DNA from: a virus | Strand: one strand, 5' to 3' | IMG/VR virus record: IMGVR_UViG_3300049491_001001 | Location: 1 to 41,470 of that record | DNA length: 41,470 nucleotides | Shown here: one piece after another, positions 1 through 41,470 of the stretch | How the letters are laid out: every line of letters begins with the position of its first letter | Position numbering within the stretch: position 1 is the stretch's first letter | The notes under the pieces: generated by a model | The model's database searches: none | What the model saw: only the letters and a program-made list of their open reading frames with translations | What the model was told of the DNA's origin: nothing | Program-made: the position numbers and the translations under genes

Positions 1-38
1 GCACCTAGGTGCACGGGGGGTCGGTCGCAGACCCCGGG
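1..38. repeat. left copy of the genome-end redundancy
   Basis: The window opens with the palindrome GCACCTAGGTGC, a G-run and TCGGTCGCAGACCCCGGG. The same order recurs at 41418-41470, where an extra GTGCAC plus G-run is inserted. GGGGTC (17-22) and GACCCC (30-35) can pair around a 7-base loop. This is either a true terminal repeat or overlap left by a circular assembly; the imperfect match fits a variable G-run. The window is therefore probably a whole genome. Confidence 0.75.
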
Positions 39-76
39 GGTGCCCTGAAACTGCGCGTATGGGCGGGGACGGGGAC

Positions 77-184
77 GCACCTCTGAAATCCGTCGATTTT
101 CTGGAAGCCCTTCAAAGTTGATCTTGAAAGAGCACCTCTGAAATCCGTCGATTTTCTGGAAGCCCTTCAAAGTTGATCTTGAAA
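77..184. repeat. tandem 53-bp direct repeat upstream of the terminase genes
   Basis: Two identical 53-base copies (77-129 and 132-184), each beginning GCACCTCTGAAATCC and ending GTTGATCTTGAAA, are separated by two bases. They are clearly more AT-rich than the surroundings and sit directly before the small terminase gene. No reading frame runs through them. Paired sites beside terminase genes are often terminase-binding sites (cosB or pac type), so a packaging role is the leading inference; a transcriptional leader role is the alternative. Confidence 0.85.
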
Positions 185-209
185 TAGACGTTCGGATAGG
201 ATCGCCCTC

Positions 210-728
210 ATGGCAGATCCACTAGGCAGAGGACGCCCACCGGGCCAGGCGCCGAACGCAGCGATCGAGTGGTACGCGAAGCGGGACGTCTGGAAGATGT
301 ACGTCGCTGGCGGGTCGTACGAAGAGATCGCCGAGAAGTACTCGATGCGGCCGGAGAAGGTCAGGTACTACGTCGGCCTGATGAAGAAGGAGTTCCTGGA
401 CACGGAGCGCGATGAGGTACGCGCTCAGCTCTTCGGTGGACTGATGGAGATGCTCGCGCTGAGCACGCAGCAGATGCGCGCCGGTGCGCAACCGATGGTC
501 TCGAACGGACGCGTGATCATCAACCCGCTGACGGGGGAGGTGGCCGATGATCACTCAGCCAGGATTAGGGCGCTCGAAGCAGGCCTGAAGGTGCATGAGC
601 GGATCTCGAAGTTGCTCGGCCTGGATGCGGCGATCAAGACAGAGGTCATCATCACGGACGAGGCACGCCAGGCCGCTCAGGAGGCTGCGGCTGCGGCAGT
701 GACCAGGTTGCACGCCATTGAAGGTTGA
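210..728 (+). CDS. terminase small subunit-like protein
   Basis: This 172-residue protein has an N-terminal helix-turn-helix-like stretch at about residues 20-60 (WKMYVAGGSYEEIAEKYS, then RPEKVRYYV), followed by an acidic helical middle and a helical C-terminus. In the family, the small subunit recognises the packaging site and delivers DNA to the large subunit. The assignment rests on the HTH, the length and the position directly upstream of, and overlapping by 11 bases with, the large terminase gene. The ATG at 210 is preceded by a weak AGGA. Sequence alone does not exclude another HTH protein. Confidence 0.72.
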   Translation: MADPLGRGRPPGQAPNAAIEWYAKRDVWKMYVAGGSYEEIAEKYSMRPEKVRYYVGLMKKEFLDTERDEVRAQLFGGLMEMLALSTQQMRAGAQPMVSNGRVIINPLTGEVADDHSARIRALEAGLKVHERISKLLGLDAAIKTEVIITDEARQAAQEAAAAAVTRLHAIEG

Positions 729-2451
729 GAAGCCACCGGGACGGCGCCCGTACCAAGGTGACCACGATCAGCCCAGCTTCCTGCGCCAGCGGAAGGAAGA
801 CGCGATCGTTGCTCGCGTGCTCGACAGGTCGGTCGTCTTCGACCGACCCCAGCCGAAGCGCACCGGTCGATGGAGCGAGCAGTGGCTCCGCGAGCTGGAC
901 AAGATCATCATCACGATCTCGGACATGCCGGATGCTCAGGCGAGCGAGACGAGACGGGTGCTGGCGAAGGATCCCATCGCATTCGCGGTGATCTATCTCA
1001 GTCATCACCTGAAGGACGATGAGGGCAAGGTGACCTTCAGTGAAGTTCACTTCGCTTGGGCTGAGATTGCCATGACCTGGGCGGCGGAGCGGTGCGAGCC
1101 GATGGAGAACCGCCACATGATCATCTCTCCGCGCGAGTCGGGCAAGAGCACGTGGTGGTTCCTGATCTTCGTGCTCTGGGCGGCGGCCAACGGCTACTCA
1201 GAGTTCACGGCGGCATTCGCCCATGCCTCGTCCCAGGCAGAGACGCACTTGCTGAGCGTCCGGCAGGAGTTCACGATGAACACTCTGCTGAAAATGGACT
1301 TCACGAAGCTGTGCACGCCGACGAAACGGAGCAGTGGGGGCTCGATAGCGGACCGAGCGGGCATGATTCATATGGCGAACGGCTTCGTACTGCTCGCCAA
1401 GGGCATAGATACGGCCATGTTGGGCATGAAAGTGGGCTCGAAACGTCCGGATCTGCTAATTCTGGACGATATCGAGCCGGATGAGGCGAATTATTCGGCA
1501 GATCAGGCACAGAAACGCCTTTCGACGGTCACGGACGCGATTTTCCCGCTGAATGTGCGTGCGCGGGTGGTCGGAGTTGGCACGGTGACCATGCCGGGCT
1601 CGATCATGCACCAGGCGGTGAAGGCAGCGAAGAATGTCGACGTTGCGGACTGGATCGCCGACGAAAAGATCAAGTGTCACTACTTCGCCCCGATCACGAT
1701 CGCCGATGACGGCGAGGAGCAGAGTGTCTGGCCCGCAAAGTGGTCATTGGACTTCCTGAAGTCGATCAGGCACACCCGCAGTTATGCCAAGAACTACGAG
1801 AACGACCCGATGGCACGGGAGGGCGTGTACTGGCTGAGAGAGGACTTCCGGTACGGCGACTTGAGTGGCTGCACCAAGACGGCACTGTTCGTCGACCCTG
1901 CGGTGACGACACGGAAGACGAGCGATTACAGCGGTCTGAGCGTGATCAGCTTCCGGCCGGCAGTGACGGAGCTGATCGAGACCGGCAGGTTCGATCCGGT
2001 GAGCAATATGCCGCTGATGAGACGGAAGGTCATCCGGCCGAGCCAGTGCGTGATCAGGTACTCGGTCGGGGTGAAGTTGACGGGACGGCATCTGCGCCAG
2101 TTCGTCATCGAACGGGTGCTGCCACAGTTCCCCGCTATCAAGCTGATCCGGGTGGAGAGCAATCAGGGCGGAGATCTCTGGCAGGACGTGTTCGCCGGGA
2201 TTCCGGGCGTGAGGTATCACCAGTTCAACAGCACCGCGAGTAAAGAGGTGCGATTCGCCGAGGCGTTGGAGTTGTGGCAGGAGCAGCGCGTCTACCACCG
2301 TCAGCGGTTCGATGCGCTGGAGGAGCAGGCGGTGGGCTTCCCGAACAGTCCGCACGACGACGTGATCGACGCGGCGGTGCAGGGAGTACGGTTCTTCCTA
2401 CTGAGCAGTAAAGCCGTTCCGGCCCGGGTCGAGAGTGAGGACTACCTGTGA
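718..2451 (+). CDS. terL: terminase large subunit
   Basis: A 577-residue DNA-packaging motor. The N-terminal ATPase shows Walker A SPRESGKST (about residues 137-145) and Walker B DLLILDDIEPDE (245-255). The C-terminal RNase H-like nuclease shows LFVDPAVTT (Asp393), RVESNQGG near 479 and the HDDVIDA acidic end near 546. All hallmark residues are present, so both ATP-driven translocation and genome cleavage should work. The start is a TTG at 718 inside the small-subunit gene; no in-frame ATG or GTG lies nearby before the conserved region. Its stop overlaps the portal start (GTGA). Confidence 0.95.
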   Translation: MKVEKPPGRRPYQGDHDQPSFLRQRKEDAIVARVLDRSVVFDRPQPKRTGRWSEQWLRELDKIIITISDMPDAQASETRRVLAKDPIAFAVIYLSHHLKDDEGKVTFSEVHFAWAEIAMTWAAERCEPMENRHMIISPRESGKSTWWFLIFVLWAAANGYSEFTAAFAHASSQAETHLLSVRQEFTMNTLLKMDFTKLCTPTKRSSGGSIADRAGMIHMANGFVLLAKGIDTAMLGMKVGSKRPDLLILDDIEPDEANYSADQAQKRLSTVTDAIFPLNVRARVVGVGTVTMPGSIMHQAVKAAKNVDVADWIADEKIKCHYFAPITIADDGEEQSVWPAKWSLDFLKSIRHTRSYAKNYENDPMAREGVYWLREDFRYGDLSGCTKTALFVDPAVTTRKTSDYSGLSVISFRPAVTELIETGRFDPVSNMPLMRRKVIRPSQCVIRYSVGVKLTGRHLRQFVIERVLPQFPAIKLIRVESNQGGDLWQDVFAGIPGVRYHQFNSTASKEVRFAEALELWQEQRVYHRQRFDALEEQAVGFPNSPHDDVIDAAVQGVRFFLLSSKAVPARVESEDYL

Positions 2452-4025
2452 TCGAGGACCTGCTGACCGGCTGGGTGGAGATGGAGAAGGCACTGCCAGC
2501 CTATGAAGAGGCGGAGGACTTCTACGGCGGCGAGGTGGAGGAATTCTTCGCCTCTGAGCGGATCAGGCATCTGGTCGAAGCGACAGGGAGTCCGTACCGG
2601 TTCAACTTCGCAGCCGTGCCGGTAGATGCGCTGAGCGACCGCGTCGAGGTCGAGAGGGTGACGGCGGCGGACGACGCTGCGGCGACGGAGGCGATCACCC
2701 TCGCGTGGCTGGCGAACGACGTGGGCGTGATGTACCCGGACCTGATCAGGTGGACCTGCGTGTATGGGGATGCGTACTGGATGGTCTGGCCGTACGAGGA
2801 CGACGGCCGGAATCCGGAGCTGCGGGCCGCCGGGGTGAAGATCACGTACCACAAGCCGAAGAACACCCGGATGTTCTACGACGAGCAGGATGAGCGCACT
2901 CCGGTCTACCTGATCAAGCGCTGGTGCGTGGATCATCAGCGCCGGATCTGGCGGGCGGATCTCTGGTACGACGACGTCGTGGAGCACTGGCAGTCCATCG
3001 AGGGCCAGCCGATGGACAAGGACTCTTCGTGGGAGGAGGTCGAGGAGCCGGAGGTCAACCCCTTCGGCCGGATCCCGTTCTTCCACTACCGGACGGGCAT
3101 CCCGTACGGCGAGCCCGTGCACAAGAAGGGGTACGGCTGCCAGGTCGCGCTCAACAAACTGCTGGTGACCCACCTGACCACGACGGACGCGCACGGCTGG
3201 CCCCAGAGGTATGGCCTCACGGACGAGGGCGCGGTGCTCGACGAAGCAGACGATTCCCCGGACTGGGAGGCGGACGAAGACGCCGATCTGGTGGACGGGG
3301 TGAATCCGAGCGGCGTGCGGCGCAGTGGGCAACGCTCGGCCCAGCGCAGCGGGCCGGGCACGATGCAGCGCTTCACCGGGATGCGCGAGGTCGGCACGTT
3401 CGACGAGGCCGACCCGGACGTCTTCATCAAGTCGGTCGACATGTACGTGCTGATCATGGCGGTGCTGACCCGGACGCCGCTGCACGACTTCAAGCCCAGC
3501 ACCCAGCCACCCAGCGGGGAGAGCCGGCGGGTGGCCGAGGCGCCGCTGGTCAAGCGGGCCAAGAAGCTTCAGGCGACGCTGCGGGCGCCGGTGGTGAGCA
3601 CGTGGCGGTTCGTGGCGGAGCTGGCGGGCCGAACTCCCGACTCCGTGATCGACGTGACCTGGGCGCCCGCCTACTCGGCCACCGACACCAACGACTGGCA
3701 GGTGGTCCAGCTCAAGCAGCTCGTCGGGGTACCCACCGACCAGACCCTGACCGAGGCGGGCTACGAGGCCAGCCAGGTGGCCACCTGGCTCGACCCGGAG
3801 CCGGAGGCCTACACCCTCAAGGAACGCCTGGCGATGCTCCTGGAGCTGGCAGGGGCCGCCCAGAAGCTCGGTGTGACGGGGGGCGGTGGCCGAGCCGAGA
3901 GCACGTCGGTCGGGCCGGACGGCGTGCCGGTGGTGACCCCGGCCGTGGAGCCGGACCTGGACGCCTCGGCGGCGCTGGCCCTGCTGCTCGACCAGATCGT
4001 GCGGGAGAATCCCTCTCCCGCGTAG
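2448..4025 (+). CDS. portal protein (SPP1 gp6-like family)
   Basis: A 525-residue protein placed between the large terminase and the scaffold, the classic portal position. It resembles the SPP1 Gp6-like family in length and layout: an N-terminal alpha/beta region with WLANDVGVMYPDLIRW and GDAYWMVWP around residues 87-115, a central GRIPFFHY segment, and long helices toward the C-terminus. The portal forms the dodecameric ring through which DNA enters and where the tail joins. It starts at GTG 2448, overlapping the terminase stop by four bases, which indicates translational coupling. Confidence 0.9.
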   Translation: MIEDLLTGWVEMEKALPAYEEAEDFYGGEVEEFFASERIRHLVEATGSPYRFNFAAVPVDALSDRVEVERVTAADDAAATEAITLAWLANDVGVMYPDLIRWTCVYGDAYWMVWPYEDDGRNPELRAAGVKITYHKPKNTRMFYDEQDERTPVYLIKRWCVDHQRRIWRADLWYDDVVEHWQSIEGQPMDKDSSWEEVEEPEVNPFGRIPFFHYRTGIPYGEPVHKKGYGCQVALNKLLVTHLTTTDAHGWPQRYGLTDEGAVLDEADDSPDWEADEDADLVDGVNPSGVRRSGQRSAQRSGPGTMQRFTGMREVGTFDEADPDVFIKSVDMYVLIMAVLTRTPLHDFKPSTQPPSGESRRVAEAPLVKRAKKLQATLRAPVVSTWRFVAELAGRTPDSVIDVTWAPAYSATDTNDWQVVQLKQLVGVPTDQTLTEAGYEASQVATWLDPEPEAYTLKERLAMLLELAGAAQKLGVTGGGGRAESTSVGPDGVPVVTPAVEPDLDASAALALLLDQIVRENPSPA

Positions 4026-4040
4026 CGGAAGGAACAAGAA

Positions 4041-4631
4041 ATGCCAGACACCCCGGACACCCCGGACGCTCCCGAACCGGACGCTCCCGAGGCTCCCGAA
4101 CCGGACGAGCCTGATGCTCCCGAGCCGTATTCAGCTCCCACCGAGGACGAGTGGAAGCGGGTTCAGGCGACCTTGCGGAAGCGGCGTGACGAGAGAGACC
4201 AGGCGCGCCGTGAGCTGGCTGCGGCCCGTCGTGGCAAGCCGGGCAGCGATAAGCCGGACGAGCCGGACGACAAGCCCAACGGTCCGGATCCCGAGGCCGA
4301 GCGCTGGCGCGCCGTCGCGGCGCGGAACGCCGCGACCAGCGCGATCCAGGGCGCAGGCTTCACCGGCACGGCCGTCCAGGCGAAGCGGCTGACGGCACTG
4401 ATGGACCTGTCGATCGAGCCGGACGACGATGGCTCGTTCGATTTCGAGGACGGGATCGACGATCTGAAGGATCAGTACCCGGAGTTCTTCGCTGCCAGGT
4501 CGTCCCGCCCCGCCCCGAGGGTGAGGACGGGGGGTGGCCGAGATGACAAGGAGGTCGCCCCGGACGGCGATAAGGCGTTCGCCGCCAAGCTGATGAAGCA
4601 GGCAGGCTTCTCGACCCGATCCCTGAGCTGA
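4041..4631 (+). CDS. capsid scaffolding-like protein
   Basis: A 196-residue, strongly charged protein. Residues 1-35 are an acidic Pro/Asp/Glu repeat built on PDTPDAPEPDAPEAPEPD. Residues about 35-65 form a highly charged, probably coiled-coil helix (WKRVQATLRKRRDERDQAR), and the C-terminus is a short basic amphipathic stretch. Composition, size and position between portal and major capsid protein are typical of phage scaffolds, which template capsid assembly and leave before packaging. No protease signature is seen. Start ATG 4041 follows GGAAGGAACAAG. Confidence 0.75.
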   Translation: MPDTPDTPDAPEPDAPEAPEPDEPDAPEPYSAPTEDEWKRVQATLRKRRDERDQARRELAAARRGKPGSDKPDEPDDKPNGPDPEAERWRAVAARNAATSAIQGAGFTGTAVQAKRLTALMDLSIEPDDDGSFDFEDGIDDLKDQYPEFFAARSSRPAPRVRTGGGRDDKEVAPDGDKAFAAKLMKQAGFSTRSLS

Positions 4632-4696
4632 TACCGTAACAACAGCCGATCTCGCCAGGCGTGAAGCCGGAGATCACCTCAACGCCTCGTCGGAGC

Positions 4697-4727
4697 GGAT
4701 GCCGGAGACGTAACTTACTCCGGCTCC
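4697..4727 (+). other. hairpin in the leader of the major capsid gene
   Basis: GCCGGAG (4701-4707) pairs with CTCCGGC (4718-4724) around ACGTAACTTA; allowing one bulged T, GGA (4697-4699) adds three more pairs with TCC. It lies in the 117-base gap between scaffold and capsid genes, 24 bases before the capsid start. There is no T-run, so it looks like an mRNA processing, stability or translation element rather than a terminator. Confidence 0.6.
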
Positions 4728-4748
4728 ATCCCCGCATGAGGAGACACT

Positions 4749-5684
4749 GTGGCGCGCGAAACGTTCGAGGACTGGATCCCGATCGAGGGTGGGGATCGGG
4801 CCATTCAGGCCCTGGCCCGCAACTCGGTCACGGAGCTGCTGGGTCGTCCGGAGCCGATGGCTTCCGATACCAAGTGGGTTCCCCGCTCCGGTAACTTCGC
4901 CATCGCGGCGATCGCCAAGGGCGCGGCCTACGGCGAGACGGCGGGCACGAACGACTACGTCGAGTTGATCGCCCGCAAGGCCGGTGGCGTGGCCCGGATC
5001 GCCGAAGAGGATTTGCTGGACTCCCCGGTCCAGATCCTGGCGACCAAGCGCGTCGATGCCGCGCGGAACATGGCGATCTTTTTCGACAACTCCACTCTTG
5101 GTACCTCGGCTGCGGCCAACGGCACCACGGTGCTCTACGACTCGGTCTACAAGGCCGTGCGGACCACCGACACGAACGTCGGCTACACCGCCGATGCCAA
5201 CTTCGTGTCCGGTTCGGCGACGTACGACAACCTGTCGGCCACCCTCGGCAAGGTCGAGGACTCGATCTGGTTCGACGACAGCCAGCTCTTCGTCGCGGCC
5301 AGCCCGGCGTTCCGTCAGGTGTTCCGGGGCGTCAAGGACACCCAGAACCGGCCGATCTTCATCGAAGGGACCGACCAGCAGGGGGCGGCCGATCTCCTGT
5401 TCGGTAACCGGGTGAACTGGACGATGGGTGCTCGGGTCTCGGCGACGAACACCACGGCCCCGGCAGGCAATCCGCTGCTGATCATCGGCAACCGGGATCT
5501 GCTGATCAAGGGCTTGGCGAAGCTGACCCCGCAGATCGTCAGCTCCAATCCGGGCTTCCAGCTCCAGCGGGCGGCTACCGGCGTCGGCTTCCTGACCGAC
5601 GAGGCGCTGATGAAGGCGGCCATGCGGCGAGGCTTCAAGGTCGGCGCGGCGAACGCCTTCGCCGTCTTCGAGAAGACGAGCTGA
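4749..5684 (+). CDS. major capsid protein (HK97-fold)
   Basis: A 311-residue protein. MARETFEDWIPIEGG at the N-terminus, the SGNFAIAAIAKGAAYGETAG segment near residue 50, and the C-terminal ALMKAAMRRGFKVGAANAFAVFEK match the general layout of actinophage HK97-type capsid proteins without a long delta domain; the upstream scaffold would fill that role. Start GTG 4749 is preceded by GAGGAG five bases upstream, one of the best ribosome sites in the window. Hairpins lie on both sides (4697-4727, 5692-5725), consistent with a stabilised, highly expressed message. Confidence 0.92.
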   Translation: MARETFEDWIPIEGGDRAIQALARNSVTELLGRPEPMASDTKWVPRSGNFAIAAIAKGAAYGETAGTNDYVELIARKAGGVARIAEEDLLDSPVQILATKRVDAARNMAIFFDNSTLGTSAAANGTTVLYDSVYKAVRTTDTNVGYTADANFVSGSATYDNLSATLGKVEDSIWFDDSQLFVAASPAFRQVFRGVKDTQNRPIFIEGTDQQGAADLLFGNRVNWTMGARVSATNTTAPAGNPLLIIGNRDLLIKGLAKLTPQIVSSNPGFQLQRAATGVGFLTDEALMKAAMRRGFKVGAANAFAVFEKTS

Positions 5685-5691
5685 CCGATTC

Positions 5692-5725
5692 GCTCCGGGC
5701 CGGGACCTTCCGCCCGGCCCGGAGC
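5692..5725 (+). terminator. 13-bp perfect hairpin after the capsid gene
   Basis: GCTCCGGGCCGGG (5692-5704) and CCCGGCCCGGAGC (5713-5725) are perfect complements around an 8-base loop (ACCTTCCG), seven bases after the capsid stop. It lacks a T-tract, so it is either a partial actinobacterial terminator that lowers transcription of the connector genes or a 3' stabiliser of the capsid message. Confidence 0.7.
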
Positions 5726-5743
5726 ACCCGGAGGGAGATCAGC

Positions 5744-6076
5744 ATGGCGAAGAATCCGGCTACCACCGTGGCGGCGAAGTCCACTCCCGAGAGCGAGCCG
5801 GACTCATCCTTCCGGCACCAGTTCGTGCTCATGGCCCGGGATTACCAGGCCGAGCAGGACCATGAGGCGATGCACGAGGCGAACAAGGCATACCTGTCGA
5901 CCGAGGCGCGCAATCGCGGCCTGGCCGTGACCGGTCCCGTCGAGTTGGAGTCGGCCGAGGCCCGGGCTGACGGCTCGGTCGTGCTCACCTACGCCGTCCC
6001 GGCTGTCCCGGCCGTGATCCTGGTAGAGCAGTCCGACCCGACCGACGGTCCGGACTTCGGCAAGGCCCCGCACTGA
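5744..6076 (+). CDS. hypothetical head-region protein
   Basis: A 110-residue protein I do not recognise. The first ~25 residues are low-complexity (KNPATTVAAKSTPESEPDSS), followed by a charged helix (FVLMARDYQAEQDHEAMHEANKAY near 28-50) and a beta-rich C-terminal half ending VVLTYAVPAVPAVILVEQSDP. It sits between the capsid and head-tail connector genes, where decoration or connector proteins are usual, and has a strong GGAGGGAGA ribosome site before ATG 5744. Confidence 0.75.
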   Translation: MAKNPATTVAAKSTPESEPDSSFRHQFVLMARDYQAEQDHEAMHEANKAYLSTEARNRGLAVTGPVELESAEARADGSVVLTYAVPAVPAVILVEQSDPTDGPDFGKAPH

Positions 6077-6077
6077 G

Positions 6078-6524
6078 ATGACCTGGGCCAGCACTGCGGA
6101 TGTCCTGAACGTGACGGGCACAACCGTCACCTCTCCTCAGCTCAGTGCTGCCAACGAGGTCATCACGATCTACGCGAACCGGACCGAGGCCGCGTCGGCC
6201 TCCCTTGCTTCAAGAGATCTGTACTGGCTGAATCGGGCGGTGTGCTGGCAGACCGTCTGGCAGATGCAACAGCCGGGGTATGACCAGAAGTCTGTCGTTG
6301 CCTCGTTCCGTCAGGACGGCCTTGAGGTGAACTATGGCGGGACGAAGGACAACGAAGCGGCAGAATGGAAGGTCTCCCTGGCGCCGCTGGCGGCAAGGGC
6401 GCTCAAGAATCTTTCCTGGAAAGCTGGCAACACTCTCCGTACTCCGCGAATCTCCACGCCGGTAGGCGCGCCGCTCGACATGCTGACCGAGGGCAATGAT
6501 CCGTACTCGAAGGGGTGGGAATGA
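6078..6524 (+). CDS. head-tail adaptor protein
   Basis: A 148-residue protein beginning MTWASTADVLNVTG, a start typical of phage head-tail connector (adaptor) proteins that bind under the portal ring. The middle is helical (SAANEVITIYANRTEA; DLYWLNRAVCWQTVWQMQQPG), and the C-terminus is a loop region with RTPRISTP. Position directly after the capsid genes supports the call. ATG 6078 lies one base after the previous stop. Confidence 0.75.
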   Translation: MTWASTADVLNVTGTTVTSPQLSAANEVITIYANRTEAASASLASRDLYWLNRAVCWQTVWQMQQPGYDQKSVVASFRQDGLEVNYGGTKDNEAAEWKVSLAPLAARALKNLSWKAGNTLRTPRISTPVGAPLDMLTEGNDPYSKGWE

Positions 6525-6850
6525 ACGCCGTTCCCACTACCAAGATCTCTGTCCTGCGCGGCGAGGGCGAAACCCTCTTCGGCGACTCGGAGGACAGCGA
6601 TACAACGATCGCCACCGGCGTGCTGGCCAGCCTGCTCACGGTGAGTCGCAAGACGCGCTCTCCCGTCGATGGCCGTCCGGAGATCATCACGTACTTCACG
6701 GCCCGCGTGCCGCACGGAACCGACGTGCAGCTCGGGGACCGGGTCAAGGATGAGATCTCCGGGTCGGTCTACATCCTGACGCTCGTGGACCATGTACAGA
6801 ATCCCGTCGCACGTCAAGACGTGCGGCTTGAGCTTCACCGGGTTGCCTGA
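6521..6850 (+). CDS. head-tail stopper-like protein
   Basis: A 109-residue, mostly beta protein (TTKISVLRGEGETLFGD ... RVKDEISGSVYILTLVDHVQNP ... VRLELHRVA). Size, beta character and place between the adaptor and the tail-completion gene fit the head-closure/stopper family that plugs the filled head before tail joining. I chose ATG 6521, which overlaps the previous stop (ATGA) with AGGGG five bases upstream; an alternative GTG lies at 6515. Confidence 0.68.
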   Translation: MNAVPTTKISVLRGEGETLFGDSEDSDTTIATGVLASLLTVSRKTRSPVDGRPEIITYFTARVPHGTDVQLGDRVKDEISGSVYILTLVDHVQNPVARQDVRLELHRVA

Positions 6851-6913
6851 ACTCCTGGACGACAGGATTCGAGGTGGCCCGCCCGACGCCGACAAGGCAG
6901 GGGAGGTAGTGTC

Positions 6914-7294
6914 ATGATCGTCGTGCCCTACCCTCCCGGCATTGCGCGTCTTGACGCCAAGATCCAGGCGATGAACCGGCGCGTGACGCGCGCGGTGATG
7001 CGGGATGCCAGGCGCTACGTGCCGGTCGACACCGGCACGCTCCGGGCATCGATCCACATGACCCAGGTGGGCAGGTTCTCCGGGCAGGTCTGGGTCGGCA
7101 CCGATCACTGGCAGCCGCAGGAGTACGGGTCCTCCGCTCACCACATCTATGCGCACGGTAACTACGGTCTGGGGCCGAGGACCGGCGGACGCTGGGCCCC
7201 CTTCTACGCCCCCTCCGGCCACGTCTTTCACCCCGGCACGCCAGAGGTCGCGTTCATGCGGCGCGCGCTGTATCAGAAGCGGGTGGTGAGGTAG
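6914..7294 (+). CDS. HK97 gp10-like tail-completion protein
   Basis: A 126-residue protein with the family signature VPVDTGTLRASI near residues 37-48, a basic N-terminal helix, and a glycine-, histidine- and proline-rich C-terminal half (HPGTPEVAFMRRAL) typical of HK97-gp10/minor-capsid-like proteins. These sit at the head-tail joint and help finish the tail end. ATG 6914 has GGGGAGG seven bases upstream. The 63-base gap before it holds no evident gene. Confidence 0.85.
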   Translation: MIVVPYPPGIARLDAKIQAMNRRVTRAVMRDARRYVPVDTGTLRASIHMTQVGRFSGQVWVGTDHWQPQEYGSSAHHIYAHGNYGLGPRTGGRWAPFYAPSGHVFHPGTPEVAFMRRALYQKRVVR

Positions 7295-7750
7295 ATGCCC
7301 GCGACGCTCATTCCGAACTCGTCCCTCGTCGCCGTGACGTGGCTTCGCGAACAGGTGCCCTACCTGGAAGGAAACGTCGCGACCGAACTGCCGAGACCGG
7401 CGGATGACAATGCCTGGCTGGCCAAGGGATTCGTCGTCGTCCGGCCGGTCGGCGGCACTCCGGGGCAGAATGGATTGCGCCGTCCGGTCCTCTCGCTCTC
7501 CGCCTATGCCAAGGCGAAGAACAGCGGTAGGCCTCCGCGCAATGTCGCCAATCAGTGCATCGAGCAGATCCGTGCGGCGACCATTCAGTATCGCACGACT
7601 CCTCAACTCATCACCGCTATGCCTTCGGCATACAAGGATGCGAAGGTGCTGGACGTGACAATGCGTACCGAGCCCACCGAAATGCCGGGCGACGAAGCTG
7701 ACTATGCTAGGTACCAGGCCGACATCGAGATATGGTGGGTTCCCGTCTAA
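7295..7750 (+). CDS. tail terminator protein
   Basis: A 151-residue protein placed between the gp10-like gene and the major tail protein, the standard tail-terminator slot. It starts with a helix (SLVAVTWLREQVPYL) followed by strands (AKGFVVVRPVGG ... LSLSAYAK ... VLDVTMRTEP) and ends YQADIEIWWVPV, a pattern common in these proteins, which stop tube growth and bind the head. ATG 7295 directly abuts the previous stop. Confidence 0.75.
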   Translation: MPATLIPNSSLVAVTWLREQVPYLEGNVATELPRPADDNAWLAKGFVVVRPVGGTPGQNGLRRPVLSLSAYAKAKNSGRPPRNVANQCIEQIRAATIQYRTTPQLITAMPSAYKDAKVLDVTMRTEPTEMPGDEADYARYQADIEIWWVPV

Positions 7751-7771
7751 GGGCCCCGATAGGAGAGCATC

Positions 7772-8341
7772 ATGGGAGTCACGGTCACCAATCTGATCGC
7801 CGGTCCGGCTGATATCTACATCGGTGCCTTCGGCGCGACCGAGCCTGCCGATTCGGCGGTCAACACCACGCCGTCGGCCTCCGTCTGGACGGACATGGGC
7901 GGCACGCAGGACGGCGTGAAGCTGGTCGTCAAGCAGGAGTACTTCGAGCTGGAAGTCGACCAGATCGTCGACCGGGTCGGTTCGCGTCTGTCGAAGCGCG
8001 AGGTGACAATCGAAGCGAATCTCGCCGAGCCAACGCTGGCGAACATCGCCAACGTGCTCAACGGCGGCACCGTCACGGCATCGGCCGCGTTCGCCACTTA
8101 CGACGCGGTGAACGATTCCTCGGCCACCCAGCCGACCTACAAGGCCATCATCATCGACGGCTGGGCGCCCGGCGTTTCGCCGTTCCGGCGCCGGATCATC
8201 GTCCGGAAGGTGCTGTCGATCGACGGTATCAAGGAGCAGGAGTACAAGAAGGACGGACAGATCCTTCTGCCGTCTTCCTTCATCGGGCACTACGTGTCCA
8301 GCGCGATCCGGCCGTTCCGGATCATCGATCAGTTGACGTAA
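7772..8341 (+). CDS. major tail protein
   Basis: A 189-residue beta-rich protein. The N-terminal GVTVTNLIAGPADIYIGAFGA, the central GVKLVVKQEYFELEVDQIVDRVG and the KREVTIEANLAEPTL segments are characteristic of siphovirus tube proteins. It lies before the frameshifted chaperone pair, the invariant position of this gene. It polymerises in hexameric rings to form the tail tube. ATG 7772 is preceded by GATAGGAGAGC. Confidence 0.9.
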   Translation: MGVTVTNLIAGPADIYIGAFGATEPADSAVNTTPSASVWTDMGGTQDGVKLVVKQEYFELEVDQIVDRVGSRLSKREVTIEANLAEPTLANIANVLNGGTVTASAAFATYDAVNDSSATQPTYKAIIIDGWAPGVSPFRRRIIVRKVLSIDGIKEQEYKKDGQILLPSSFIGHYVSSAIRPFRIIDQLT

Positions 8342-8357
8342 CCGGAAGGGGTTACCC

Positions 8358-8654
8358 ATGTTCAAGCCGATCATCATCACGGCATCCGAGGCTCAGCCGC
8401 TGCCAGATGTTCACATCTTCACGCTCGGCGATCAGGATTTCTTCATGCCTGCCGTTATCAGCGGCGGGATCGTCCTGGAAATGTTAGAGATCGCAGCCGA
8501 GGACGGTGAGTTGGCAGCGGCGTTCTGGGTGATGAAGACCGTCCTGGGCGATGGATATCGGGCACTGAAGGAGTCCCCCGACGTCACCTCCGACCAGATC
8601 AAGCAGATCGCCCAGATCGTCTCCGAGCACGCGACCGGCAGCCTGGGGAAATAA
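8358..8654 (+). CDS. tail assembly chaperone, short (G-like) form
   Basis: A 98-residue acidic helical protein (MFKPIIITASEAQPLPD ... GGIVLEMLEIAAEDGELAAAFWVMKTVLGDGYRALKESPDV) between the major tail protein and the tape measure. This is the lambda G-like partner that coats the tape measure during tail assembly. The last codons, CTG GGG AAA TAA, contain the slippery run GGGGAAA (8645-8651) that gives the longer G-T form. ATG 8358 follows AACCGGAAGGGG. Confidence 0.88.
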   Translation: MFKPIIITASEAQPLPDVHIFTLGDQDFFMPAVISGGIVLEMLEIAAEDGELAAAFWVMKTVLGDGYRALKESPDVTSDQIKQIAQIVSEHATGSLGK

Positions 8655-8902
8655 GAGAGCGGATACGGGATGTCCTGTGGATTCGTGAACACCTGTCTGA
8701 TCTGGATGCTGATTTTCTCAGGTTCTATCGGATAGGTTTTCCCGAAGCCGTGGAAAGCATGACCGGTCCGCGCCTGGTGAGCCTGGCGTATCGAGTGGCA
8801 GCGTACGGCGGAGTGATGCAACTAAGGCTTCAGGAGACAGGCAGCGACAGGAAAGAAGTCTCGCTGGACGATCCCGTCCTTGCAGACCTGATTGAGAGGT
8901 AG
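8358..8902 (+). CDS. tail assembly chaperone, frameshifted (G-T) form
   Basis: A -1 shift at GGGGAAA (8645-8651) moves the ribosome from the G frame into an open frame that reads IRERIRDVLWIREHLSD from 8651 and ends at TAG 8900-8902, two bases before the tape-measure start. The fusion would have 181 residues. The T part has the basic-helical character of siphovirus chaperone extensions (VESMTGPRLVSLAYRVAAYGG). The second frame has no convincing start of its own. Order, spacing and the slip site make programmed frameshifting very likely. Confidence 0.85.
8645..8651 (+). promoter_or_regulatory. -1 ribosomal frameshift site (GGGGAAA)
   Basis: The zero-frame codons GGG AAA are preceded by another G. 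After slipping back one base, the P-site glycine tRNA re-pairs perfectly with GGG and the A-site lysine tRNA pairs with GAA with a first-position mismatch. The in-frame TAA follows at once, so only shifted ribosomes continue into the T frame. Confidence 0.75.
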
Positions 8903-8904
8903 AC

Positions 8905-10524
8905 ATGGCTGAGGCATTCAAGATCGCCGATGCCTATGTCGAGGTCAATACCCGGTACGACGGCAACGAATTCGTCCGTAGGCTTGACGGGACTCTTGGT
9001 CGGCACGCGAACCGCATTACCGCGATCGGCCGGAACCGCGTCGGCAGGCCAATGGCGAAGGGCATGCTGGCGGGCTCGGTCGTGGCCTTCGCCACCGGCT
9101 TCGTCAAGGCGATCAGTCTGGGCATGGCGAACGTCAACGTCGGGACGGCGTTCAAGAGTTCCCCCTGGTTGGTGACCGCCGGTATGGCGATCGCCGGGAG
9201 CCTGGTCGCCACCGTCGCCGCAGGCGTGGCTGCGACCCTGCTTGCCACCCTCGCCGGAGTCTTCGGCGTGGCGATGATCGGCCTGGCAGGCTTCCTGCTG
9301 CGCAAGAACAAGGCGATCGGTGACGCGGGTAAGAGACTCGGTAAGACATTCTCGACCGAGTTCGGCGACGCGGCCAAGGTGTTCGTCAAGCCCATCATCA
9401 AGGCGTTCGATCTGATCGGCGAGGCGATCAAGCGGAACCGGCCGATCATCGACCGGATCTTCGGGACCCTGGCGCCCGTCCTGGTGCCGCTGACCAAGGG
9501 ACTGATCGGCTTCCTCGAAGCCATGGCTCCCGGGCTTGAGGCCCTGGGGCGGGTGGCCGCGCTCGTGCTGCTCGATCTGGCCAAGGCCCTGCCCGGCTGG
9601 GGCAAGTCGATGGGCGACTTCTTCATCAAGATCGAGAAGGACTGGCCGAAGATCCGGGAATCCCTGCACCAGTTCTTCTCGGATTTCGGTACGGCGCTCG
9701 GAATGGTCGCGAGCGCGCTCATCTGGCTCGGGAAGAACTATAACAACTTCCGGGCGATCTTCGCCGGGATCACCCATGACATCACCGCGACGGTCAAGCT
9801 CTTCGCTAATGTGTTCAGTTGGGTCACCGGTGGCTGGAAGAAGGACTGGAACAGCCTCAAGTCCGGCCTGCACTCCTGGGCCAACAGTGTCATCGGCTAC
9901 TTCCGGGACCTTCCTACGCGCGCGCGCAATGCCGTGCACATGCTCTGGCCCAACGTCAGGATCTCCTTCGCCCAGCTTCGTGCGGGCCTGATCACCTGGG
10001 CGCTGCTCGGCATCTCGGGCTTCATCGGGAAGTGGAAGACCCTGCCCGGCAAGGCGTCCGGCGTCGCCCGGGACGTTCGGGCCCGAATCAAGTCCGTCTT
10101 CAGTGGCGCGGCCGATTGGCTGATCGGCGCTGGGCGACAAGTGATCTCCGGCTTCATCTCCGGCATCCGAGGCATGATCCCGTCCCTGAGCGGGGTCCTG
10201 AGCGGCATTACGAGCAGCTTGCCGGACTGGAAGGGCCCCAGGGAGCGGGACAGGTCCATCCTCAAGCCCGCCGGCCGCCTGGTGATCTCCGGCTTCCAGG
10301 AGGGCATCCGGGAGGGCACGGCCGACCTGAAGCGGCAACTCGGGGCGCTCACCGGCGGCATGCCGGGGATGGTGGGAGCGGTGGCCGGGGCCAGCAATGT
10401 CTCGGTCAGCCTCTCGGTCCACGTACCGGCCGGTAGCAACGGCACCCGGATCGGGCGTGAGGCTGCCCTGGCCATCAAGCAGGCCCTACTTGATCTTGAG
10501 CGCAGCAGGAAGAGGCGAGCATGA
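8905..10524 (+). CDS. tape measure protein
   Basis: A 539-residue protein directly after the chaperone pair. The N-terminal ~50 residues are polar helix, residues about 52-135 are strongly hydrophobic (repeated VVAFATGFVKAISLGM and AGMAIAGSLVATVAAGVAA type segments), and the remainder is amphipathic helix with several Trp/Gly stretches (GGWKKDWNSLKSG) and a late glycine-rich end. The protein sets tail length and its hydrophobic part may enter the host membrane. It is short for the family, suggesting a tail of roughly 80 nm at 0.15 nm per residue. No transglycosylase or peptidase motif is seen. Confidence 0.93.
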   Translation: MAEAFKIADAYVEVNTRYDGNEFVRRLDGTLGRHANRITAIGRNRVGRPMAKGMLAGSVVAFATGFVKAISLGMANVNVGTAFKSSPWLVTAGMAIAGSLVATVAAGVAATLLATLAGVFGVAMIGLAGFLLRKNKAIGDAGKRLGKTFSTEFGDAAKVFVKPIIKAFDLIGEAIKRNRPIIDRIFGTLAPVLVPLTKGLIGFLEAMAPGLEALGRVAALVLLDLAKALPGWGKSMGDFFIKIEKDWPKIRESLHQFFSDFGTALGMVASALIWLGKNYNNFRAIFAGITHDITATVKLFANVFSWVTGGWKKDWNSLKSGLHSWANSVIGYFRDLPTRARNAVHMLWPNVRISFAQLRAGLITWALLGISGFIGKWKTLPGKASGVARDVRARIKSVFSGAADWLIGAGRQVISGFISGIRGMIPSLSGVLSGITSSLPDWKGPRERDRSILKPAGRLVISGFQEGIREGTADLKRQLGALTGGMPGMVGAVAGASNVSVSLSVHVPAGSNGTRIGREAALAIKQALLDLERSRKRRA

Positions 10525-11741
10525 CGGTCTGGGGATCGGTCACGATCGGCCGGATGACGCTGCGCGAGACCTTCGAGCTGACGGCGAACATCAATACAGG
10601 TACGGACAAGAGGACCCTCGGCCTGGCGGGAGAGGAGTCCAGCCCGCCACTGACGCTGCCCGCGCTGAAGCGGCTTCAGGAGGACATCCTGGGCCTGCTC
10701 GATCGGTTCGTGCCCGTCACCTTCTCGGACAAGTCCGACCACGACGGCTACTACGTCATCAAGGACGTTAACTCCGTCATCACGAACTGGCAGGCCGAGG
10801 CCGCGAAGTTCACCTGGAACCTGCAGGCGGAGTACATCGGCCCGGTCAATGCCGTCGACATCGAATCCCGGCTGGCCTACGTCTTCCGATCGAACGACTT
10901 CGCGCTGACCGGCACCAGGTGGCACGCTCCGGCCGGTGCCGCGACCTCCTACTACACCGGGGTCGGGAGCCAGCCCAGCGCCACCATCAGCCGCACCACG
11001 GCCGACGGCGGTTCGATCAACGCCTACACCGGCATGCCTGCCTCGGCCAGCCCCCGGTGGGCCTCCGACCTGAGCACCTACGGCCGGGGCCGGGCGCGGG
11101 TCAAGCAGGTCGCACCGGCCGAGCGCGTGGGGGAGGGGCTGACGCTCTCCCCGACCGACTGGGAGCTGGAGAACGGCCTGCTGTCCATCATCCCCAGCAC
11201 CGGGGTCTCCACCCTCCGGGTGAGCAGCTTCGACGGCACGTCCTGGGAGGGCACGGAGTGGAACGTCGCGGTGGGGTCCTCGGCCGGGCCGGACCTGGGG
11301 ACCTTCGACGCCGCCACGATCGTCCGGAACGACTTCGAGGCCGTGACCATCCGGCTGCTCAAGAGCCGGTCCCCGGGGCGTTCCCAGCTTGACCTGACGC
11401 TCCGGCGGGGCTCCCGCATCGTCGAGGGGTATCTGCGCACCGACAGCTCCACCACCCTGGCCGTCTACCTGGAAACGGCCCAGGCCAGCACCGCCGGGAC
11501 CGGCTACGTCGCGGCCACGTCCAACGACGCCGCAGGTAACCGGGTGATCGTGGGCTCGGCCCGGACCCACGTCGCCCAGACGGGCCAGGGCGGGCTGCAC
11601 AAGACGTCCAGCACGGCGCTCGACTTCTTCATCGGCTCGATCGTCGGCGGCGGGTCTGCCCAGTCCGGTGACCAGGCGACCGACCTGCGCAATCAGTACC
11701 TCTGCTTCACCGCTGAGCAGACCATCGGCGTGCGCCGATGA
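10521..11741 (+). CDS. distal tail (Dit-like) protein
   Basis: A 406-residue protein after the tape measure. The first ~115 residues (VWGSVTIGRMTLRETFELTA ... DHDGYYVIKDVNSVITNWQ) resemble the Dit N-terminal domain that builds the baseplate ring. The remainder is a beta-sandwich-like extension (SPGRSQLDLTLRRGSRIVEGYL), possibly a carbohydrate-binding insertion. It is coupled by ATGA overlap to genes on both sides. Confidence 0.72.
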   Translation: MTVWGSVTIGRMTLRETFELTANINTGTDKRTLGLAGEESSPPLTLPALKRLQEDILGLLDRFVPVTFSDKSDHDGYYVIKDVNSVITNWQAEAAKFTWNLQAEYIGPVNAVDIESRLAYVFRSNDFALTGTRWHAPAGAATSYYTGVGSQPSATISRTTADGGSINAYTGMPASASPRWASDLSTYGRGRARVKQVAPAERVGEGLTLSPTDWELENGLLSIIPSTGVSTLRVSSFDGTSWEGTEWNVAVGSSAGPDLGTFDAATIVRNDFEAVTIRLLKSRSPGRSQLDLTLRRGSRIVEGYLRTDSSTTLAVYLETAQASTAGTGYVAATSNDAAGNRVIVGSARTHVAQTGQGGLHKTSSTALDFFIGSIVGGGSAQSGDQATDLRNQYLCFTAEQTIGVRR

Positions 11742-14623
11742 TCACTGAGGTCAAGCAGGCGCTGGGGTCCTGGTCGATCCGCCTGCGGTCGCACACCCCG
11801 CGCGAGCTGATGGACGGCCTGACCTACTTCGGTCACATCGCCGTCCTGCCCGGCCGGGTGGACGTGGAGGTGATGGGGGACGGCCTACTGTCCGCCGCGC
11901 GCTACGTCGGGGTCTACCGGGCCCGGTTCAATCAGGATGCCATCGACACCCCGGTGGAGTATGAGATCAAGGGCGTCAGCATGGCGTTCTGGCTCGGGGA
12001 CGAGGACCACAAGGGCGCCGTCTTCGAGACGGCCAAGTCGTTCAGCGGCTCGACCTTCGCCCAGGTCGTGGCCCAGCTCTACCCCAGCTCGGGCGCCGTG
12101 ACGCCGGGCATCATCGGCTCCGGTGCATCCGGCACCTACACCGGAGAGTTCCAGTGGGTGACGCCACGCTGGGCACTGGACTACATCACTGAGACCTTCA
12201 CCCAGGACAGCGCCGATCCGATGGAATGGCGGGTCAGCAATACCGGCGTGCTGGACGTGGCCAAGGCGTCCGCCCTCTACCCCAGCGTCGCTGCTCCCAC
12301 GGCGCTGCTGGTCCGCAAGGGCGGTGGCCGAGAGATGACCACGGTCGGCCTGCAAGGGGATCTCAGCCTCGACTCCGACATCGAGGACTACACCACTCGC
12401 GTCGTCCTTCTCGGAGAAGGCGAGGGCAAGGCCATCGCCGTGGGCACGGCGAACGGCCCGGCCACGACGTACAAGGATCTCTTCGGTAATCCTGTCAAAT
12501 TGACGCGGGTCATCAATGACCCGGAGGCCACGGCGAAGATCGTCGACACCAGGGCGGGTGTCGAGTTGAACAAGTACGATACGCAACGTCGTGCTTCCCA
12601 GATCAGCACCGGTGAGTACGACGTGCGCGGGACGTTCGGTGCCGGTGACACCATCATGGTGTTCAATCCCGATGCGGGCTTCGTCGATACGAACAATGAG
12701 ACGTACTGGCAGGGTGCCCCGATCAATCCGATTCATCTGAGGGTGACCGAGCTGGAATGGGGAATCCCCCCGAACTGGACCGTGGCCTTCCGGGACATCG
12801 ACGGCAAGTGGCTCGACTTCAGTGACTACTACGCTCCCGAGGCCGGAGCTACCCGCATCACCGTGGGCGAGTTCTTGGAACGCCTGGGCGGCGCGAACTT
12901 CGAGCCCTTCTCTGGTCGTCATGTCGGGGATATCACCGTTCCCGCCACTCCGGTATTCGGCGCTTTCTCCACGGCGGCCTACGAATCGAGTAGCGACGGA
13001 ATCACCAGAGCACAGATCCGGATTACCTGGACGGCGCCGACGAATGCCGACGGTACGACGATCCTCGACGGCTCCCACTATGAGATCAGGTACCGACCGG
13101 ATACCACGATCGCCTATCCGGCCACCTGGAACGAGGCGAACACCAAGAACTGGAACCAGGTATTCACCTGGGACCAGCCACTGACTCCGCCGATCGTTGG
13201 AGTGCAGTGGCAGACCGTCTTCGTCGGCTTCGACGTGACGAACTTCATTCTTCAGGAGCTGACCCCCGGCGTTCAGTACGAATTCCAGATCCGGGCCATC
13301 GATACGGCGTCTCCGCCCAACTTGTCGGCCTGGTCAAGTACCGCCACCTTCCAGGCGAACCGGGACTTCGTCCCCCCGGCGCAACCCGCTCCGCCTGAGA
13401 TCGCCTCGTCCCGGGTCGCCATTCAGGTGACGCACCGGCTCGGCGCCGCATCGGGCGGGAACTACAACCTGGCTTCCGACCTCGATCACCTCGAAATCCA
13501 CGTCGGCGGAGAGTCTTTCGCCCCCAGCAACGTGACCCAGATCGGCAAGGTCCGGGCGAACGCGGCGATGATGCAAGCGGAAACCCCCGCCGTTGCTACG
13601 TTCCCGATCGAGCAGATCGGACCGGTCTATGTCCGGGTCGTAGCTGTCGATCGATCTGGTAACCGGTCCAATGCCAGCTCCGGGGCGTCCAGCACCGCGC
13701 TGCTCATGGACGACGCGCACATCAGCGACCTGACGGTCAGCAAGGTAACGGCGGGCGAACTCAAGGCAGCCGTCATCTTGTCCGGCTCGATCAAGACAGC
13801 CGAGACCGGAGCCCGGGCCGAACTGACCCCGGCCGGACTGGAACTGTTCAACAGCGTCGGTCAGAAGACGGTCCAGCTCGATGCCACCACGGGTGATGCG
13901 GTCCTGACCGGGACGTACAAGACGAACTACTCCGGCCAGCGCATCGAGATCACAGATGCCGAGCCGTACTCCACGATCTACTTCTACCCCAGCTACGTCA
14001 ACGATCCGCCGGCATTCATAAATGCGGTGGATTACGTGAGCAGGGAGATTCGCTTCACCGGCATCGGTATCAATACTTCGCCGTTCATCGGCGCCAGTGC
14101 TCCGGGTCTTTACAATCGAATCTACATGACCGACGCCATTCGCATACAGACGGTCAACGCCAGCCAGGCTCAGTCTGGCGGACTCCTGTACATCGACGAA
14201 CTGCGCGTGCTCGCCCAGTACGAAGCCCCCAGTGGCATCCGTGGCGGCTTCATGGAGGCCCAGGCCACCCAACTACAGATCGGCTTCGATGACGGCGACA
14301 GCGGGCCGAACTATTTCCTCTTCGGGGACGCAGACACCTACTTCATCGGTCGCTGGCCCAACTTCATCGACCTCGGCGCCACCCAGGGGCTCGACTGCGG
14401 GAACGTCTCGGGAACGTCGTCCGCATCGTCGCTGACCGTGAGCTGGGGCGTGACGAGGGCGACGCCCTGCTATCCGATTGTGGCGATCCGCGACAATCAA
14501 GCCGGAGCCGCTATCCGAGGTTTCCAGATCGGGGCGAACGACACCACGTCCTGGCTGGTCGAACTCTCCGGCGCGGCGAACGGCGCATGGTCGGTCTACT
14601 ACTGGGCATTCAGGACGGGATGA
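11738..14623 (+). CDS. large minor tail protein (Tal-like) with fibronectin type III domains
   Basis: The largest gene, 961 residues. Residues ~1-370 resemble the tail-associated hub domain (YVGVYRARFNQDAIDTPVEYEIKG; TPRWALDYITETFTQD). Residues ~400-545 form a fibronectin type III-like domain (ITWTAPTNADGT ... LTPGVQYEFQIRAID), with a second similar one at ~550-655 (AIQVTHRLG ... VYVRVVAVDRSGNRS). The C-terminal 300 residues start with a coiled linker (MDDAHISDLTVSKVTAGELKA) common before receptor-binding tips. It likely forms the hub and a host-contact fibre. No catalytic motif is visible. Confidence 0.85.
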   Translation: MITEVKQALGSWSIRLRSHTPRELMDGLTYFGHIAVLPGRVDVEVMGDGLLSAARYVGVYRARFNQDAIDTPVEYEIKGVSMAFWLGDEDHKGAVFETAKSFSGSTFAQVVAQLYPSSGAVTPGIIGSGASGTYTGEFQWVTPRWALDYITETFTQDSADPMEWRVSNTGVLDVAKASALYPSVAAPTALLVRKGGGREMTTVGLQGDLSLDSDIEDYTTRVVLLGEGEGKAIAVGTANGPATTYKDLFGNPVKLTRVINDPEATAKIVDTRAGVELNKYDTQRRASQISTGEYDVRGTFGAGDTIMVFNPDAGFVDTNNETYWQGAPINPIHLRVTELEWGIPPNWTVAFRDIDGKWLDFSDYYAPEAGATRITVGEFLERLGGANFEPFSGRHVGDITVPATPVFGAFSTAAYESSSDGITRAQIRITWTAPTNADGTTILDGSHYEIRYRPDTTIAYPATWNEANTKNWNQVFTWDQPLTPPIVGVQWQTVFVGFDVTNFILQELTPGVQYEFQIRAIDTASPPNLSAWSSTATFQANRDFVPPAQPAPPEIASSRVAIQVTHRLGAASGGNYNLASDLDHLEIHVGGESFAPSNVTQIGKVRANAAMMQAETPAVATFPIEQIGPVYVRVVAVDRSGNRSNASSGASSTALLMDDAHISDLTVSKVTAGELKAAVILSGSIKTAETGARAELTPAGLELFNSVGQKTVQLDATTGDAVLTGTYKTNYSGQRIEITDAEPYSTIYFYPSYVNDPPAFINAVDYVSREIRFTGIGINTSPFIGASAPGLYNRIYMTDAIRIQTVNASQAQSGGLLYIDELRVLAQYEAPSGIRGGFMEAQATQLQIGFDDGDSGPNYFLFGDADTYFIGRWPNFIDLGATQGLDCGNVSGTSSASSLTVSWGVTRATPCYPIVAIRDNQAGAAIRGFQIGANDTTSWLVELSGAANGAWSVYYWAFRTG

Positions 14624-15165
14624 GGATGAAGGAGTACGTAGTCACCTCGGTCGAGACGTACTGGCCGAATGAGACCACCGAGTGCTGGTACATCACGATG
14701 CGCAAGCCCGACGGGACGGATCACATCCACATCTTCCCGAAGCACACCCTGGAGGCCAGGGCTGCCGAGTATGACATCGCAGACATCGACACCCTGCTGG
14801 ACATCGTCCTGCACGAGCCCTGGGCGCCCCACCCGAGCGACTCCATGACCGCCCAGGACGATCCGGCGCTGGCCCTGGGCCTGACTCGGCCAGCCCCCCA
14901 GGGCCGGGGGAAGCTGGCTCCTGGCCAGCCGGAGGGCGTCACGCTGCACACCGCCGCGACCATCCCCCAGGCCCGCCAGGCCCACCTGGCCCGGATCGCC
15001 TGGGCCAAGGCCAATGCCGTCAGGGTCACCCCGCCCCGGGGGGCTGGCCGAGACCCGCTTCAGCAGATCAGGGATGATCCCCGGATTGACCCCACAAGGG
15101 TCGCTCAGCGTAGGGTCGTCGTAGCCGCCGACAGAGCACGCATTCAGAGAGGTCGAAATGTCTAG
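14620..15165 (+). CDS. hypothetical minor tail-region protein
   Basis: A 181-residue protein. The N-terminal ~65 residues are beta-rich (KEYVVTSVETYWPNETTECWY); the C-terminal part is Pro/Ala/Arg-rich and basic (QARQAHLARIAWAKANAVRV; RRVVVAADRARIQRGRNV). Function unknown; small proteins of this type commonly follow the Tal gene in actinophages. I chose ATG 14620, which overlaps the preceding stop (ATGA); an upstream in-frame ATG at 14587 and one at 14626 are alternatives. It overlaps the next gene by 8 bases. Confidence 0.72.
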   Translation: MRMKEYVVTSVETYWPNETTECWYITMRKPDGTDHIHIFPKHTLEARAAEYDIADIDTLLDIVLHEPWAPHPSDSMTAQDDPALALGLTRPAPQGRGKLAPGQPEGVTLHTAATIPQARQAHLARIAWAKANAVRVTPPRGAGRDPLQQIRDDPRIDPTRVAQRRVVVAADRARIQRGRNV

Positions 15166-16048
15166 CCTTACCTCTCGTCTCAAGCTCTACAAGCCCGCCA
15201 CGTCGGGCGAGGCGATCAATGTCGCCACCGACCTCAACAACAATCTTGATCTCATCGACGCCGATCTGGGATTCATCCCGTGTACGAATGCGACTCGTCC
15301 CGCCTCGACATTCAACGGGATGCACATCTTCGAGACGGACACCGGCAGAGCTTTCGTCAGCGACGGATCTACTCCTGCTTCCGCCTCGTGGAAGAATCAG
15401 TTCTTCGTCGTGAACAAGAGTGCTCAGGCTTCTGCGGGAGCGAACTCTCTCGCCTGGCGCGTCTCCGGCGATACTCAGGATCGCTATGCCGTCGGACATG
15501 ACGGCAAGCTGAACTGGGGCACCGGCTCGGCCACGCCCGACACGAATCTCTACCGTGACGGCGTTGGCGTTCTGGTGACGAACTCATCCCTCGTCATCGG
15601 CGGGGGCGGGCTCGTCCTCGGCGGTGTCGACCTCGGCGGCGTCTGGTCTGCCTGGACCCCGACCTTGACCGGCTTCACCCTGGGCTCCGGAGCCGTCACC
15701 TCCTACCGTTTCAAGCAGCTCGGCAAGATCGTGTGGTGGCAGATCCGTATCCAGTTCGGCACATCGCCATCCATCACGACGACGGCTCTCGTCAGCCTTC
15801 CCGTGGCCGCTCGCACCGGTGGCGGCACGAACATTCAGGACACGGTCGGCACCTGGACGTTCCGGGATGACTCCGCCGTCTTCCACTACTCCGGCTCGTG
15901 CGGCGTCTGGGCCAGCGGCGGAGCCGAATGCTCGTTCAATGGAGCGTGGGACGGCACCGCCCCGCGCACCCGGATCACTACTGCCATTCCCTTCACCGTG
16001 GCCTCTAGCGACGTGCTCAGCGCGTCCGGCGTCTATGAGGCGGCCTGA
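15158..16048 (+). CDS. tail fibre / minor tail protein
   Basis: A 296-residue protein. The start SSLTSRLKLYKPATSGEAINVATDLNNNLDLIDADLG is typical of phage tail-fibre or tip proteins that trimerise through a short N-terminal segment. The middle is Gly/Ser/Asn-rich and the C-terminal ~140 residues look like a beta-sandwich (WSAWTPTLTGFTLGSG ... KQLGKIVWWQIRIQFG ... GTWTFRDDSAVFHYSG), similar to binding domains of siphovirus tips. It probably contacts the host surface. Stop and next start share one base. Confidence 0.78.
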   Translation: MSSLTSRLKLYKPATSGEAINVATDLNNNLDLIDADLGFIPCTNATRPASTFNGMHIFETDTGRAFVSDGSTPASASWKNQFFVVNKSAQASAGANSLAWRVSGDTQDRYAVGHDGKLNWGTGSATPDTNLYRDGVGVLVTNSSLVIGGGGLVLGGVDLGGVWSAWTPTLTGFTLGSGAVTSYRFKQLGKIVWWQIRIQFGTSPSITTTALVSLPVAARTGGGTNIQDTVGTWTFRDDSAVFHYSGSCGVWASGGAECSFNGAWDGTAPRTRITTAIPFTVASSDVLSASGVYEAA

Positions 16049-16896
16049 TGAGCAACAGATGCCCGCACGCCGAGTGGAAGCCTCTCGCCGGACCCATCAC
16101 CCGGGCCCGGCTTCCGAAGATCGATCGCGACATCATCTGCGTCCACACCATCGTCGGAAACATGCGCTCAACCTGGCAGAACTGGGAGCGCGACGGATAC
16201 AGCGGTGTCGAGTCCACGTTCCTGATCGGCGGCGGCTGGGGGTGGGACGAGGCGTCCGGTCTCGACGGTATTGCTTGGCAGACCATGGAGGCGGATCGCC
16301 AGGCCGACGCCAATTTCATGGGGAGCCGTCGGGTCATCAGCATCGAAACGGGGGACAATGCTCCCGCCCGACCTGCTGACATCAAGCGCTGGACCCCGAA
16401 ACAGGCTGCGAAACTGGTCGACGTCATCGCGTGGTGCTGCGAGGAGTACCGCATTCCCGCAGTACTCATCCCCGACACGAAGCCCGGGCGGCGTGGCCTC
16501 GCCTACCACCGGCAGGGCTGCGAACACTCCGACGGCATCGGGTCGCACCCGGGATTTCTGATGCCCGGTGGGGAACGGTGGTCCACGAGCCTCGGCAAGG
16601 AATGCCCCGGGCCGGTGCGGATCCGGCAGTTCATCGACGAGATCATCCCGGCCGTCCGCGAAAGACTCGAAGGAGAAGACGTGCTCAACGACGCAGACAA
16701 GGCGTGGCTCAAGACGACGATCCGGGCAGAGGTCGCGCAGGCCGTAGGGGATGTCTGGTCCGCCGAGGTCATCAAGGCGCCCATCCGGGAGCCGGACCCC
16801 GCCGCGAATCCGACGTGGCAGCCACGCTCGGTGCTCAAGGAGGTCATTGACGGCATCGACGAGCTGCGGGCGCGGAAGGGTCCGATGGGGCAGTGA
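16048..16896 (+). CDS. endolysin, N-acetylmuramoyl-L-alanine amidase
   Basis: A 282-residue lysis enzyme that would cut the amide bond between muramic acid and the stem peptide. Amidase_2/PGRP-like features are CVHTIVGNM (His33), GLAYHRQGCEHSDGIGSHPG (histidines at 154, 160 and 167) and KECPGPVR (Cys186), compatible with a His/His/Cys zinc site. Residues ~205-282 are a helical tail (LNDADKAWLKTTIRAEVAQAVGDVW) rather than a recognised cell-wall-binding repeat. There is no signal peptide, so release should depend on the holin encoded downstream. Confidence 0.88.
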   Translation: MSNRCPHAEWKPLAGPITRARLPKIDRDIICVHTIVGNMRSTWQNWERDGYSGVESTFLIGGGWGWDEASGLDGIAWQTMEADRQADANFMGSRRVISIETGDNAPARPADIKRWTPKQAAKLVDVIAWCCEEYRIPAVLIPDTKPGRRGLAYHRQGCEHSDGIGSHPGFLMPGGERWSTSLGKECPGPVRIRQFIDEIIPAVRERLEGEDVLNDADKAWLKTTIRAEVAQAVGDVWSAEVIKAPIREPDPAANPTWQPRSVLKEVIDGIDELRARKGPMGQ

Positions 16897-17237
16897 GCGA
16901 TGAGTCCATAGGTCAGCAGCTCGCCGAGCTGACCCTGACCGTCCATGAGATCAGGGCCACCGTGAACGTGGCCCTGACCCAGACTCAGGCGCGCATCGAC
17001 GAGCATGGTCGCCTGATCGGCGCGCTGGACCGGGATCACCTGCACCTGTCCGAGCGGGTCCGGACCCTGGAGACGGCCTCCGGGGGCGGCTTCGCCCGGC
17101 TGGAGGAGGTAGAGCGGGCGGTCAGGGCTGCTACCGCTATCCGCCCCCCGCAATGGCCGACCGTCGTCTCGACCATCACCGGGGCCATCACTCTGCTGCT
17201 CGTCGTCGCCGGACTGCTGTACCTGGGCCCACAGTGA
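16893..17237 (+). CDS. XhlA-like coiled-coil membrane protein (lysis accessory)
   Basis: A 114-residue protein. Residues ~5-75 form a charged coiled coil (IGQQLAELTLTVHEIRATVN; HLHLSERVRTLETA) and residues ~90-112 are one transmembrane helix (VVSTITGAITLLLVVAGLLYL). This arrangement is that of XhlA-type hemolysin/holin-associated proteins, which act with a holin at the membrane. It starts with GTG 16893 overlapping the endolysin stop, strengthening the lysis assignment. Confidence 0.75.
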   Translation: MSDESIGQQLAELTLTVHEIRATVNVALTQTQARIDEHGRLIGALDRDHLHLSERVRTLETASGGGFARLEEVERAVRAATAIRPPQWPTVVSTITGAITLLLVVAGLLYLGPQ

Positions 17238-17464
17238 GCAGCGGCCTTCGCCAGCGGCCCGGTGACCAGCCGCTACCCACTCCCAACAATCACCCAGACA
17301 TCCAGTCCATGGTCATCGCTGACATCGTGGCCCGACGCCAGGTCGGCATCCAGCGTTACGGCACTGCGCTGCAGTCCCACAACGGCCGCGACGCCCTCCA
17401 GGACGCCTACGAAGAAGCCCTCGACCTCGCCTGCTACCTCCGCCAGGCCATCGCCGAGCGATGA
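17234..17464 (+). CDS. small MazG-like protein in the lysis cluster
   Basis: A 76-residue helical protein with VARRQVGIQRYGTALQSHNG and then AYEEALDLACYLRQAIAE. The EExxDL pattern near residue 63 resembles one helix pair of the all-alpha MazG/NTP-pyrophosphohydrolase fold, but it is too short for the full metal site. Similar small proteins are common near holins in actinophages. The start is GTG 17234, overlapping the previous stop (GTGA); an in-frame ATG at 17153 would run inside the XhlA-like gene and is less likely. Confidence 0.7.
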   Translation: MSSGLRQRPGDQPLPTPNNHPDIQSMVIADIVARRQVGIQRYGTALQSHNGRDALQDAYEEALDLACYLRQAIAER

Positions 17465-17501
17465 GCTTGCCCGCCAATGTGACCTGGGTTACTGTTCATC
17501 C

Positions 17502-17687
17502 ATGTTGAAGGCGTTCACCACTGCCCGCAAGGCAACAGCCGGGCTGGTCGGGGTCATCGCTGCTGTCTCGGCCATGAACCTCCTGCCTTCCCCCTGGCAG
17601 GAGGTCACCGTGGCCCTGGTCGCCCTGGGGACCTACGTCGGCGTCTACCAGACCGAGAACAAGAAGACCCAGACTCCCGAGGAGTGA
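17502..17687 (+). CDS. holin
   Basis: A 61-residue protein with a short basic N-terminus (MLKAFTTARKATAG), a first hydrophobic helix (LVGVIAAVSAMNLL), a turn (PSPWQ), a second helix (VTVALVALGTYVGVY) and a charged tail (ENKKTQTPEE). Two helices with a charged C-terminus beside an endolysin make holin the best call. ATG 17502 lacks a good ribosome site; a 15-codon ORF at 17461-17508 ends just past it and could couple translation. Confidence 0.8.
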   Translation: MLKAFTTARKATAGLVGVIAAVSAMNLLPSPWQEVTVALVALGTYVGVYQTENKKTQTPEE

Positions 17688-17688
17688 A

Positions 17689-18342
17689 GTGCCTTTCAAT
17701 GACGCCGCGAAGAACGTCGCGCTCGACGGCCTGGACGAAACTGTTTCCGCTGGCATTGACTTCGTCGGCGTGTTCACTGTTGCTGATCCCGGTACCGGAA
17801 CGAACTTTTCCGGCACCGAGGCCACCGGCGGTTCTCCTGCTTACGCCCGCCAGGGCGTCACCTGGGGTGCAGCCGCATCCGGTCAGAAGTCGAACACCGG
17901 GGCCATCACCTTTGACGTACCGGCCGGGACCTATGGCTTCATCGGCTTCTTCAACGCCTCCACCGGCAACACCAACAACTATCTCGGTTACGCCCCGATC
18001 AACGGGACGGTGAAGGGCTTCTTCTCCGTCGACACCACGCTGACGAACGACCAGCTCTTTTCGGTGGCGCACGGCCTGGTGGATACCGACCGGGTTCAGT
18101 TGTTCAACGTCTTCGCCGAGTCGCTCCCGACCGGCCTGACCGAAGGTACGGTGTACTTCGTCGTCAGCTCGGCTGCGAACACCTTCAAGGTCTCCCTCAC
18201 CTCTGGCGGTGCGGCCGTCGACATCACGGCTGTCGGCGGCGGCGAGGGGTACTTCCAGAAGGTGATCCCCGAGGTGTTCGCCTCGCAGGGACAGATCACG
18301 ATCGCCGCTGGCCAGCTCATCCTCGACGCCACGGCGTTCTGA
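17689..18342 (+). CDS. minor tail/structural protein downstream of lysis genes
   Basis: A 217-residue protein. The start MPFNDAAKNVALDGLDETV and the beta-rich domain around GVFTVADPGTGTNFSGTEA to NTNNYLGYAPINGTVKGFFSV are typical of small phage structural (tail-associated) proteins that lie after the lysis genes in actinophages. The C-terminal third (FKVSLTSGGAAVDITAVGGG) is again beta-rich. Exact role unknown. GTG 17689 has a strong GAGGAG site formed by the end of the holin gene. Confidence 0.75.
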   Translation: MPFNDAAKNVALDGLDETVSAGIDFVGVFTVADPGTGTNFSGTEATGGSPAYARQGVTWGAAASGQKSNTGAITFDVPAGTYGFIGFFNASTGNTNNYLGYAPINGTVKGFFSVDTTLTNDQLFSVAHGLVDTDRVQLFNVFAESLPTGLTEGTVYFVVSSAANTFKVSLTSGGAAVDITAVGGGEGYFQKVIPEVFASQGQITIAAGQLILDATAF

Positions 18343-18358
18343 CCGTTAGGAAACGATC

Positions 18359-18655
18359 GTGGCTGTCGGGTTTCCGAAGGACAAGTCCAACATCGATTCG
18401 ATCGTGGGGAATCTTGCCGTCGATCTGAATCGTGCGTTCCGGCGGGCGACGCAGTTCAACACGGAGTTGGCGGCGTACAGCGACGGTCAGTTGACGGCGG
18501 CGGGGTACACGGCCGGTGAGATCACCTCCCTGCGGGCGTTCGCTGCGGACGTCACCCAGTTGGACGGGATCTATCGGGGTGTGTCGATCCTGGCGGCGGT
18601 GAAGGATTTCCGGACGTCGGCGCGGCCGATGTGGGGGATCCTCGGCGACTACTGA
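18359..18655 (+). CDS. small hypothetical protein of the tail-accessory cluster
   Basis: A 98-residue mostly helical protein (DSIVGNLAVDLNRAFRRATQFNTELAAYSDGQL ... GEITSLRAFAADVTQLDGIYRG). No catalytic motif. It is flanked by probable structural genes and starts at GTG 18359 with AGGAAA upstream. Small helical proteins here may be fibre chaperones or connectors; I cannot say which. Confidence 0.75.
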   Translation: MAVGFPKDKSNIDSIVGNLAVDLNRAFRRATQFNTELAAYSDGQLTAAGYTAGEITSLRAFAADVTQLDGIYRGVSILAAVKDFRTSARPMWGILGDY

Positions 18656-18668
18656 TCGGCGGGGGTAG

Positions 18669-19400
18669 ATGGCTGCTCCTACGTTCGTCGCGTCGTACGA
18701 CTCGGGGTGGGGTAACTCGACCAGCCCGAAGACGGTTGCGGTCACCACTCAGGCTCAGGATCGGGTCGTCGTCGTCGGCGGGTCGGAGGACTCTGCCGAT
18801 ACGTTGAACACGCCGACGGGCAACGGGATCACTTTCAGCCTGGCGCAGTCGATTGTGATCTCGAACTTCTGCACGGCGTACGCGTGGACGGGTACCGACG
18901 GCACGGGCGGGACGAACTGGACGGCGTCGGTGTCCCACAACGGCGGCGCAAGCAGGTGGTTCGGGTACACGGTGTTCGTGCTCCGGGCCTCGGATGGTTT
19001 CGGGGCGTCGGCGCAGGCGAACAATGCTTCGGGTGCGCCGTCGGTGAACCTGACGACGCAGCAGGCGAACTCGGCCGTGCTGTGCCTCAACACGGACTGG
19101 TCCGCGACGGACGGCGCGTCCCGGACGTGGCGGACCGTGAACGGGATCACCCCGACGGCCGGGAACGCGCTGGAACGCCTGTATTTCCGGGATTCGGTCC
19201 GGTACACGGCGTACAACGCGTACTGGTCGGATGCCGGTGCGGCGGGATCGAATGCGTACGGCCTGTCCGCTCCCGGCGCGCAGGCGTACGCGGTGATCGC
19301 TCTGGAAGTGAAGGGCACGGCGGGTGCCGCCACGGTGGGCCAGATGTTCCGGCGCGCGGCACATCGGGGTCTAGTCTTACGTGGAAGGCGTGCAGCATGA
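18669..19400 (+). CDS. probable tail/host-contact structural protein
   Basis: A 243-residue beta-rich protein (TFVASYDSGWGNSTSPKTVAV ... FTAYAWTG-like strands ... AQAYAVIALEVKG), with a basic tail (MFRRAAHRGLVLRGRRAA) after residue 222. The similar ending RYPHRGLVMR appears in the gene at 19858, suggesting a shared C-terminal attachment segment. The exact function is unknown. ATG 18669; its stop overlaps the next start. Confidence 0.72.
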   Translation: MAAPTFVASYDSGWGNSTSPKTVAVTTQAQDRVVVVGGSEDSADTLNTPTGNGITFSLAQSIVISNFCTAYAWTGTDGTGGTNWTASVSHNGGASRWFGYTVFVLRASDGFGASAQANNASGAPSVNLTTQQANSAVLCLNTDWSATDGASRTWRTVNGITPTAGNALERLYFRDSVRYTAYNAYWSDAGAAGSNAYGLSAPGAQAYAVIALEVKGTAGAATVGQMFRRAAHRGLVLRGRRAA

Positions 19401-19858
19401 GTAGATATGGCGCAGGTGCGTCACGGGCCGGGATCAACACGGCCGATTCGGTGTACTTCCAGCTCCGGCCGACGTCCGCGGCGCAGCGGTTGAAGGTGTT
19501 GGAGATCGTGGTGGGTATCGCGCTCGCCCCCTCGACCGCTCCGTCCCTGTATCTGACCCGGTCCAGTGCGGTCGGAACTTCCACGGCGACGTTGGCGGGG
19601 CAGCCGCTGGACGTGGCGGATGCTGCGGCGATCGGAACGCTGGACTCCACGTGGTCGGCGGCACCGACGATCACGGCGGCGAACAAAATGGGTGTCGGTG
19701 CGCTCGCGACGACAGCGGGTGGCGCGTGGGTGTGGTCCTTCCGGGACTGGCCGCTGGTGATGGCGGCGGACACCACGGACGGCCTCTGCGTGTGCAACGC
19801 GAACCTTTCCGGTGCGACCGCCGGTACGTTCACCTGTTCGATGTTGTGGCAGGAGTGA
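19397..19858 (+). CDS. probable tail-accessory structural protein
   Basis: A 153-residue protein (MSRYGAGASRAGINTADS; then LKVLEIVVGIALAPSTAPSLYLTRSSAVG) with beta-sandwich-like alternation and a final CNANLSGATAGTFTCSMLWQE. It resembles phage capsid- or tail-decorating proteins of the 'LEIGV ... APSLGLVR' type in outline only. ATG 19397 overlaps the upstream stop, with GGAAGG eight bases before it. Confidence 0.72.
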   Translation: MSRYGAGASRAGINTADSVYFQLRPTSAAQRLKVLEIVVGIALAPSTAPSLYLTRSSAVGTSTATLAGQPLDVADAAAIGTLDSTWSAAPTITAANKMGVGALATTAGGAWVWSFRDWPLVMAADTTDGLCVCNANLSGATAGTFTCSMLWQE

Positions 19859-20061
19859 TGCCCTATCGGGTCGTCCCGACGACGGGCGGCCGACTTGCGG
19901 GCATCACCGGGTATCGGGTGTGGCCCAGGTATCGCCTCGATCCGACGGGCGTGCCGGTGGCCTCTCGCGCGGTCCTGCCGCCGGAGGAGGAAGTCGCCCC
20001 TCCGGTGGAGATGGGTCTGGTGTTCGCGAGGTATCCGCACCGGGGTCTGGTCATGCGATGA
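19858..20061 (+). CDS. small hypothetical protein with RGLVMR end
   Basis: A 67-residue basic protein (MPYRVVPTTGGRLAGITGYR ... EVAPPVEMGLVFARYPHRGLVMR). Its start shares one base with the previous stop and is preceded by AGGAG. The last ten residues echo the C-terminus of the 18669 protein (HRGLVLRGRR). No known domain. Probably a linker or accessory structural piece. Confidence 0.68.
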   Translation: MPYRVVPTTGGRLAGITGYRVWPRYRLDPTGVPVASRAVLPPEEEVAPPVEMGLVFARYPHRGLVMR

Positions 20062-20073
20062 GAGGAGCAGGGA

Positions 20074-20550
20074 ATGCCTGACGGCAGGATCTACACAGTT
20101 TCGTTCACGGCGATCGCCATCACGGCGGCGGTTGACATCTTCGAGTTGACACCCGCAGATGACAAGCCGATCGAGGTGATCGGCCTGTTCTGGGGTCAGA
20201 GCAGCGACGTCGGTGATGCTGCGTCGGAGTCGCTGCCGTACCGGGTGATCCGGGGGCACACGACGTCCGGGTCGGGTGGTGCTGCGACGACTCCTCGGCC
20301 GATGAACCGGTCCGACGTCGCGGCGGGATTCGCCTGCGAGACGAACAACACGACCGCTGCGACGGCGGGCACCACGGTCGACCTGCACGCGGATGCGATC
20401 AATATTGCGGTGGGGGAGAAGTTGTGGCTCCCGGAGGGTTGCGGGTGGGGTGTGTCGCAGGGAGATACGACTCTCGTGGTCCGGCTCGGCGCGGCCCCGG
20501 CTGACTCATTGACGACGTCGGGGACGCTGTACGTCCTAGAGCGGGGATAG
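20074..20550 (+). CDS. hypothetical tail-accessory protein
   Basis: A 158-residue beta-rich protein (GRIYTVSFTAIAITAAVDIFELTP ... PIEVIGLFWGQSSDVGD ... GTTVDLHADAINIAVGEKLWLPEG). The pattern resembles small phage surface proteins; no enzyme motif is present. ATG 20074 is preceded by GAGGAGCAGGG. Part of the compact run of genes from 17689 to 21926. Confidence 0.75.
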   Translation: MPDGRIYTVSFTAIAITAAVDIFELTPADDKPIEVIGLFWGQSSDVGDAASESLPYRVIRGHTTSGSGGAATTPRPMNRSDVAAGFACETNNTTAATAGTTVDLHADAINIAVGEKLWLPEGCGWGVSQGDTTLVVRLGAAPADSLTTSGTLYVLERG

Positions 20551-20553
20551 CTG

Positions 20554-21606
20554 ATGGCCTGGCCCCGTCGGGGGCTCGGGCGGCGCCGGGTCGTCCAGCG
20601 GCGCCGTTGGGTGCCCGGCGTATCGACCGACTCCCGGGCAATCTCGGCCCGCAGCGATCTCGGCCTGGGCAGCTCGGCCGTGGCGGTCAAGCGCTCCGTC
20701 ACCTCGGCCAGCGCCCCCACCGGGCTGGGCGGCTCGGTGGGGGCCAAGAAGGTCGGGGTCACGACCGCTCGGGGCAACGCCGGGCTGACCACGGTGGCCA
20801 CCGTCCTCAAGCGTGCCGTCGTCGCAGGCCAGGCGCCCCTGGGCCTGGCGGGCAACGCCATCACGACGGTGGTCGACTCCCGGGCCGTCTCGGCCCTGGC
20901 CACCCTCGGCCTGGCGGGGCTGGGCACGGTGAAGAAGGTCGGGGCGGGGGCTGGCCGAGGCGCGGTCGGCCTGGCGGGCCTGGGCACGGTGGCCAAGCGC
21001 TCTACCATCTCGGCCAGCGCCCCCGCCGGGCTGGCGTCCCGGGCCGGATCCGTCAAGGTCACCCCGGCAACTGCCAGAGGCAATGCCGGACTGAGTAGCT
21101 CGGTCGGTGCCCGCAAGGTGGCACCTGCCGGAGGCCTCGGCACGCTGGGGCTGGGTGGCCACCTGGTCAGGGGCGCCGGCAGGGCGGTCCAGGCGACGCT
21201 CTCGCTGGGGCTGAGCGGCTGGGCGGGTGCCCGCAAGGTCTCCGTCCCACAGGCCGTCGGTAGCCTCGCAGTGACCTCCCGGGCGACCTCCCGGAAGGCC
21301 AGCCCGGTGTCCGGGACCAGCTCGGCGGGCCTGGGCGGCTCGGCGACCGCTCGGAAGATCAGCCCGGTCAGCGCCGTGGGCCGGGGGGCGGTGGCCGGGA
21401 TCGCCTCGGCCGGGAAACGGATCGGCGTCGGCGCCCGGTCGTTCCTCGGCCTGTCCTCCCGGGCCAACCCAGGGTTGCAGCCCGGGGCCGACCCGGAGGT
21501 CATCACGGGGCCGTTCCGTCTTCGCTGGCTGCTCGGTCGCTTCGGCACCCGGACCCAGACCATCGGCCTGTCCAGGGCCCCGGAAGAGGATGATGTGACG
21601 CTGTGA
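20554..21606 (+). CDS. repeat protein with ~13 basic Gly-Leu repeats
   Basis: A 350-residue, very basic protein. After an arginine-rich start (RRGLGRRRVVQRRRW), residues ~28-320 consist of about 13 degenerate units of 17-22 residues, each with one or two Lys/Arg, a short strand, an Ala/Gly/Ser stretch and a Gly-Leu pair: for example KVGVTTARGNAGLTTVATVL and KASPVSGTSSAGLGGSATAR. Residues ~320-350 are a different tail (FRLRWLLGRFGTRTQ). I do not recognise the family. A fibrous or beta-solenoid surface protein is the best guess from repetition and context; nucleic-acid or polyanion binding is possible from charge. Confidence 0.75.
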   Translation: MAWPRRGLGRRRVVQRRRWVPGVSTDSRAISARSDLGLGSSAVAVKRSVTSASAPTGLGGSVGAKKVGVTTARGNAGLTTVATVLKRAVVAGQAPLGLAGNAITTVVDSRAVSALATLGLAGLGTVKKVGAGAGRGAVGLAGLGTVAKRSTISASAPAGLASRAGSVKVTPATARGNAGLSSSVGARKVAPAGGLGTLGLGGHLVRGAGRAVQATLSLGLSGWAGARKVSVPQAVGSLAVTSRATSRKASPVSGTSSAGLGGSATARKISPVSAVGRGAVAGIASAGKRIGVGARSFLGLSSRANPGLQPGADPEVITGPFRLRWLLGRFGTRTQTIGLSRAPEEDDVTL

Positions 21607-21926
21607 CCAGTCGGTACTACGAGATGACCCTGCCCGCCGCAACCTCGGAGAAGATCGAGGTGCCACTGCTGGCCTATGACCTCGATCCCTCCGGGCTGAC
21701 CTGGCAGGGAGCGGTTTCGCTCACGGCGAACACCTGGCCCGGTCCGGCACCGGCCTCGTTCAGCGCTGCCACGGCCGTCAACCGAGGAACGAGCGCTGAC
21801 CCGGACTGGCGCGTCCAGATCCAGGTGGATTCGCTATTGGCCGGGACCTATGGCGTTTGGCTTAAGGTCAATGGCGGGGTCGGTGGCTCGCCGGTCCGGT
21901 ACGCCGGTCGGCTCATCCTCGTCTGA
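21603..21926 (+). CDS. hypothetical beta-rich protein, last rightward structural-block gene
   Basis: A 107-residue protein (MTSRYYEMTLPAATSEKIEVPLLAYDLDPSG ... DWRVQIQVDSLLAGTYGVWLKV ... YAGRLILV), an immunoglobulin-like strand pattern. It resembles small accessory proteins that modify phage tails. GTG 21603 overlaps the preceding stop. Its last 93 bases overlap head-on with the leftward gene at 21834-22100, and I see no strong terminator between the two transcription units. Confidence 0.75.
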   Translation: MTSRYYEMTLPAATSEKIEVPLLAYDLDPSGLTWQGAVSLTANTWPGPAPASFSAATAVNRGTSADPDWRVQIQVDSLLAGTYGVWLKVNGGVGGSPVRYAGRLILV

Positions 21927-22100
21927 GTCGGGTCCGCAGTCCGGACAGAAGTGGCTCCTGTCCATGATGAGCCAGTCAGCGTCCTCGGCCAGTTTCAGGC
22001 CATTGTCAGCAACGACCCAGGTCGACACGTCGCCGTACTCGTAGATTCGTCCGCAGCCGTCACAGACGATCTGGTAGCAGGTCTCAGGAAAGAGCGTCAT
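21834..22100 (-). CDS. zinc-ribbon small protein (paralogue of 22434-22697)
   Basis: An 88-residue acidic protein with two Cys pairs: CDGCG near residue 13 and CPDCG near 52, a treble-clef or zinc-ribbon arrangement. Between them is WVVADNGLKLAEDADWLIMDRSHF, matching the spacing in the 22434-22697 protein (ICDECG ... HFCPSC), so the two are likely duplicates. The C-terminal third is disordered and overlaps the rightward gene. ATG 22100 overlaps the upstream stop (ATGA). Confidence 0.68.
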   Translation of the reverse strand: MTLFPETCYQIVCDGCGRIYEYGDVSTWVVADNGLKLAEDADWLIMDRSHFCPDCGPDSDEDEPTGVPDRRATDPAIDLKPNAIGPGQ

Positions 22101-22336
22101 CGGATTCCCTTCCAGTCATAGACGAGGCGGCCAGCATCATCCCGGAAGTGCACGTACTCTTCATCCAGGCGTGGTCGGTACACGCCGACCCGGAGCGGAG
22201 CCATGTCGTCCGGGTCGGCATTCAGGAACACGTCGGGCTCGATGGGAATATGCCACTCCTCAGGAACCACTCCCCTGTCGATGGGGAATTGATGACCATC
22301 CTGCGGACCGCCGATCAGAAGCAGGACTTCCCTCAC
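22097..22336 (-). CDS. small hypothetical protein with GGPQDG motif
   Basis: A 79-residue protein beginning (V/M)REVLLLIGGPQDGHQFPIDRG and ending RPRLDEEYVHFRDDAGRLVYDWKGIR. The LIGGPQDG opening is common in small actinobacterial and actinophage proteins of unknown function. I start it at GTG 22336, which overlaps the stop of the small membrane gene (GTGA); a longer reading from GTG 22363 would overlap that gene by 31 bases. Confidence 0.72.
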   Translation of the reverse strand: MREVLLLIGGPQDGHQFPIDRGVVPEEWHIPIEPDVFLNADPDDMAPLRVGVYRPRLDEEYVHFRDDAGRLVYDWKGIR

Positions 22337-22440
22337 CAGTTCACCCAGATCACGAAGGCCCACAGGGCGACGAGAATCATGAGTGGAACGAGCGCGAGCG
22401 CCAGCACGGCGATGCTACCGACGATCTTCAGTACTAGCAC
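22333..22440 (-). CDS. 35-residue single-helix membrane peptide
   Basis: GTG 22440 opens a frame encoding (V/M)LVLKIVGSIAVLALALVP and then LMILVALWAFVIWVNW, nearly all hydrophobic and long enough for one membrane span. Support is architectural: a GAGGG ribosome site just upstream, a 7-base overlap with the gene before and a GTGA overlap with the gene after. Role unknown. Confidence 0.68.
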   Translation of the reverse strand: MLVLKIVGSIAVLALALVPLMILVALWAFVIWVNW

Positions 22441-22697
22441 GATCCCTCTTCCTCTTCCTTGCATTCGCACGCAGCACCCGGCTCGCCCTTGAACTCTCCG
22501 CACTCGGAGCACGACTTCGCCAGGTGACAGGACGGGCAGAAATGCCGCCCGTCATCGATGCGCCAGTCCCAGCCTTCGGCAGCGTCTATCGCTGACGATT
22601 CGTCACTCCACGCCGAGTAGTCAGAGTCGTCGTCGGCCTGGGAATGTCCGCACTCGTCGCAGATCAGCCAGTAGTACGGCGCGGACTTGATGGCCAT
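22434..22697 (-). CDS. multi-cysteine zinc-binding protein
   Basis: An 87-residue acidic protein with ICDECG (~12), HFCPSC (~53), SCSECG (~62) and a final CECKEEEEGSC, which can hold two zinc ions. The centre (DYSAWSDESSAIDAAEGWDWRIDDG) parallels the 21834-22100 protein. Such proteins may bind nucleic acid or protein partners. ATG 22697 has a long purine-rich site (AGGAAGGGAAGAGG). Confidence 0.78.
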   Translation of the reverse strand: MAIKSAPYYWLICDECGHSQADDDSDYSAWSDESSAIDAAEGWDWRIDDGRHFCPSCHLAKSCSECGEFKGEPGAACECKEEEEGSC

Positions 22698-22719
22698 GCC
22701 TCTTCCCTTCCTTTAAGAA

Positions 22720-22759
22720 CCGGCCCGGCAATGCGCTTCCCCACGCACTGCCGGACCGG
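22720..22759 (-). terminator. hairpin with short U-run between small leftward genes
   Basis: CCGGCCCGGCAATGCG (22720-22735) pairs with 22744-22759 at 14 of 16 positions around an 8-base loop. On the leftward transcript the stem is followed by GGTTCTTAAAGG, a modest U-run, ahead of the 22697 gene. It may partly end transcription of the upstream small-gene cluster. Confidence 0.55.
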
Positions 22760-22762
22760 TCG

Positions 22763-22837
22763 TTACCATCCCCATGCCAGCAACAGCGCAATCACGACCA
22801 CCACGACGGCAAATATGGCCCCCGCTTCCATTCCCAT
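22763..22837 (-). CDS. 24-residue membrane peptide
   Basis: ATG 22837 encodes MGMEAGAIFAVVVVVIALLL and then AWGW, ending TAA. It is a single hydrophobic span. It begins one base after the stop of the 33-residue membrane gene. Too small to judge by homology; compact packing supports it. Confidence 0.5.
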   Translation of the reverse strand: MGMEAGAIFAVVVVVIALLLAWGW

Positions 22838-22838
22838 C

Positions 22839-22940
22839 TCAGCTCACCAGGCCGATCAGAACCGCGATCGTAGCGATGATGCCGAGCAGCATCATGGCGG
22901 CCTTCCCGCCGCATCCAGGGACCTCTCGGGGCGCGCCCAT
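22839..22940 (-). CDS. 33-residue membrane peptide
   Basis: ATG 22940 encodes MGAPREVPGCGGKAAMMLLG then IIATIAVLIGLVS: a polar start with one Cys and a hydrophobic span. Its start shares one base with the stop of the 64-residue coiled-coil gene (TGATG). A shorter version could start at the internal ATG pair. Function unknown. Confidence 0.55.
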   Translation of the reverse strand: MGAPREVPGCGGKAAMMLLGIIATIAVLIGLVS

Positions 22941-23134
22941 CACTGCCCCGCCATCTGCAGAGCAGCGGCCATGCTCTGCTGCTCGGAAACCTGGGTGCGA
23001 AGCTGCTTGATCGTCGCGCTCTGCTCCGCGCTTTCCTGCATGAGCTGGGCGATGATCGAGCCGTACTTGGAGTGCAGCGCGTCAAGCAACGAGTCGACGC
23101 TGATGCTCACCGGGCCGAGAGTGTCCTTCTCCAT
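22940..23134 (-). CDS. small coiled-coil protein
   Basis: A 64-residue protein; residues ~12-60 form one amphipathic, Gln-rich helix (LLDALHSKYGSIIAQLMQ; SATIKQLRTQVSEQQSMAAA). It starts at ATG 23134, two bases after the glycosyltransferase stop. It could be an oligomerising partner for the membrane peptides that follow. No known family. Confidence 0.7.
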   Translation of the reverse strand: MEKDTLGPVSISVDSLLDALHSKYGSIIAQLMQESAEQSATIKQLRTQVSEQQSMAAALQMAGQ

Positions 23135-23136
23135 GC

Positions 23137-23988
23137 TCAGAGCCTTTCCGCTAGTGCTCGGTACCGATCGAGCACATTGCTCGGCCGAATGATCCCCTGC
23201 TGGGGGAAGAACGTGTAGTGGCTTACCAGCGCGTTGCCGACCAGCGTATTCGGCTGTCCGATCCGGCGCGGGTGATGCACGGTGTGCCAGGACTCCTCCT
23301 CGTGCGGCACCAGCACGCCGGGCTCGTGCAGTCCGGCGTAGGTGCTGCCGAGGCAGGCGAAGGTCGAGACACTGAACTGAAGGCCGAGGGGGAGCTGGTA
23401 GTCCTGGTAGAGGAAGACGTCCGCCTGGTCTCCCTTCTCGATCTTGTCGAGTAACATCCCGTGCATCTTGATGCCGAAGTTGCCATCGGCCCAGCCGATC
23501 GGGTCCATGCAATACATGTTGACTCGACCCCAGTCCAACGGCACGATCCCGGCCTGCTGAAGGAAGTAGGTCACGATGGCGTTGTTCCACATCACCGGGA
23601 AAGAGCAGACCGCCTCCGGCGTTTCGAGCTTGTGTCTGACCAGGCGACTGATCGCCAGGTCATCCACATACACGATGTCGTCGTCGAACCTGACGTAGAC
23701 CGCGTTCGGGTCGGTCATGTACCGGTAGAAGAATCCGGTGTTGCGCTGCTTCGGCGTCAGGCGAGGGCAGCCCGCCGGTCGGGGAAGAGCCGTGATCCAG
23801 TCGTACTCCTTCGCCAGCGTCAAGGCATAGGCAAGATCTTCGATCTGATCCGGATCGGTGTTCAGGCAGAGTAGCCATTCGTCGACAACGCCGCGCGCAT
23901 GATCCCTTTTCAGATACTCGAACAGGATCGAGGCGGTCTCGCGCCGACCCCACGGCGTGAATGCCATGACCTTGTGGTCCTCGATCAC
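23137..23988 (-). CDS. GT-A-type glycosyltransferase
   Basis: A 283-residue protein. VYVRFDDDIVYVDDLAISRL (residues ~98-115) carries the acidic DxD-type metal site of GT-A enzymes; WLLCLNTD near 39 and a late HTVHHPRRIG fit the nucleotide-sugar and acceptor regions. With the GT-B enzyme and the epimerase just upstream it forms a sugar-transfer cassette that could decorate phage or host surfaces. GTG 23988 overlaps the GT-B gene stop. Confidence 0.78.
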   Translation of the reverse strand: MIEDHKVMAFTPWGRRETASILFEYLKRDHARGVVDEWLLCLNTDPDQIEDLAYALTLAKEYDWITALPRPAGCPRLTPKQRNTGFFYRYMTDPNAVYVRFDDDIVYVDDLAISRLVRHKLETPEAVCSFPVMWNNAIVTYFLQQAGIVPLDWGRVNMYCMDPIGWADGNFGIKMHGMLLDKIEKGDQADVFLYQDYQLPLGLQFSVSTFACLGSTYAGLHEPGVLVPHEEESWHTVHHPRRIGQPNTLVGNALVSHYTFFPQQGIIRPSNVLDRYRALAERL

Positions 23989-24986
23989 GAGAAAAGCACC
24001 CTCTCCCAGTCCAGGCCGAACTTCTGCATGATATTGCGCGACGCCCTGCCCCGCGCTGCGTCACCATACATCCTGCGCTTCTCGGGGTATTCGAGCAGCG
24101 ACCGGAGATGGCGGGTCCACTGATGCTCCTGATGAACCAGGAGCATTGCGCCGAGCTGACCGGAGTTCCATTCCAGGTATGGATAGGTAGCCGATGCGAT
24201 CAGCGGCGTGCCGTGCATCCCGGCTTCAAGGGCCTTCGTCGGGAACTTCGCGTTGTTGAACGGGTTGGATGAGTACGGAGCCAACTGGATGTCGAACGTC
24301 CCGACGTGGGCGATGTACTCATCGAAATCGCCGATCCACTCCCGGGCCATGACCCGCTCGGGATTGACGTTCTTCAGCATCGACATGACGCGGTCCTTGC
24401 CCATGCCGATGACCTTCAGGCGGACCTTCGAGCCGTAAGTGATCAAGGCCATGGAGATGGCGCGTGCTGCGAGCTGGAAGTCCGGGGCGGTCTGGCCCGA
24501 ACCTGCCCAGCCGATGGTCACGGTCTCGGGGTCATAGTCCCGGACGCGCTGAAGCAGTCCGGCATGAAGGCCGTTCGGGATCACCTCGGTCGCGGTCGAG
24601 TATGGGCTCCAGAGCTTCTCGCTGGCCAGCGTCGTCACATCGGCCAGGCTCAGAGCGCGGGCAAGCCTGGCCTGAGCAGCCTTGTCCCACGCCTGGAAGG
24701 CGCTGGTGTTCTCCGGCTGGACATGGAAGTAGTCATCGTCCAGGTCCAGCACCAGCCGGGGGCGCTGGCCGATGGGAAGCTCGGCCAGCCGCCCCCACAG
24801 GTCTAGGGCGCCGGGCCTGCTGAGCCGGGAGGCCACGATGGCGTCGTACGTCATGGCGGTGTCGAAGTTCAGGCTCATGGATTCCAGGCAGGTATGCCCG
24901 AGCCAGGTCAAGGCCTGGCTCGGCAGGGTCGCCCGATAGTGCGAACTGCCGTCCTGCGATGCCGTCCAGAAGAAGACGCGGCTCAC
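23985..24986 (-). CDS. GT-B-type glycosyltransferase
   Basis: A 333-residue protein. The N-terminal half (VFFWTASQDGSSHYRATLPS; LVLDLDDDYFH) and the C-terminal half (VTIGWAGSGQTAPDF; LAPYSSNPFNNAKFPTKALE; GTPLIAS) match the two Rossmann domains of GT4-like retaining glycosyltransferases; the KFPTKALEAG segment is the donor-binding region. Start GTG 24986 overlaps the previous stop (GTGA); in-frame codons upstream lie in the neighbour's frame and look non-coding. Confidence 0.85.
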   Translation of the reverse strand: MSRVFFWTASQDGSSHYRATLPSQALTWLGHTCLESMSLNFDTAMTYDAIVASRLSRPGALDLWGRLAELPIGQRPRLVLDLDDDYFHVQPENTSAFQAWDKAAQARLARALSLADVTTLASEKLWSPYSTATEVIPNGLHAGLLQRVRDYDPETVTIGWAGSGQTAPDFQLAARAISMALITYGSKVRLKVIGMGKDRVMSMLKNVNPERVMAREWIGDFDEYIAHVGTFDIQLAPYSSNPFNNAKFPTKALEAGMHGTPLIASATYPYLEWNSGQLGAMLLVHQEHQWTRHLRSLLEYPEKRRMYGDAARGRASRNIMQKFGLDWERVLFS

Positions 24987-25261
24987 GTCAGCCTTCTCTT
25001 CTCGACTATCCGGATCGTGTCGACAGAGGTTTCGCTGCAATAGGCATTGCCGACCTCGATCTCCAACAGGTGGATCTCGCAGACCGGCACGCCGTGCGTT
25101 TCGGTGTGCTCGCATGCGAAGCAGATGAGCCACTCCGGCTCGCGCTTGCAGAGGTGCCGCGTCACCACGCCGGTCGAGTCTCTTTCGTACTCGGCGAATG
25201 CGCACCGGTCGCCCTGATCGATGGCCTCTTCGGTCTCCGGTTCGATCTCAGTGATGGTCAC
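24983..25261 (-). CDS. Cys/His-rich small protein in the sugar cassette
   Basis: A 92-residue protein with Cys and His spaced to bind zinc: RCAF (~20), HLCKREPEWLICFACEHTE (~36-55), PVCEIHLLE (~59). The first 15 residues are acidic. It is wedged between the epimerase and GT-B genes, overlapping both. GTG 25261 has TGGAG seven bases upstream. No family recognised. Confidence 0.72.
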   Translation of the reverse strand: MTITEIEPETEEAIDQGDRCAFAEYERDSTGVVTRHLCKREPEWLICFACEHTETHGVPVCEIHLLEIEVGNAYCSETSVDTIRIVEKRRLT

Positions 25262-26168
25262 GGAAGTACTCCACGGTCTCGGGCAGCGCGGCCTCTAGGA
25301 CTCGGAACGAGTAGGGCCCGTTCGGCCAGAGCTGTCGTGTCGTAGTGGGATCGCCTATCACGACGACGCCAGGCGTCTCGCCGGGCCGCATGGGGATGTG
25401 AACGATCTCGGACGCGCTGTCCGGGACGGCATCGAGCACGGCTTTGGCGATGTCGTTGACCGTGGTCAGTCGGCCGGTACCCGCGTCGATCACCTGCCTG
25501 CAGGGAGCGGCGTTATTCATCAGGGCGCTCAGCGCGCTCAGCAGGATGGTGGCCACGTCGCCGACGTAGACCATGTCCATGACCTGATTGCCGTCTCCGT
25601 AGATCTCGATTGGATCATTGCTGAGTGCCCGCATGATGAATGAGGGCATGATCTTCCGGACCTTGGACGGGCCGTACGGAGCCGCGACTGACTGCCCGGG
25701 ACCGTAGGCGTTCAACGCCCGGACGACGTTGACCGGCAGGTCCCGGTAGTCCCGGTACATGAGGCAGAAGCGCTCGACCGTGTTCTTCGTCAGGGAATAG
25801 GTGTTGTTCTCGAACCAGTTCCCGACGCCGATGTTCACCAACGGTATGTCGTACGCCGAGCACGCCTGAAGGACGTTCAAGCCGCCCATGATGTTCGTTT
25901 CGGCGGCGGGATACGGATGTTCGATCGTCTCCTGAGTGCCGAGCAGGCCCGCCAGATGAATCACGCCGTCGCAGTGCGCCACGAAATCATGCACCGCGCT
26001 GCCATCCCGGATATCTCCGAAGAAGGTGTTGTCAATGCTTGACTTGCGCCAGCGCTGATGACTGAGGCGATCGAACGTCAAGACGTCGTACCCGAGCAGT
26101 CGGGCCTGCTTGACGACATGCGTGCCGATGAATCCGCTGGCGCCCGTGACGCCGATAACCTTGGTCAT
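25248..26168 (-). CDS. NAD-dependent sugar epimerase/dehydratase (extended SDR)
   Basis: A 306-residue enzyme. VIGVTGASGFIGTH (residues ~4-17) is the GxxGxxG NAD(P)-binding turn; VIHLAGLLGTQ near 69 and YSLTK (Tyr124, Lys128) give the SDR catalytic pair; ALNAYGPGQ and YVGDVATILL follow as in GalE/RmlB-type enzymes. It would change a nucleotide sugar used by the neighbouring glycosyltransferases. ATG 26168 overlaps the stop of the short upstream frame. Confidence 0.9.
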   Translation of the reverse strand: MTKVIGVTGASGFIGTHVVKQARLLGYDVLTFDRLSHQRWRKSSIDNTFFGDIRDGSAVHDFVAHCDGVIHLAGLLGTQETIEHPYPAAETNIMGGLNVLQACSAYDIPLVNIGVGNWFENNTYSLTKNTVERFCLMYRDYRDLPVNVVRALNAYGPGQSVAAPYGPSKVRKIMPSFIMRALSNDPIEIYGDGNQVMDMVYVGDVATILLSALSALMNNAAPCRQVIDAGTGRLTTVNDIAKAVLDAVPDSASEIVHIPMRPGETPGVVVIGDPTTTRQLWPNGPYSFRVLEAALPETVEYFRDHH

Positions 26169-26305
26169 TTCTCTCCGAGTGATCTCACGTCCGATAGGTC
26201 AATTCCCTGCGGCTGCTCGGTGCCATAGCCTTCGCGACCGGGGTTGGAGTCGAATGCTGTGTAGACGCGACTGATCTCTCCCAGTCCGACCGGGCTTTCG
26301 TACAC
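26165..26305 (-). CDS. short frame upstream of the epimerase, possibly a gene remnant
   Basis: From GTG 26305 the frame gives MYESPVGLGEISRVYTAFDS then NPGREGYGTEQPQGIDLSDV and ends RSLGEK, overlapping the epimerase start (ATGA). Codon use looks coding, and the open frame continues upstream (KWLRKLWSGV) to a stop at 26342, with no better start and no ribosome site. It may be the tail of a gene whose beginning was replaced when the structured element at 26348-26403 arrived. Confidence 0.5.
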   Translation of the reverse strand: MYESPVGLGEISRVYTAFDSNPGREGYGTEQPQGIDLSDVRSLGEK

Positions 26306-26347
26306 GACGCCGGACCAGAGCTTGCGTAACCATTTCTGTCTTCACGT

Positions 26348-26403
26348 CCCCCCGGCCCGACTCGAACGGGCTGCCAACACATAGTGTTCGGCTTGGCGAG
26401 AGG
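26348..26403 (-). ncRNA. tRNA-like three-way-junction element, copy A
   Basis: On the minus strand, CCTCTCG pairs with CGGGGGG (7 pairs, two G-U) to close two hairpins: CCAA/TTGG, containing ACAC/GTGT, and a perfect T-arm, GCCCG-TTCGAGT-CGGGC. The T-arm plus 7-bp closing stem is exactly tRNA-like, but there is no D-arm and only a shortened middle arm. It matches copy B at 27298-27362 in the T-arm and in CCAAGCCGAACACTA. Confidence 0.65.
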
Positions 26404-26434
26404 TGAGCGGCTTGACCGACCGCTCGTGAGGACC

Positions 26435-26450
26435 CGCCCCAGAAGGGGCG
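26435..26450 (-). terminator. short hairpin after the secreted-protein gene
   Basis: CGCCCC (26435-26440) and GGGGCG (26445-26450) pair around AGAA, downstream of the leftward gene ending at 26487. No strong T-run follows, so any terminator activity would be weak. The remaining bases of this 180-base gap hold copy A of the tRNA-like element and a 6-bp inverted repeat (26405-26425). Confidence 0.4.
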
Positions 26451-26486
26451 CCATCCGCCTTATAGGTCCACGGGGATGGGGGTCTT

Positions 26487-27257
26487 TCACTCGTCGGCGG
26501 CGAGCACCTTCACGGCATCCCCGACGGACACGCTCGGTGCGGCCTTGGTGTTCCCGCTGTAGGTGAAGCGCAGTACCACCGTCTCGGTGTCCGGGTCGTC
26601 CACGGAACCGAGCACCTTCGTAGTCCGGGACACTCCGGCGAGGTCGCCCTTCACGATCGATCCGTGACCGATCGACGGCCATGCGTCGGCGACCTTCCGG
26701 ACCACCAGGCGAGTGACCCGGTTCGGATAGGTGACCAGAAGGTCGGAATCCCAATCCGCAACGGACAGGGTTGCCCTGGCATTGATCGTGTCACCGGCCG
26801 TGAAGCCGGATTCGTAGTAGGCGTTCGTCGGGGTCCACTTCGTGTAGCGCAGCGGCGTCACTTGGAACGACTTCGACTCGCCGGGCTCCGGGTCCACCAG
26901 GACGTTCTCTCGGTAGGTCAGGGAACCGTTCACCGGGACACCGGCATCGATGTTGGACAGCAGCGCGTCGGACACCGTCACGGGGACAACGGCGTCACCA
27001 CCGGCCCGGGTGAGGTTCACGCCCAGCCGAGGGACGGAGACGGTGTAGGGGTCGGTGCAGAAGTCCGGGACGTCCACGGCAAGCGTCGCCGTCGCGGTGC
27101 CGAAGATCCGGACCTTGCCGGTCGGGACGTCCTTCCCGGTGATGCTGACCGTGGTGCCGGTTGCAGTGCAGTCGGTGTCCACGGCGGCCTGGGCGGCCTG
27201 CACCGCCACCGGCAGGGTGAGGCAGGCCAGCAGGCCCACCACGATCTTGCGGATCAT
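26487..27257 (-). CDS. secreted protein with Sec signal peptide
   Basis: A 256-residue protein. MIRKIVVGLLACLTLPVAVQ followed by AAQAA is a clear signal peptide with an AxA cleavage site; the mature part is beta-rich (TVSITGKDVPTGKVRIFGT; TVSVPRLGVNLTRAGG; WDSDLLVTYPNRVTRLVVRK) and looks like one or two Ig-like domains. There is a cysteine pair (DTDC, DFCTD) that could form a disulfide. ATG 27257 has AGGAGAAG upstream. It would act outside the cell or in the envelope. The gene is flanked by copies A and B of the tRNA-like element. Confidence 0.8.
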   Translation of the reverse strand: MIRKIVVGLLACLTLPVAVQAAQAAVDTDCTATGTTVSITGKDVPTGKVRIFGTATATLAVDVPDFCTDPYTVSVPRLGVNLTRAGGDAVVPVTVSDALLSNIDAGVPVNGSLTYRENVLVDPEPGESKSFQVTPLRYTKWTPTNAYYESGFTAGDTINARATLSVADWDSDLLVTYPNRVTRLVVRKVADAWPSIGHGSIVKGDLAGVSRTTKVLGSVDDPDTETVVLRFTYSGNTKAAPSVSVGDAVKVLAADE

Positions 27258-27297
27258 CGTCTTCTCCTGATTCTTCCGGCGCGGCTCGCCGGTCCGT

Positions 27298-27362
27298 CCC
27301 CTCGGCCCGACTCGAACGGGCTGCCAGCCTACGAGACACGTAGTGTTCGGCTTGGCGAGGGG
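27298..27362 (-). ncRNA. tRNA-like three-way-junction element, copy B
   Basis: On the minus strand, CCCCTCG pairs perfectly with CGAGGGG and encloses a hairpin (CCAAGCC with GGCTGG, containing CTACG/CGTAG) and the T-arm GCCCG-TTCGAGT-CGGGC. Relative to copy A it has nine extra bases in the first hairpin; stem differences keep pairing through G-U versus C-G or A-U. It lies in the leader of the secreted-protein gene, 40 bases before its ATG. Confidence 0.65.
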
Positions 27363-27368
27363 AACCAC

Positions 27369-27420
27369 TCTGAACGATCCTGCCGACACCAGCGACCACC
27401 ACTAGTCAGGATCGTTCAGA
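27369..27420. repeat. 14-bp perfect inverted repeat with 24-base spacer
   Basis: TCTGAACGATCCTG (27369-27382) and CAGGATCGTTCAGA (27407-27420) are exact reverse complements. The element sits just after the stop of the 27428-27922 gene on the leftward strand and immediately before tRNA-like copy B. It has no T-run. It may be a terminator-like 3' end, an operator or a recombination site. Confidence 0.8.
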
Positions 27421-27427
27421 AGTCTCG

Positions 27428-27922
27428 TCAGACGCCGTACGGGTTGAGACCGTAGAATGTGTATGTGGCAGTGCCGGGGATATTGCTCGCCACGGTGACC
27501 CGGATGCGACGGATGTAGTTGGCGCTCGGGTCGGCCCGATAGTAGCGCTTTCCCGCATCGGTGTACTGATAGATCCACGTCACCGATGCATACTCGGTGT
27601 AGTTCGACGTACCATCTCCCCAGACATCGATGGCGATGTCGTCATACAGCACATTGGCGATGTTGTACGGGGCGGATGAGTCAAACTTCGCGACGATATA
27701 GTCGACCTTCGCGCCGTTTGCGCCAGAACAGTTGTTCGTGGAGTACGGGTCACAGTTCGTGTCGTCGAAGTTGACGGACACGTCGATGCGGCCCATGCCG
27801 AGATTCTGACAGGCGGACTGGCACCAGTCGCCGACAACGACGTTGTCAGCGGCCTGAGCGTTGCCGACCCCGAGGCCGAGGACCATGGCCAGACTGGCCA
27901 GGATAATTCCGATCTTGCGCAT
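27428..27922 (-). CDS. secreted protein, paralogous signal peptide to 28050-28514
   Basis: A 164-residue protein. MRKIGIILASLAMVLGLGVG then NAQA is a signal peptide; the mature domain is beta-rich with four cysteines (DWCQSACQN; DTNCDP; NNCSG) and ends YTFYGLNPYGV. The signal peptide differs from that of the 28514 gene at only a few positions, suggesting duplication of a secretion unit. ATG 27922 has AAGGAAA upstream. Likely an extracellular or envelope protein of unknown task. Confidence 0.8.
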   Translation of the reverse strand: MRKIGIILASLAMVLGLGVGNAQAADNVVVGDWCQSACQNLGMGRIDVSVNFDDTNCDPYSTNNCSGANGAKVDYIVAKFDSSAPYNIANVLYDDIAIDVWGDGTSNYTEYASVTWIYQYTDAGKRYYRADPSANYIRRIRVTVASNIPGTATYTFYGLNPYGV

Positions 27923-27933
27923 TCGATTTCCTT

Positions 27934-28053
27934 TCAGCGGGTGATGACGGGGGCGGAAGAGAACTCCCAGGATCTTGTACAACTGGATGCCCCGAGGAGC
28001 AGGACCGCCGCCAGGATCAGCAGTGCGATCGGTCGCCTGAGCTGAGCCGTCAC
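27934..28053 (-). CDS. 39-residue probable lipoprotein
   Basis: GTG 28053 overlaps the upstream stop (GTGA) and encodes (V/M)TAQLRRPIALLILAAVLL then LGASSCTRSWEFSSAPVITR. A basic start, a hydrophobic core and Cys after GASS form a lipobox-like end, so the mature lipopeptide would be only ~15 residues. It sits between two secreted-protein genes. Confidence 0.62.
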   Translation of the reverse strand: MTAQLRRPIALLILAAVLLLGASSCTRSWEFSSAPVITR

Positions 28054-28514
28054 GGAACGTCCTTGGTGACGATGCAACTAGCGGTGCTGGTCCCGACCCC
28101 ACCCTTGCGCTGCACCCTGATCTGTCCGAGGCCGCCGTTAGGCCACACGTAGTCGAAGGTGTTGATGTAGTAGCCGCCGGTGGAGTCCACGCTGTCGATC
28201 ACCCCGTTGCCGATGTTGAACCAGTTCAGCCAGAACCCGTTGTTGTTGTGGTCCCACACCTGAACCTGAATCTGGTTCAGCCTGGCCCGGGGATCGGTGT
28301 CCCAGGTGAGTCGATCGACCACCACGGTGTTCGGAGCCGATGTCCCGACGCCGCTGACATGCATCGTGATGAAGACGTACGACCGAGTACCCCCGGCGTA
28401 GCAGGAGTACGTCTCCGTGAATGTACCGTTTTCCGTGGCCTGGGCAGGCGTGGCCTGAATGCCGAGTCCGAGGACCAGAGCGATGGACGCCAGAATGGTG
28501 CCGATCTTGCGCAT
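28050..28514 (-). CDS. secreted beta-rich protein
   Basis: A 154-residue protein. MRKIGTILASIALVLGLGIQ then ATPAQA is a signal peptide; the mature part (FTETYSCYAGGTRSYVFITM; NQIQVQVWDHNNNGFWLNW; GQIRVQRKGGVGTSTASCIV) is a beta-sandwich-like domain with one likely disulfide (Cys near 58 and near 148). Similar signal to the 27922 gene. ATG 28514 with GAAGG upstream. Function unknown. Confidence 0.8.
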   Translation of the reverse strand: MRKIGTILASIALVLGLGIQATPAQATENGTFTETYSCYAGGTRSYVFITMHVSGVGTSAPNTVVVDRLTWDTDPRARLNQIQVQVWDHNNNGFWLNWFNIGNGVIDSVDSTGGYYINTFDYVWPNGGLGQIRVQRKGGVGTSTASCIVTKDVP

Positions 28515-28525
28515 GCCGCCTTCTT

Positions 28526-28627
28526 TCAGTAGTTCTTCGGATGGCGCGGACGTACCTGACGCGGGCGAATCTGCGGCAGTACGAACAAGAACGCCAGCGC
28601 GAGTGCGATGCTCAAGAATCCGTCCAT
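28526..28627 (-). CDS. 33-residue membrane peptide with basic tail
   Basis: ATG 28627 encodes MDGFLSIALALAFLFVLPQI followed by RPRQVRPRHPKNY: a hydrophobic span then a strongly basic, positive-inside tail. It begins three bases after the stop of the 213-residue gene, with AAGG upstream, and ends before the secreted-protein gene. Unknown role. Confidence 0.62.
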   Translation of the reverse strand: MDGFLSIALALAFLFVLPQIRPRQVRPRHPKNY

Positions 28628-28630
28628 GCA

Positions 28631-29272
28631 TCACACCTTAGTGGAAACTGACTCAGAGTCAAGCAGCGCTTTCCAATCTGTCCAGCTCAGCACATACACG
28701 CCGTGCTTCGCCGTCCAGGTGAGGAATTGCATCGGCTTGGCATCGATCCATGCACCGGAGACCAGAACGAGGCCGGGCGGCGTCGGCCAGCGCCCCCGGA
28801 TGAGCAGGCTGTCCACCGGGGCGGGGGGGCGGTGGCCGATCTGAACCCGCTTCCGCCGGTCCTCGGGAGTGGGCTCGCGCTCCTCCCAGAGCGGGCTGCG
28901 GGTCGGCTCGCCCGTCATGGCGATGTCGTACCCCCGGGCATAGGTCACCAGCAGCTCGGCGTCCGGGATGGCCAGGAGGAGTCTCAGGGCTTGCAGGGCC
29001 CCGGCTGGCTGGGCCGGTACGTGCCCGTCCGGGACCGGCGGGTAGACGATCCGGACCCTGGTCTTGAAGACGTCCAAGGAGCACCTGGTGGCCTTCAGGA
29101 CCGGCTCCGGCACCTCCGGCTCGGTCCAGGTGACGTGCTGCTCCGGCCACTGCCTCTTGCCGTAGGTGCGCTCGGTCGGGGTCACCGGCGTGCCCTGCAC
29201 CGGCGGGGGGGTGAACCGGGACGAGGTGACCTCAAGATCGGACTCAACCGGCTCGTCGAAGAAGCCGGTCAT
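28631..29272 (-). CDS. hypothetical protein
   Basis: A 213-residue protein without recognised domains. The first ~50 residues are Pro/Thr-rich and probably disordered (TSSRFTPPPVQGTPVTPTER). The middle contains LLLAIPDAELLVTYARGYDI, and the end is a small alpha/beta segment (GLVLVSGAWIDAKPMQFLTW). ATG 29272 overlaps the preceding stop (ATGA). Confidence 0.75.
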   Translation of the reverse strand: MTGFFDEPVESDLEVTSSRFTPPPVQGTPVTPTERTYGKRQWPEQHVTWTEPEVPEPVLKATRCSLDVFKTRVRIVYPPVPDGHVPAQPAGALQALRLLLAIPDAELLVTYARGYDIAMTGEPTRSPLWEEREPTPEDRRKRVQIGHRPPAPVDSLLIRGRWPTPPGLVLVSGAWIDAKPMQFLTWTAKHGVYVLSWTDWKALLDSESVSTKV

Positions 29273-29496
29273 TCGAACCGTTCTCCACAGAACCGGCATC
29301 TCTTGCCGCCGCTGGGGAGGTTGAAGAAGTCCGGGTGCTTGCAGGTTCGGCGGATCACTACATCCTCGTCGATGTCCACTTCGTGTCGGTGAGTCTTGCG
29401 CCACTCCTCGACCGACAGGATGCTCGCCCTCGCGCCCTTCAGTTCGATGAAGGCACCGCACGAGCACCCTTCACTGATCGAATTGCCTTCGGTCAC
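29269..29496 (-). CDS. small zinc-ribbon protein
   Basis: A 75-residue protein with CSCG near residue 11, C/H in TCKHPDFF near 52 and CRFCG near 68: paired cysteines consistent with a zinc ribbon. Between them is an acidic stretch EVDIDEDVV. GTG 29496 overlaps the HNH gene stop (GTGA). Possibly a DNA- or protein-binding accessory of the nuclease. Confidence 0.72.
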   Translation of the reverse strand: MTEGNSISEGCSCGAFIELKGARASILSVEEWRKTHRHEVDIDEDVVIRRTCKHPDFFNLPSGGKRCRFCGERFE

Positions 29497-30041
29497 GGTG
29501 TCCACTCTCCACTGGTCGGGGGATTGTCCAGATAGTCGGCAGCACGGCGCAGGAGCCAGGCGGACTCGCGTGCCGCGCCGAGCAGGTCGTGATTGCAGGG
29601 CTTGCAGAGCAGACCCCGGACCACGCCGGTCTGATGGTTGTGGTCGACGGCCAGCGTCCTGTCCGTGCTCCGCTTCCGGCAGATAGCGCACAGACCGCCC
29701 TGAAGCGCCAGTACGCGGTCGTACTCGGCCTGGGTGATGCCGTAGGCGCCCTTGACCTTCGACATCCGGCTGGCATGCCACGCGCACGCCTTGCACCGGG
29801 AGCCACTGGCATAGAAGAGGGGGATGAAGCTCTGGCACTTGCCGCACCAGCGCATCCCGTCCGGCCAGTCCGCCTCCGGGACGCGGCCGACGACGGGGCC
29901 GACATGTTCCTCGCGGCGCTTCTGGGCCGCGACGTGCTGGTCGACGAGTCGCATCCGGAGGAGGCGGTGCCAGGTGCAGTACCGATTGGATTCCGGCGCT
30001 TTCGCGTAGGTGCACCCATCCGCAACGCACCGCTTGGCCAT
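29493..30041 (-). CDS. HNH endonuclease, recombination endonuclease VII-like
   Basis: A 182-residue protein. The C-terminal domain YGITQAEYDRVLALQGGLCA continues through CAIC (Cys118, Cys121), DHNH (133-136) and CKPCN (Cys146, Cys149): the Endo VII/HNH zinc-stabilised beta-beta-alpha metal fold. The N-terminal ~95 residues carry extra CxxC pairs (CGKC, CKAC). Such enzymes resolve branched DNA before packaging or nick DNA. ATG 30041 has GGAG five bases upstream. Confidence 0.88.
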   Translation of the reverse strand: MAKRCVADGCTYAKAPESNRYCTWHRLLRMRLVDQHVAAQKRREEHVGPVVGRVPEADWPDGMRWCGKCQSFIPLFYASGSRCKACAWHASRMSKVKGAYGITQAEYDRVLALQGGLCAICRKRSTDRTLAVDHNHQTGVVRGLLCKPCNHDLLGAARESAWLLRRAADYLDNPPTSGEWTP

Positions 30042-30117
30042 CTCGACTCCGGGGGAAGGGGGGTGAGTGGTCCCGCGCTATCTCAGGCTTCACGCGCGAG
30101 GACCCTTGCTGTGGAGA

Positions 30118-30196
30118 GCCCCGACCAAGGAGCGCACTACCTGAGTCTCCACTCTCTCCTGTCGGGGCCGGGCGAAGGGCCGACAGGAGGCCTTTT
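30118..30196. promoter_or_regulatory. two mutually exclusive hairpins, one terminator-like
   Basis: CTCCTGTCGG (30156-30165) pairs with CCGACAGGAG (30180-30189) and, on the plus strand, is followed by GCCTTTTCTCTT: a terminator form. GTCGGGGC (30161-30168) can instead pair with GCCCCGAC (30118-30125), which would break that stem. It lies in the leader of the leftward HNH gene; on the leftward strand the same pairings exist but without a T-run. Confidence 0.6.
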
Positions 30197-30199
30197 CTC

Positions 30200-30421
30200 T
30201 TAGAGCAGGTACTCCGTACGGTCGAACAGCCAGCTCTCCTGGCCTGCGAGTGCCCTGTCGAAGCAGCACTCGCAGACTCCGGAGAGCTGAAGCTCGCTCA
30301 GTCCGGCCGGGGAGTAGATGTGCCCCGGCCGCTCCGCCCGGTCGCCCTTGGCGTAGAACGTCCCGATCTCGCAGGCGACGCACCGCTCCGGGGCGGGGTA
30401 CCGAGGGAGTACTCCGCTCAT
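30200..30421 (-). CDS. small cysteine-rich hypothetical protein
   Basis: A 73-residue protein with ERCVACEIGT near 12 and GVCECCFDRAL near 48, which can chelate one zinc in a knuckle-like fold. Start ATG 30421 shares one base with the previous stop. Downstream is the attenuator-like region. No family recognised. Confidence 0.72.
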   Translation of the reverse strand: MSGVLPRYPAPERCVACEIGTFYAKGDRAERPGHIYSPAGLSELQLSGVCECCFDRALAGQESWLFDRTEYLL

Positions 30422-30612
30422 CAGACGAGAACGGTCGGCTCGGCCTCGTCGGCGGCGGGCGCCTTGTGGTACCAGGCCAGTTCGGCGTCGGTCTCGGCGA
30501 GCCGCTGCTTGATCTTCTCCACGGTCGGGTCGACAGCGGCCAGACGGGCCAGCAGGTTCTCCCGCCGCTTGGTCAGCAGCTCGATCTTCTTCTGCTTGGC
30601 AGCTTCCTTCAT
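30421..30612 (-). CDS. small coiled-coil protein
   Basis: A 63-residue protein; residues 2-48 are a charged helix (KEAAKQKKIELLTKRREN; VEKIKQRLAETDAELAWY) with heptad character, followed by an acidic tail. ATG 30612, AAGGAA nine bases upstream. It could oligomerise or cap a partner; unknown. Confidence 0.72.
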   Translation of the reverse strand: MKEAAKQKKIELLTKRRENLLARLAAVDPTVEKIKQRLAETDAELAWYHKAPAADEAEPTVLV

Positions 30613-30652
30613 GATGCGGTTCCTTCTCTCAGGAATGGATGGGGAGTTGGTT

Positions 30653-30699
30653 CCGGGCGGCCGGTCGCACCTCGGGGGATATGCGACCGGCCGTCCCGG
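30653..30699 (-). terminator. long GC-rich hairpin between two leftward genes
   Basis: The 30653-30669 arm (ending CGGCCGGTCGCA) pairs with 30682-30699 (starting TGCGACCGGCCG) over 17 pairs with one bulged T and a 12-base loop. It follows the stop of the 31122 gene by a few bases. There is no U-run, but this shape serves as a terminator or 3' end in high-GC bacteria. Confidence 0.6.
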
Positions 30700-30702
30700 G
30701 GC

Positions 30703-31122
30703 TTACGGGGCGAAGGGATCGGCGTTCTCGGCGATCCACTTCCGGGCGAGCACCTTGTCGTCATCGGTCGGCGGCTGAAGGACCCACGCCTTGCCGAAGC
30801 CCTTGGTCTGAGAAGGCTTCTGGCCGAGCCGACCGAGCACCATGCCCTTGCTGGCCACCTTCGGCTTGAGCTGCGCCGTGATGGCCTGGCCGCTGAACTG
30901 GAAGCCGTCCAGGACGGTCGGGATGTCCTCGATCAGGTCGGTGACGTCTCCATCGAGCACGACCGTCTCGGTGATGACGTACTCATAGACCTTGCCCTGG
31001 CTTCCCGGGAGGGTGGACTCGCGCTCGCCGACGTCCTGCGGCGAGACGAGAAGCAACCTGCCGATCAGGTCATCCATCTTCAGGAACGCATCCGATGCGT
31101 CGCTGAACGGATCCTTCACCAT
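30703..31122 (-). CDS. exonuclease-partner protein, possible ssDNA-binding protein
   Basis: A 139-residue protein (VKDPFSDASDAFLKMDDLIGRLLL ... YEYVITETVVLDGD ... FQFSGQAITAQLKP ... KGMVLGRLGQKPSQTKGFGKAWVL). The order of an acidic start, an OB-like beta core and a WVL...DDDKVLARKW end matches a widespread actinophage family that sits beside Cas4-like exonucleases and is often suspected to bind ssDNA. ATG 31122 has AGGAGAG upstream. Family function is not proven to my knowledge. Confidence 0.78.
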   Translation of the reverse strand: MVKDPFSDASDAFLKMDDLIGRLLLVSPQDVGERESTLPGSQGKVYEYVITETVVLDGDVTDLIEDIPTVLDGFQFSGQAITAQLKPKVASKGMVLGRLGQKPSQTKGFGKAWVLQPPTDDDKVLARKWIAENADPFAP

Positions 31123-31130
31123 AATTCTCT

Positions 31131-31159
31131 CCTGTTCTGTTCTGCTCTGTTCTGTCCTG
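31131..31159. repeat. pentanucleotide repeat in a gene leader
   Basis: About six units of a 5-base repeat (plus strand CCTGTTCTGTTCTGCTCTGT and on) lie between the exonuclease and its partner gene, ending in the partner's AGGAGAG site on the leftward strand. The leader would read as repeated ACAGA. Confidence 0.75.
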
Positions 31160-31186
31160 ACACGGAAGACACTATGGTGCGATCGG

Positions 31187-31975
31187 TCAGATGTCAACTG
31201 CGAGTTCGCGCTCGCGACGACGCATCGCGTTCACCGTAATCGCCACGTGCGCGAAGTACGCAGCCCGATTGATATCGAGCCCGATCATCTGGCACCGCCC
31301 CTGCCCGGCGGGAATGTGGGCGATTACTCCGGCGCGCTGATCGATGTCCGGATGGATCGGAGTGCGGGCGCCGGTCGTTACGTCGTACCGGGAGCCCCCG
31401 GCGTAGCAGGCGAGCTGCATTGCCATCGACAGGTAGTGCAACTTGCCCGTCTTCTTGTCCAGGATCATGACGCGGCCATCCCGCGTCCGGATCAGGTGAT
31501 CGAACGTCCCGGCAACGCGCAGATCGTCATTGACGATGAATATCTCGGTGTCGAGTACCTCCCAGCCGCGACGGTCCATCTCGGCGTGGTACGCCGTCAC
31601 GTCGGACTTGAAGCGCTCCGGCATCGTCGGAGGCGAGTCCGGTTCAGTGAAGCGGTGCACGGCAGTGCCCCAGTTCGCTGACTCATCCGTCTTGGCGCGC
31701 TGAAGCGCGCGTTCTATCAGGACGTCCAGATCCTTGTCCCCGTACGACAGTCCGGCGACGACGCCTGCCAGGTCTTCGTTCGTCGCGATCGACAGGGCAA
31801 CGTGCCGGGACTTCCAGATGGCAAGTCCCACGCCGTCGTCAAGCCAACCCGCGAACGTCGAGGCCCGGGTGTAGGGCACGAGCGTGCCGTCGGACTGCTT
31901 GATCAGCGGACGGTCCCACCGATCGCGCAGCAACTCTTCGGTCGGGATGTCGAAGGGGTCCGGTTCGGTGGTCAT
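31187..31975 (-). CDS. Cas4/RecB-like PD-(D/E)XK exonuclease
   Basis: A 262-residue nuclease. GTFDHLIRTRDGRVMILDKKTGK (residues 157-178) supplies the metal-binding Asp159, Asp173 and the catalytic Lys175; GTAVHRF (His107) and the late YCxx-like helices fit RecB-type folds. I do not see the four-Cys cluster of true Cas4. Such phage enzymes process DNA ends in recombination with an ssDNA-binding partner, here encoded downstream. ATG 31975 overlaps the regulator stop. Confidence 0.85.
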   Translation of the reverse strand: MTTEPDPFDIPTEELLRDRWDRPLIKQSDGTLVPYTRASTFAGWLDDGVGLAIWKSRHVALSIATNEDLAGVVAGLSYGDKDLDVLIERALQRAKTDESANWGTAVHRFTEPDSPPTMPERFKSDVTAYHAEMDRRGWEVLDTEIFIVNDDLRVAGTFDHLIRTRDGRVMILDKKTGKLHYLSMAMQLACYAGGSRYDVTTGARTPIHPDIDQRAGVIAHIPAGQGRCQMIGLDINRAAYFAHVAITVNAMRRRERELAVDI

Positions 31976-32316
31976 GCACTCTCGCCCTTCGGATTGAGCA
32001 TCGACCGCGCCAGCGTCAACGCGACCTCTGATGCGCGTATGGCTGCAATGGCACGCCGTTGAGCATCGGCCAGTGGACTCGCGACCGGATTACGGCGCTG
32101 CATGAACACGTCAAGGGACAGGCCGCTCCAGTCAGCAAGCAAGGCGATGGAGGATATGGACAGGCTGCGCCCCTGGCGCATTCGAGTGATCGACGAGGGG
32201 GCTAGTCCACCAGCCTCTGCGCACATGACGTCATCGGTCACGCCCCGGGCCGCCTGAATCGTGCCGACAGCCATGACGAACGCGCGCATGTCGAAGGGGC
32301 TCGGCTCGGTGGTCAT
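31972..32316 (-). CDS. XRE-like helix-turn-helix regulator
   Basis: A 114-residue protein. Residues ~10-68 (FVMAVGTIQAARGVTDDVMC; APSSITRMRQGRSLSISSI; LADWSGLSLDVF) have the layout of an XRE/Cro-type HTH. The C-terminal helix may dimerise. The first residues, MTTEPSPFD, nearly repeat the start of the exonuclease downstream (MTTEPDPFD). ATG 32316 shares a base with the previous stop. Confidence 0.78.
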   Translation of the reverse strand: MTTEPSPFDMRAFVMAVGTIQAARGVTDDVMCAEAGGLAPSSITRMRQGRSLSISSIALLADWSGLSLDVFMQRRNPVASPLADAQRRAIAAIRASEVALTLARSMLNPKGESA

Positions 32317-32588
32317 CAGTTCTCCGCCGTCACATGAGTGAACTTGACTGGCACCTCGATAGTTAGGATCCCGTCGACCACGGGCGAATCCCAACCGATG
32401 TCGAGGTCGACTTGAGCGATCCCCTGACCGTCTTCCCCGAAGATCGTGATGGTTCTTTTCCTGACCTCACATGGGGGCATCGATCCGCGCCATTGGCCGA
32501 TGAATCTGACGAAGCCGTCGCGGAGTCGGACATCCACGATTATGAGTTCCAGCCCGCCGACCATCATGGATCCGAGGTTGTGGCTCAT
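32316..32588 (-). CDS. small beta-rich hypothetical protein
   Basis: A 90-residue protein (LELIIVDVRLRDGFVRFIGQ; KRTITIFGEDGQGIAQVDLD; ILTIEVPVKFTHV), a beta-sheet pattern without motif. AGGGCGAGGGG precedes ATG 32588, and it overlaps the genes on both sides. Unknown function in the early leftward operon. Confidence 0.75.
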   Translation of the reverse strand: MSHNLGSMMVGGLELIIVDVRLRDGFVRFIGQWRGSMPPCEVRKRTITIFGEDGQGIAQVDLDIGWDSPVVDGILTIEVPVKFTHVTAEN

Positions 32589-32968
32589 CCCCTCGCCCTG
32601 CCTGAATCCGGGTGGACAGCCTCGGTCCATTCGGTGACCGAATGGTCCCAGGAATGGGAGACGCCGGTCACGCTCCGAAAGATCGGAGTTCCGTGGATGC
32701 TGCCCGCGTGCGAGTTGCCAGTGGTACCGGCCAGGGCCGACTCCGGATTGCCCTTGAGACGGGCCCATCCGATCCGGTTAGGTCCGGGCCACTCGGGACT
32801 CTCCCGGGAGAACGTCACGCCGTTCTCGGGCCGCTTGGCAGAGATCTCAATCCTGCGACCATTGACATCCACAGTGATGTAGGCCTCGTCCACCTTGATG
32901 ACCCTCGCAACGACGGTCACCGTATCGCCGACGCGCACGAGCTGGGGATTGATGTTGTCAAGCTTCAT
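32585..32968 (-). CDS. hypothetical protein
   Basis: A 127-residue protein. MKLDNINPQLVRVGDTVTVV then ARVIKVDEAYITVDVNGRRIE is a small beta-barrel-like start; the rest is Gly/Ser/His-rich and probably disordered. Start ATG 32968 lies within the end of the upstream gene (11-base overlap), with AAAGAG upstream. No domain recognised. Confidence 0.72.
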   Translation of the reverse strand: MKLDNINPQLVRVGDTVTVVARVIKVDEAYITVDVNGRRIEISAKRPENGVTFSRESPEWPGPNRIGWARLKGNPESALAGTTGNSHAGSIHGTPIFRSVTGVSHSWDHSVTEWTEAVHPDSGRARG

Positions 32969-33371
32969 CGGAATCTCTTTCGTGAGTGTGTGCGATGAGA
33001 TGCGGCGCGGAGGCATGTTCGCCGGAAGAGTGCATCGAGAACATGTGCGATTCGAGCAGAGATGGATCGCGGACGACGTAGGCCGGGATCGACCACTGCC
33101 CCCCGTGTAGCTCTGCGACCGGTCGGCCGCCCAGCATCAGCGCGATGAGATGACCGGCTGTGTCGTAACGGAGATTGCTGCCGAGCACCGGAAGATCCGG
33201 GTCGAGAACGTCGATCGGCCCGTCCGGCTTCGGCGTGCCGGTGCTCGTGTGGCCGTCGTGCTGCCGGCGCATGGTGATGGTGTCGTTCTGGCGCGATTCG
33301 ATGGTCCAGACCTGGCCCCGGGTCGAGATCCGCATCCCGGGCACGACATCACGCCATGCCCTGACGGTCAT
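32958..33371 (-). CDS. hypothetical protein
   Basis: A 137-residue protein. VRAWRDVVPGMRISTRGQVW then TIESRQNDTITMRRQHDG is an SH3-like beta start; LIALMLGGRPVAELHGGQWS follows and the end is His-rich (HSSGEHASAPHLIAHTHER). No known family. ATG 33371 overlaps the preceding stop (ATGA). Confidence 0.72.
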   Translation of the reverse strand: MTVRAWRDVVPGMRISTRGQVWTIESRQNDTITMRRQHDGHTSTGTPKPDGPIDVLDPDLPVLGSNLRYDTAGHLIALMLGGRPVAELHGGQWSIPAYVVRDPSLLESHMFSMHSSGEHASAPHLIAHTHERDSDEA

Positions 33372-33814
33372 GAGTTGCGAAGAGCGTGGATGACCTGCCG
33401 GAAGGCTTTGCGAAGCCCCTCGACGTCGGCCTTGCCGGCCATCATCTTCGCCACGGCGACTTCGGCCGACGACACGGGGATGTCGTTGTCCTGCTTGTAC
33501 TCGACAATGCCACGAGCGATGGCGGCGTGAAGATCGATGAACGCATCGGCAACCTGGGCCGTCAGTCCGTCCAGAAGCCGTTCCGCCTTCGATGAGAAGA
33601 CATTCATCCGCGCCCCGACCTCGTCGATGTCGAAGGACTCGGCTGTCTTCATCGGATCCTTCTCGTCGATGAAGATGCAGATATGCGCGTTCCGGGAGTT
33701 CAGGAGGATGGACATCTCGGCCTCGTACGCGCGCATGGCGTCGCTGATCTTGAGGATGGCAGATGCGCTTGCCGCCGCCATCGGCGTCAAGGTGCGGTTA
33801 CGATCGTCAGTCAC
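33368..33814 (-). CDS. hypothetical helical protein, first gene of the leftward operon
   Basis: A 148-residue, mostly helical protein (ASASAILKISDAMRAYEAEM; HICIFIDEKDPMKTAES; FSSKAERLLDGLTAQVADAF; VEGLRKAFRQVIHAL). I start it at GTG 33814, which has TGGAG upstream; the ATG at 33856 lies inside the -10 box of the predicted promoter and is unlikely. Role unknown; first in the operon that carries recombination genes. Confidence 0.75.
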   Translation of the reverse strand: MTDDRNRTLTPMAAASASAILKISDAMRAYEAEMSILLNSRNAHICIFIDEKDPMKTAESFDIDEVGARMNVFSSKAERLLDGLTAQVADAFIDLHAAIARGIVEYKQDNDIPVSSAEVAVAKMMAGKADVEGLRKAFRQVIHALRNS

Positions 33815-33852
33815 TGTCGGCTCCACTTGGTCGGGTCTGGCTCTGGATTCCA

Positions 33853-33884
33853 CCATGATGCATTCTGGTAAGGTGCCGTGTCAA
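33853..33884 (-). promoter_or_regulatory. leftward early promoter with overlapping palindrome
   Basis: On the minus strand, TTGACA (33884-33879), 18 bases and CATCAT (33860-33855) form a sigma-70-like promoter facing the 33814 gene. CCATGATGCATTCTGG (33853-33868) is an imperfect palindrome over the -10 box, a likely operator for the divergent ribbon-helix-helix regulator. A possible rightward -10 TAAGGT at 33869-33874 would overlap it. Confidence 0.65.
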
Positions 33885-33910
33885 GCCGACCAGGAGAGAG
33901 GGGCCCGCCG

Positions 33911-34273
33911 GTGCGCTCGCTACGTAGTTCCGCCGATCCGGACCGCATCCTGGCCAGGGCGACGGACGACAACGCCACCGTGACATGCTTCCGCTGTCCG
34001 GATGACCTGTGGCATGACCTGCACGGACTCCGTGAGCGACTCGGGACGCACGGCATCTCCGGCGTAATACGGATCGTCGCCCAGATCGGCGTCATTCAAC
34101 TTCTCAGACAACTAGATGCCCAGGACGCGGGAGGCGCGACGATGATCACGATCGGAGAGAGGCTCGGGCGTGGCGATGACGCCGAGGTGGTCACGGTCGA
34201 CGAACGGCTCGATCCGCCGGTCGCGGTCACGGCGGACGATCTGGCGGCGGCCATCTCTGCGCTGCTCGCCTGA
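33911..34273 (+). CDS. ribbon-helix-helix-like DNA-binding regulator
   Basis: A 120-residue protein. ATVTCFRCPDDLWHDLHGLR then ERLGTHGISGVIRIVAQIGV is a strand followed by two helices, the pattern of RHH (CopG/Arc) regulators; the C-terminal half is an acidic helix. It diverges from the early leftward operon and leads the replication genes, so it probably controls the shared promoter region and possibly copy number. I chose GTG 33911 (GAGGGG seven bases upstream) over GTG 33878, which lacks a site. Confidence 0.7.
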   Translation: MRSLRSSADPDRILARATDDNATVTCFRCPDDLWHDLHGLRERLGTHGISGVIRIVAQIGVIQLLRQLDAQDAGGATMITIGERLGRGDDAEVVTVDERLDPPVAVTADDLAAAISALLA

Positions 34274-36249
34274 TGGCGGGATGGGAACCGCCGGGCAATG
34301 CCCGGGAGCGCGCCATCTCTCTGGCCCAGAAGGGCTATGCGGTCTTCCGGGTAAAGGTTGAGGTCGGGCCGGACGGAACACGCGGGCGAGTTCGCCCCCT
34401 GGGTAAGTGGCGCGAGATCTCGACATCCGATGTCGCCCGTGTCGCCGATTGGGATTGGAAAGGGCTATGGCCTGCCATCGATACCGGCAAGAGCGGTGTC
34501 GTCGTCGTCGATCTCGATACCAAGAACGGGGTCGACGGCCCGGCGGAATGGAAGGGGGCGGGCGCCGGGAGTTATGGGCGCGCAATCGTCACGACACCGT
34601 CCGGTGTCCATCTGTTCTATCGCGCCGATCCGGAGCGGGCGATCGGGAACGATTCGACCGGCAAGGTAGGAAGGGGGATCGACGTCAAGGGCGTGGGTGG
34701 GTTCGTCTTCGCCCACGGCTGGGTGGAGAAGGTCGCGGACCTGCCCGAGCTGCCTGACGTCGTGCGCCAGCGGGTAGGCACCATCTCGGCCACCGCCCCC
34801 CCGGCCCTGGTTCCTGATCGGATCGAAGCCCCGGCCCGGGTGTTCACGCCCGGCGCTGCGGAGGAGTTCTGCCGCCCGGCCATGGCCGCGCTGGCCGATG
34901 CCCGGCCCGGGGAGGTCAATGCCCGGTTCGGCGCGGCGGCGCGGCAGATCTATCACTTCGTCCCGGCCTTCTGGACCAAGGACGACGCGGACTCCTGGTT
35001 GCGCTCACGGCTGGCCGTGGCCGATCGACGCAACGGCACCACCGATCCGACCACGTGGTCCTGGTCGGCGGAGCAGCAACTGGCCACGGCCTGGAGCGCC
35101 TCGCGCCGGGACTGGCTGGCCGAGGGCGGGGCGCCGAGCGGCGGGGCCGGGGAGGGGGCAGTGGCCGACTCCTGGACGCCGATCGACATGGCTCCGGTGG
35201 TCTCCGGCGAGCACTCCTCGATCATGGCCGCCATCGGGGCTCGGGACGATGGGGTCAGGTTGCTCTACCCCGGGCGTGAGCACGTCGTGGCCTCCGAACC
35301 GGAGGCGGGCAAGACGTGGCTGTTGATGCACATCGTGCGGACCGTGCTGGCCGAGGCCGGGACGGTGGTCTACATCGACTTCGAGGACGACGAGGGCGGC
35401 ATCGGCGGCCGGATGCTGGCCGCAGGCATCCCCGGGGAATCAATAGCCGATCTGAGTAGATTCCGGTACGTCCGTCCCGAGAGCGTGCCGACCAGCGAGC
35501 AGTACGCCGCGCTCCTCGACTTCGCGGGCTCCGGGCCGACGCTCGTCTGCCTGGACGGGGTGACGGAGGGGTACTCCCTGTTCGCCGGTGAGGTGAATTC
35601 GCAGGAGAGCGCCACGGCCTGGCGCCGCACCTTCGTCCGGCCCGCGATGAACGTCGGAGCGGCCACTCTCGCCACCGACCACGTCGTGAAGAACAAGGAT
35701 TCGAGGGGCGGCTACGCCATCGGCGCCCAGCACAAGAAGGCCGGGCTCAACGGGGTGCTGTTCGAGCTGGAGAACATCGATCCGTTCGGCATCGGGCTGG
35801 CCGGGCGGTCCAAGATCTACATCCGCAAGGACCGGAACGGCGACCTGAGACGGCACGGCGTCCGGGAGAAAGGCTCGCTCGCCACCTACTTCGCCGACCT
35901 GAGCCTTAGTCCGTCCACCGACCCCTACTCCGATGCTCCGGTGCTGGAGCTGAAACCGCCCCTGCTCGATCCGGATCACGACACCGATCCGCTCGCCTGG
36001 ATCAAGGCGGAGATCGTCAGGCGCCTGTCCGAGCGCGGTCCGCTGACCGCCAACGAGTTGCGCGAAGCCGTCACCGGAGCCAAGGGGCGGATCGATGAGG
36101 CATCGCACGCGCTGCACGCCGCCGGACTCATCTGCCGCTCTGAACACCTCTCGCCGAGCGGAAGACGGTTGCTTCCCTGGCATCTGCCCGGGCAGTGTGC
36201 AGGCTCGCTGCATCCCGAAGGAGTGCCTGCACCGCGCGGGAGGCTCTAG
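34273..36249 (+). CDS. primase-polymerase / RepA-type helicase
   Basis: A 658-residue replication protein with two parts. Residues ~10-165 are an archaeo-eukaryotic-type primase-polymerase: VVVVDLDTK (Asp80, Asp82), TPSGVHLFYR (His113) and DVKGVGGFVFA. Residues ~330-530 are a RecA-like helicase: Walker A SEPEAGKTWL (~341-350), YIDFEDDEGG (~368) and LVCLDGVTE. A C-terminal winged-helix-like end follows. It should prime and unwind DNA at the phage origin; the candidate origin begins as the gene ends. Confidence 0.9.
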   Translation: MAGWEPPGNARERAISLAQKGYAVFRVKVEVGPDGTRGRVRPLGKWREISTSDVARVADWDWKGLWPAIDTGKSGVVVVDLDTKNGVDGPAEWKGAGAGSYGRAIVTTPSGVHLFYRADPERAIGNDSTGKVGRGIDVKGVGGFVFAHGWVEKVADLPELPDVVRQRVGTISATAPPALVPDRIEAPARVFTPGAAEEFCRPAMAALADARPGEVNARFGAAARQIYHFVPAFWTKDDADSWLRSRLAVADRRNGTTDPTTWSWSAEQQLATAWSASRRDWLAEGGAPSGGAGEGAVADSWTPIDMAPVVSGEHSSIMAAIGARDDGVRLLYPGREHVVASEPEAGKTWLLMHIVRTVLAEAGTVVYIDFEDDEGGIGGRMLAAGIPGESIADLSRFRYVRPESVPTSEQYAALLDFAGSGPTLVCLDGVTEGYSLFAGEVNSQESATAWRRTFVRPAMNVGAATLATDHVVKNKDSRGGYAIGAQHKKAGLNGVLFELENIDPFGIGLAGRSKIYIRKDRNGDLRRHGVREKGSLATYFADLSLSPSTDPYSDAPVLELKPPLLDPDHDTDPLAWIKAEIVRRLSERGPLTANELREAVTGAKGRIDEASHALHAAGLICRSEHLSPSGRRLLPWHLPGQCAGSLHPEGVPAPRGRL

Positions 36250-36257
36250 AACCGCCC

Positions 36258-36302
36258 GAACCGCCGGAACCGCCCCAAGATCATGGGCGGTTCCGGCGGT
36301 TC
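36258..36302 (+). repeat. 18-bp perfect hairpin after the primase gene
   Basis: GAACCGCCGGAACCGCCC pairs perfectly with 36285-36302 around CAAGATCAT. It is the strongest stem in the window and begins nine bases after the primase-helicase stop, so it may also end that transcript. It is the first of the iterated elements. Confidence 0.85.
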
Positions 36303-36442
36303 CAGGTGGGACTCCTTCGAGACCGTTCCGGAACTGCGACGAACCGGGTCATTTCGGCCACCGCCCCCCCTGCCCCCGGCGTCTTTGGCGGGGTTGTTGA
36401 TCAAGAGAACCGCCCCAAGATCACGGCGGTCTTACACACAGG

Positions 36443-36451
36443 TTATCCACA
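36443..36451 (+). promoter_or_regulatory. perfect DnaA box
   Basis: TTATCCACA matches the standard high-affinity bacterial DnaA site exactly. It lies between the second and third hairpins of the candidate origin. A single 9-mer can occur by chance, but its location is telling. Confidence 0.65.
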
Positions 36452-36707
36452 GGAACCGCCCGAAGCGCCGTGATCATGGGGCGCTTCGAAAAGGGCTTCT
36501 GACCTGCGGTTTCTTCTGAAGTAGAGGAGGAACCGCCCGAAGCGCCCCAAGATCACGGCGCTTCTTCCTTTGGAAGCGCCCGAACCGCCGCCCCCCTTAA
36601 GGGGGCGGCGGGGCGCTTCTTGTCCGGTTCGGCGGAGCGGTCGTTCGGTGGTTGTTCGGAACGGAAATCAGTGTCATGATTCGCTCATGGTGGATTTGGA
36701 GAAGGAG

Positions 36708-37121
36708 ATGGTCGCCCGGGAGCGGGTCGCGAGCGGGCCGGGCGGAGAGGGGGGGCTGGCCGAGGTGAGACAGGTGCCGCCCGGGACGCGATGCGTCGGG
36801 TGCTCGGTGGATGGGTGCTTGGCGGCCGATGTCGCGCCGAATCTGTTCGGGGAGTACCCCCGCCGGGGCGTGAGGGTGCGGGCCGCGTGGTGTGCCGCGT
36901 GGGGGGCGCTGGCCGAGGGTCCGGTTCGCCGGGCAGCGCTGATCGTTCTGATGATGAGCGCGGGTAACGTTGAGCGTTCAACCGCGAGCAACATCCTTGC
37001 CGTGGCGGTCCGGGTCGGAGCGCTCGGCCGGATCCGGCCGGGCAAGTTGGTGGACATGGAGCTTTTCCGGCGCGACGTCACGCCGGTCGGCGTCCCGGCG
37101 CAGGAGGTGAGCGGGGCGTGA
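36708..37121 (+). CDS. small HTH-like protein between primase and helicase genes
   Basis: A 137-residue protein. TRCVGCSVDGCLAADVAPNL has three cysteines that may bind zinc; RVRAAWCAAWGALAEGPVRR to NVERSTASNILAVAVRVGAL resembles a helix-turn-helix. Start chosen at ATG 36708 because GGAG lies six bases upstream; ATG 36687 is in frame but has no site. Overlap with the helicase start (GTGA) suggests a linked role in replication or its control. Confidence 0.68.
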   Translation: MVARERVASGPGGEGGLAEVRQVPPGTRCVGCSVDGCLAADVAPNLFGEYPRRGVRVRAAWCAAWGALAEGPVRRAALIVLMMSAGNVERSTASNILAVAVRVGALGRIRPGKLVDMELFRRDVTPVGVPAQEVSGA

Positions 37122-38731
37122 GTGCCGGTATCGCGTTGCGGCCTTACCAGGCCGAGGCGATCAAGGCCGTGGAAGCCCGGTGGGAGTCCCACCCGGGTCA
37201 GCGCACCGCTGTGGTGCTGCCGACCGGGACCGGCAAGACGGTGATGTTCGCCCACCTGCTGGCGCGTTCCGCCCATCGGGGTAGGGGGCTGGTGCTGGTC
37301 CATCGGGACGAGCTGATCCGGCAGGCCGTTTCCAAGATCAGGACGGTAGCTCCGGAGCTGTCGGTCGGCGTGATCAAGGCCCAGGAGAACGATCTTGATT
37401 CTGACGTGATCGTCGCCTCGGTCCAGACCCTGAGTCGTCCGGCACGGCTGGAGGCGCTGTGCGCCGATCCTAGGCCAGTGGATCTTGGAGTGGTGGACGA
37501 GTGCCACCATGCCACTGCCGCCAGCTACAGGAAGATTCTAAATCGATTTAGTGAAGCCCGCTGGGTCGGCGTAACCGCCACGCTGGCCCGTGGGGACGGC
37601 GTGCGGCTCTCGGACGTGTGGGATCACGTGGCCTACCGGGCCGACGTGCTGACCATGATCCGTTCTGGTTGGCTGGCGGACGTCCGGGGTATCGCCGTCC
37701 GGGTCGAAGATCTCGATCTTGAGTCACTGAAGCACCGGGCTGGTGACATCGATCCGCATGATCTTGCTCGGGCGCTGCACGAGTCGCAAGCCGTTACCGC
37801 TGCCGTGAAGGCCTACGCCGAGCACTGCCCGGGGCATCCGGCGATCCTGTTCGCCCCGACCGTGGCCTCTGCTCATGAGTTCGGCGAGGCCTTCACGGCT
37901 TCGGGCTATCGGTCCGCCGTCGTCTCGGGCGAGACCGATGCTGATGAGCGCCGGGCGATGATTCGGGACTTCGAGGCCGGTCGGATCGACGTCCTGTGCA
38001 ATTGCATGGTGCTCACGGAGGGTTTCGACTCGCCCCGGGCATCCACAGTGATCATTGCCAGGGCTACGGAGAGCGCTCCGCTCTACGTCCAGATGGTCGG
38101 GCGCGTCCTGCGCCCGTTCCCGGGCAAGCGGCAGGCTCTGGTGCTGGACCTGGTGGGAGCTTCCCGGGCGCACGCCCTGGCGACCTTGAGCACGCTGTCC
38201 GGTGCCCGGCCGATCACGCTCCGCCCGGGGCAGTCCTTCATCGAAGCGGCGCTTGAGGATGAGGCCACGTCGGAGCAGCGTCTCGCCGAGCTGCTCCGGC
38301 AGTACGAATCGCTCATGACATCGGAAGATGTCGACCTGTTCCATGGTTCCCGTCAGCGATGGCTTCAGACCCGGGCCGGTTATTGGTTCATCCCGGCCGG
38401 TGACCGATTCATCGCATTGCTGCCCTCTGATGACGACGGGTACGACGTGGCGTCCTTCGGCAAGTCCCGGGGTGGGGGATGGATCGCCCAGGGCGTCCCG
38501 GATCTCACTCTCGGAATGGCGACCGGTGAGGCCGACATCACTCCGGAGGAGATGGTGCTGTCCCGCAAGGCTGCGCAGTGGCGCAAGCGCAAGGCTTCGC
38601 AACAGGCCGTTGAGTACGCGGCCAGGCTCAAGATGGATGTGCCGGAGAATCCTCGCTCCGGTGAGGTCTCGGATCTCATTTCGATCGGTCTGGCCTCCGC
38701 CCGGATCGACCGGGCAATGGCCCGGGCCTGA
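37118..38731 (+). CDS. DEAD/DEAH-box SF2 helicase
   Basis: A 537-residue helicase. Motifs in order: ALRPYQAEAI (Q-like), Walker A LPTGTGKT (34-41), DECH (127-130), GVTAT (151-155), LTEGFDSPRAS (motif V) and QMVGRVLRPFPGK (motif VI). It belongs with the phage SF2 enzymes thought to help replication or recombination. The C-terminal ~150 residues are an added domain of unknown role. GTG 37118 overlaps the preceding stop; a strong terminator follows. Confidence 0.92.
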   Translation: MSAGIALRPYQAEAIKAVEARWESHPGQRTAVVLPTGTGKTVMFAHLLARSAHRGRGLVLVHRDELIRQAVSKIRTVAPELSVGVIKAQENDLDSDVIVASVQTLSRPARLEALCADPRPVDLGVVDECHHATAASYRKILNRFSEARWVGVTATLARGDGVRLSDVWDHVAYRADVLTMIRSGWLADVRGIAVRVEDLDLESLKHRAGDIDPHDLARALHESQAVTAAVKAYAEHCPGHPAILFAPTVASAHEFGEAFTASGYRSAVVSGETDADERRAMIRDFEAGRIDVLCNCMVLTEGFDSPRASTVIIARATESAPLYVQMVGRVLRPFPGKRQALVLDLVGASRAHALATLSTLSGARPITLRPGQSFIEAALEDEATSEQRLAELLRQYESLMTSEDVDLFHGSRQRWLQTRAGYWFIPAGDRFIALLPSDDDGYDVASFGKSRGGGWIAQGVPDLTLGMATGEADITPEEMVLSRKAAQWRKRKASQQAVEYAARLKMDVPENPRSGEVSDLISIGLASARIDRAMARA

Positions 38732-38740
38732 CGCACAGAA

Positions 38741-38774
38741 GGGCCCGGTACCGGATCTCTCCGGTACCGGGCCC
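38741..38774. terminator. bidirectional terminator, 15-bp perfect stem
   Basis: GGGCCCGGTACCGGA (38741-38755) and its exact complement (38760-38774) flank a TCTC loop between two converging genes (stops at 38731 and 38792). T-runs are weak on both sides, but the stem is perfect and the location is that of a shared terminator. Confidence 0.85.
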
Positions 38775-38791
38775 CTTGCTATTCGAGTCGG

Positions 38792-39838
38792 TCAGACATT
38801 GCTGAGCACCCTGCCCAGAGTGCTCAGGGTCTCCCGGTCTAGCTTCTCCACTCCGCCGGACATCGCCCGGCTCATGTTCCGGCTGAAGGTGTCGGACCCC
38901 CGGGCCGAGGTGAGCCAGTGGGCCTCGGTGTTCACGGCCTGAAGCACGCCGTAGGCCGTGCCGGACCATGGCGCAACCCGCTCATCCCTGCGGTAGAGCG
39001 CCGTCAGGGCGTCGCGCCGATTGCCCGCCGTGGTCCGGGCCCGACCGGGTTCGTCCGGCACCGGGGCGACCTCGTCCAGGAATGCGAACCACTGCCGGTC
39101 CGTTACCGTGACGGCGCACAGTGCCTTCACCTGAGCGGAGAAGTCGTCCGCGATGCTCTCCAGCACCCCGAGCGCCTGCCGGGCGTCCGTCAGGCGAAGC
39201 GCCGAGTAGCGCGTGTGCTTGATCCGGAACTCGGCCCCGGACTCGCCGAGCGCCGCTGTGCACGTGTTGTCGCAGACGACGACGGTGACCACGCGCTTGT
39301 AGGTGGTCGGGATCGTTCCGTCGTGCGAGCTGACGGCCAGCAGGTGGGGCCGAATGTCAACGCCCTCCGGGGTGGTCAGCGTCTCGGGCGTCTCGATCTG
39401 TACCCACGCTTTCGCCCCGCCGTCCAGCAGGCCCGCAGATCCGATCTGGACCGAGTCGCCCAGGATCGTGCTCACGTTGCGGAGCAGGCCGTCGGAATAC
39501 TCGTGCACCCCGTACCGGGCGGAGTGCACGCCGAGCACCGCTCCGGTGTCGGACCGGAGCAGCACCTTGCGGCTCGGATCGGTCACGGTCCGGACCGGCG
39601 TGCCGTCGGGCGCCATGCCGGTCGCTTCGGTCAGGTCGGCCGGTACCTGCGCCAGCACGGGCGAGGTGACGACGCGCCAGCCGAAGAGCCGTTCGACAGC
39701 GCCGAACGGCACCGCGCCGTCGAAGTGATTGCCCTCTCCGATCTGGTGTTCGGCCACGTAGTGCCAGGCCTTGCCGCGCTTGTCGGTGAAGCCGATCAGG
39801 GTCTGGGTGTTCAGGTCGAGCATGCTCTGACGGGACAT
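38792..39838 (-). CDS. DUF932 / phage-plasmid-like protein
   Basis: A 348-residue protein. SRQSMLDLNTQTLIGFTDKR, RVVTSPVLAQVP, GVHSARYGVHEYSDGLLRNV, VVTVVVCDNTCTAALGE and IKHTRYSALRLTDARQALGV are typical of the DUF932 family, widespread on phages and plasmids, of unconfirmed biochemical role. ATG 39838 has AAGGAGAAGG upstream; an upstream in-frame start at 39874 is less likely. The promoter region carries a CRP-like site. Confidence 0.87.
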   Translation of the reverse strand: MSRQSMLDLNTQTLIGFTDKRGKAWHYVAEHQIGEGNHFDGAVPFGAVERLFGWRVVTSPVLAQVPADLTEATGMAPDGTPVRTVTDPSRKVLLRSDTGAVLGVHSARYGVHEYSDGLLRNVSTILGDSVQIGSAGLLDGGAKAWVQIETPETLTTPEGVDIRPHLLAVSSHDGTIPTTYKRVVTVVVCDNTCTAALGESGAEFRIKHTRYSALRLTDARQALGVLESIADDFSAQVKALCAVTVTDRQWFAFLDEVAPVPDEPGRARTTAGNRRDALTALYRRDERVAPWSGTAYGVLQAVNTEAHWLTSARGSDTFSRNMSRAMSGGVEKLDRETLSTLGRVLSNV

Positions 39839-39876
39839 GGTGCCTTCTCCTTCGGTCGGGATGGGTGATGACAATC

Positions 39877-39882
39877 ACCCTA
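39877..39882 (-). promoter_or_regulatory. -10 box of the DUF932 gene promoter
   Basis: On the minus strand TAGGGT fits the actinobacterial TAGNNT -10. It sits in AATCCACCTAGGGTGAT, which recurs as AATCCACCTAGGTTGAT at the 41309 promoter. No good -35 lies 17-18 bases upstream, suggesting activator dependence; the CRP-like site at 39929-39944 is centred about 66 bases before the expected start. Confidence 0.6.
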
Positions 39883-39928
39883 GGTGGATTGCAGGATGGT
39901 GCGTGCTCATCTGGGCAGGTTTCCGGTG

Positions 39929-39944
39929 TGACGAGCGTCACACC
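39929..39944. promoter_or_regulatory. CRP/GlxR-like site 1
   Basis: TGTGACGAGCGTCACA matches the TGTGA-N6-TCACA consensus exactly, inside a 9-bp arm palindrome (39927-39946). It lies upstream of the DUF932 promoter in the 193-base gap between the 39838 and 40274 genes. Confidence 0.65.
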
Positions 39945-39973
39945 GTATGTTACTGGCCAGTAGGGTATACAGT

Positions 39974-40012
39974 GAAAAAGTCTTAACCTAAGGTTTAGGG
40001 TTAGACTTTTTC
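39974..40012. terminator. bidirectional intrinsic terminator
   Basis: GAAAAAGTCT (39974-39983) pairs with AGACTTTTTC (40003-40012); after a bulge AACC pairs with GGTT. T-runs end the stem on both strands, and it lies 20 bases past the stop of the leftward 40274 gene, so it should end that small operon. Confidence 0.85.
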
Positions 40013-40031
40013 GTTTCGGTTGTTGTTTTTT

Positions 40032-40274
40032 TCAGATCCATTCTGAACAGGCCTCGCAGCGCTCGGAATGGTCATCCTGTGCGAATCTTGTGTCGATGAT
40101 GTCGTCAGGATAGGAACCGTTCCACTGCGAGACGATGTCGTCCGGTTCCATGTCGCGAGCTGCTGGCGAAAGCGTTCCGAGATGGATGTGAACCCAGACG
40201 AAACAGGAGATGTGATAGGTCCGATCGCCGACGTACGGCGATCGGCCTTCCATCGTGATGATTTCGTCGCTCAC
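40032..40274 (-). CDS. small hypothetical protein
   Basis: An 80-residue protein (SDEIITMEGRSPYVGDRTYH; CFVWVHIHLGTLSPAARDME; ERCEACSEWI) with a CxxC pair at the C-terminus and a His-rich middle. GTG 40274 overlaps the preceding stop (GTGA), which fixes the start over an ATG at 40295. Unknown function; last gene of the right-end leftward operon. Confidence 0.75.
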   Translation of the reverse strand: MSDEIITMEGRSPYVGDRTYHISCFVWVHIHLGTLSPAARDMEPDDIVSQWNGSYPDDIIDTRFAQDDHSERCEACSEWI

Positions 40275-40465
40275 TCGTCGTATCCCCCGTCCCATCCTCC
40301 GGGCGAGTAGTCGTGCCAGGCTCGCCAGCCGAAATCGGCGATCACTCCGGCCCGGAAGGCCGCGTAGGCTGCCGCACTCGGCTGCTCAGTTCCGCCGTCC
40401 GGGTCCCGGGCCTCGATCGCCCTGAGGATGGCCGGATCGGTCTGGACGGCATCGTTGCGGCTCAT
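40271..40465 (-). CDS. small acidic hypothetical protein
   Basis: A 64-residue protein (SRNDAVQTDPAILRAIEARD; AAAYAAFRAGVIADFGWRAW; HDYSPGGWDGGYDE), helical with an acidic, aromatic tail. ATG 40465 overlaps the previous stop (ATGA). No family recognised. Confidence 0.72.
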   Translation of the reverse strand: MSRNDAVQTDPAILRAIEARDPDGGTEQPSAAAYAAFRAGVIADFGWRAWHDYSPGGWDGGYDE

Positions 40466-40728
40466 GCCCTGTCCTCCTCACCGGAGCTGAACCGCCAGGT
40501 ACTCACCGGCGCCCGGAGCGCCGCCTGGTCCTCCTCACCGGAGATGACCAGCAGGCGGCGCAGTTCGTCCAGCGTGCCGCCCGGCAGGGAGTCCCGGAGC
40601 GTGTCGTGCAGGAGCCTGGCCTCGTCCTTGGCAGACCAGCCATCCCAGAACGTGCTGAGTTCCATGTGCGGTGCGAGCTCGATCGTGGCGCCCGGACGAG
40701 TCCAAGCGGCTCGGATGGTGATGTTCAT
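40462..40728 (-). CDS. small hypothetical protein
   Basis: An 88-residue acidic protein (NITIRAAWTRPGATIELAPH; STFWDGWSAKDEARLLHDTL; GTLDELRRLLVISGEED). It repeats SGEED twice near its C-terminus. ATG 40728; an AAGGA lies about 12 bases upstream. It follows a long hairpin that separates it from the 41101 gene. Confidence 0.72.
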   Translation of the reverse strand: MNITIRAAWTRPGATIELAPHMELSTFWDGWSAKDEARLLHDTLRDSLPGGTLDELRRLLVISGEEDQAALRAPVSTWRFSSGEEDRA

Positions 40729-40780
40729 GGGGGTGAAAGTCCTTTCGTGGTCGGGGTTTTCGGTCTGGCGACCGTGGCCA

Positions 40781-40817
40781 CGGCCGGGATGCCTTGCAGG
40801 ACAAGGCATCTCGGCCG
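40781..40817 (-). promoter_or_regulatory. 16-bp hairpin between two leftward genes
   Basis: The arm 40781-40796 (CGGCCGGGATGCCTTG) pairs with 40802-40817 at all 16 positions, one of them G-U, around CAGGA. It follows the stop of the 41101 gene and precedes the 40728 gene by ~50 bases. No T-run: a partial terminator or processing site. Confidence 0.7.
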
Positions 40818-40828
40818 GACCAGAGTTG

Positions 40829-41101
40829 TCAGGCGAAGGTGATCCGGGCCGCGTTGAGTGTGTCCCAATAGCGGCACCAATCACTGAAGCTGACGGCTGC
40901 AGTGTTCTGTGCCAGAGCTTCGCTGATTCGGCCGACGGTGTCGGTGGTGATCAGGCCGAGCTTCTCATTCGCCGCGAGGAACCGGCCGAGTCCGCCGTAG
41001 AAATCCTCGTCGATGACGGTGGCGACGTAGGCCATGGCGCGCTCGGTCAGGCTGGCCGGCACGCCGGTGATGGTGAGCGTCTCGCTCGTGAGCTGGCTCA
41101 T
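40829..41101 (-). CDS. small hypothetical protein, first gene of the right-end operon
   Basis: A 90-residue protein (TSETLTITGVPASLTERAMA; VIDEDFYGGLGRFLAANEKL; ALAQNTAAVSFSDWCRYWDT), probably alpha-helical after a short strand. ATG 41101 has AAGGAAGGAACC upstream. It is first after the promoter at 41309-41338, with an about 200-base leader that contains the parS palindrome. Confidence 0.75.
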   Translation of the reverse strand: MSQLTSETLTITGVPASLTERAMAYVATVIDEDFYGGLGRFLAANEKLGLITTDTVGRISEALAQNTAAVSFSDWCRYWDTLNAARITFA

Positions 41102-41138
41102 GGTGGGTGGTTCCTTCCTTGGTCGGGGGCTGCAGCAC

Positions 41139-41168
41139 CGGCCCTTGTTTCACGTGAAACAAGGGCCG
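41139..41168. promoter_or_regulatory. perfect parS (ParB-binding) site in a 30-bp palindrome
   Basis: TGTTTCACGTGAAACA at 41146-41161 is exactly the bacterial chromosomal parS consensus, including the GTTTCACGTGAAAC core used in actinobacteria. The symmetry continues outward (CGGCCCT/AGGGCCG) to 30 perfect bases. No ParA or ParB is encoded in the window, so any partner would come from the host. Confidence 0.85.
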
Positions 41169-41308
41169 CTCCGGGGGACAGGGACATGTCGACCTGGTTC
41201 TAGCCCCGGTACCGGTAGAAGTCTGGCGACCGGAGGGTGGGGGCCGATGGTGCTGGCCTGCCCTGCGATCGCGGCTCTCTCGACCGGTGTTGCTGTGGTG
41301 CTGGTATC

Positions 41309-41338
41309 AACCTAGGTGGATTCGGTGATTGGTGTCAA
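41309..41338 (-). promoter_or_regulatory. leftward promoter of the right-end operon
   Basis: On the minus strand TTGACA (41338-41333), 18 bases and TAGGTT (41314-41309) form a good promoter. The -10 overlaps ACCTAGGT (41310-41317), also found at 39877-39890 and at both genome ends. The CRP-like site at 41360-41375 is centred about 65 bases upstream of the expected start. Confidence 0.72.
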
Positions 41339-41359
41339 GTCAGATGTGGTGATGAGTAG

Positions 41360-41375
41360 TGTGACGTACATCACA
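41360..41375. promoter_or_regulatory. CRP/GlxR-like site 2, between divergent promoters
   Basis: TGTGACGTACATCACA matches TGTGA-N6-TCACA exactly. It lies between the leftward promoter (41309-41338) and the rightward promoter (41388-41416), so one bound regulator could act on both. Confidence 0.68.
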
Positions 41376-41387
41376 GTGATGGTGAGC

Positions 41388-41416
41388 TTGACAGAGTGAT
41401 GGTGATGGACTAGTGT
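41388..41416 (+). promoter_or_regulatory. rightward promoter reading across the genome end to the terminase genes
   Basis: TTGACA (41388-41393), exactly 17 bases, and TAGTGT (41411-41416) make a strong actinobacterial promoter. The expected start, near 41423, is the centre of the palindrome TGCACCTAGGTGCA (41417-41430). If the ends are joined, transcription enters the terminase and structural block. Confidence 0.78.
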
Positions 41417-41430
41417 TGCACCTAGGTGCA
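41417..41430. promoter_or_regulatory. 14-bp palindromic operator candidate at the start site
   Basis: TGCACCTAGGTGCA is perfectly symmetric and centred on the expected transcription start of the rightward promoter. The same ACCTAGG core covers the -10 boxes of the two leftward right-end promoters, so one regulator may read all three. Confidence 0.65.
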
Positions 41431-41470
41431 CGGGGGGCGTGCACGGGGGGGGTCGGTCGCAGACCCCGGG
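41418..41470. repeat. right copy of the genome-end redundancy
   Basis: This repeats the first 38 bases of the window with an inserted CGTGCAC plus G-run, giving two GTGCAC-G-run units and an eight-G stretch. The difference may be real, or it may be a sequencing problem in poly-G. Confidence 0.75.

Follow-up and report, generated by a model that had tools for sequence, protein, structure and literature searches.

A cluster of short repeats and hairpins directly behind a replication gene is, with high probability, the origin from which this phage replicates, and initiator binding, helicase loading, melting and priming would all take place there. The window, i.e. the whole stretch of DNA analyzed, is an IMG/VR virus record of 41,470 bases, in which the cluster shows the arrangement expected of an iteron origin: short direct repeats grouped beside a candidate initiator gene. 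Similar arrays, each with its own repeat unit, sit at the same position behind related genes in phages, integrated elements and plasmids of Actinobacteria, and the unit changes together with one helix of the upstream protein.

Repeats and hairpins in the window

The gene that ends at the array encodes a 658-aa protein (Table 1) with Pfam matches to Prim-Pol (PF09250, E 5.6e-13) and AAA_25 (PF13481, E 3.8e-9). An AlphaFold2 model of the whole protein reached a pLDDT of about 90 or more in the AAA and C-terminal parts and was poor in the Prim-Pol part, and the AAA part matched KaiC/RecA folds in a fold comparison (Z ~20 and an rmsd of ~3 over ~210 residues). A sequence comparison of the C-terminal 89 aa yielded no solved structure below E 0.6. 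Modeled alone from 42 sequences, the C-terminal domain consists of three helices and a small wing (mean pLDDT 81.6), and the structures nearest to it are those of winged-helix domains (Z up to 10.9, with an rmsd of 1.5 across 65 residues). The C-terminal end of the protein is predicted on this basis to be a winged helix, which is a very common fold.

The octamer GAASCGCC occurs 24 times on both strands of the entire window, compared to 5.8 expected, and 15 of these copies belong to the array. Adjacent copies follow one another at the 9-base spacing given in a preliminary description of this DNA, and the first GAACCGCC copy overlaps the stop codon (TAG) of the upstream gene, the shared G being base 36249. 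Nine copies of GAACCGCC are found in the cluster, whereas 1000 dinucleotide shuffles yielded a maximum of six. Perfect-arm hairpins (arms of at least 8, loops of 3-14) were similarly in excess, with four non-overlapping ones within 36249-36640 vs. a mean of 0.17 and a maximum of two in 1000 dinucleotide shuffles, while CAAGATCA occurs three times in the same interval and in none of 1000 shuffles. The hairpin cluster at 36249-36619 is real.

The repeats of the array form five hairpins, four of which had been described as sharing the loop CAAGATCAY. This loop is exact in three (36276, 36416, and 36548), while the fourth (36470) carries an inverted variant, GTGATCATG, which is the reverse of CATGATCAC and one base off the CAAGATCAY loop. 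It was also claimed that both arms of the stems change together. There are indeed two stem types among the five hairpins, but the switch between them concerns a single octamer position (base 4, C or G), which by itself is weak covariation. The right arm of hairpin 2 (36407) is imperfect (GGCGGTCT), and TTCCTTTG comes after hairpin 4. Hairpin 5 lacks the CAAGATCAY loop, having CTTAA in its place, and it is the 64-base segment with the lowest folding energy in the array. The perfect DnaA box reported among the octamers is present, and the primase-polymerase gene reported to end directly upstream is the Prim-Pol and AAA_25 gene mentioned above. The cumulative GC skew had no turning point at the array, and a DNA similarity search with 36200-36680 against phages returned no match.

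Table 1. Coordinates of the array, its hairpins and the neighboring genes in the window.
Feature	Position	Strand	Basis
Replication protein, 658 aa: Prim-Pol (N-terminal), AAA_25 (central), predicted winged helix (C-terminal, about residues 573-640)	34273..36249	+	Pfam, AlphaFold2 model, fold comparison
GAASCGCC array, 15 copies (10 direct, 5 inverted), 9-bp steps	36249..36619		counted, shuffle-tested
Hairpin 1: perfect 18-bp arms made of two GAACCGCC units; loop CAAGATCAT	36258..36302	+	shuffle-tested
Hairpin 2: one GAACCGCC unit, right arm imperfect; CAAGATCAC within loop	36407..36430	+	
DnaA-box-like TTATCCACA, perfect	36443..36451	+	
Hairpin 3: GAACCGCC-GAAGCGCC unit pair; 9-bp arms (36461-36488); loop GTGATCATGG, inverted variant	36453..36488	+	
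Hairpin 4: GAACCGCC-GAAGCGCC unit pair; 8-bp arms; loop CCAAGATCAC	36530..36564	+	
Hairpin 5: GAAGCGCC-GAACCGCC, GC stem, CTTAA loop, inverted unit; counterpart of the family's central hairpin	36573..36619	+	
DEAD/DEAH-type helicase gene, downstream of array	37118..38731	+	context

Three further repeats were encountered elsewhere in the window. A perfect 15-bp inverted repeat with a TCTC loop (38741-38774) lies between the convergent helicase and DUF932 genes and is likely a two-way terminator. Near the left end of the record (77-186) is a 55-bp tandem duplication whose copies are 98% identical, and at 27428-28634 there are two adjacent small ORFs with similar signal-like N-termini, together with a 68-bp DNA repeat of 72% identity.

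Arrays behind related genes

A first search for relatives of the 658-aa protein identified four in viruses and two small plasmids, the 7.9-kb p-XQ-29-C of Streptomyces griseoaurantiacus and pKRAD02 of Kineococcus radiotolerans. In all of these cases, short direct and inverted repeats were clustered in the DNA behind the gene, with a unit particular to that locus, and both plasmids carry the array beside the AAA gene. A profile search then provided 50 genome loci, all of whose titles name an actinobacterial host, together with the viral part of the family sample, which consists of the 80 listed of 122 viral relatives. Of 135 genes listed, four were dropped before counting due to a broken frame (L078 and L130) or the lack of a stop codon (L080 and L107), and L009 and L007, the latter being the contig of L153, were excluded. 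The 131 usable genes were reduced to 87 representatives at 80% amino acid identity, of which 83 had the full window of flanking sequence. AAA_25 was found in 85 of the 87 members, a DnaB N-terminal domain in 20, a fused Prim-Pol in 14, and Toprim in two, while upstream ORFs contributed a Prim-Pol in at least eight cases (40 scanned of 53 found by a length rule). From these counts, the array goes with the AAA and winged-helix protein and not with Prim-Pol alone.

The arrays are tied to the stop codon. At least four copies of one 8-mer were present at -100 to +300 of the stop in 77% of the 83 relatives of the AAA part, but in only 0-6% of relatives for windows 400-2000 bp off, and at least two hairpins were present in 84% vs. 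5-18% in windows farther off. Fewer than four copies were found for 20 of the 87 representatives, one having only 115 bp of sequence. The units themselves differ by element (CTCGTCCC, CGTTCCCC, GTGTCCC, CACAACG, and others). Position, the unit-loop-inverted-unit design and an AT-containing loop center are constant among the relatives, whereas the unit is variable. The iteron-type origin that the preliminary description placed beside an AEP gene gains support from these position-conserved arrays in phages, chromosomal elements and the two plasmids. DnaA-box-like sites occurred in the 300 bp after the stop in five of the 83 relatives and in 0-2 for the other bins. Of nine cultured or recorded phages that encode a distant relative of the protein, an array at the gene was seen in MinS1 and Dagobah only; the other seven are without an array of five or more copies there. 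These absences, the 20 representatives with fewer than four copies, the rarity of DnaA boxes and the lack of a GC-skew turning point at the array weigh against the origin.

Inspection of the printed arrays revealed a recurring design in which one or two units are followed by a short AT-centered spacer and then by the inverted unit(s). Among the 70 arrays with at least five copies of a 7-mer, a unit faces its own inverted copy within 34 bases in 69, compared to 13.3 expected from scrambled units. The central loops vary (CTTAAG, CTATAG, CTTTAG, CTTCGG, and others) and are often CTWWAG. Of the 83 relatives, 29 have this motif in the first 300 bp past the stop, vs. 0-3 of 77-87 per other bin, and it is upon this position profile that the claim rests; its presence in 12 of 69 central gaps (0.36 expected) is supporting only, as the choice of the longest pairing picked wrong partners in some arrays. 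The counterpart of this central hairpin in the window is hairpin 5 with its CTTAA loop, rather than the CAAGATCAY hairpins. Consequently, the earlier notion of a fixed loop with changing stems holds across the family, although the loop and the hairpin concerned are not those originally named. Loops of 3-6 bases gave no support for known stable DNA mini-loops (1 of 48 inside the arrays vs. 1 of 120 outside). CAAGATCACGGCA was found near the arrays of both L070 and L073.

Several individual loci merit separate mention. In Mycolicibacillus trivialis (L044), two adjacent arrays with the units CGTGTCC and CGGTTCCC lie ~130-330 bases past the stop, each with an AT-loop hairpin, as if two origin types stood side by side. 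Microbacterium phage Rasputia (L162) has an inverted DnaA-box-like pair (TTATCCAC) and no array ~141 bases past the stop of its primase/polymerase/helicase gene. Microcystis phage MinS1 (L159) has an Lsr2 gene and an actinobacterial-type array, even though it is recorded from a cyanobacterium, and its recorded host may deserve a check. On two Prim-pol plasmids, one of Pseudonocardia broussonetiae (L168, 6420-6730) and pCM32 (L169, 6613-6860), the repeats follow a second replication gene that Pfam does not assign to AAA_25, this gene being D5-like in one and of no family in the other; judging by these two plasmids, such a placement of repeats may extend beyond the AAA_25 family. Repeat clusters also appeared at loci of the downstream helicase (L015-L025), two of which were inspected: that of L021 was rejected as an array because it is a repetitive coding stretch, and that of L018 looks like such a coding stretch as well.

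The probable recognition helix, the repeat unit and alternative roles

The 70 arrays with at least five copies were also used to ask which part of the protein follows the unit, one of the proteins having gaps at helix 3 of the winged helix. When unit distance was regressed on protein distances, helix 3 had a standardized coefficient of 0.381, which was equaled in 0 of 2000 permutations, whereas the AAA part had 0.208 (7 of 2000), helices 1-2 had 0.079 (280), and the wing had 0.035 (543). Helix 3 is therefore the best predictor of the repeat among the parts of the protein, with a permutation test that removes shared descent only in part. For neighbors with <60% AAA identity, the mean unit distance was 0.319 when chosen by helix 3 and 0.338 when chosen by the AAA part, and units were within one change for 26 of 70 vs. 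15 of 70, respectively. Among such distant neighbors, helix 3 does only modestly better than overall similarity. Particular pairings were recognizable as well: TCGTCC repeats go with [KR]A..[IVT]R helices in most cases, CGAACCG with [ST].ERIA, and CCCTGCC with GNA.IDW. MinS1, which was outside the regression set, has the helix 3 KASTIRLALELL, nearest to proteins of the TCGTCCC type, and carries ACCTCGTC repeats. Overall, the evidence for a coupling of helix 3 and repeat is good but not final, and the joint change of unit and helix 3 suggests that what is read is the repeat itself.

Helix-3 coupling and array position would look alike if the upstream protein bound the array solely for control, i.e. 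copy number, autoregulation, incompatibility or partition, with replication starting elsewhere. Iterons often act in copy control too, and control alone is the foremost alternative to the origin, albeit a rather improbable one. Against it stand the presence of the array beside the gene in small plasmids and the behavior of the Streptomyces plasmid pWTY27, in which replication was lost upon deletion of the array and regained once the 300-bp region was restored (PMC3583192).

The preliminary description had instead proposed that the CAAGATCAY loop, exposed in an extruded or single-stranded hairpin, is recognized by some protein or nucleic acid. The three exact loops and the inverted variant, 0 of which arose in 1000 shuffles, speak for this proposal. 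However, CAAGATCA was not enriched in the relatives, with occurrences in 4 of 82 at the place of the array vs. 0-3 of about 76-86 in other 300-bp bins, hairpin 5 has no such loop, and the unit varies with helix 3. Likewise, the loop of the long inverted repeat in pWTY27 is left unprotected by RepA (PMC3583192). We consider loop reading to be decidedly unlikely. Even less probable is a role of the hairpins as terminators of transcription, which the preliminary description named as one that would overturn the origin if they had no effect on replication, or as regulatory RNA structures behind the gene. The hairpins do sit past a stop codon, with TTCCTTTG following hairpin 4, but a terminator scan found none at the array, and none of the 48 perfect hairpins among the 87 representatives had at least five T in the 8 bases past the stem. 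Furthermore, no Rfam family matched at the gathering score (sub-threshold matches only), hairpin energies had no preference for the gene strand (30 lower, 35 higher), and neither direct copies of the arms nor a unit that tracks a protein helix is necessary for a terminator. Palindromic GC-rich repeats of such size are known in bacteria, but the arrival here of a palindrome of the REP/MITE kind, mobile or spread across the host genome, is barely credible, as the exact unit and loop were found as a cluster nowhere else among viral contigs and as single copies in only three others, where they appear from the reading of the sequence to lie inside coding regions, and as the arrays are tied to the stop codon of one gene in unrelated hosts with different units.

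Proposed initiation model and known systems

The array is likely an origin, and we envisage that the 658-aa protein would bind the GAASCGCC repeats via its C-terminal winged helix, that its KaiC/RecA-like AAA part would assemble there as a helicase and open the DNA, and that its Prim-Pol part would lay primers. The point of opening and loading would likely be the central double-repeat hairpin with the short AT-containing loop (hairpin 5), and the facing units could let two helicase rings load, for two forks, while the CAAGATCAY hairpins may be an extension of the array in this phage. Beyond the anatomy and the helix-repeat coupling, we infer this mechanism, including binding, ring loading, melting at the loop, priming and direction, from pWTY27 (PMC3583192) and from the SaPI and SCCmec initiators (PMC7581432). 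A broader proposal, for which we would claim somewhat less than even likelihood, is that actinobacterial phages, integrated elements and plasmids share a self-sufficient replication cassette, in which an AAA_25 helicase-initiator has a winged-helix reader that can be exchanged and is directly followed by matching repeats. In such a cassette, the array would surround a hairpin with a constant AT loop and changing arms, repeat and helix 3 would change together to create many mutually blind origin types, and the strands would open at the loop, where Prim-Pol, or a DnaB-N/Toprim partner, would start.

If true, this would supply origins for a large set of phages and mobile elements of Actinobacteria, for which the literature found names replication genes but hardly any origins. 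The array is more general than the window alone shows, having relatives in phages and plasmids of soil bacteria. With a single recognition helix tracking a repeat of 7-8 bases, there would be a readable protein-DNA code, from which one could predict which elements are compatible within a cell and derive orthogonal replicons for Streptomyces and its relatives. It also becomes testable whether the hairpin itself, beyond the repeats, is part of initiation. Origins of such form (AAA_25 and winged helix, exchangeable repeat, central hairpin) were not found as a family in the open PMC literature, nor were experiments on the AAA_25 and winged-helix family. A paper on pMEA300 RepAM reportedly describes repeats at its origin, and such arrays may have been described earlier.

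In Rep_3 iteron plasmids, winged-helix domains read direct repeats with a DnaA box nearby. Unlike the Rep_3 (PF01051) initiators, the candidate initiator here bears its own helicase-like and primase domains; only Prim-Pol and AAA_25 were found in the window protein and no Rep_3 among the families of the 87 members. The pairing of a prim-pol with a replication gene resembles the AICE RepPP modules of actinobacterial mobile elements, such as SLP1 SCO4617-SCO4618, a likeness to SCO4618 by description, and the accessible part of that source describes no origin repeats (PMC3218068). A repeat origin downstream of a helicase gene is likewise found in the SaPI Rep/ori and SCCmec Cch2/ori systems, in which the initiator helicase uses its C-terminal domain to bind iterons that lie immediately behind the gene encoding it, a primase acts with that helicase, and priming at SCCmec occurs in the repeats (PMC7581432). 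The same text compares these helicases with MCM-type 3’-5’ helicases (PMC7581432), whereas the motor here is AAA_25 (85 of 87 members) with a KaiC/RecA fold, alongside a Prim-Pol primase. Among tested cases, pWTY27 (GU226194) comes closest. Its prim-pol gene repB and repA (522 aa) precede 300 bp of non-coding DNA that contain 8-bp direct repeats and one long inverted repeat. Replication depends on this region, to which RepA binds; within the long inverted repeat, everything but the loop is protected by RepA, and the authors propose that RepA recognizes a stem-loop (PMC3583192). The phage shares with this plasmid a Prim-pol and a second replication function, an array directly downstream and a long inverted repeat of units, and the requirement for the plasmid array adds support to the iteron-type origin of the preliminary description. 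This likeness is one of layout, pWTY27 being one plasmid with one unit (GTGGGAAC) and a RepA called hypothetical, and the available parts of the report mention no phage, unit swapping or protein-helix coupling (PMC3583192). In kind, the array is likely an iteron origin, in an AAA_25 and winged-helix form with an exchangeable repeat and a central hairpin.

Follow-up and report, generated by a model that had tools for sequence, protein, structure and literature searches.

A perfect 16-bp parS site of the bacterial chromosomal type lies in the leader of the right-end operon of a phage genome in which no ParA or ParB gene was found. The window (the whole stretch of viral DNA that was analysed, 41,470 nucleotides) holds this site at the centre of a long palindrome that is best explained as a composite, its 16-bp core being a candidate ParB site and its arms part of a leader hairpin. 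Since the site is perfect, and since actinobacterial ParB loads at 16-bp parS sites and recruits SMC (PMC7083940), we infer with considerable confidence that host ParB would bind and load here. The reading as a whole, that a host ParB loading site occupies a slot for leader hairpins and confers a conditional benefit on the phage, is somewhat less secure, and we regard it as probable.

The parS palindrome and the genome around it

The right end of the window contains the following features (strand is given where one applies).

38792-39874, minus strand: gene of a DUF932 protein (PF06067, phrog_1221)
40462-40728, minus strand: second small gene of the leftward operon, 88 aa from the ATG at 40728, no family
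40781-40817: second leader hairpin of the same operon, without parS; a strong predicted hairpin
40829-41101, minus strand: first small gene of the leftward operon, 90 aa, no family
41139-41168: perfect 30-bp palindrome around parS; predicted RNA hairpin with a 13-bp stem, -23.1 kcal/mol, z -6.5
41146-41161: parS, TGTTTCACGTGAAACA, consensus match 16/16
41309-41338, minus strand: leftward promoter-like site, TTGACA-18-TAGGTT, consensus match only
41388-41416, plus strand: divergent rightward promoter-like site, TTGACA-17-TAGTGT, consensus match only

An earlier note on this DNA had described a perfect parS within a 30-base perfect palindrome in the leader of the right-end operon, and both parts of that description hold. 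The 16 bp match the chromosomal consensus with 0 mismatches at the centre of CGGCCCTTGTTTCACGTGAAACAAGGGCCG, which is the longest gapless palindrome of the window, and even with 3 mismatches allowed the window yields no further parS. The site lies between the leftward promoter-like site and the first ATG, at 41101, and transcription from the predicted promoter (41338-41309) would put parS ~140-160 bp into the leader. Both promoter-like sites combine a perfect TTGACA box with a TANNNT box. A repeat, TCCTTTCGTGGTCGGGG, is common to the two leaders of the operon (40740-40756, and 41112-41128 in the parS leader), and the 90-aa first gene has no relatives in viral contigs. CCTAGG palindromes at 39879, 41311 and 41421, set in CCTAGGTGGATT in two cases and in TGCACCTAGGTGCA in the third, overlap with, or lie next to, the promoter-like sites at the right end and the region upstream of the DUF932 gene; they look like operators of some phage regulator.

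The remainder of the window is that of a tailed phage: terminase, portal, major head protein and tape measure genes on the left; an endolysin-like gene, exonuclease and endonuclease VII further along, then a primase-polymerase and a helicase; and at the right end, reading leftward, the DUF932 gene and small genes without known family. The terminase is ~45% identical to those of Streptomyces and Microbacterium phages, and the host is therefore likely to be actinobacterial. (Relatives of the large terminase, at 718-2448, with 36-42% identity, occur in Mulchroom and MiniFlayer, two satellite phages of Streptomyces, and larger Streptomyces phages have related terminases as well.) An imperfect terminal repeat at 1-38 and 41418-41470, with GCACCTAGGTGCACGGGGGG...GGTCGGTCGCAGACCCCGGG at both ends and differences in a G-run and an insert, implies that the genome is probably complete, and also that transcription from the rightward promoter-like site (41388-41416) would run on into the terminase genes. 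Positions 76-185, which immediately precede the first gene, comprise two tandem ~54-bp copies (GCACCTCTGAAATCCGTCGATTTTCTGGAAGCCCTTCAAAGTTGATCTTGAAA). At 23985-26168 a glycosyltransferase-like gene adjoins a gene for an NAD-dependent epimerase, a pair that suggests that DNA, virion or host surface is modified with sugars.

The claim that this genome lacks ParAB and an integrase stands in the sense that ParB_N (PF02195), ParA-type AAA_31 (PF13614), tyrosine recombinase (PF00589) and resolvase (PF00239) all failed to match in the window at E<=10, while positive controls matched. A ParB of the phage's own, encoded elsewhere in its genome, is ruled out by the lack of a ParB_N match.

Host-type parS across phages

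Exact copies of parS occur in 301 isolate phage records (many of them near relatives and hence of fewer independent origins, with at least 12 unrelated lineages represented), against 0 and 2 records for two control palindromes of the same composition, the 2 matching another part of the query. A random 16-mer is expected ~0.5 times in this collection. Virus contigs give the same picture, with exact parS in at least 120 and the two control palindromes in 0 and 1. With ~1e-6 perfect copies expected in the window (1.3e-6 for independent bases, 1.5e-6 under a dinucleotide model), these near-empty controls rule out a chance origin of parS. By name, the phage records are those of Listeria (90), Microbacterium (49), Arthrobacter (30), Gordonia (25), Lactobacillus (13) and Bacillus (11), with microviruses and others also present; Escherichia, Salmonella and Klebsiella are not among the ten commonest names (at most 7 records each). 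The chromosomes of E. coli and its relatives have no ParABS.

Among the matches listed for the at least 120 virus contigs, called ORFs hold 50% of the parS sites but 87% of random positions (p = 2e-26), and 88 of 146 sites have a palindrome that does not extend past the 16-bp core. Because the arms usually end there, the core would be the part that is kept, an outcome to be expected from selection for ParB binding. (The 15-base arms of the window's palindrome exceed those of every virus-contig site among the matches listed.) The class-wide enrichment, taken together with the bias toward intergenic positions, argues that phages keep parS by selection rather than by chance. Contamination with host chromosome is ruled out as a general cause by the isolate phages, which carry parS at conserved places. 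Enrichment across phages is in itself no proof of function in the phage of the window.

Most carriers resemble the window in that no ParB gene was found: ParB_N is absent from 46 of the 50 parS-bearing contigs of at least 16 kb (the other four have a match, three of them over the cut-off) and from 19 of 20 named parS phages, Paschalis being the exception. The carriers include Listeria phage P100, the T5-like Vibrio phage phi 3 and the phi29-like phage Goe1, which we take to be of virulent types, so that plasmid life cannot be read off from parS alone. The idea of a host-type parS on a phage without ParAB is well supported by the enrichment, the intergenic bias and the usual lack of a ParB gene; plasmid partition does not follow from them.

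With regard to location, parS lies within 5% of a genome end in 7 of 18 lineages (nominal p 0.001), a tendency that is only suggestive, the records being non-random, some genome starts arbitrary and the end-most site having been taken for two phages. Phage phi 3 has parS at 2934-2949 and 111303-111318, between A1 and A2 in the terminal repeat and thus in DNA that is expected to enter first, as well as a parS-like site with 1 mismatch at 821. Two virus contigs have five perfect parS sites within ~1 kb (L017, 2657-3444; L044, 10535-11462), resembling the centromere cluster of a plasmid or chromosome.

A leader-hairpin slot in Gordonia phages

In Gordonia phages of the genera Orchidvirus (PatrickStar, RobinSparkles, Gibbles) and Woesvirus (Woes, Hail2Pitt, Luker), a perfect parS is centred in a palindrome of 30-36 bp and, as in the window, the hairpin is located between leftward genes at the right end. 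Orchidvirus genomes share with the window a DUF932 gene, small leftward genes and a right-end parS (the palindrome there is 32 bp); in PatrickStar the DUF932 gene lies just downstream of the parS hairpin and its product is 42% identical to that of the window. Woesvirus parS hairpins are of 30 and 36 bp. Arms measure 16 bases in PatrickStar, 18 and 15 in Hail2Pitt and 15 in the window, and the two Hail2Pitt hairpins enclose an identical 16-bp core in different arms. The Gordonia phages differ from the window in having two parS sites per genome, other arm sequences and genomes of 73-82 kb; as far as compared, only the right-end operon is shared.

The intergenic element of Woesvirus has conserved flanks and a variable hairpin. 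Its slot is occupied by parS in Woes, Hail2Pitt and Luker, while Teal and Bianmat have CACATG in place of CACGTG at one site, and unrelated hairpins are found in the slot in Anamika, Charianelly and Lahirium, and in the Montyvirus phages Jellybones and Sombrero. In Anamika no parS is found even with 1 mismatch allowed. The search of related phages for a conserved palindrome that the earlier note proposed therefore has a divided outcome, in that the hairpin slot is kept in the Gordonia phages and parS is swapped or mutated in some Woesvirus members. Since these relatives lost or mutated parS yet kept the hairpin, parS is dispensable there. What this arrangement suggests is two superposed features: a leader-hairpin slot, which would account for the long arms, and a parS core that can occupy this slot. 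The window conforms to this scheme.

Could the palindrome be no more than a leader hairpin in RNA or DNA (an attenuator, terminator or processing site) with an incidental match to parS? The conservation of the Gordonia slots with variable content, and the window's second leader hairpin without parS (40781-40817), are what one would expect of an element of this kind, and the window site could act solely as an RNA hairpin. Against this, the chance that a given perfect 16-bp palindrome holds the parS half-site is ~6e-6, and the identical 16-mer recurs with different arms. An intrinsic terminator is ruled out: the stem is strong but no T-run (U-tract) follows it on either strand, and a terminator scan does not return the site. 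We consider a hairpin with an incidental parS improbable.

The distant relatives of the window are free of parS, and this, like the loss or mutation of parS in Woesvirus, counts against the preferred reading of a ParB loading site in a hairpin slot. Queries with the terminase, DUF932 protein, helicase and first gene found no close relative that includes the right end, only distant ones (the terminase query returned one 6.7-kb fragment). Neither the 13 records retrieved with helicase, DUF932 or terminase nor three Rhodococcus phages with a DUF932 relative have the site.

Bacterial chromosomes (Streptacidiphilus jeojiense, Corynebacterium glutamicum) have the same 16-bp type of site, but there the sites are several and parAB is in the same genome. 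One Streptacidiphilus site, clustered with other parS sites, forms a 36-bp palindrome whose GGGCCCTTG arms are those of the window. Only this one Streptacidiphilus chromosome shares the extended arms in a chromosome search, and a single match is not enough to identify the host, so that an assignment on these grounds was rejected.

Possible roles of host ParB in retention, regulation and partition

Precedent for use of host ParB by a phage comes from phi29: with the lytic cycle stopped by Spo0A, Spo0J mediates entrapment of the phage genome in spores (PMC9437464, citing Meijer et al. 2005). Like the phage of the window, as proposed here, phi29 relies on the chromosomal ParB (Spo0J) of its host without encoding one; the window has the host-type parS and no ParB was found in it. 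The phi29-like phage Goe1 also has a perfect parS, but in a coding gene rather than a leader hairpin. phi29 differs in being a small Bacillus podovirus that uses host ParB for spore entrapment, which is not implied for the window. Within the open-licence literature no survey of host-type parS in phages was found, and phi29/Spo0J is the only documented case found of a phage using host ParB.

When phage DNA enters the cell, host ParB-CTP would load at parS in the leader, and clamps of ParB would slide across the neighbouring region of divergent promoters, perhaps with SMC brought along. Where cells grow slowly or are poorly permissive, a genome coated with ParB might thereby be anchored to the segregating nucleoid and its early transcription damped, so that the infecting genome would be retained and not lost, following the logic of phi29 and Spo0J. 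Anchoring and retention of the infecting genome is our leading, albeit speculative and tentative, proposal for the purpose of the site. It is ranked above regulation, and both are ranked above classic plasmid partition.

Nearly equal to anchoring, and likewise speculative, is the possibility that the main effect of ParB clamps is regulatory and depends on the host, with repression or insulation of the leftward operon and of the divergent promoter that reads rightward. The location of parS between a promoter-like site with perfect TTGACA and TANNNT boxes and the first ATG, adjoining a divergent promoter-like site, speaks for such a role, as does the repression by P. aeruginosa ParB of promoters adjacent to parS3 and parS4 (PMC5521831). 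On the other hand, B. subtilis genes adjoining parS are unaffected by loss of ParB (review, PMC7022226), and many viral parS sites lie outside promoter leaders. On this evidence regulation as the main function is possible but doubtful.

The earlier note favoured a plasmid prophage, an extrachromosomal replicon that borrows host ParABS for stable partition. The phage has its own primase-polymerase and helicase, no integrase was found in the window, and a single parS is enough for chromosome maintenance in C. glutamicum (PMC7083940). Actinophages with parABS (RedRock, Alma, Miko; PMC7157519) combine extrachromosomal maintenance with centromere-like sites. The RedRock type encodes ParA and ParB and has arrays of 8-bp direct repeats (PMC7157519), and the window departs from it in both respects, with one 16-bp host-type palindrome and neither protein found. 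Against a plasmid prophage, no repressor, RepA or partition gene was found (RepA without a dedicated search), and the temperate DUF932-relative phages REQ1 and Madraxi carry recombinases and no parS. A parS common to phage and chromosome could, moreover, cause incompatibility. Since parS is common in virulent phages (P100, phi 3 and Goe1 among them) and is gained and lost among Gordonia phages, it neither implies plasmid maintenance nor is needed for it, and partition of a plasmid through host ParABS is an unlikely purpose of the site.

Least probable of all is that the phage titrates ParB off oriC or marks its DNA as self against an SMC-type defence. The contigs with up to five parS copies (L017, L044) would suit titration, but a single site per genome is a weak sponge before replication, and there is no direct or specific evidence for either function.

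Phages probably borrow the chromosome segregation protein of their hosts far more often than has been documented. On balance we lean slightly toward recruitment of host ParB through host-type parS as a widespread, convergent strategy of phages, including virulent ones without ParAB, and one that in actinophages is plugged into interchangeable leader hairpins at the right end. ParABS and SMC have so far been studied as housekeeping machinery; perfect parS sites in phages without ParB suggest that ParB acts on infecting genomes as well. If this is true, chromosome segregation proteins are a general host factor of infection, with consequences that would touch genome retention, early transcription and possibly defence.

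Follow-up and report, generated by a model that had tools for sequence, protein, structure and literature searches.

The right end of the uncultured phage genome in record IMGVR_UViG_3300049491_001001 is probably a control region with divergent promoters that responds to the cAMP receptor protein of the host (Crp/GlxR). The window, by which we mean the whole stretch of 41,470 bases analysed, is one whole virus record with a GC content of 0.65. Its plus-strand structural genes (terminase, portal, and capsid) run from the left end, and the early genes lie further right. In the mechanism proposed here, host CRP would bind two perfect CRP-type sites, at 41360 and 39927, and would tune an operon headed by a 90-aa protein, a DUF932 unit, and a rightward unit that runs across a cos-like junction into the terminase and structural genes. 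The placement of these motifs by early and structural gene promoters suggests that the phage senses the nutritional state of its host, and the likely outcome would be that host nutrition sets the timing or the strength of early versus late expression. While control of the right end by host CRP is judged probable, the full reading, with host CRP/GlxR bound at both sites and tuning the two leftward units along with the rightward structural unit, we hold to be slightly likelier right than wrong.

Two promoters face away from each other at the right end. The rightward promoter, P_R (41388..41416, plus strand), is made up of TTGACA at 41388-41393, a 17-nt spacer, and TAGTGT at 41411-41416, with an expected start near 41423. 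The leftward promoter, P_L2 (41309..41338, minus strand), has TTGACA at 41338-41333, an 18-nt spacer, and TAGGTT at 41314-41309, with an expected start near 41302. Between them lies the perfect CRP/GlxR-type site TGTGACGTACATCACA (41360..41375), which also matches the GlxR form TGTGANNTANNTCACA. The sequence-only reading had described divergent promoters with good -10 and -35 boxes flanking a CRP-type site, and all of these elements are found where it placed them. Counting both strands, the window contains only three strict matches to TTGACA-16..18-TANNNT, two of these being P_L2 and P_R, and in 1000 dinucleotide shuffles of 41102-41470 one strict promoter appeared in four and two appeared in none. 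The third strict promoter, TTGACA-17-TAGTGT at 31197 on the minus strand, has a -10 box identical to that of P_R.

A second perfect CRP-type site, TGTGACGAGCGTCACA (39927..39942), was overlooked in the sequence-only reading. It is located 5' of the leftward DUF932 gene, and its palindrome extends 3 bp further on each side. The window thus holds two perfect copies of TGTGA-N6-TCACA against 0.025 expected under a first-order Markov model. Both are intergenic, in two stretches totalling 506 nt, where 0.0003-0.0012 copies would be expected. The 41360 site is found 5' of recognisable promoters, while the promoter at the 39927 site, P_L1, is known only through a -10 motif in common with P_L2. This -10 box, TAGGGT (39877..39882, minus strand), has no recognisable -35, and the gene behind it encodes a DUF932 protein (38792..39838, minus strand, start at 39838; PHROG 1221). 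The sequence AATCCACCTAGGGTGAT at P_L1 is nearly identical to AATCCACCTAGGTTGAT at P_L2, the two having the word AATCCACCTAGGKTGAT in common, and a common 16-mer with at most two mismatches was reached in 6 of 300 shuffles. From the centre of the CRP site to the base at which the -10 box begins (the -12 base), the distances are 52.5 and 53.5 nt at the two leftward promoters. Together, the common 16-mer and the equal CRP spacing argue for two leftward promoters built on one plan.

The unit behind P_L2 begins with a leader of about 200 nt. This is followed by the operon head, a gene for a 90-aa protein (40829..41101, minus strand) with no match among the relatives, and by small open reading frames at 40462-40728, 40271-40465, and 40032-40295 (40032..40728 overall, minus strand), whose starts were picked by eye. 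A hairpin at 39974..40012, preceded by an A-run and followed by a T-run, was read by eye and missed by the pattern scan; it is likely a bidirectional terminator that ends the P_L2 unit and separates the two leftward units. A 29-codon open reading frame (41098-41187, minus strand), which spans the parS palindrome discussed below and whose stop overlaps the start of the 90-aa gene (ATGA), is possibly a leader peptide.

No Crp-type HTH domain was found in the window, so the likely reader of the sites is the CRP/GlxR protein of the host. Relative to the expected starts, the sites are centred at about -55.5 for the rightward promoter and at -65.5/-64.5 for the leftward ones, and centres at about -55.5, -64.5, and -65.5 fall outside the classical activator positions of Escherichia coli. 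Promoters with consensus -35 boxes require no activator. Of the three promoters, P_L1 would be the likeliest to be activated since it has no -35, and P_L2 and P_R, with their consensus -35 boxes, may be modulated or repressed instead.

The motif can be compared with those of characterized CRP-family proteins. According to the accessible part of PMC4218801, mycobacterial Crp recognises TGTGA-N6-TCACA and activates M. smegmatis ahpC from a site centred at -81.5; the consensus is identical to that in the window, but ahpC is a chromosomal gene, with tested binding and another distance from the start. The consensus of GlxR from Corynebacterium glutamicum is given as TGTGANNTANNTCACA in the available portion of PMC4254451, and the 41360 site matches this form, although the consensus is corynebacterial and may not be that of the window's host. 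Streptomyces Crp has the consensus GTG(N)6GNCAC in the excerpted text of PMC10033298; the 39927 site matches it, as does the 41360 site when read on the minus strand, with the same caution that it may not apply to the window's host.

That host is likely actinobacterial. The nearest large terminases in the phage collection, at 36-45%, come from Microbacterium phages, Streptomyces phages, and Streptomyces satellites, and the best IMG/VR match reaches 65% over a part of the protein; the right end gave no match by blastn against phages. Bases 1-38 of the window match its last 53 bases once a 15-nt internal duplication is set aside. A putative cos-like end region (1..60, plus strand) has a GACCCCCGGGGGTGCCC-like core in common with a relative, L396. 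Two 55-nt tandem repeats with AAGTTGATCTTG follow at 77..186 (plus strand); L396 carries AAGTTGATCTTG too, in the interval from its cos-like site to TerS, and the repeats are probably terminase-binding repeats. The junction would then be made up of cos and terminase-binding repeats. The first gene 3' of P_R is the probable small terminase (210..728, plus strand; PHROG 645, labelled Rnase E), followed by the large terminase (718..2451, plus strand). In L396 (terminase 61%), the helicase end, right-end region, TerS, and TerL are contiguous in one piece, which argues that the two ends of the window adjoin and that P_R faces the terminase. The earlier proposal that this region controls entry into the structural genes gains support from this gene order. 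Since the ends adjoin in this way, P_R would reach the structural genes only via a closed or concatemeric genome.

The sequence-only reading went further and described a two-input switch, in which host CRP is joined by a phage repressor that reads ACCTAGGT. This word is indeed located over the leftward -10 and at the expected rightward start, as had been claimed. One copy covers the -10 box of P_L2 (41310..41317, within AATCCACCTAGGTTGAT on the minus strand), and another lies at the expected start of P_R (41420..41427), inside the 12-bp palindrome GCACCTAGGTGC. The related CCCTAGGT covers the -10 box of P_L1 (39878..39885, within AATCCACCTAGGGTGAT on the minus strand). A third exact copy of ACCTAGGT at the window start (3..10) is probably the 41420 site again, as the window start nearly repeats its end. 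Repeated copies over phage promoters are what a repressor operator would present, and through ACCTAGGT a phage protein may be able to turn off both P_L2 and P_R.

The rival that fares best gives the word a humbler role. Here ACCTAGGT is mere context of actinobacterial -10 boxes of the TANNNT type (TAGGTT and TAGGGT), and the right-end copy belongs to the palindromic DNA close to cos; no phage repressor exists, and CRP is the single input. Two copies do coincide with the leftward -10 boxes. The core CCTAGG is not enriched in the window (5 observed and 5.0 expected), and enrichment of ACCTAGGT with at most one mismatch is mild (13 copies against a shuffle mean of 7.1, with 13 reached in 4 of 100 shuffles). 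No exact copy occurs in the loci of 93 relatives, and none with at most one mismatch lies between 26166 and 39877, the region of the candidate regulator genes. These candidates are an XRE-like protein recognised by eye (31972..32334, minus strand), with no family match, and an RHH-like protein (33878..34273, plus strand), with a very weak Arc-like PHROG match; neither gene has a copy beside it. The structural model of the RHH-like candidate shows the strand-helix-helix order typical of RHH proteins, and that of the XRE-like candidate a set of helices, both at low confidence; with pLDDT values of 42 and 45, neither model was reliable enough to be used in a fold search. Two observations speak against mere context: the shared word AATCCACCTAGGKTGAT runs past the -10 box in both directions, and the copy on the right coincides with a start site instead of a -10 and forms a 12-bp palindrome, which leaves room for the operator reading. 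We give an even chance to the pair of statements that ACCTAGGT is context and CRP the single input, and a second, repressor input is about as likely to be absent as present. The switch as first described survives in its CRP half, which is strengthened by the 39927 site, by the lack of a phage Crp-type HTH domain, and by sites in Woesvirus and Zukovirus. Its repressor half is weak, with ACCTAGGT missing from the 93 relatives' loci and from the neighbourhood of the candidate regulator genes, and with two of its copies coinciding with TANNNT-type -10 boxes.

Perfect CRP sites recur in other phages. In 23 named actinophage records scanned whole, six contain them (five Woesvirus records with two each and KimJongPhill with one), all at no more than about 3.1 kb from the right end; the reversed-pattern control also matched, with single hits in two records. 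KimJongPhill's relative Zuko, added to the comparison for that kinship, has one perfect site too. Woesvirus, KimJongPhill, and Zuko resemble the window in that the stretch from the last leftward gene to the right end of the genome contains a perfect TGTGA-N6-TCACA. They differ from it in that no TTGACA/TANNNT pair was seen beside the sites and no ACCTAGGT was found in L017, L387, and L388, and so the promoter geometry is not common across lineages. When the site of Woes is compared with that of Damp, two of six spacer positions and none of ten arm positions differ; between KimJongPhill and Zuko, one of six spacer and none of ten arm positions differ, and the flanks are identical at 77 and 84 of 100 positions. 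For the Woesvirus and Zukovirus pairs combined, the contrast between arm and spacer changes gives a Fisher p of 0.044. The value falls to 0.0015 when the loci L424 and L427 are included, but arm conservation there is biased because both loci were found by the motif itself.

The terminase relatives form a set of 93 loci, 80 viral and 13 from genomes, after the distant L489 and L490 were dropped from 15 genome loci. They contain three perfect CRP sites, confined to L424 and L427; all three are in the 343 kb upstream of TerL, none is in the 547 kb downstream, and three control motifs had no match on either side. With one mismatch allowed, the upstream bias of TGTGA is no greater than that of TGATG or TGGTA in a half-site permutation control, in which loci with less than 200 nt upstream were omitted from the upstream side. 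Among whole records of the relatives (49 of the 80 viral loci), 2 of 49 contain a perfect site, which makes the trait sporadic, though recurrent. No close relative of the window that keeps the site was found among the relatives examined. A count of 7 in 14 records with the motif is no evidence, as 7 of the 14 were chosen for it.

A wider scan of IMG/VR gave at least 120 matches to the CRP motif and 110 to a permuted control, so the counts are uninformative and the intergenic share alone differs. That share was compared over 80 loci each for motif and control, using a crude open reading frame model and an imperfect control. In contigs with a GC content of at least 0.55, CRP sites were intergenic in 10 of 26 of the matches listed (2.0 expected) versus 0 of 8 for the permuted control; at a GC content of 0.45-0.55, one permuted control was intergenic in 8 of 22 of the matches listed (1.1 expected). 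A PHROG scan of two genes beside the sites of the IMG/VR contig L058 found no match.

The sites themselves could have another origin. The CRP-like palindromes could be parts of intergenic hairpins, serving as terminators or processing sites with no protein involved, an idea we regard as unlikely. In its favour, pairing at the 39927 site continues outward until each arm of the palindrome measures 10 bp, the Woes site at 4693 has five further pairs, and 9 of 10 outer positions pair at the L058 site at 1034. Little outer pairing is seen, however, at the 41360 site, at the Zukovirus sites, or at the L058 sites at 1464 and 1495, and the Woes site at 6708 has 6 of 10 outer pairs but only one in a row. 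These weakly paired sites are located in divergent or upstream regions, and neither window site is followed by a T-run. In three unrelated contigs (L017 at 4693, L058 at 1034, and the window at 39927), one CRP-type site is embedded in the middle of a longer intergenic palindrome, and in each this site is accompanied by a plain one in an upstream or divergent region.

A shade less probable still is that a phage regulator of another family reads TGTGA-N6-TCACA and that the likeness to CRP is convergent. The window does encode several unassigned small proteins in addition to the two HTH/RHH-like candidates. Against this stand the lack of a Crp-type HTH in the phage and the presence of the motif in Gordonia and Streptomyces phages, for which the common factor is the CRP family of the host; the small right-end genes of the window have no match in the regions of those phages examined. 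Chance is very improbable despite the sporadic distribution of sites among the relatives (2 of 49 records), given their excess over expectation in the window, their intergenic location, and their matched spacing. Binding by host CRP/GlxR is the reading we prefer.

A further host-related motif is found in the P_L2 leader, some 40 nt ahead of the gene for the 90-aa protein. This is a 28-bp perfect palindrome (41140..41167) that contains the canonical parS 16-mer TGTTTCACGTGAAACA and is thus of the chromosomal type (consensus as given in the accessible part of PMC10197239). Perfect parS 14-mers are present in 9 of the 23 named actinophage records and a reversed control in 0 of 23; Orchid has two, five Woesvirus records two each, JasmineDragon six, and Metamorphoo and ClearAsMud one each. 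Among these five lineages, each represented by one record, only Metamorphoo and ClearAsMud have ParB_N. In Orchid (L016, 3970-5210), intergenic palindromes framed by TTGAATCCATCGCTAG and CTARGGTTGATTCA lie before small leftward genes. We take these palindromes to resemble the start-associated repeats of cluster K mycobacteriophages.

In IMG/VR, the parS 14-mer and the control GTTTCAGCTGAAAC had at least 120 matches each, and 80 loci of each were compared (L252-L331 versus L494-L573). Among the matches listed, two or more 14-mers occurred in 10 of 80 parS loci and in 0 of 80 control loci, and 31 of 98 parS sites were intergenic as against 1 of 80 control sites. In both the window phage and Woesvirus, the leftward gene block at the right end contains perfect CRP sites together with perfect parS sites of the chromosomal type; as far as tested, the two have no small right-end genes in common, and no Crp or ParB could be recognised among the proteins of either phage. 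From these motifs, the right-end region could be imagined to gather landing sites of host CRP (nutrition) and host ParB (chromosome segregation) as timing inputs for the phage, which we consider doubtful. The full-text literature, including the available portions of PMC7157519 and PMC10197239, yielded no report of phages relying on host ParB; the phage parS sites described in those portions belong to phage-encoded systems, such as the 8-bp repeats of RedRock.

The nearest known case of CRP control in a phage is coliphage T1, in which cAMP-CRP of E. coli represses the pir, dam, and recE promoters, according to the accessible text of PMC6737242. The likeness lies in host CRP acting on phage promoters, which couples phage expression to the carbon state of the host. 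T1, as presented in that text, is an enterobacterial phage with a prophage state and demonstrated CRP repression, whereas the window phage is probably actinobacterial, has no integrase that could be found, and is known from sequence evidence only. A temperate lysogeny switch was considered for the right end and ruled against, as the window has no match to tyrosine or serine integrases (PF00589, PF00239) or to the ParB_N domain (PF02195). With no integrase found, the region reads as an early-late timing device and not as a lysogeny decision. Searches of the open full-text literature, which lacks most subscription papers, turned up no account of CRP/GlxR sites at the promoters of actinophages. 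The proposal is directly testable in cultured phages, namely Woesvirus on Gordonia terrae and Zuko or KimJongPhill on Streptomyces. If it is right, some actinobacterial phages would, like coliphage T1, use host cAMP to time their early and structural expression.
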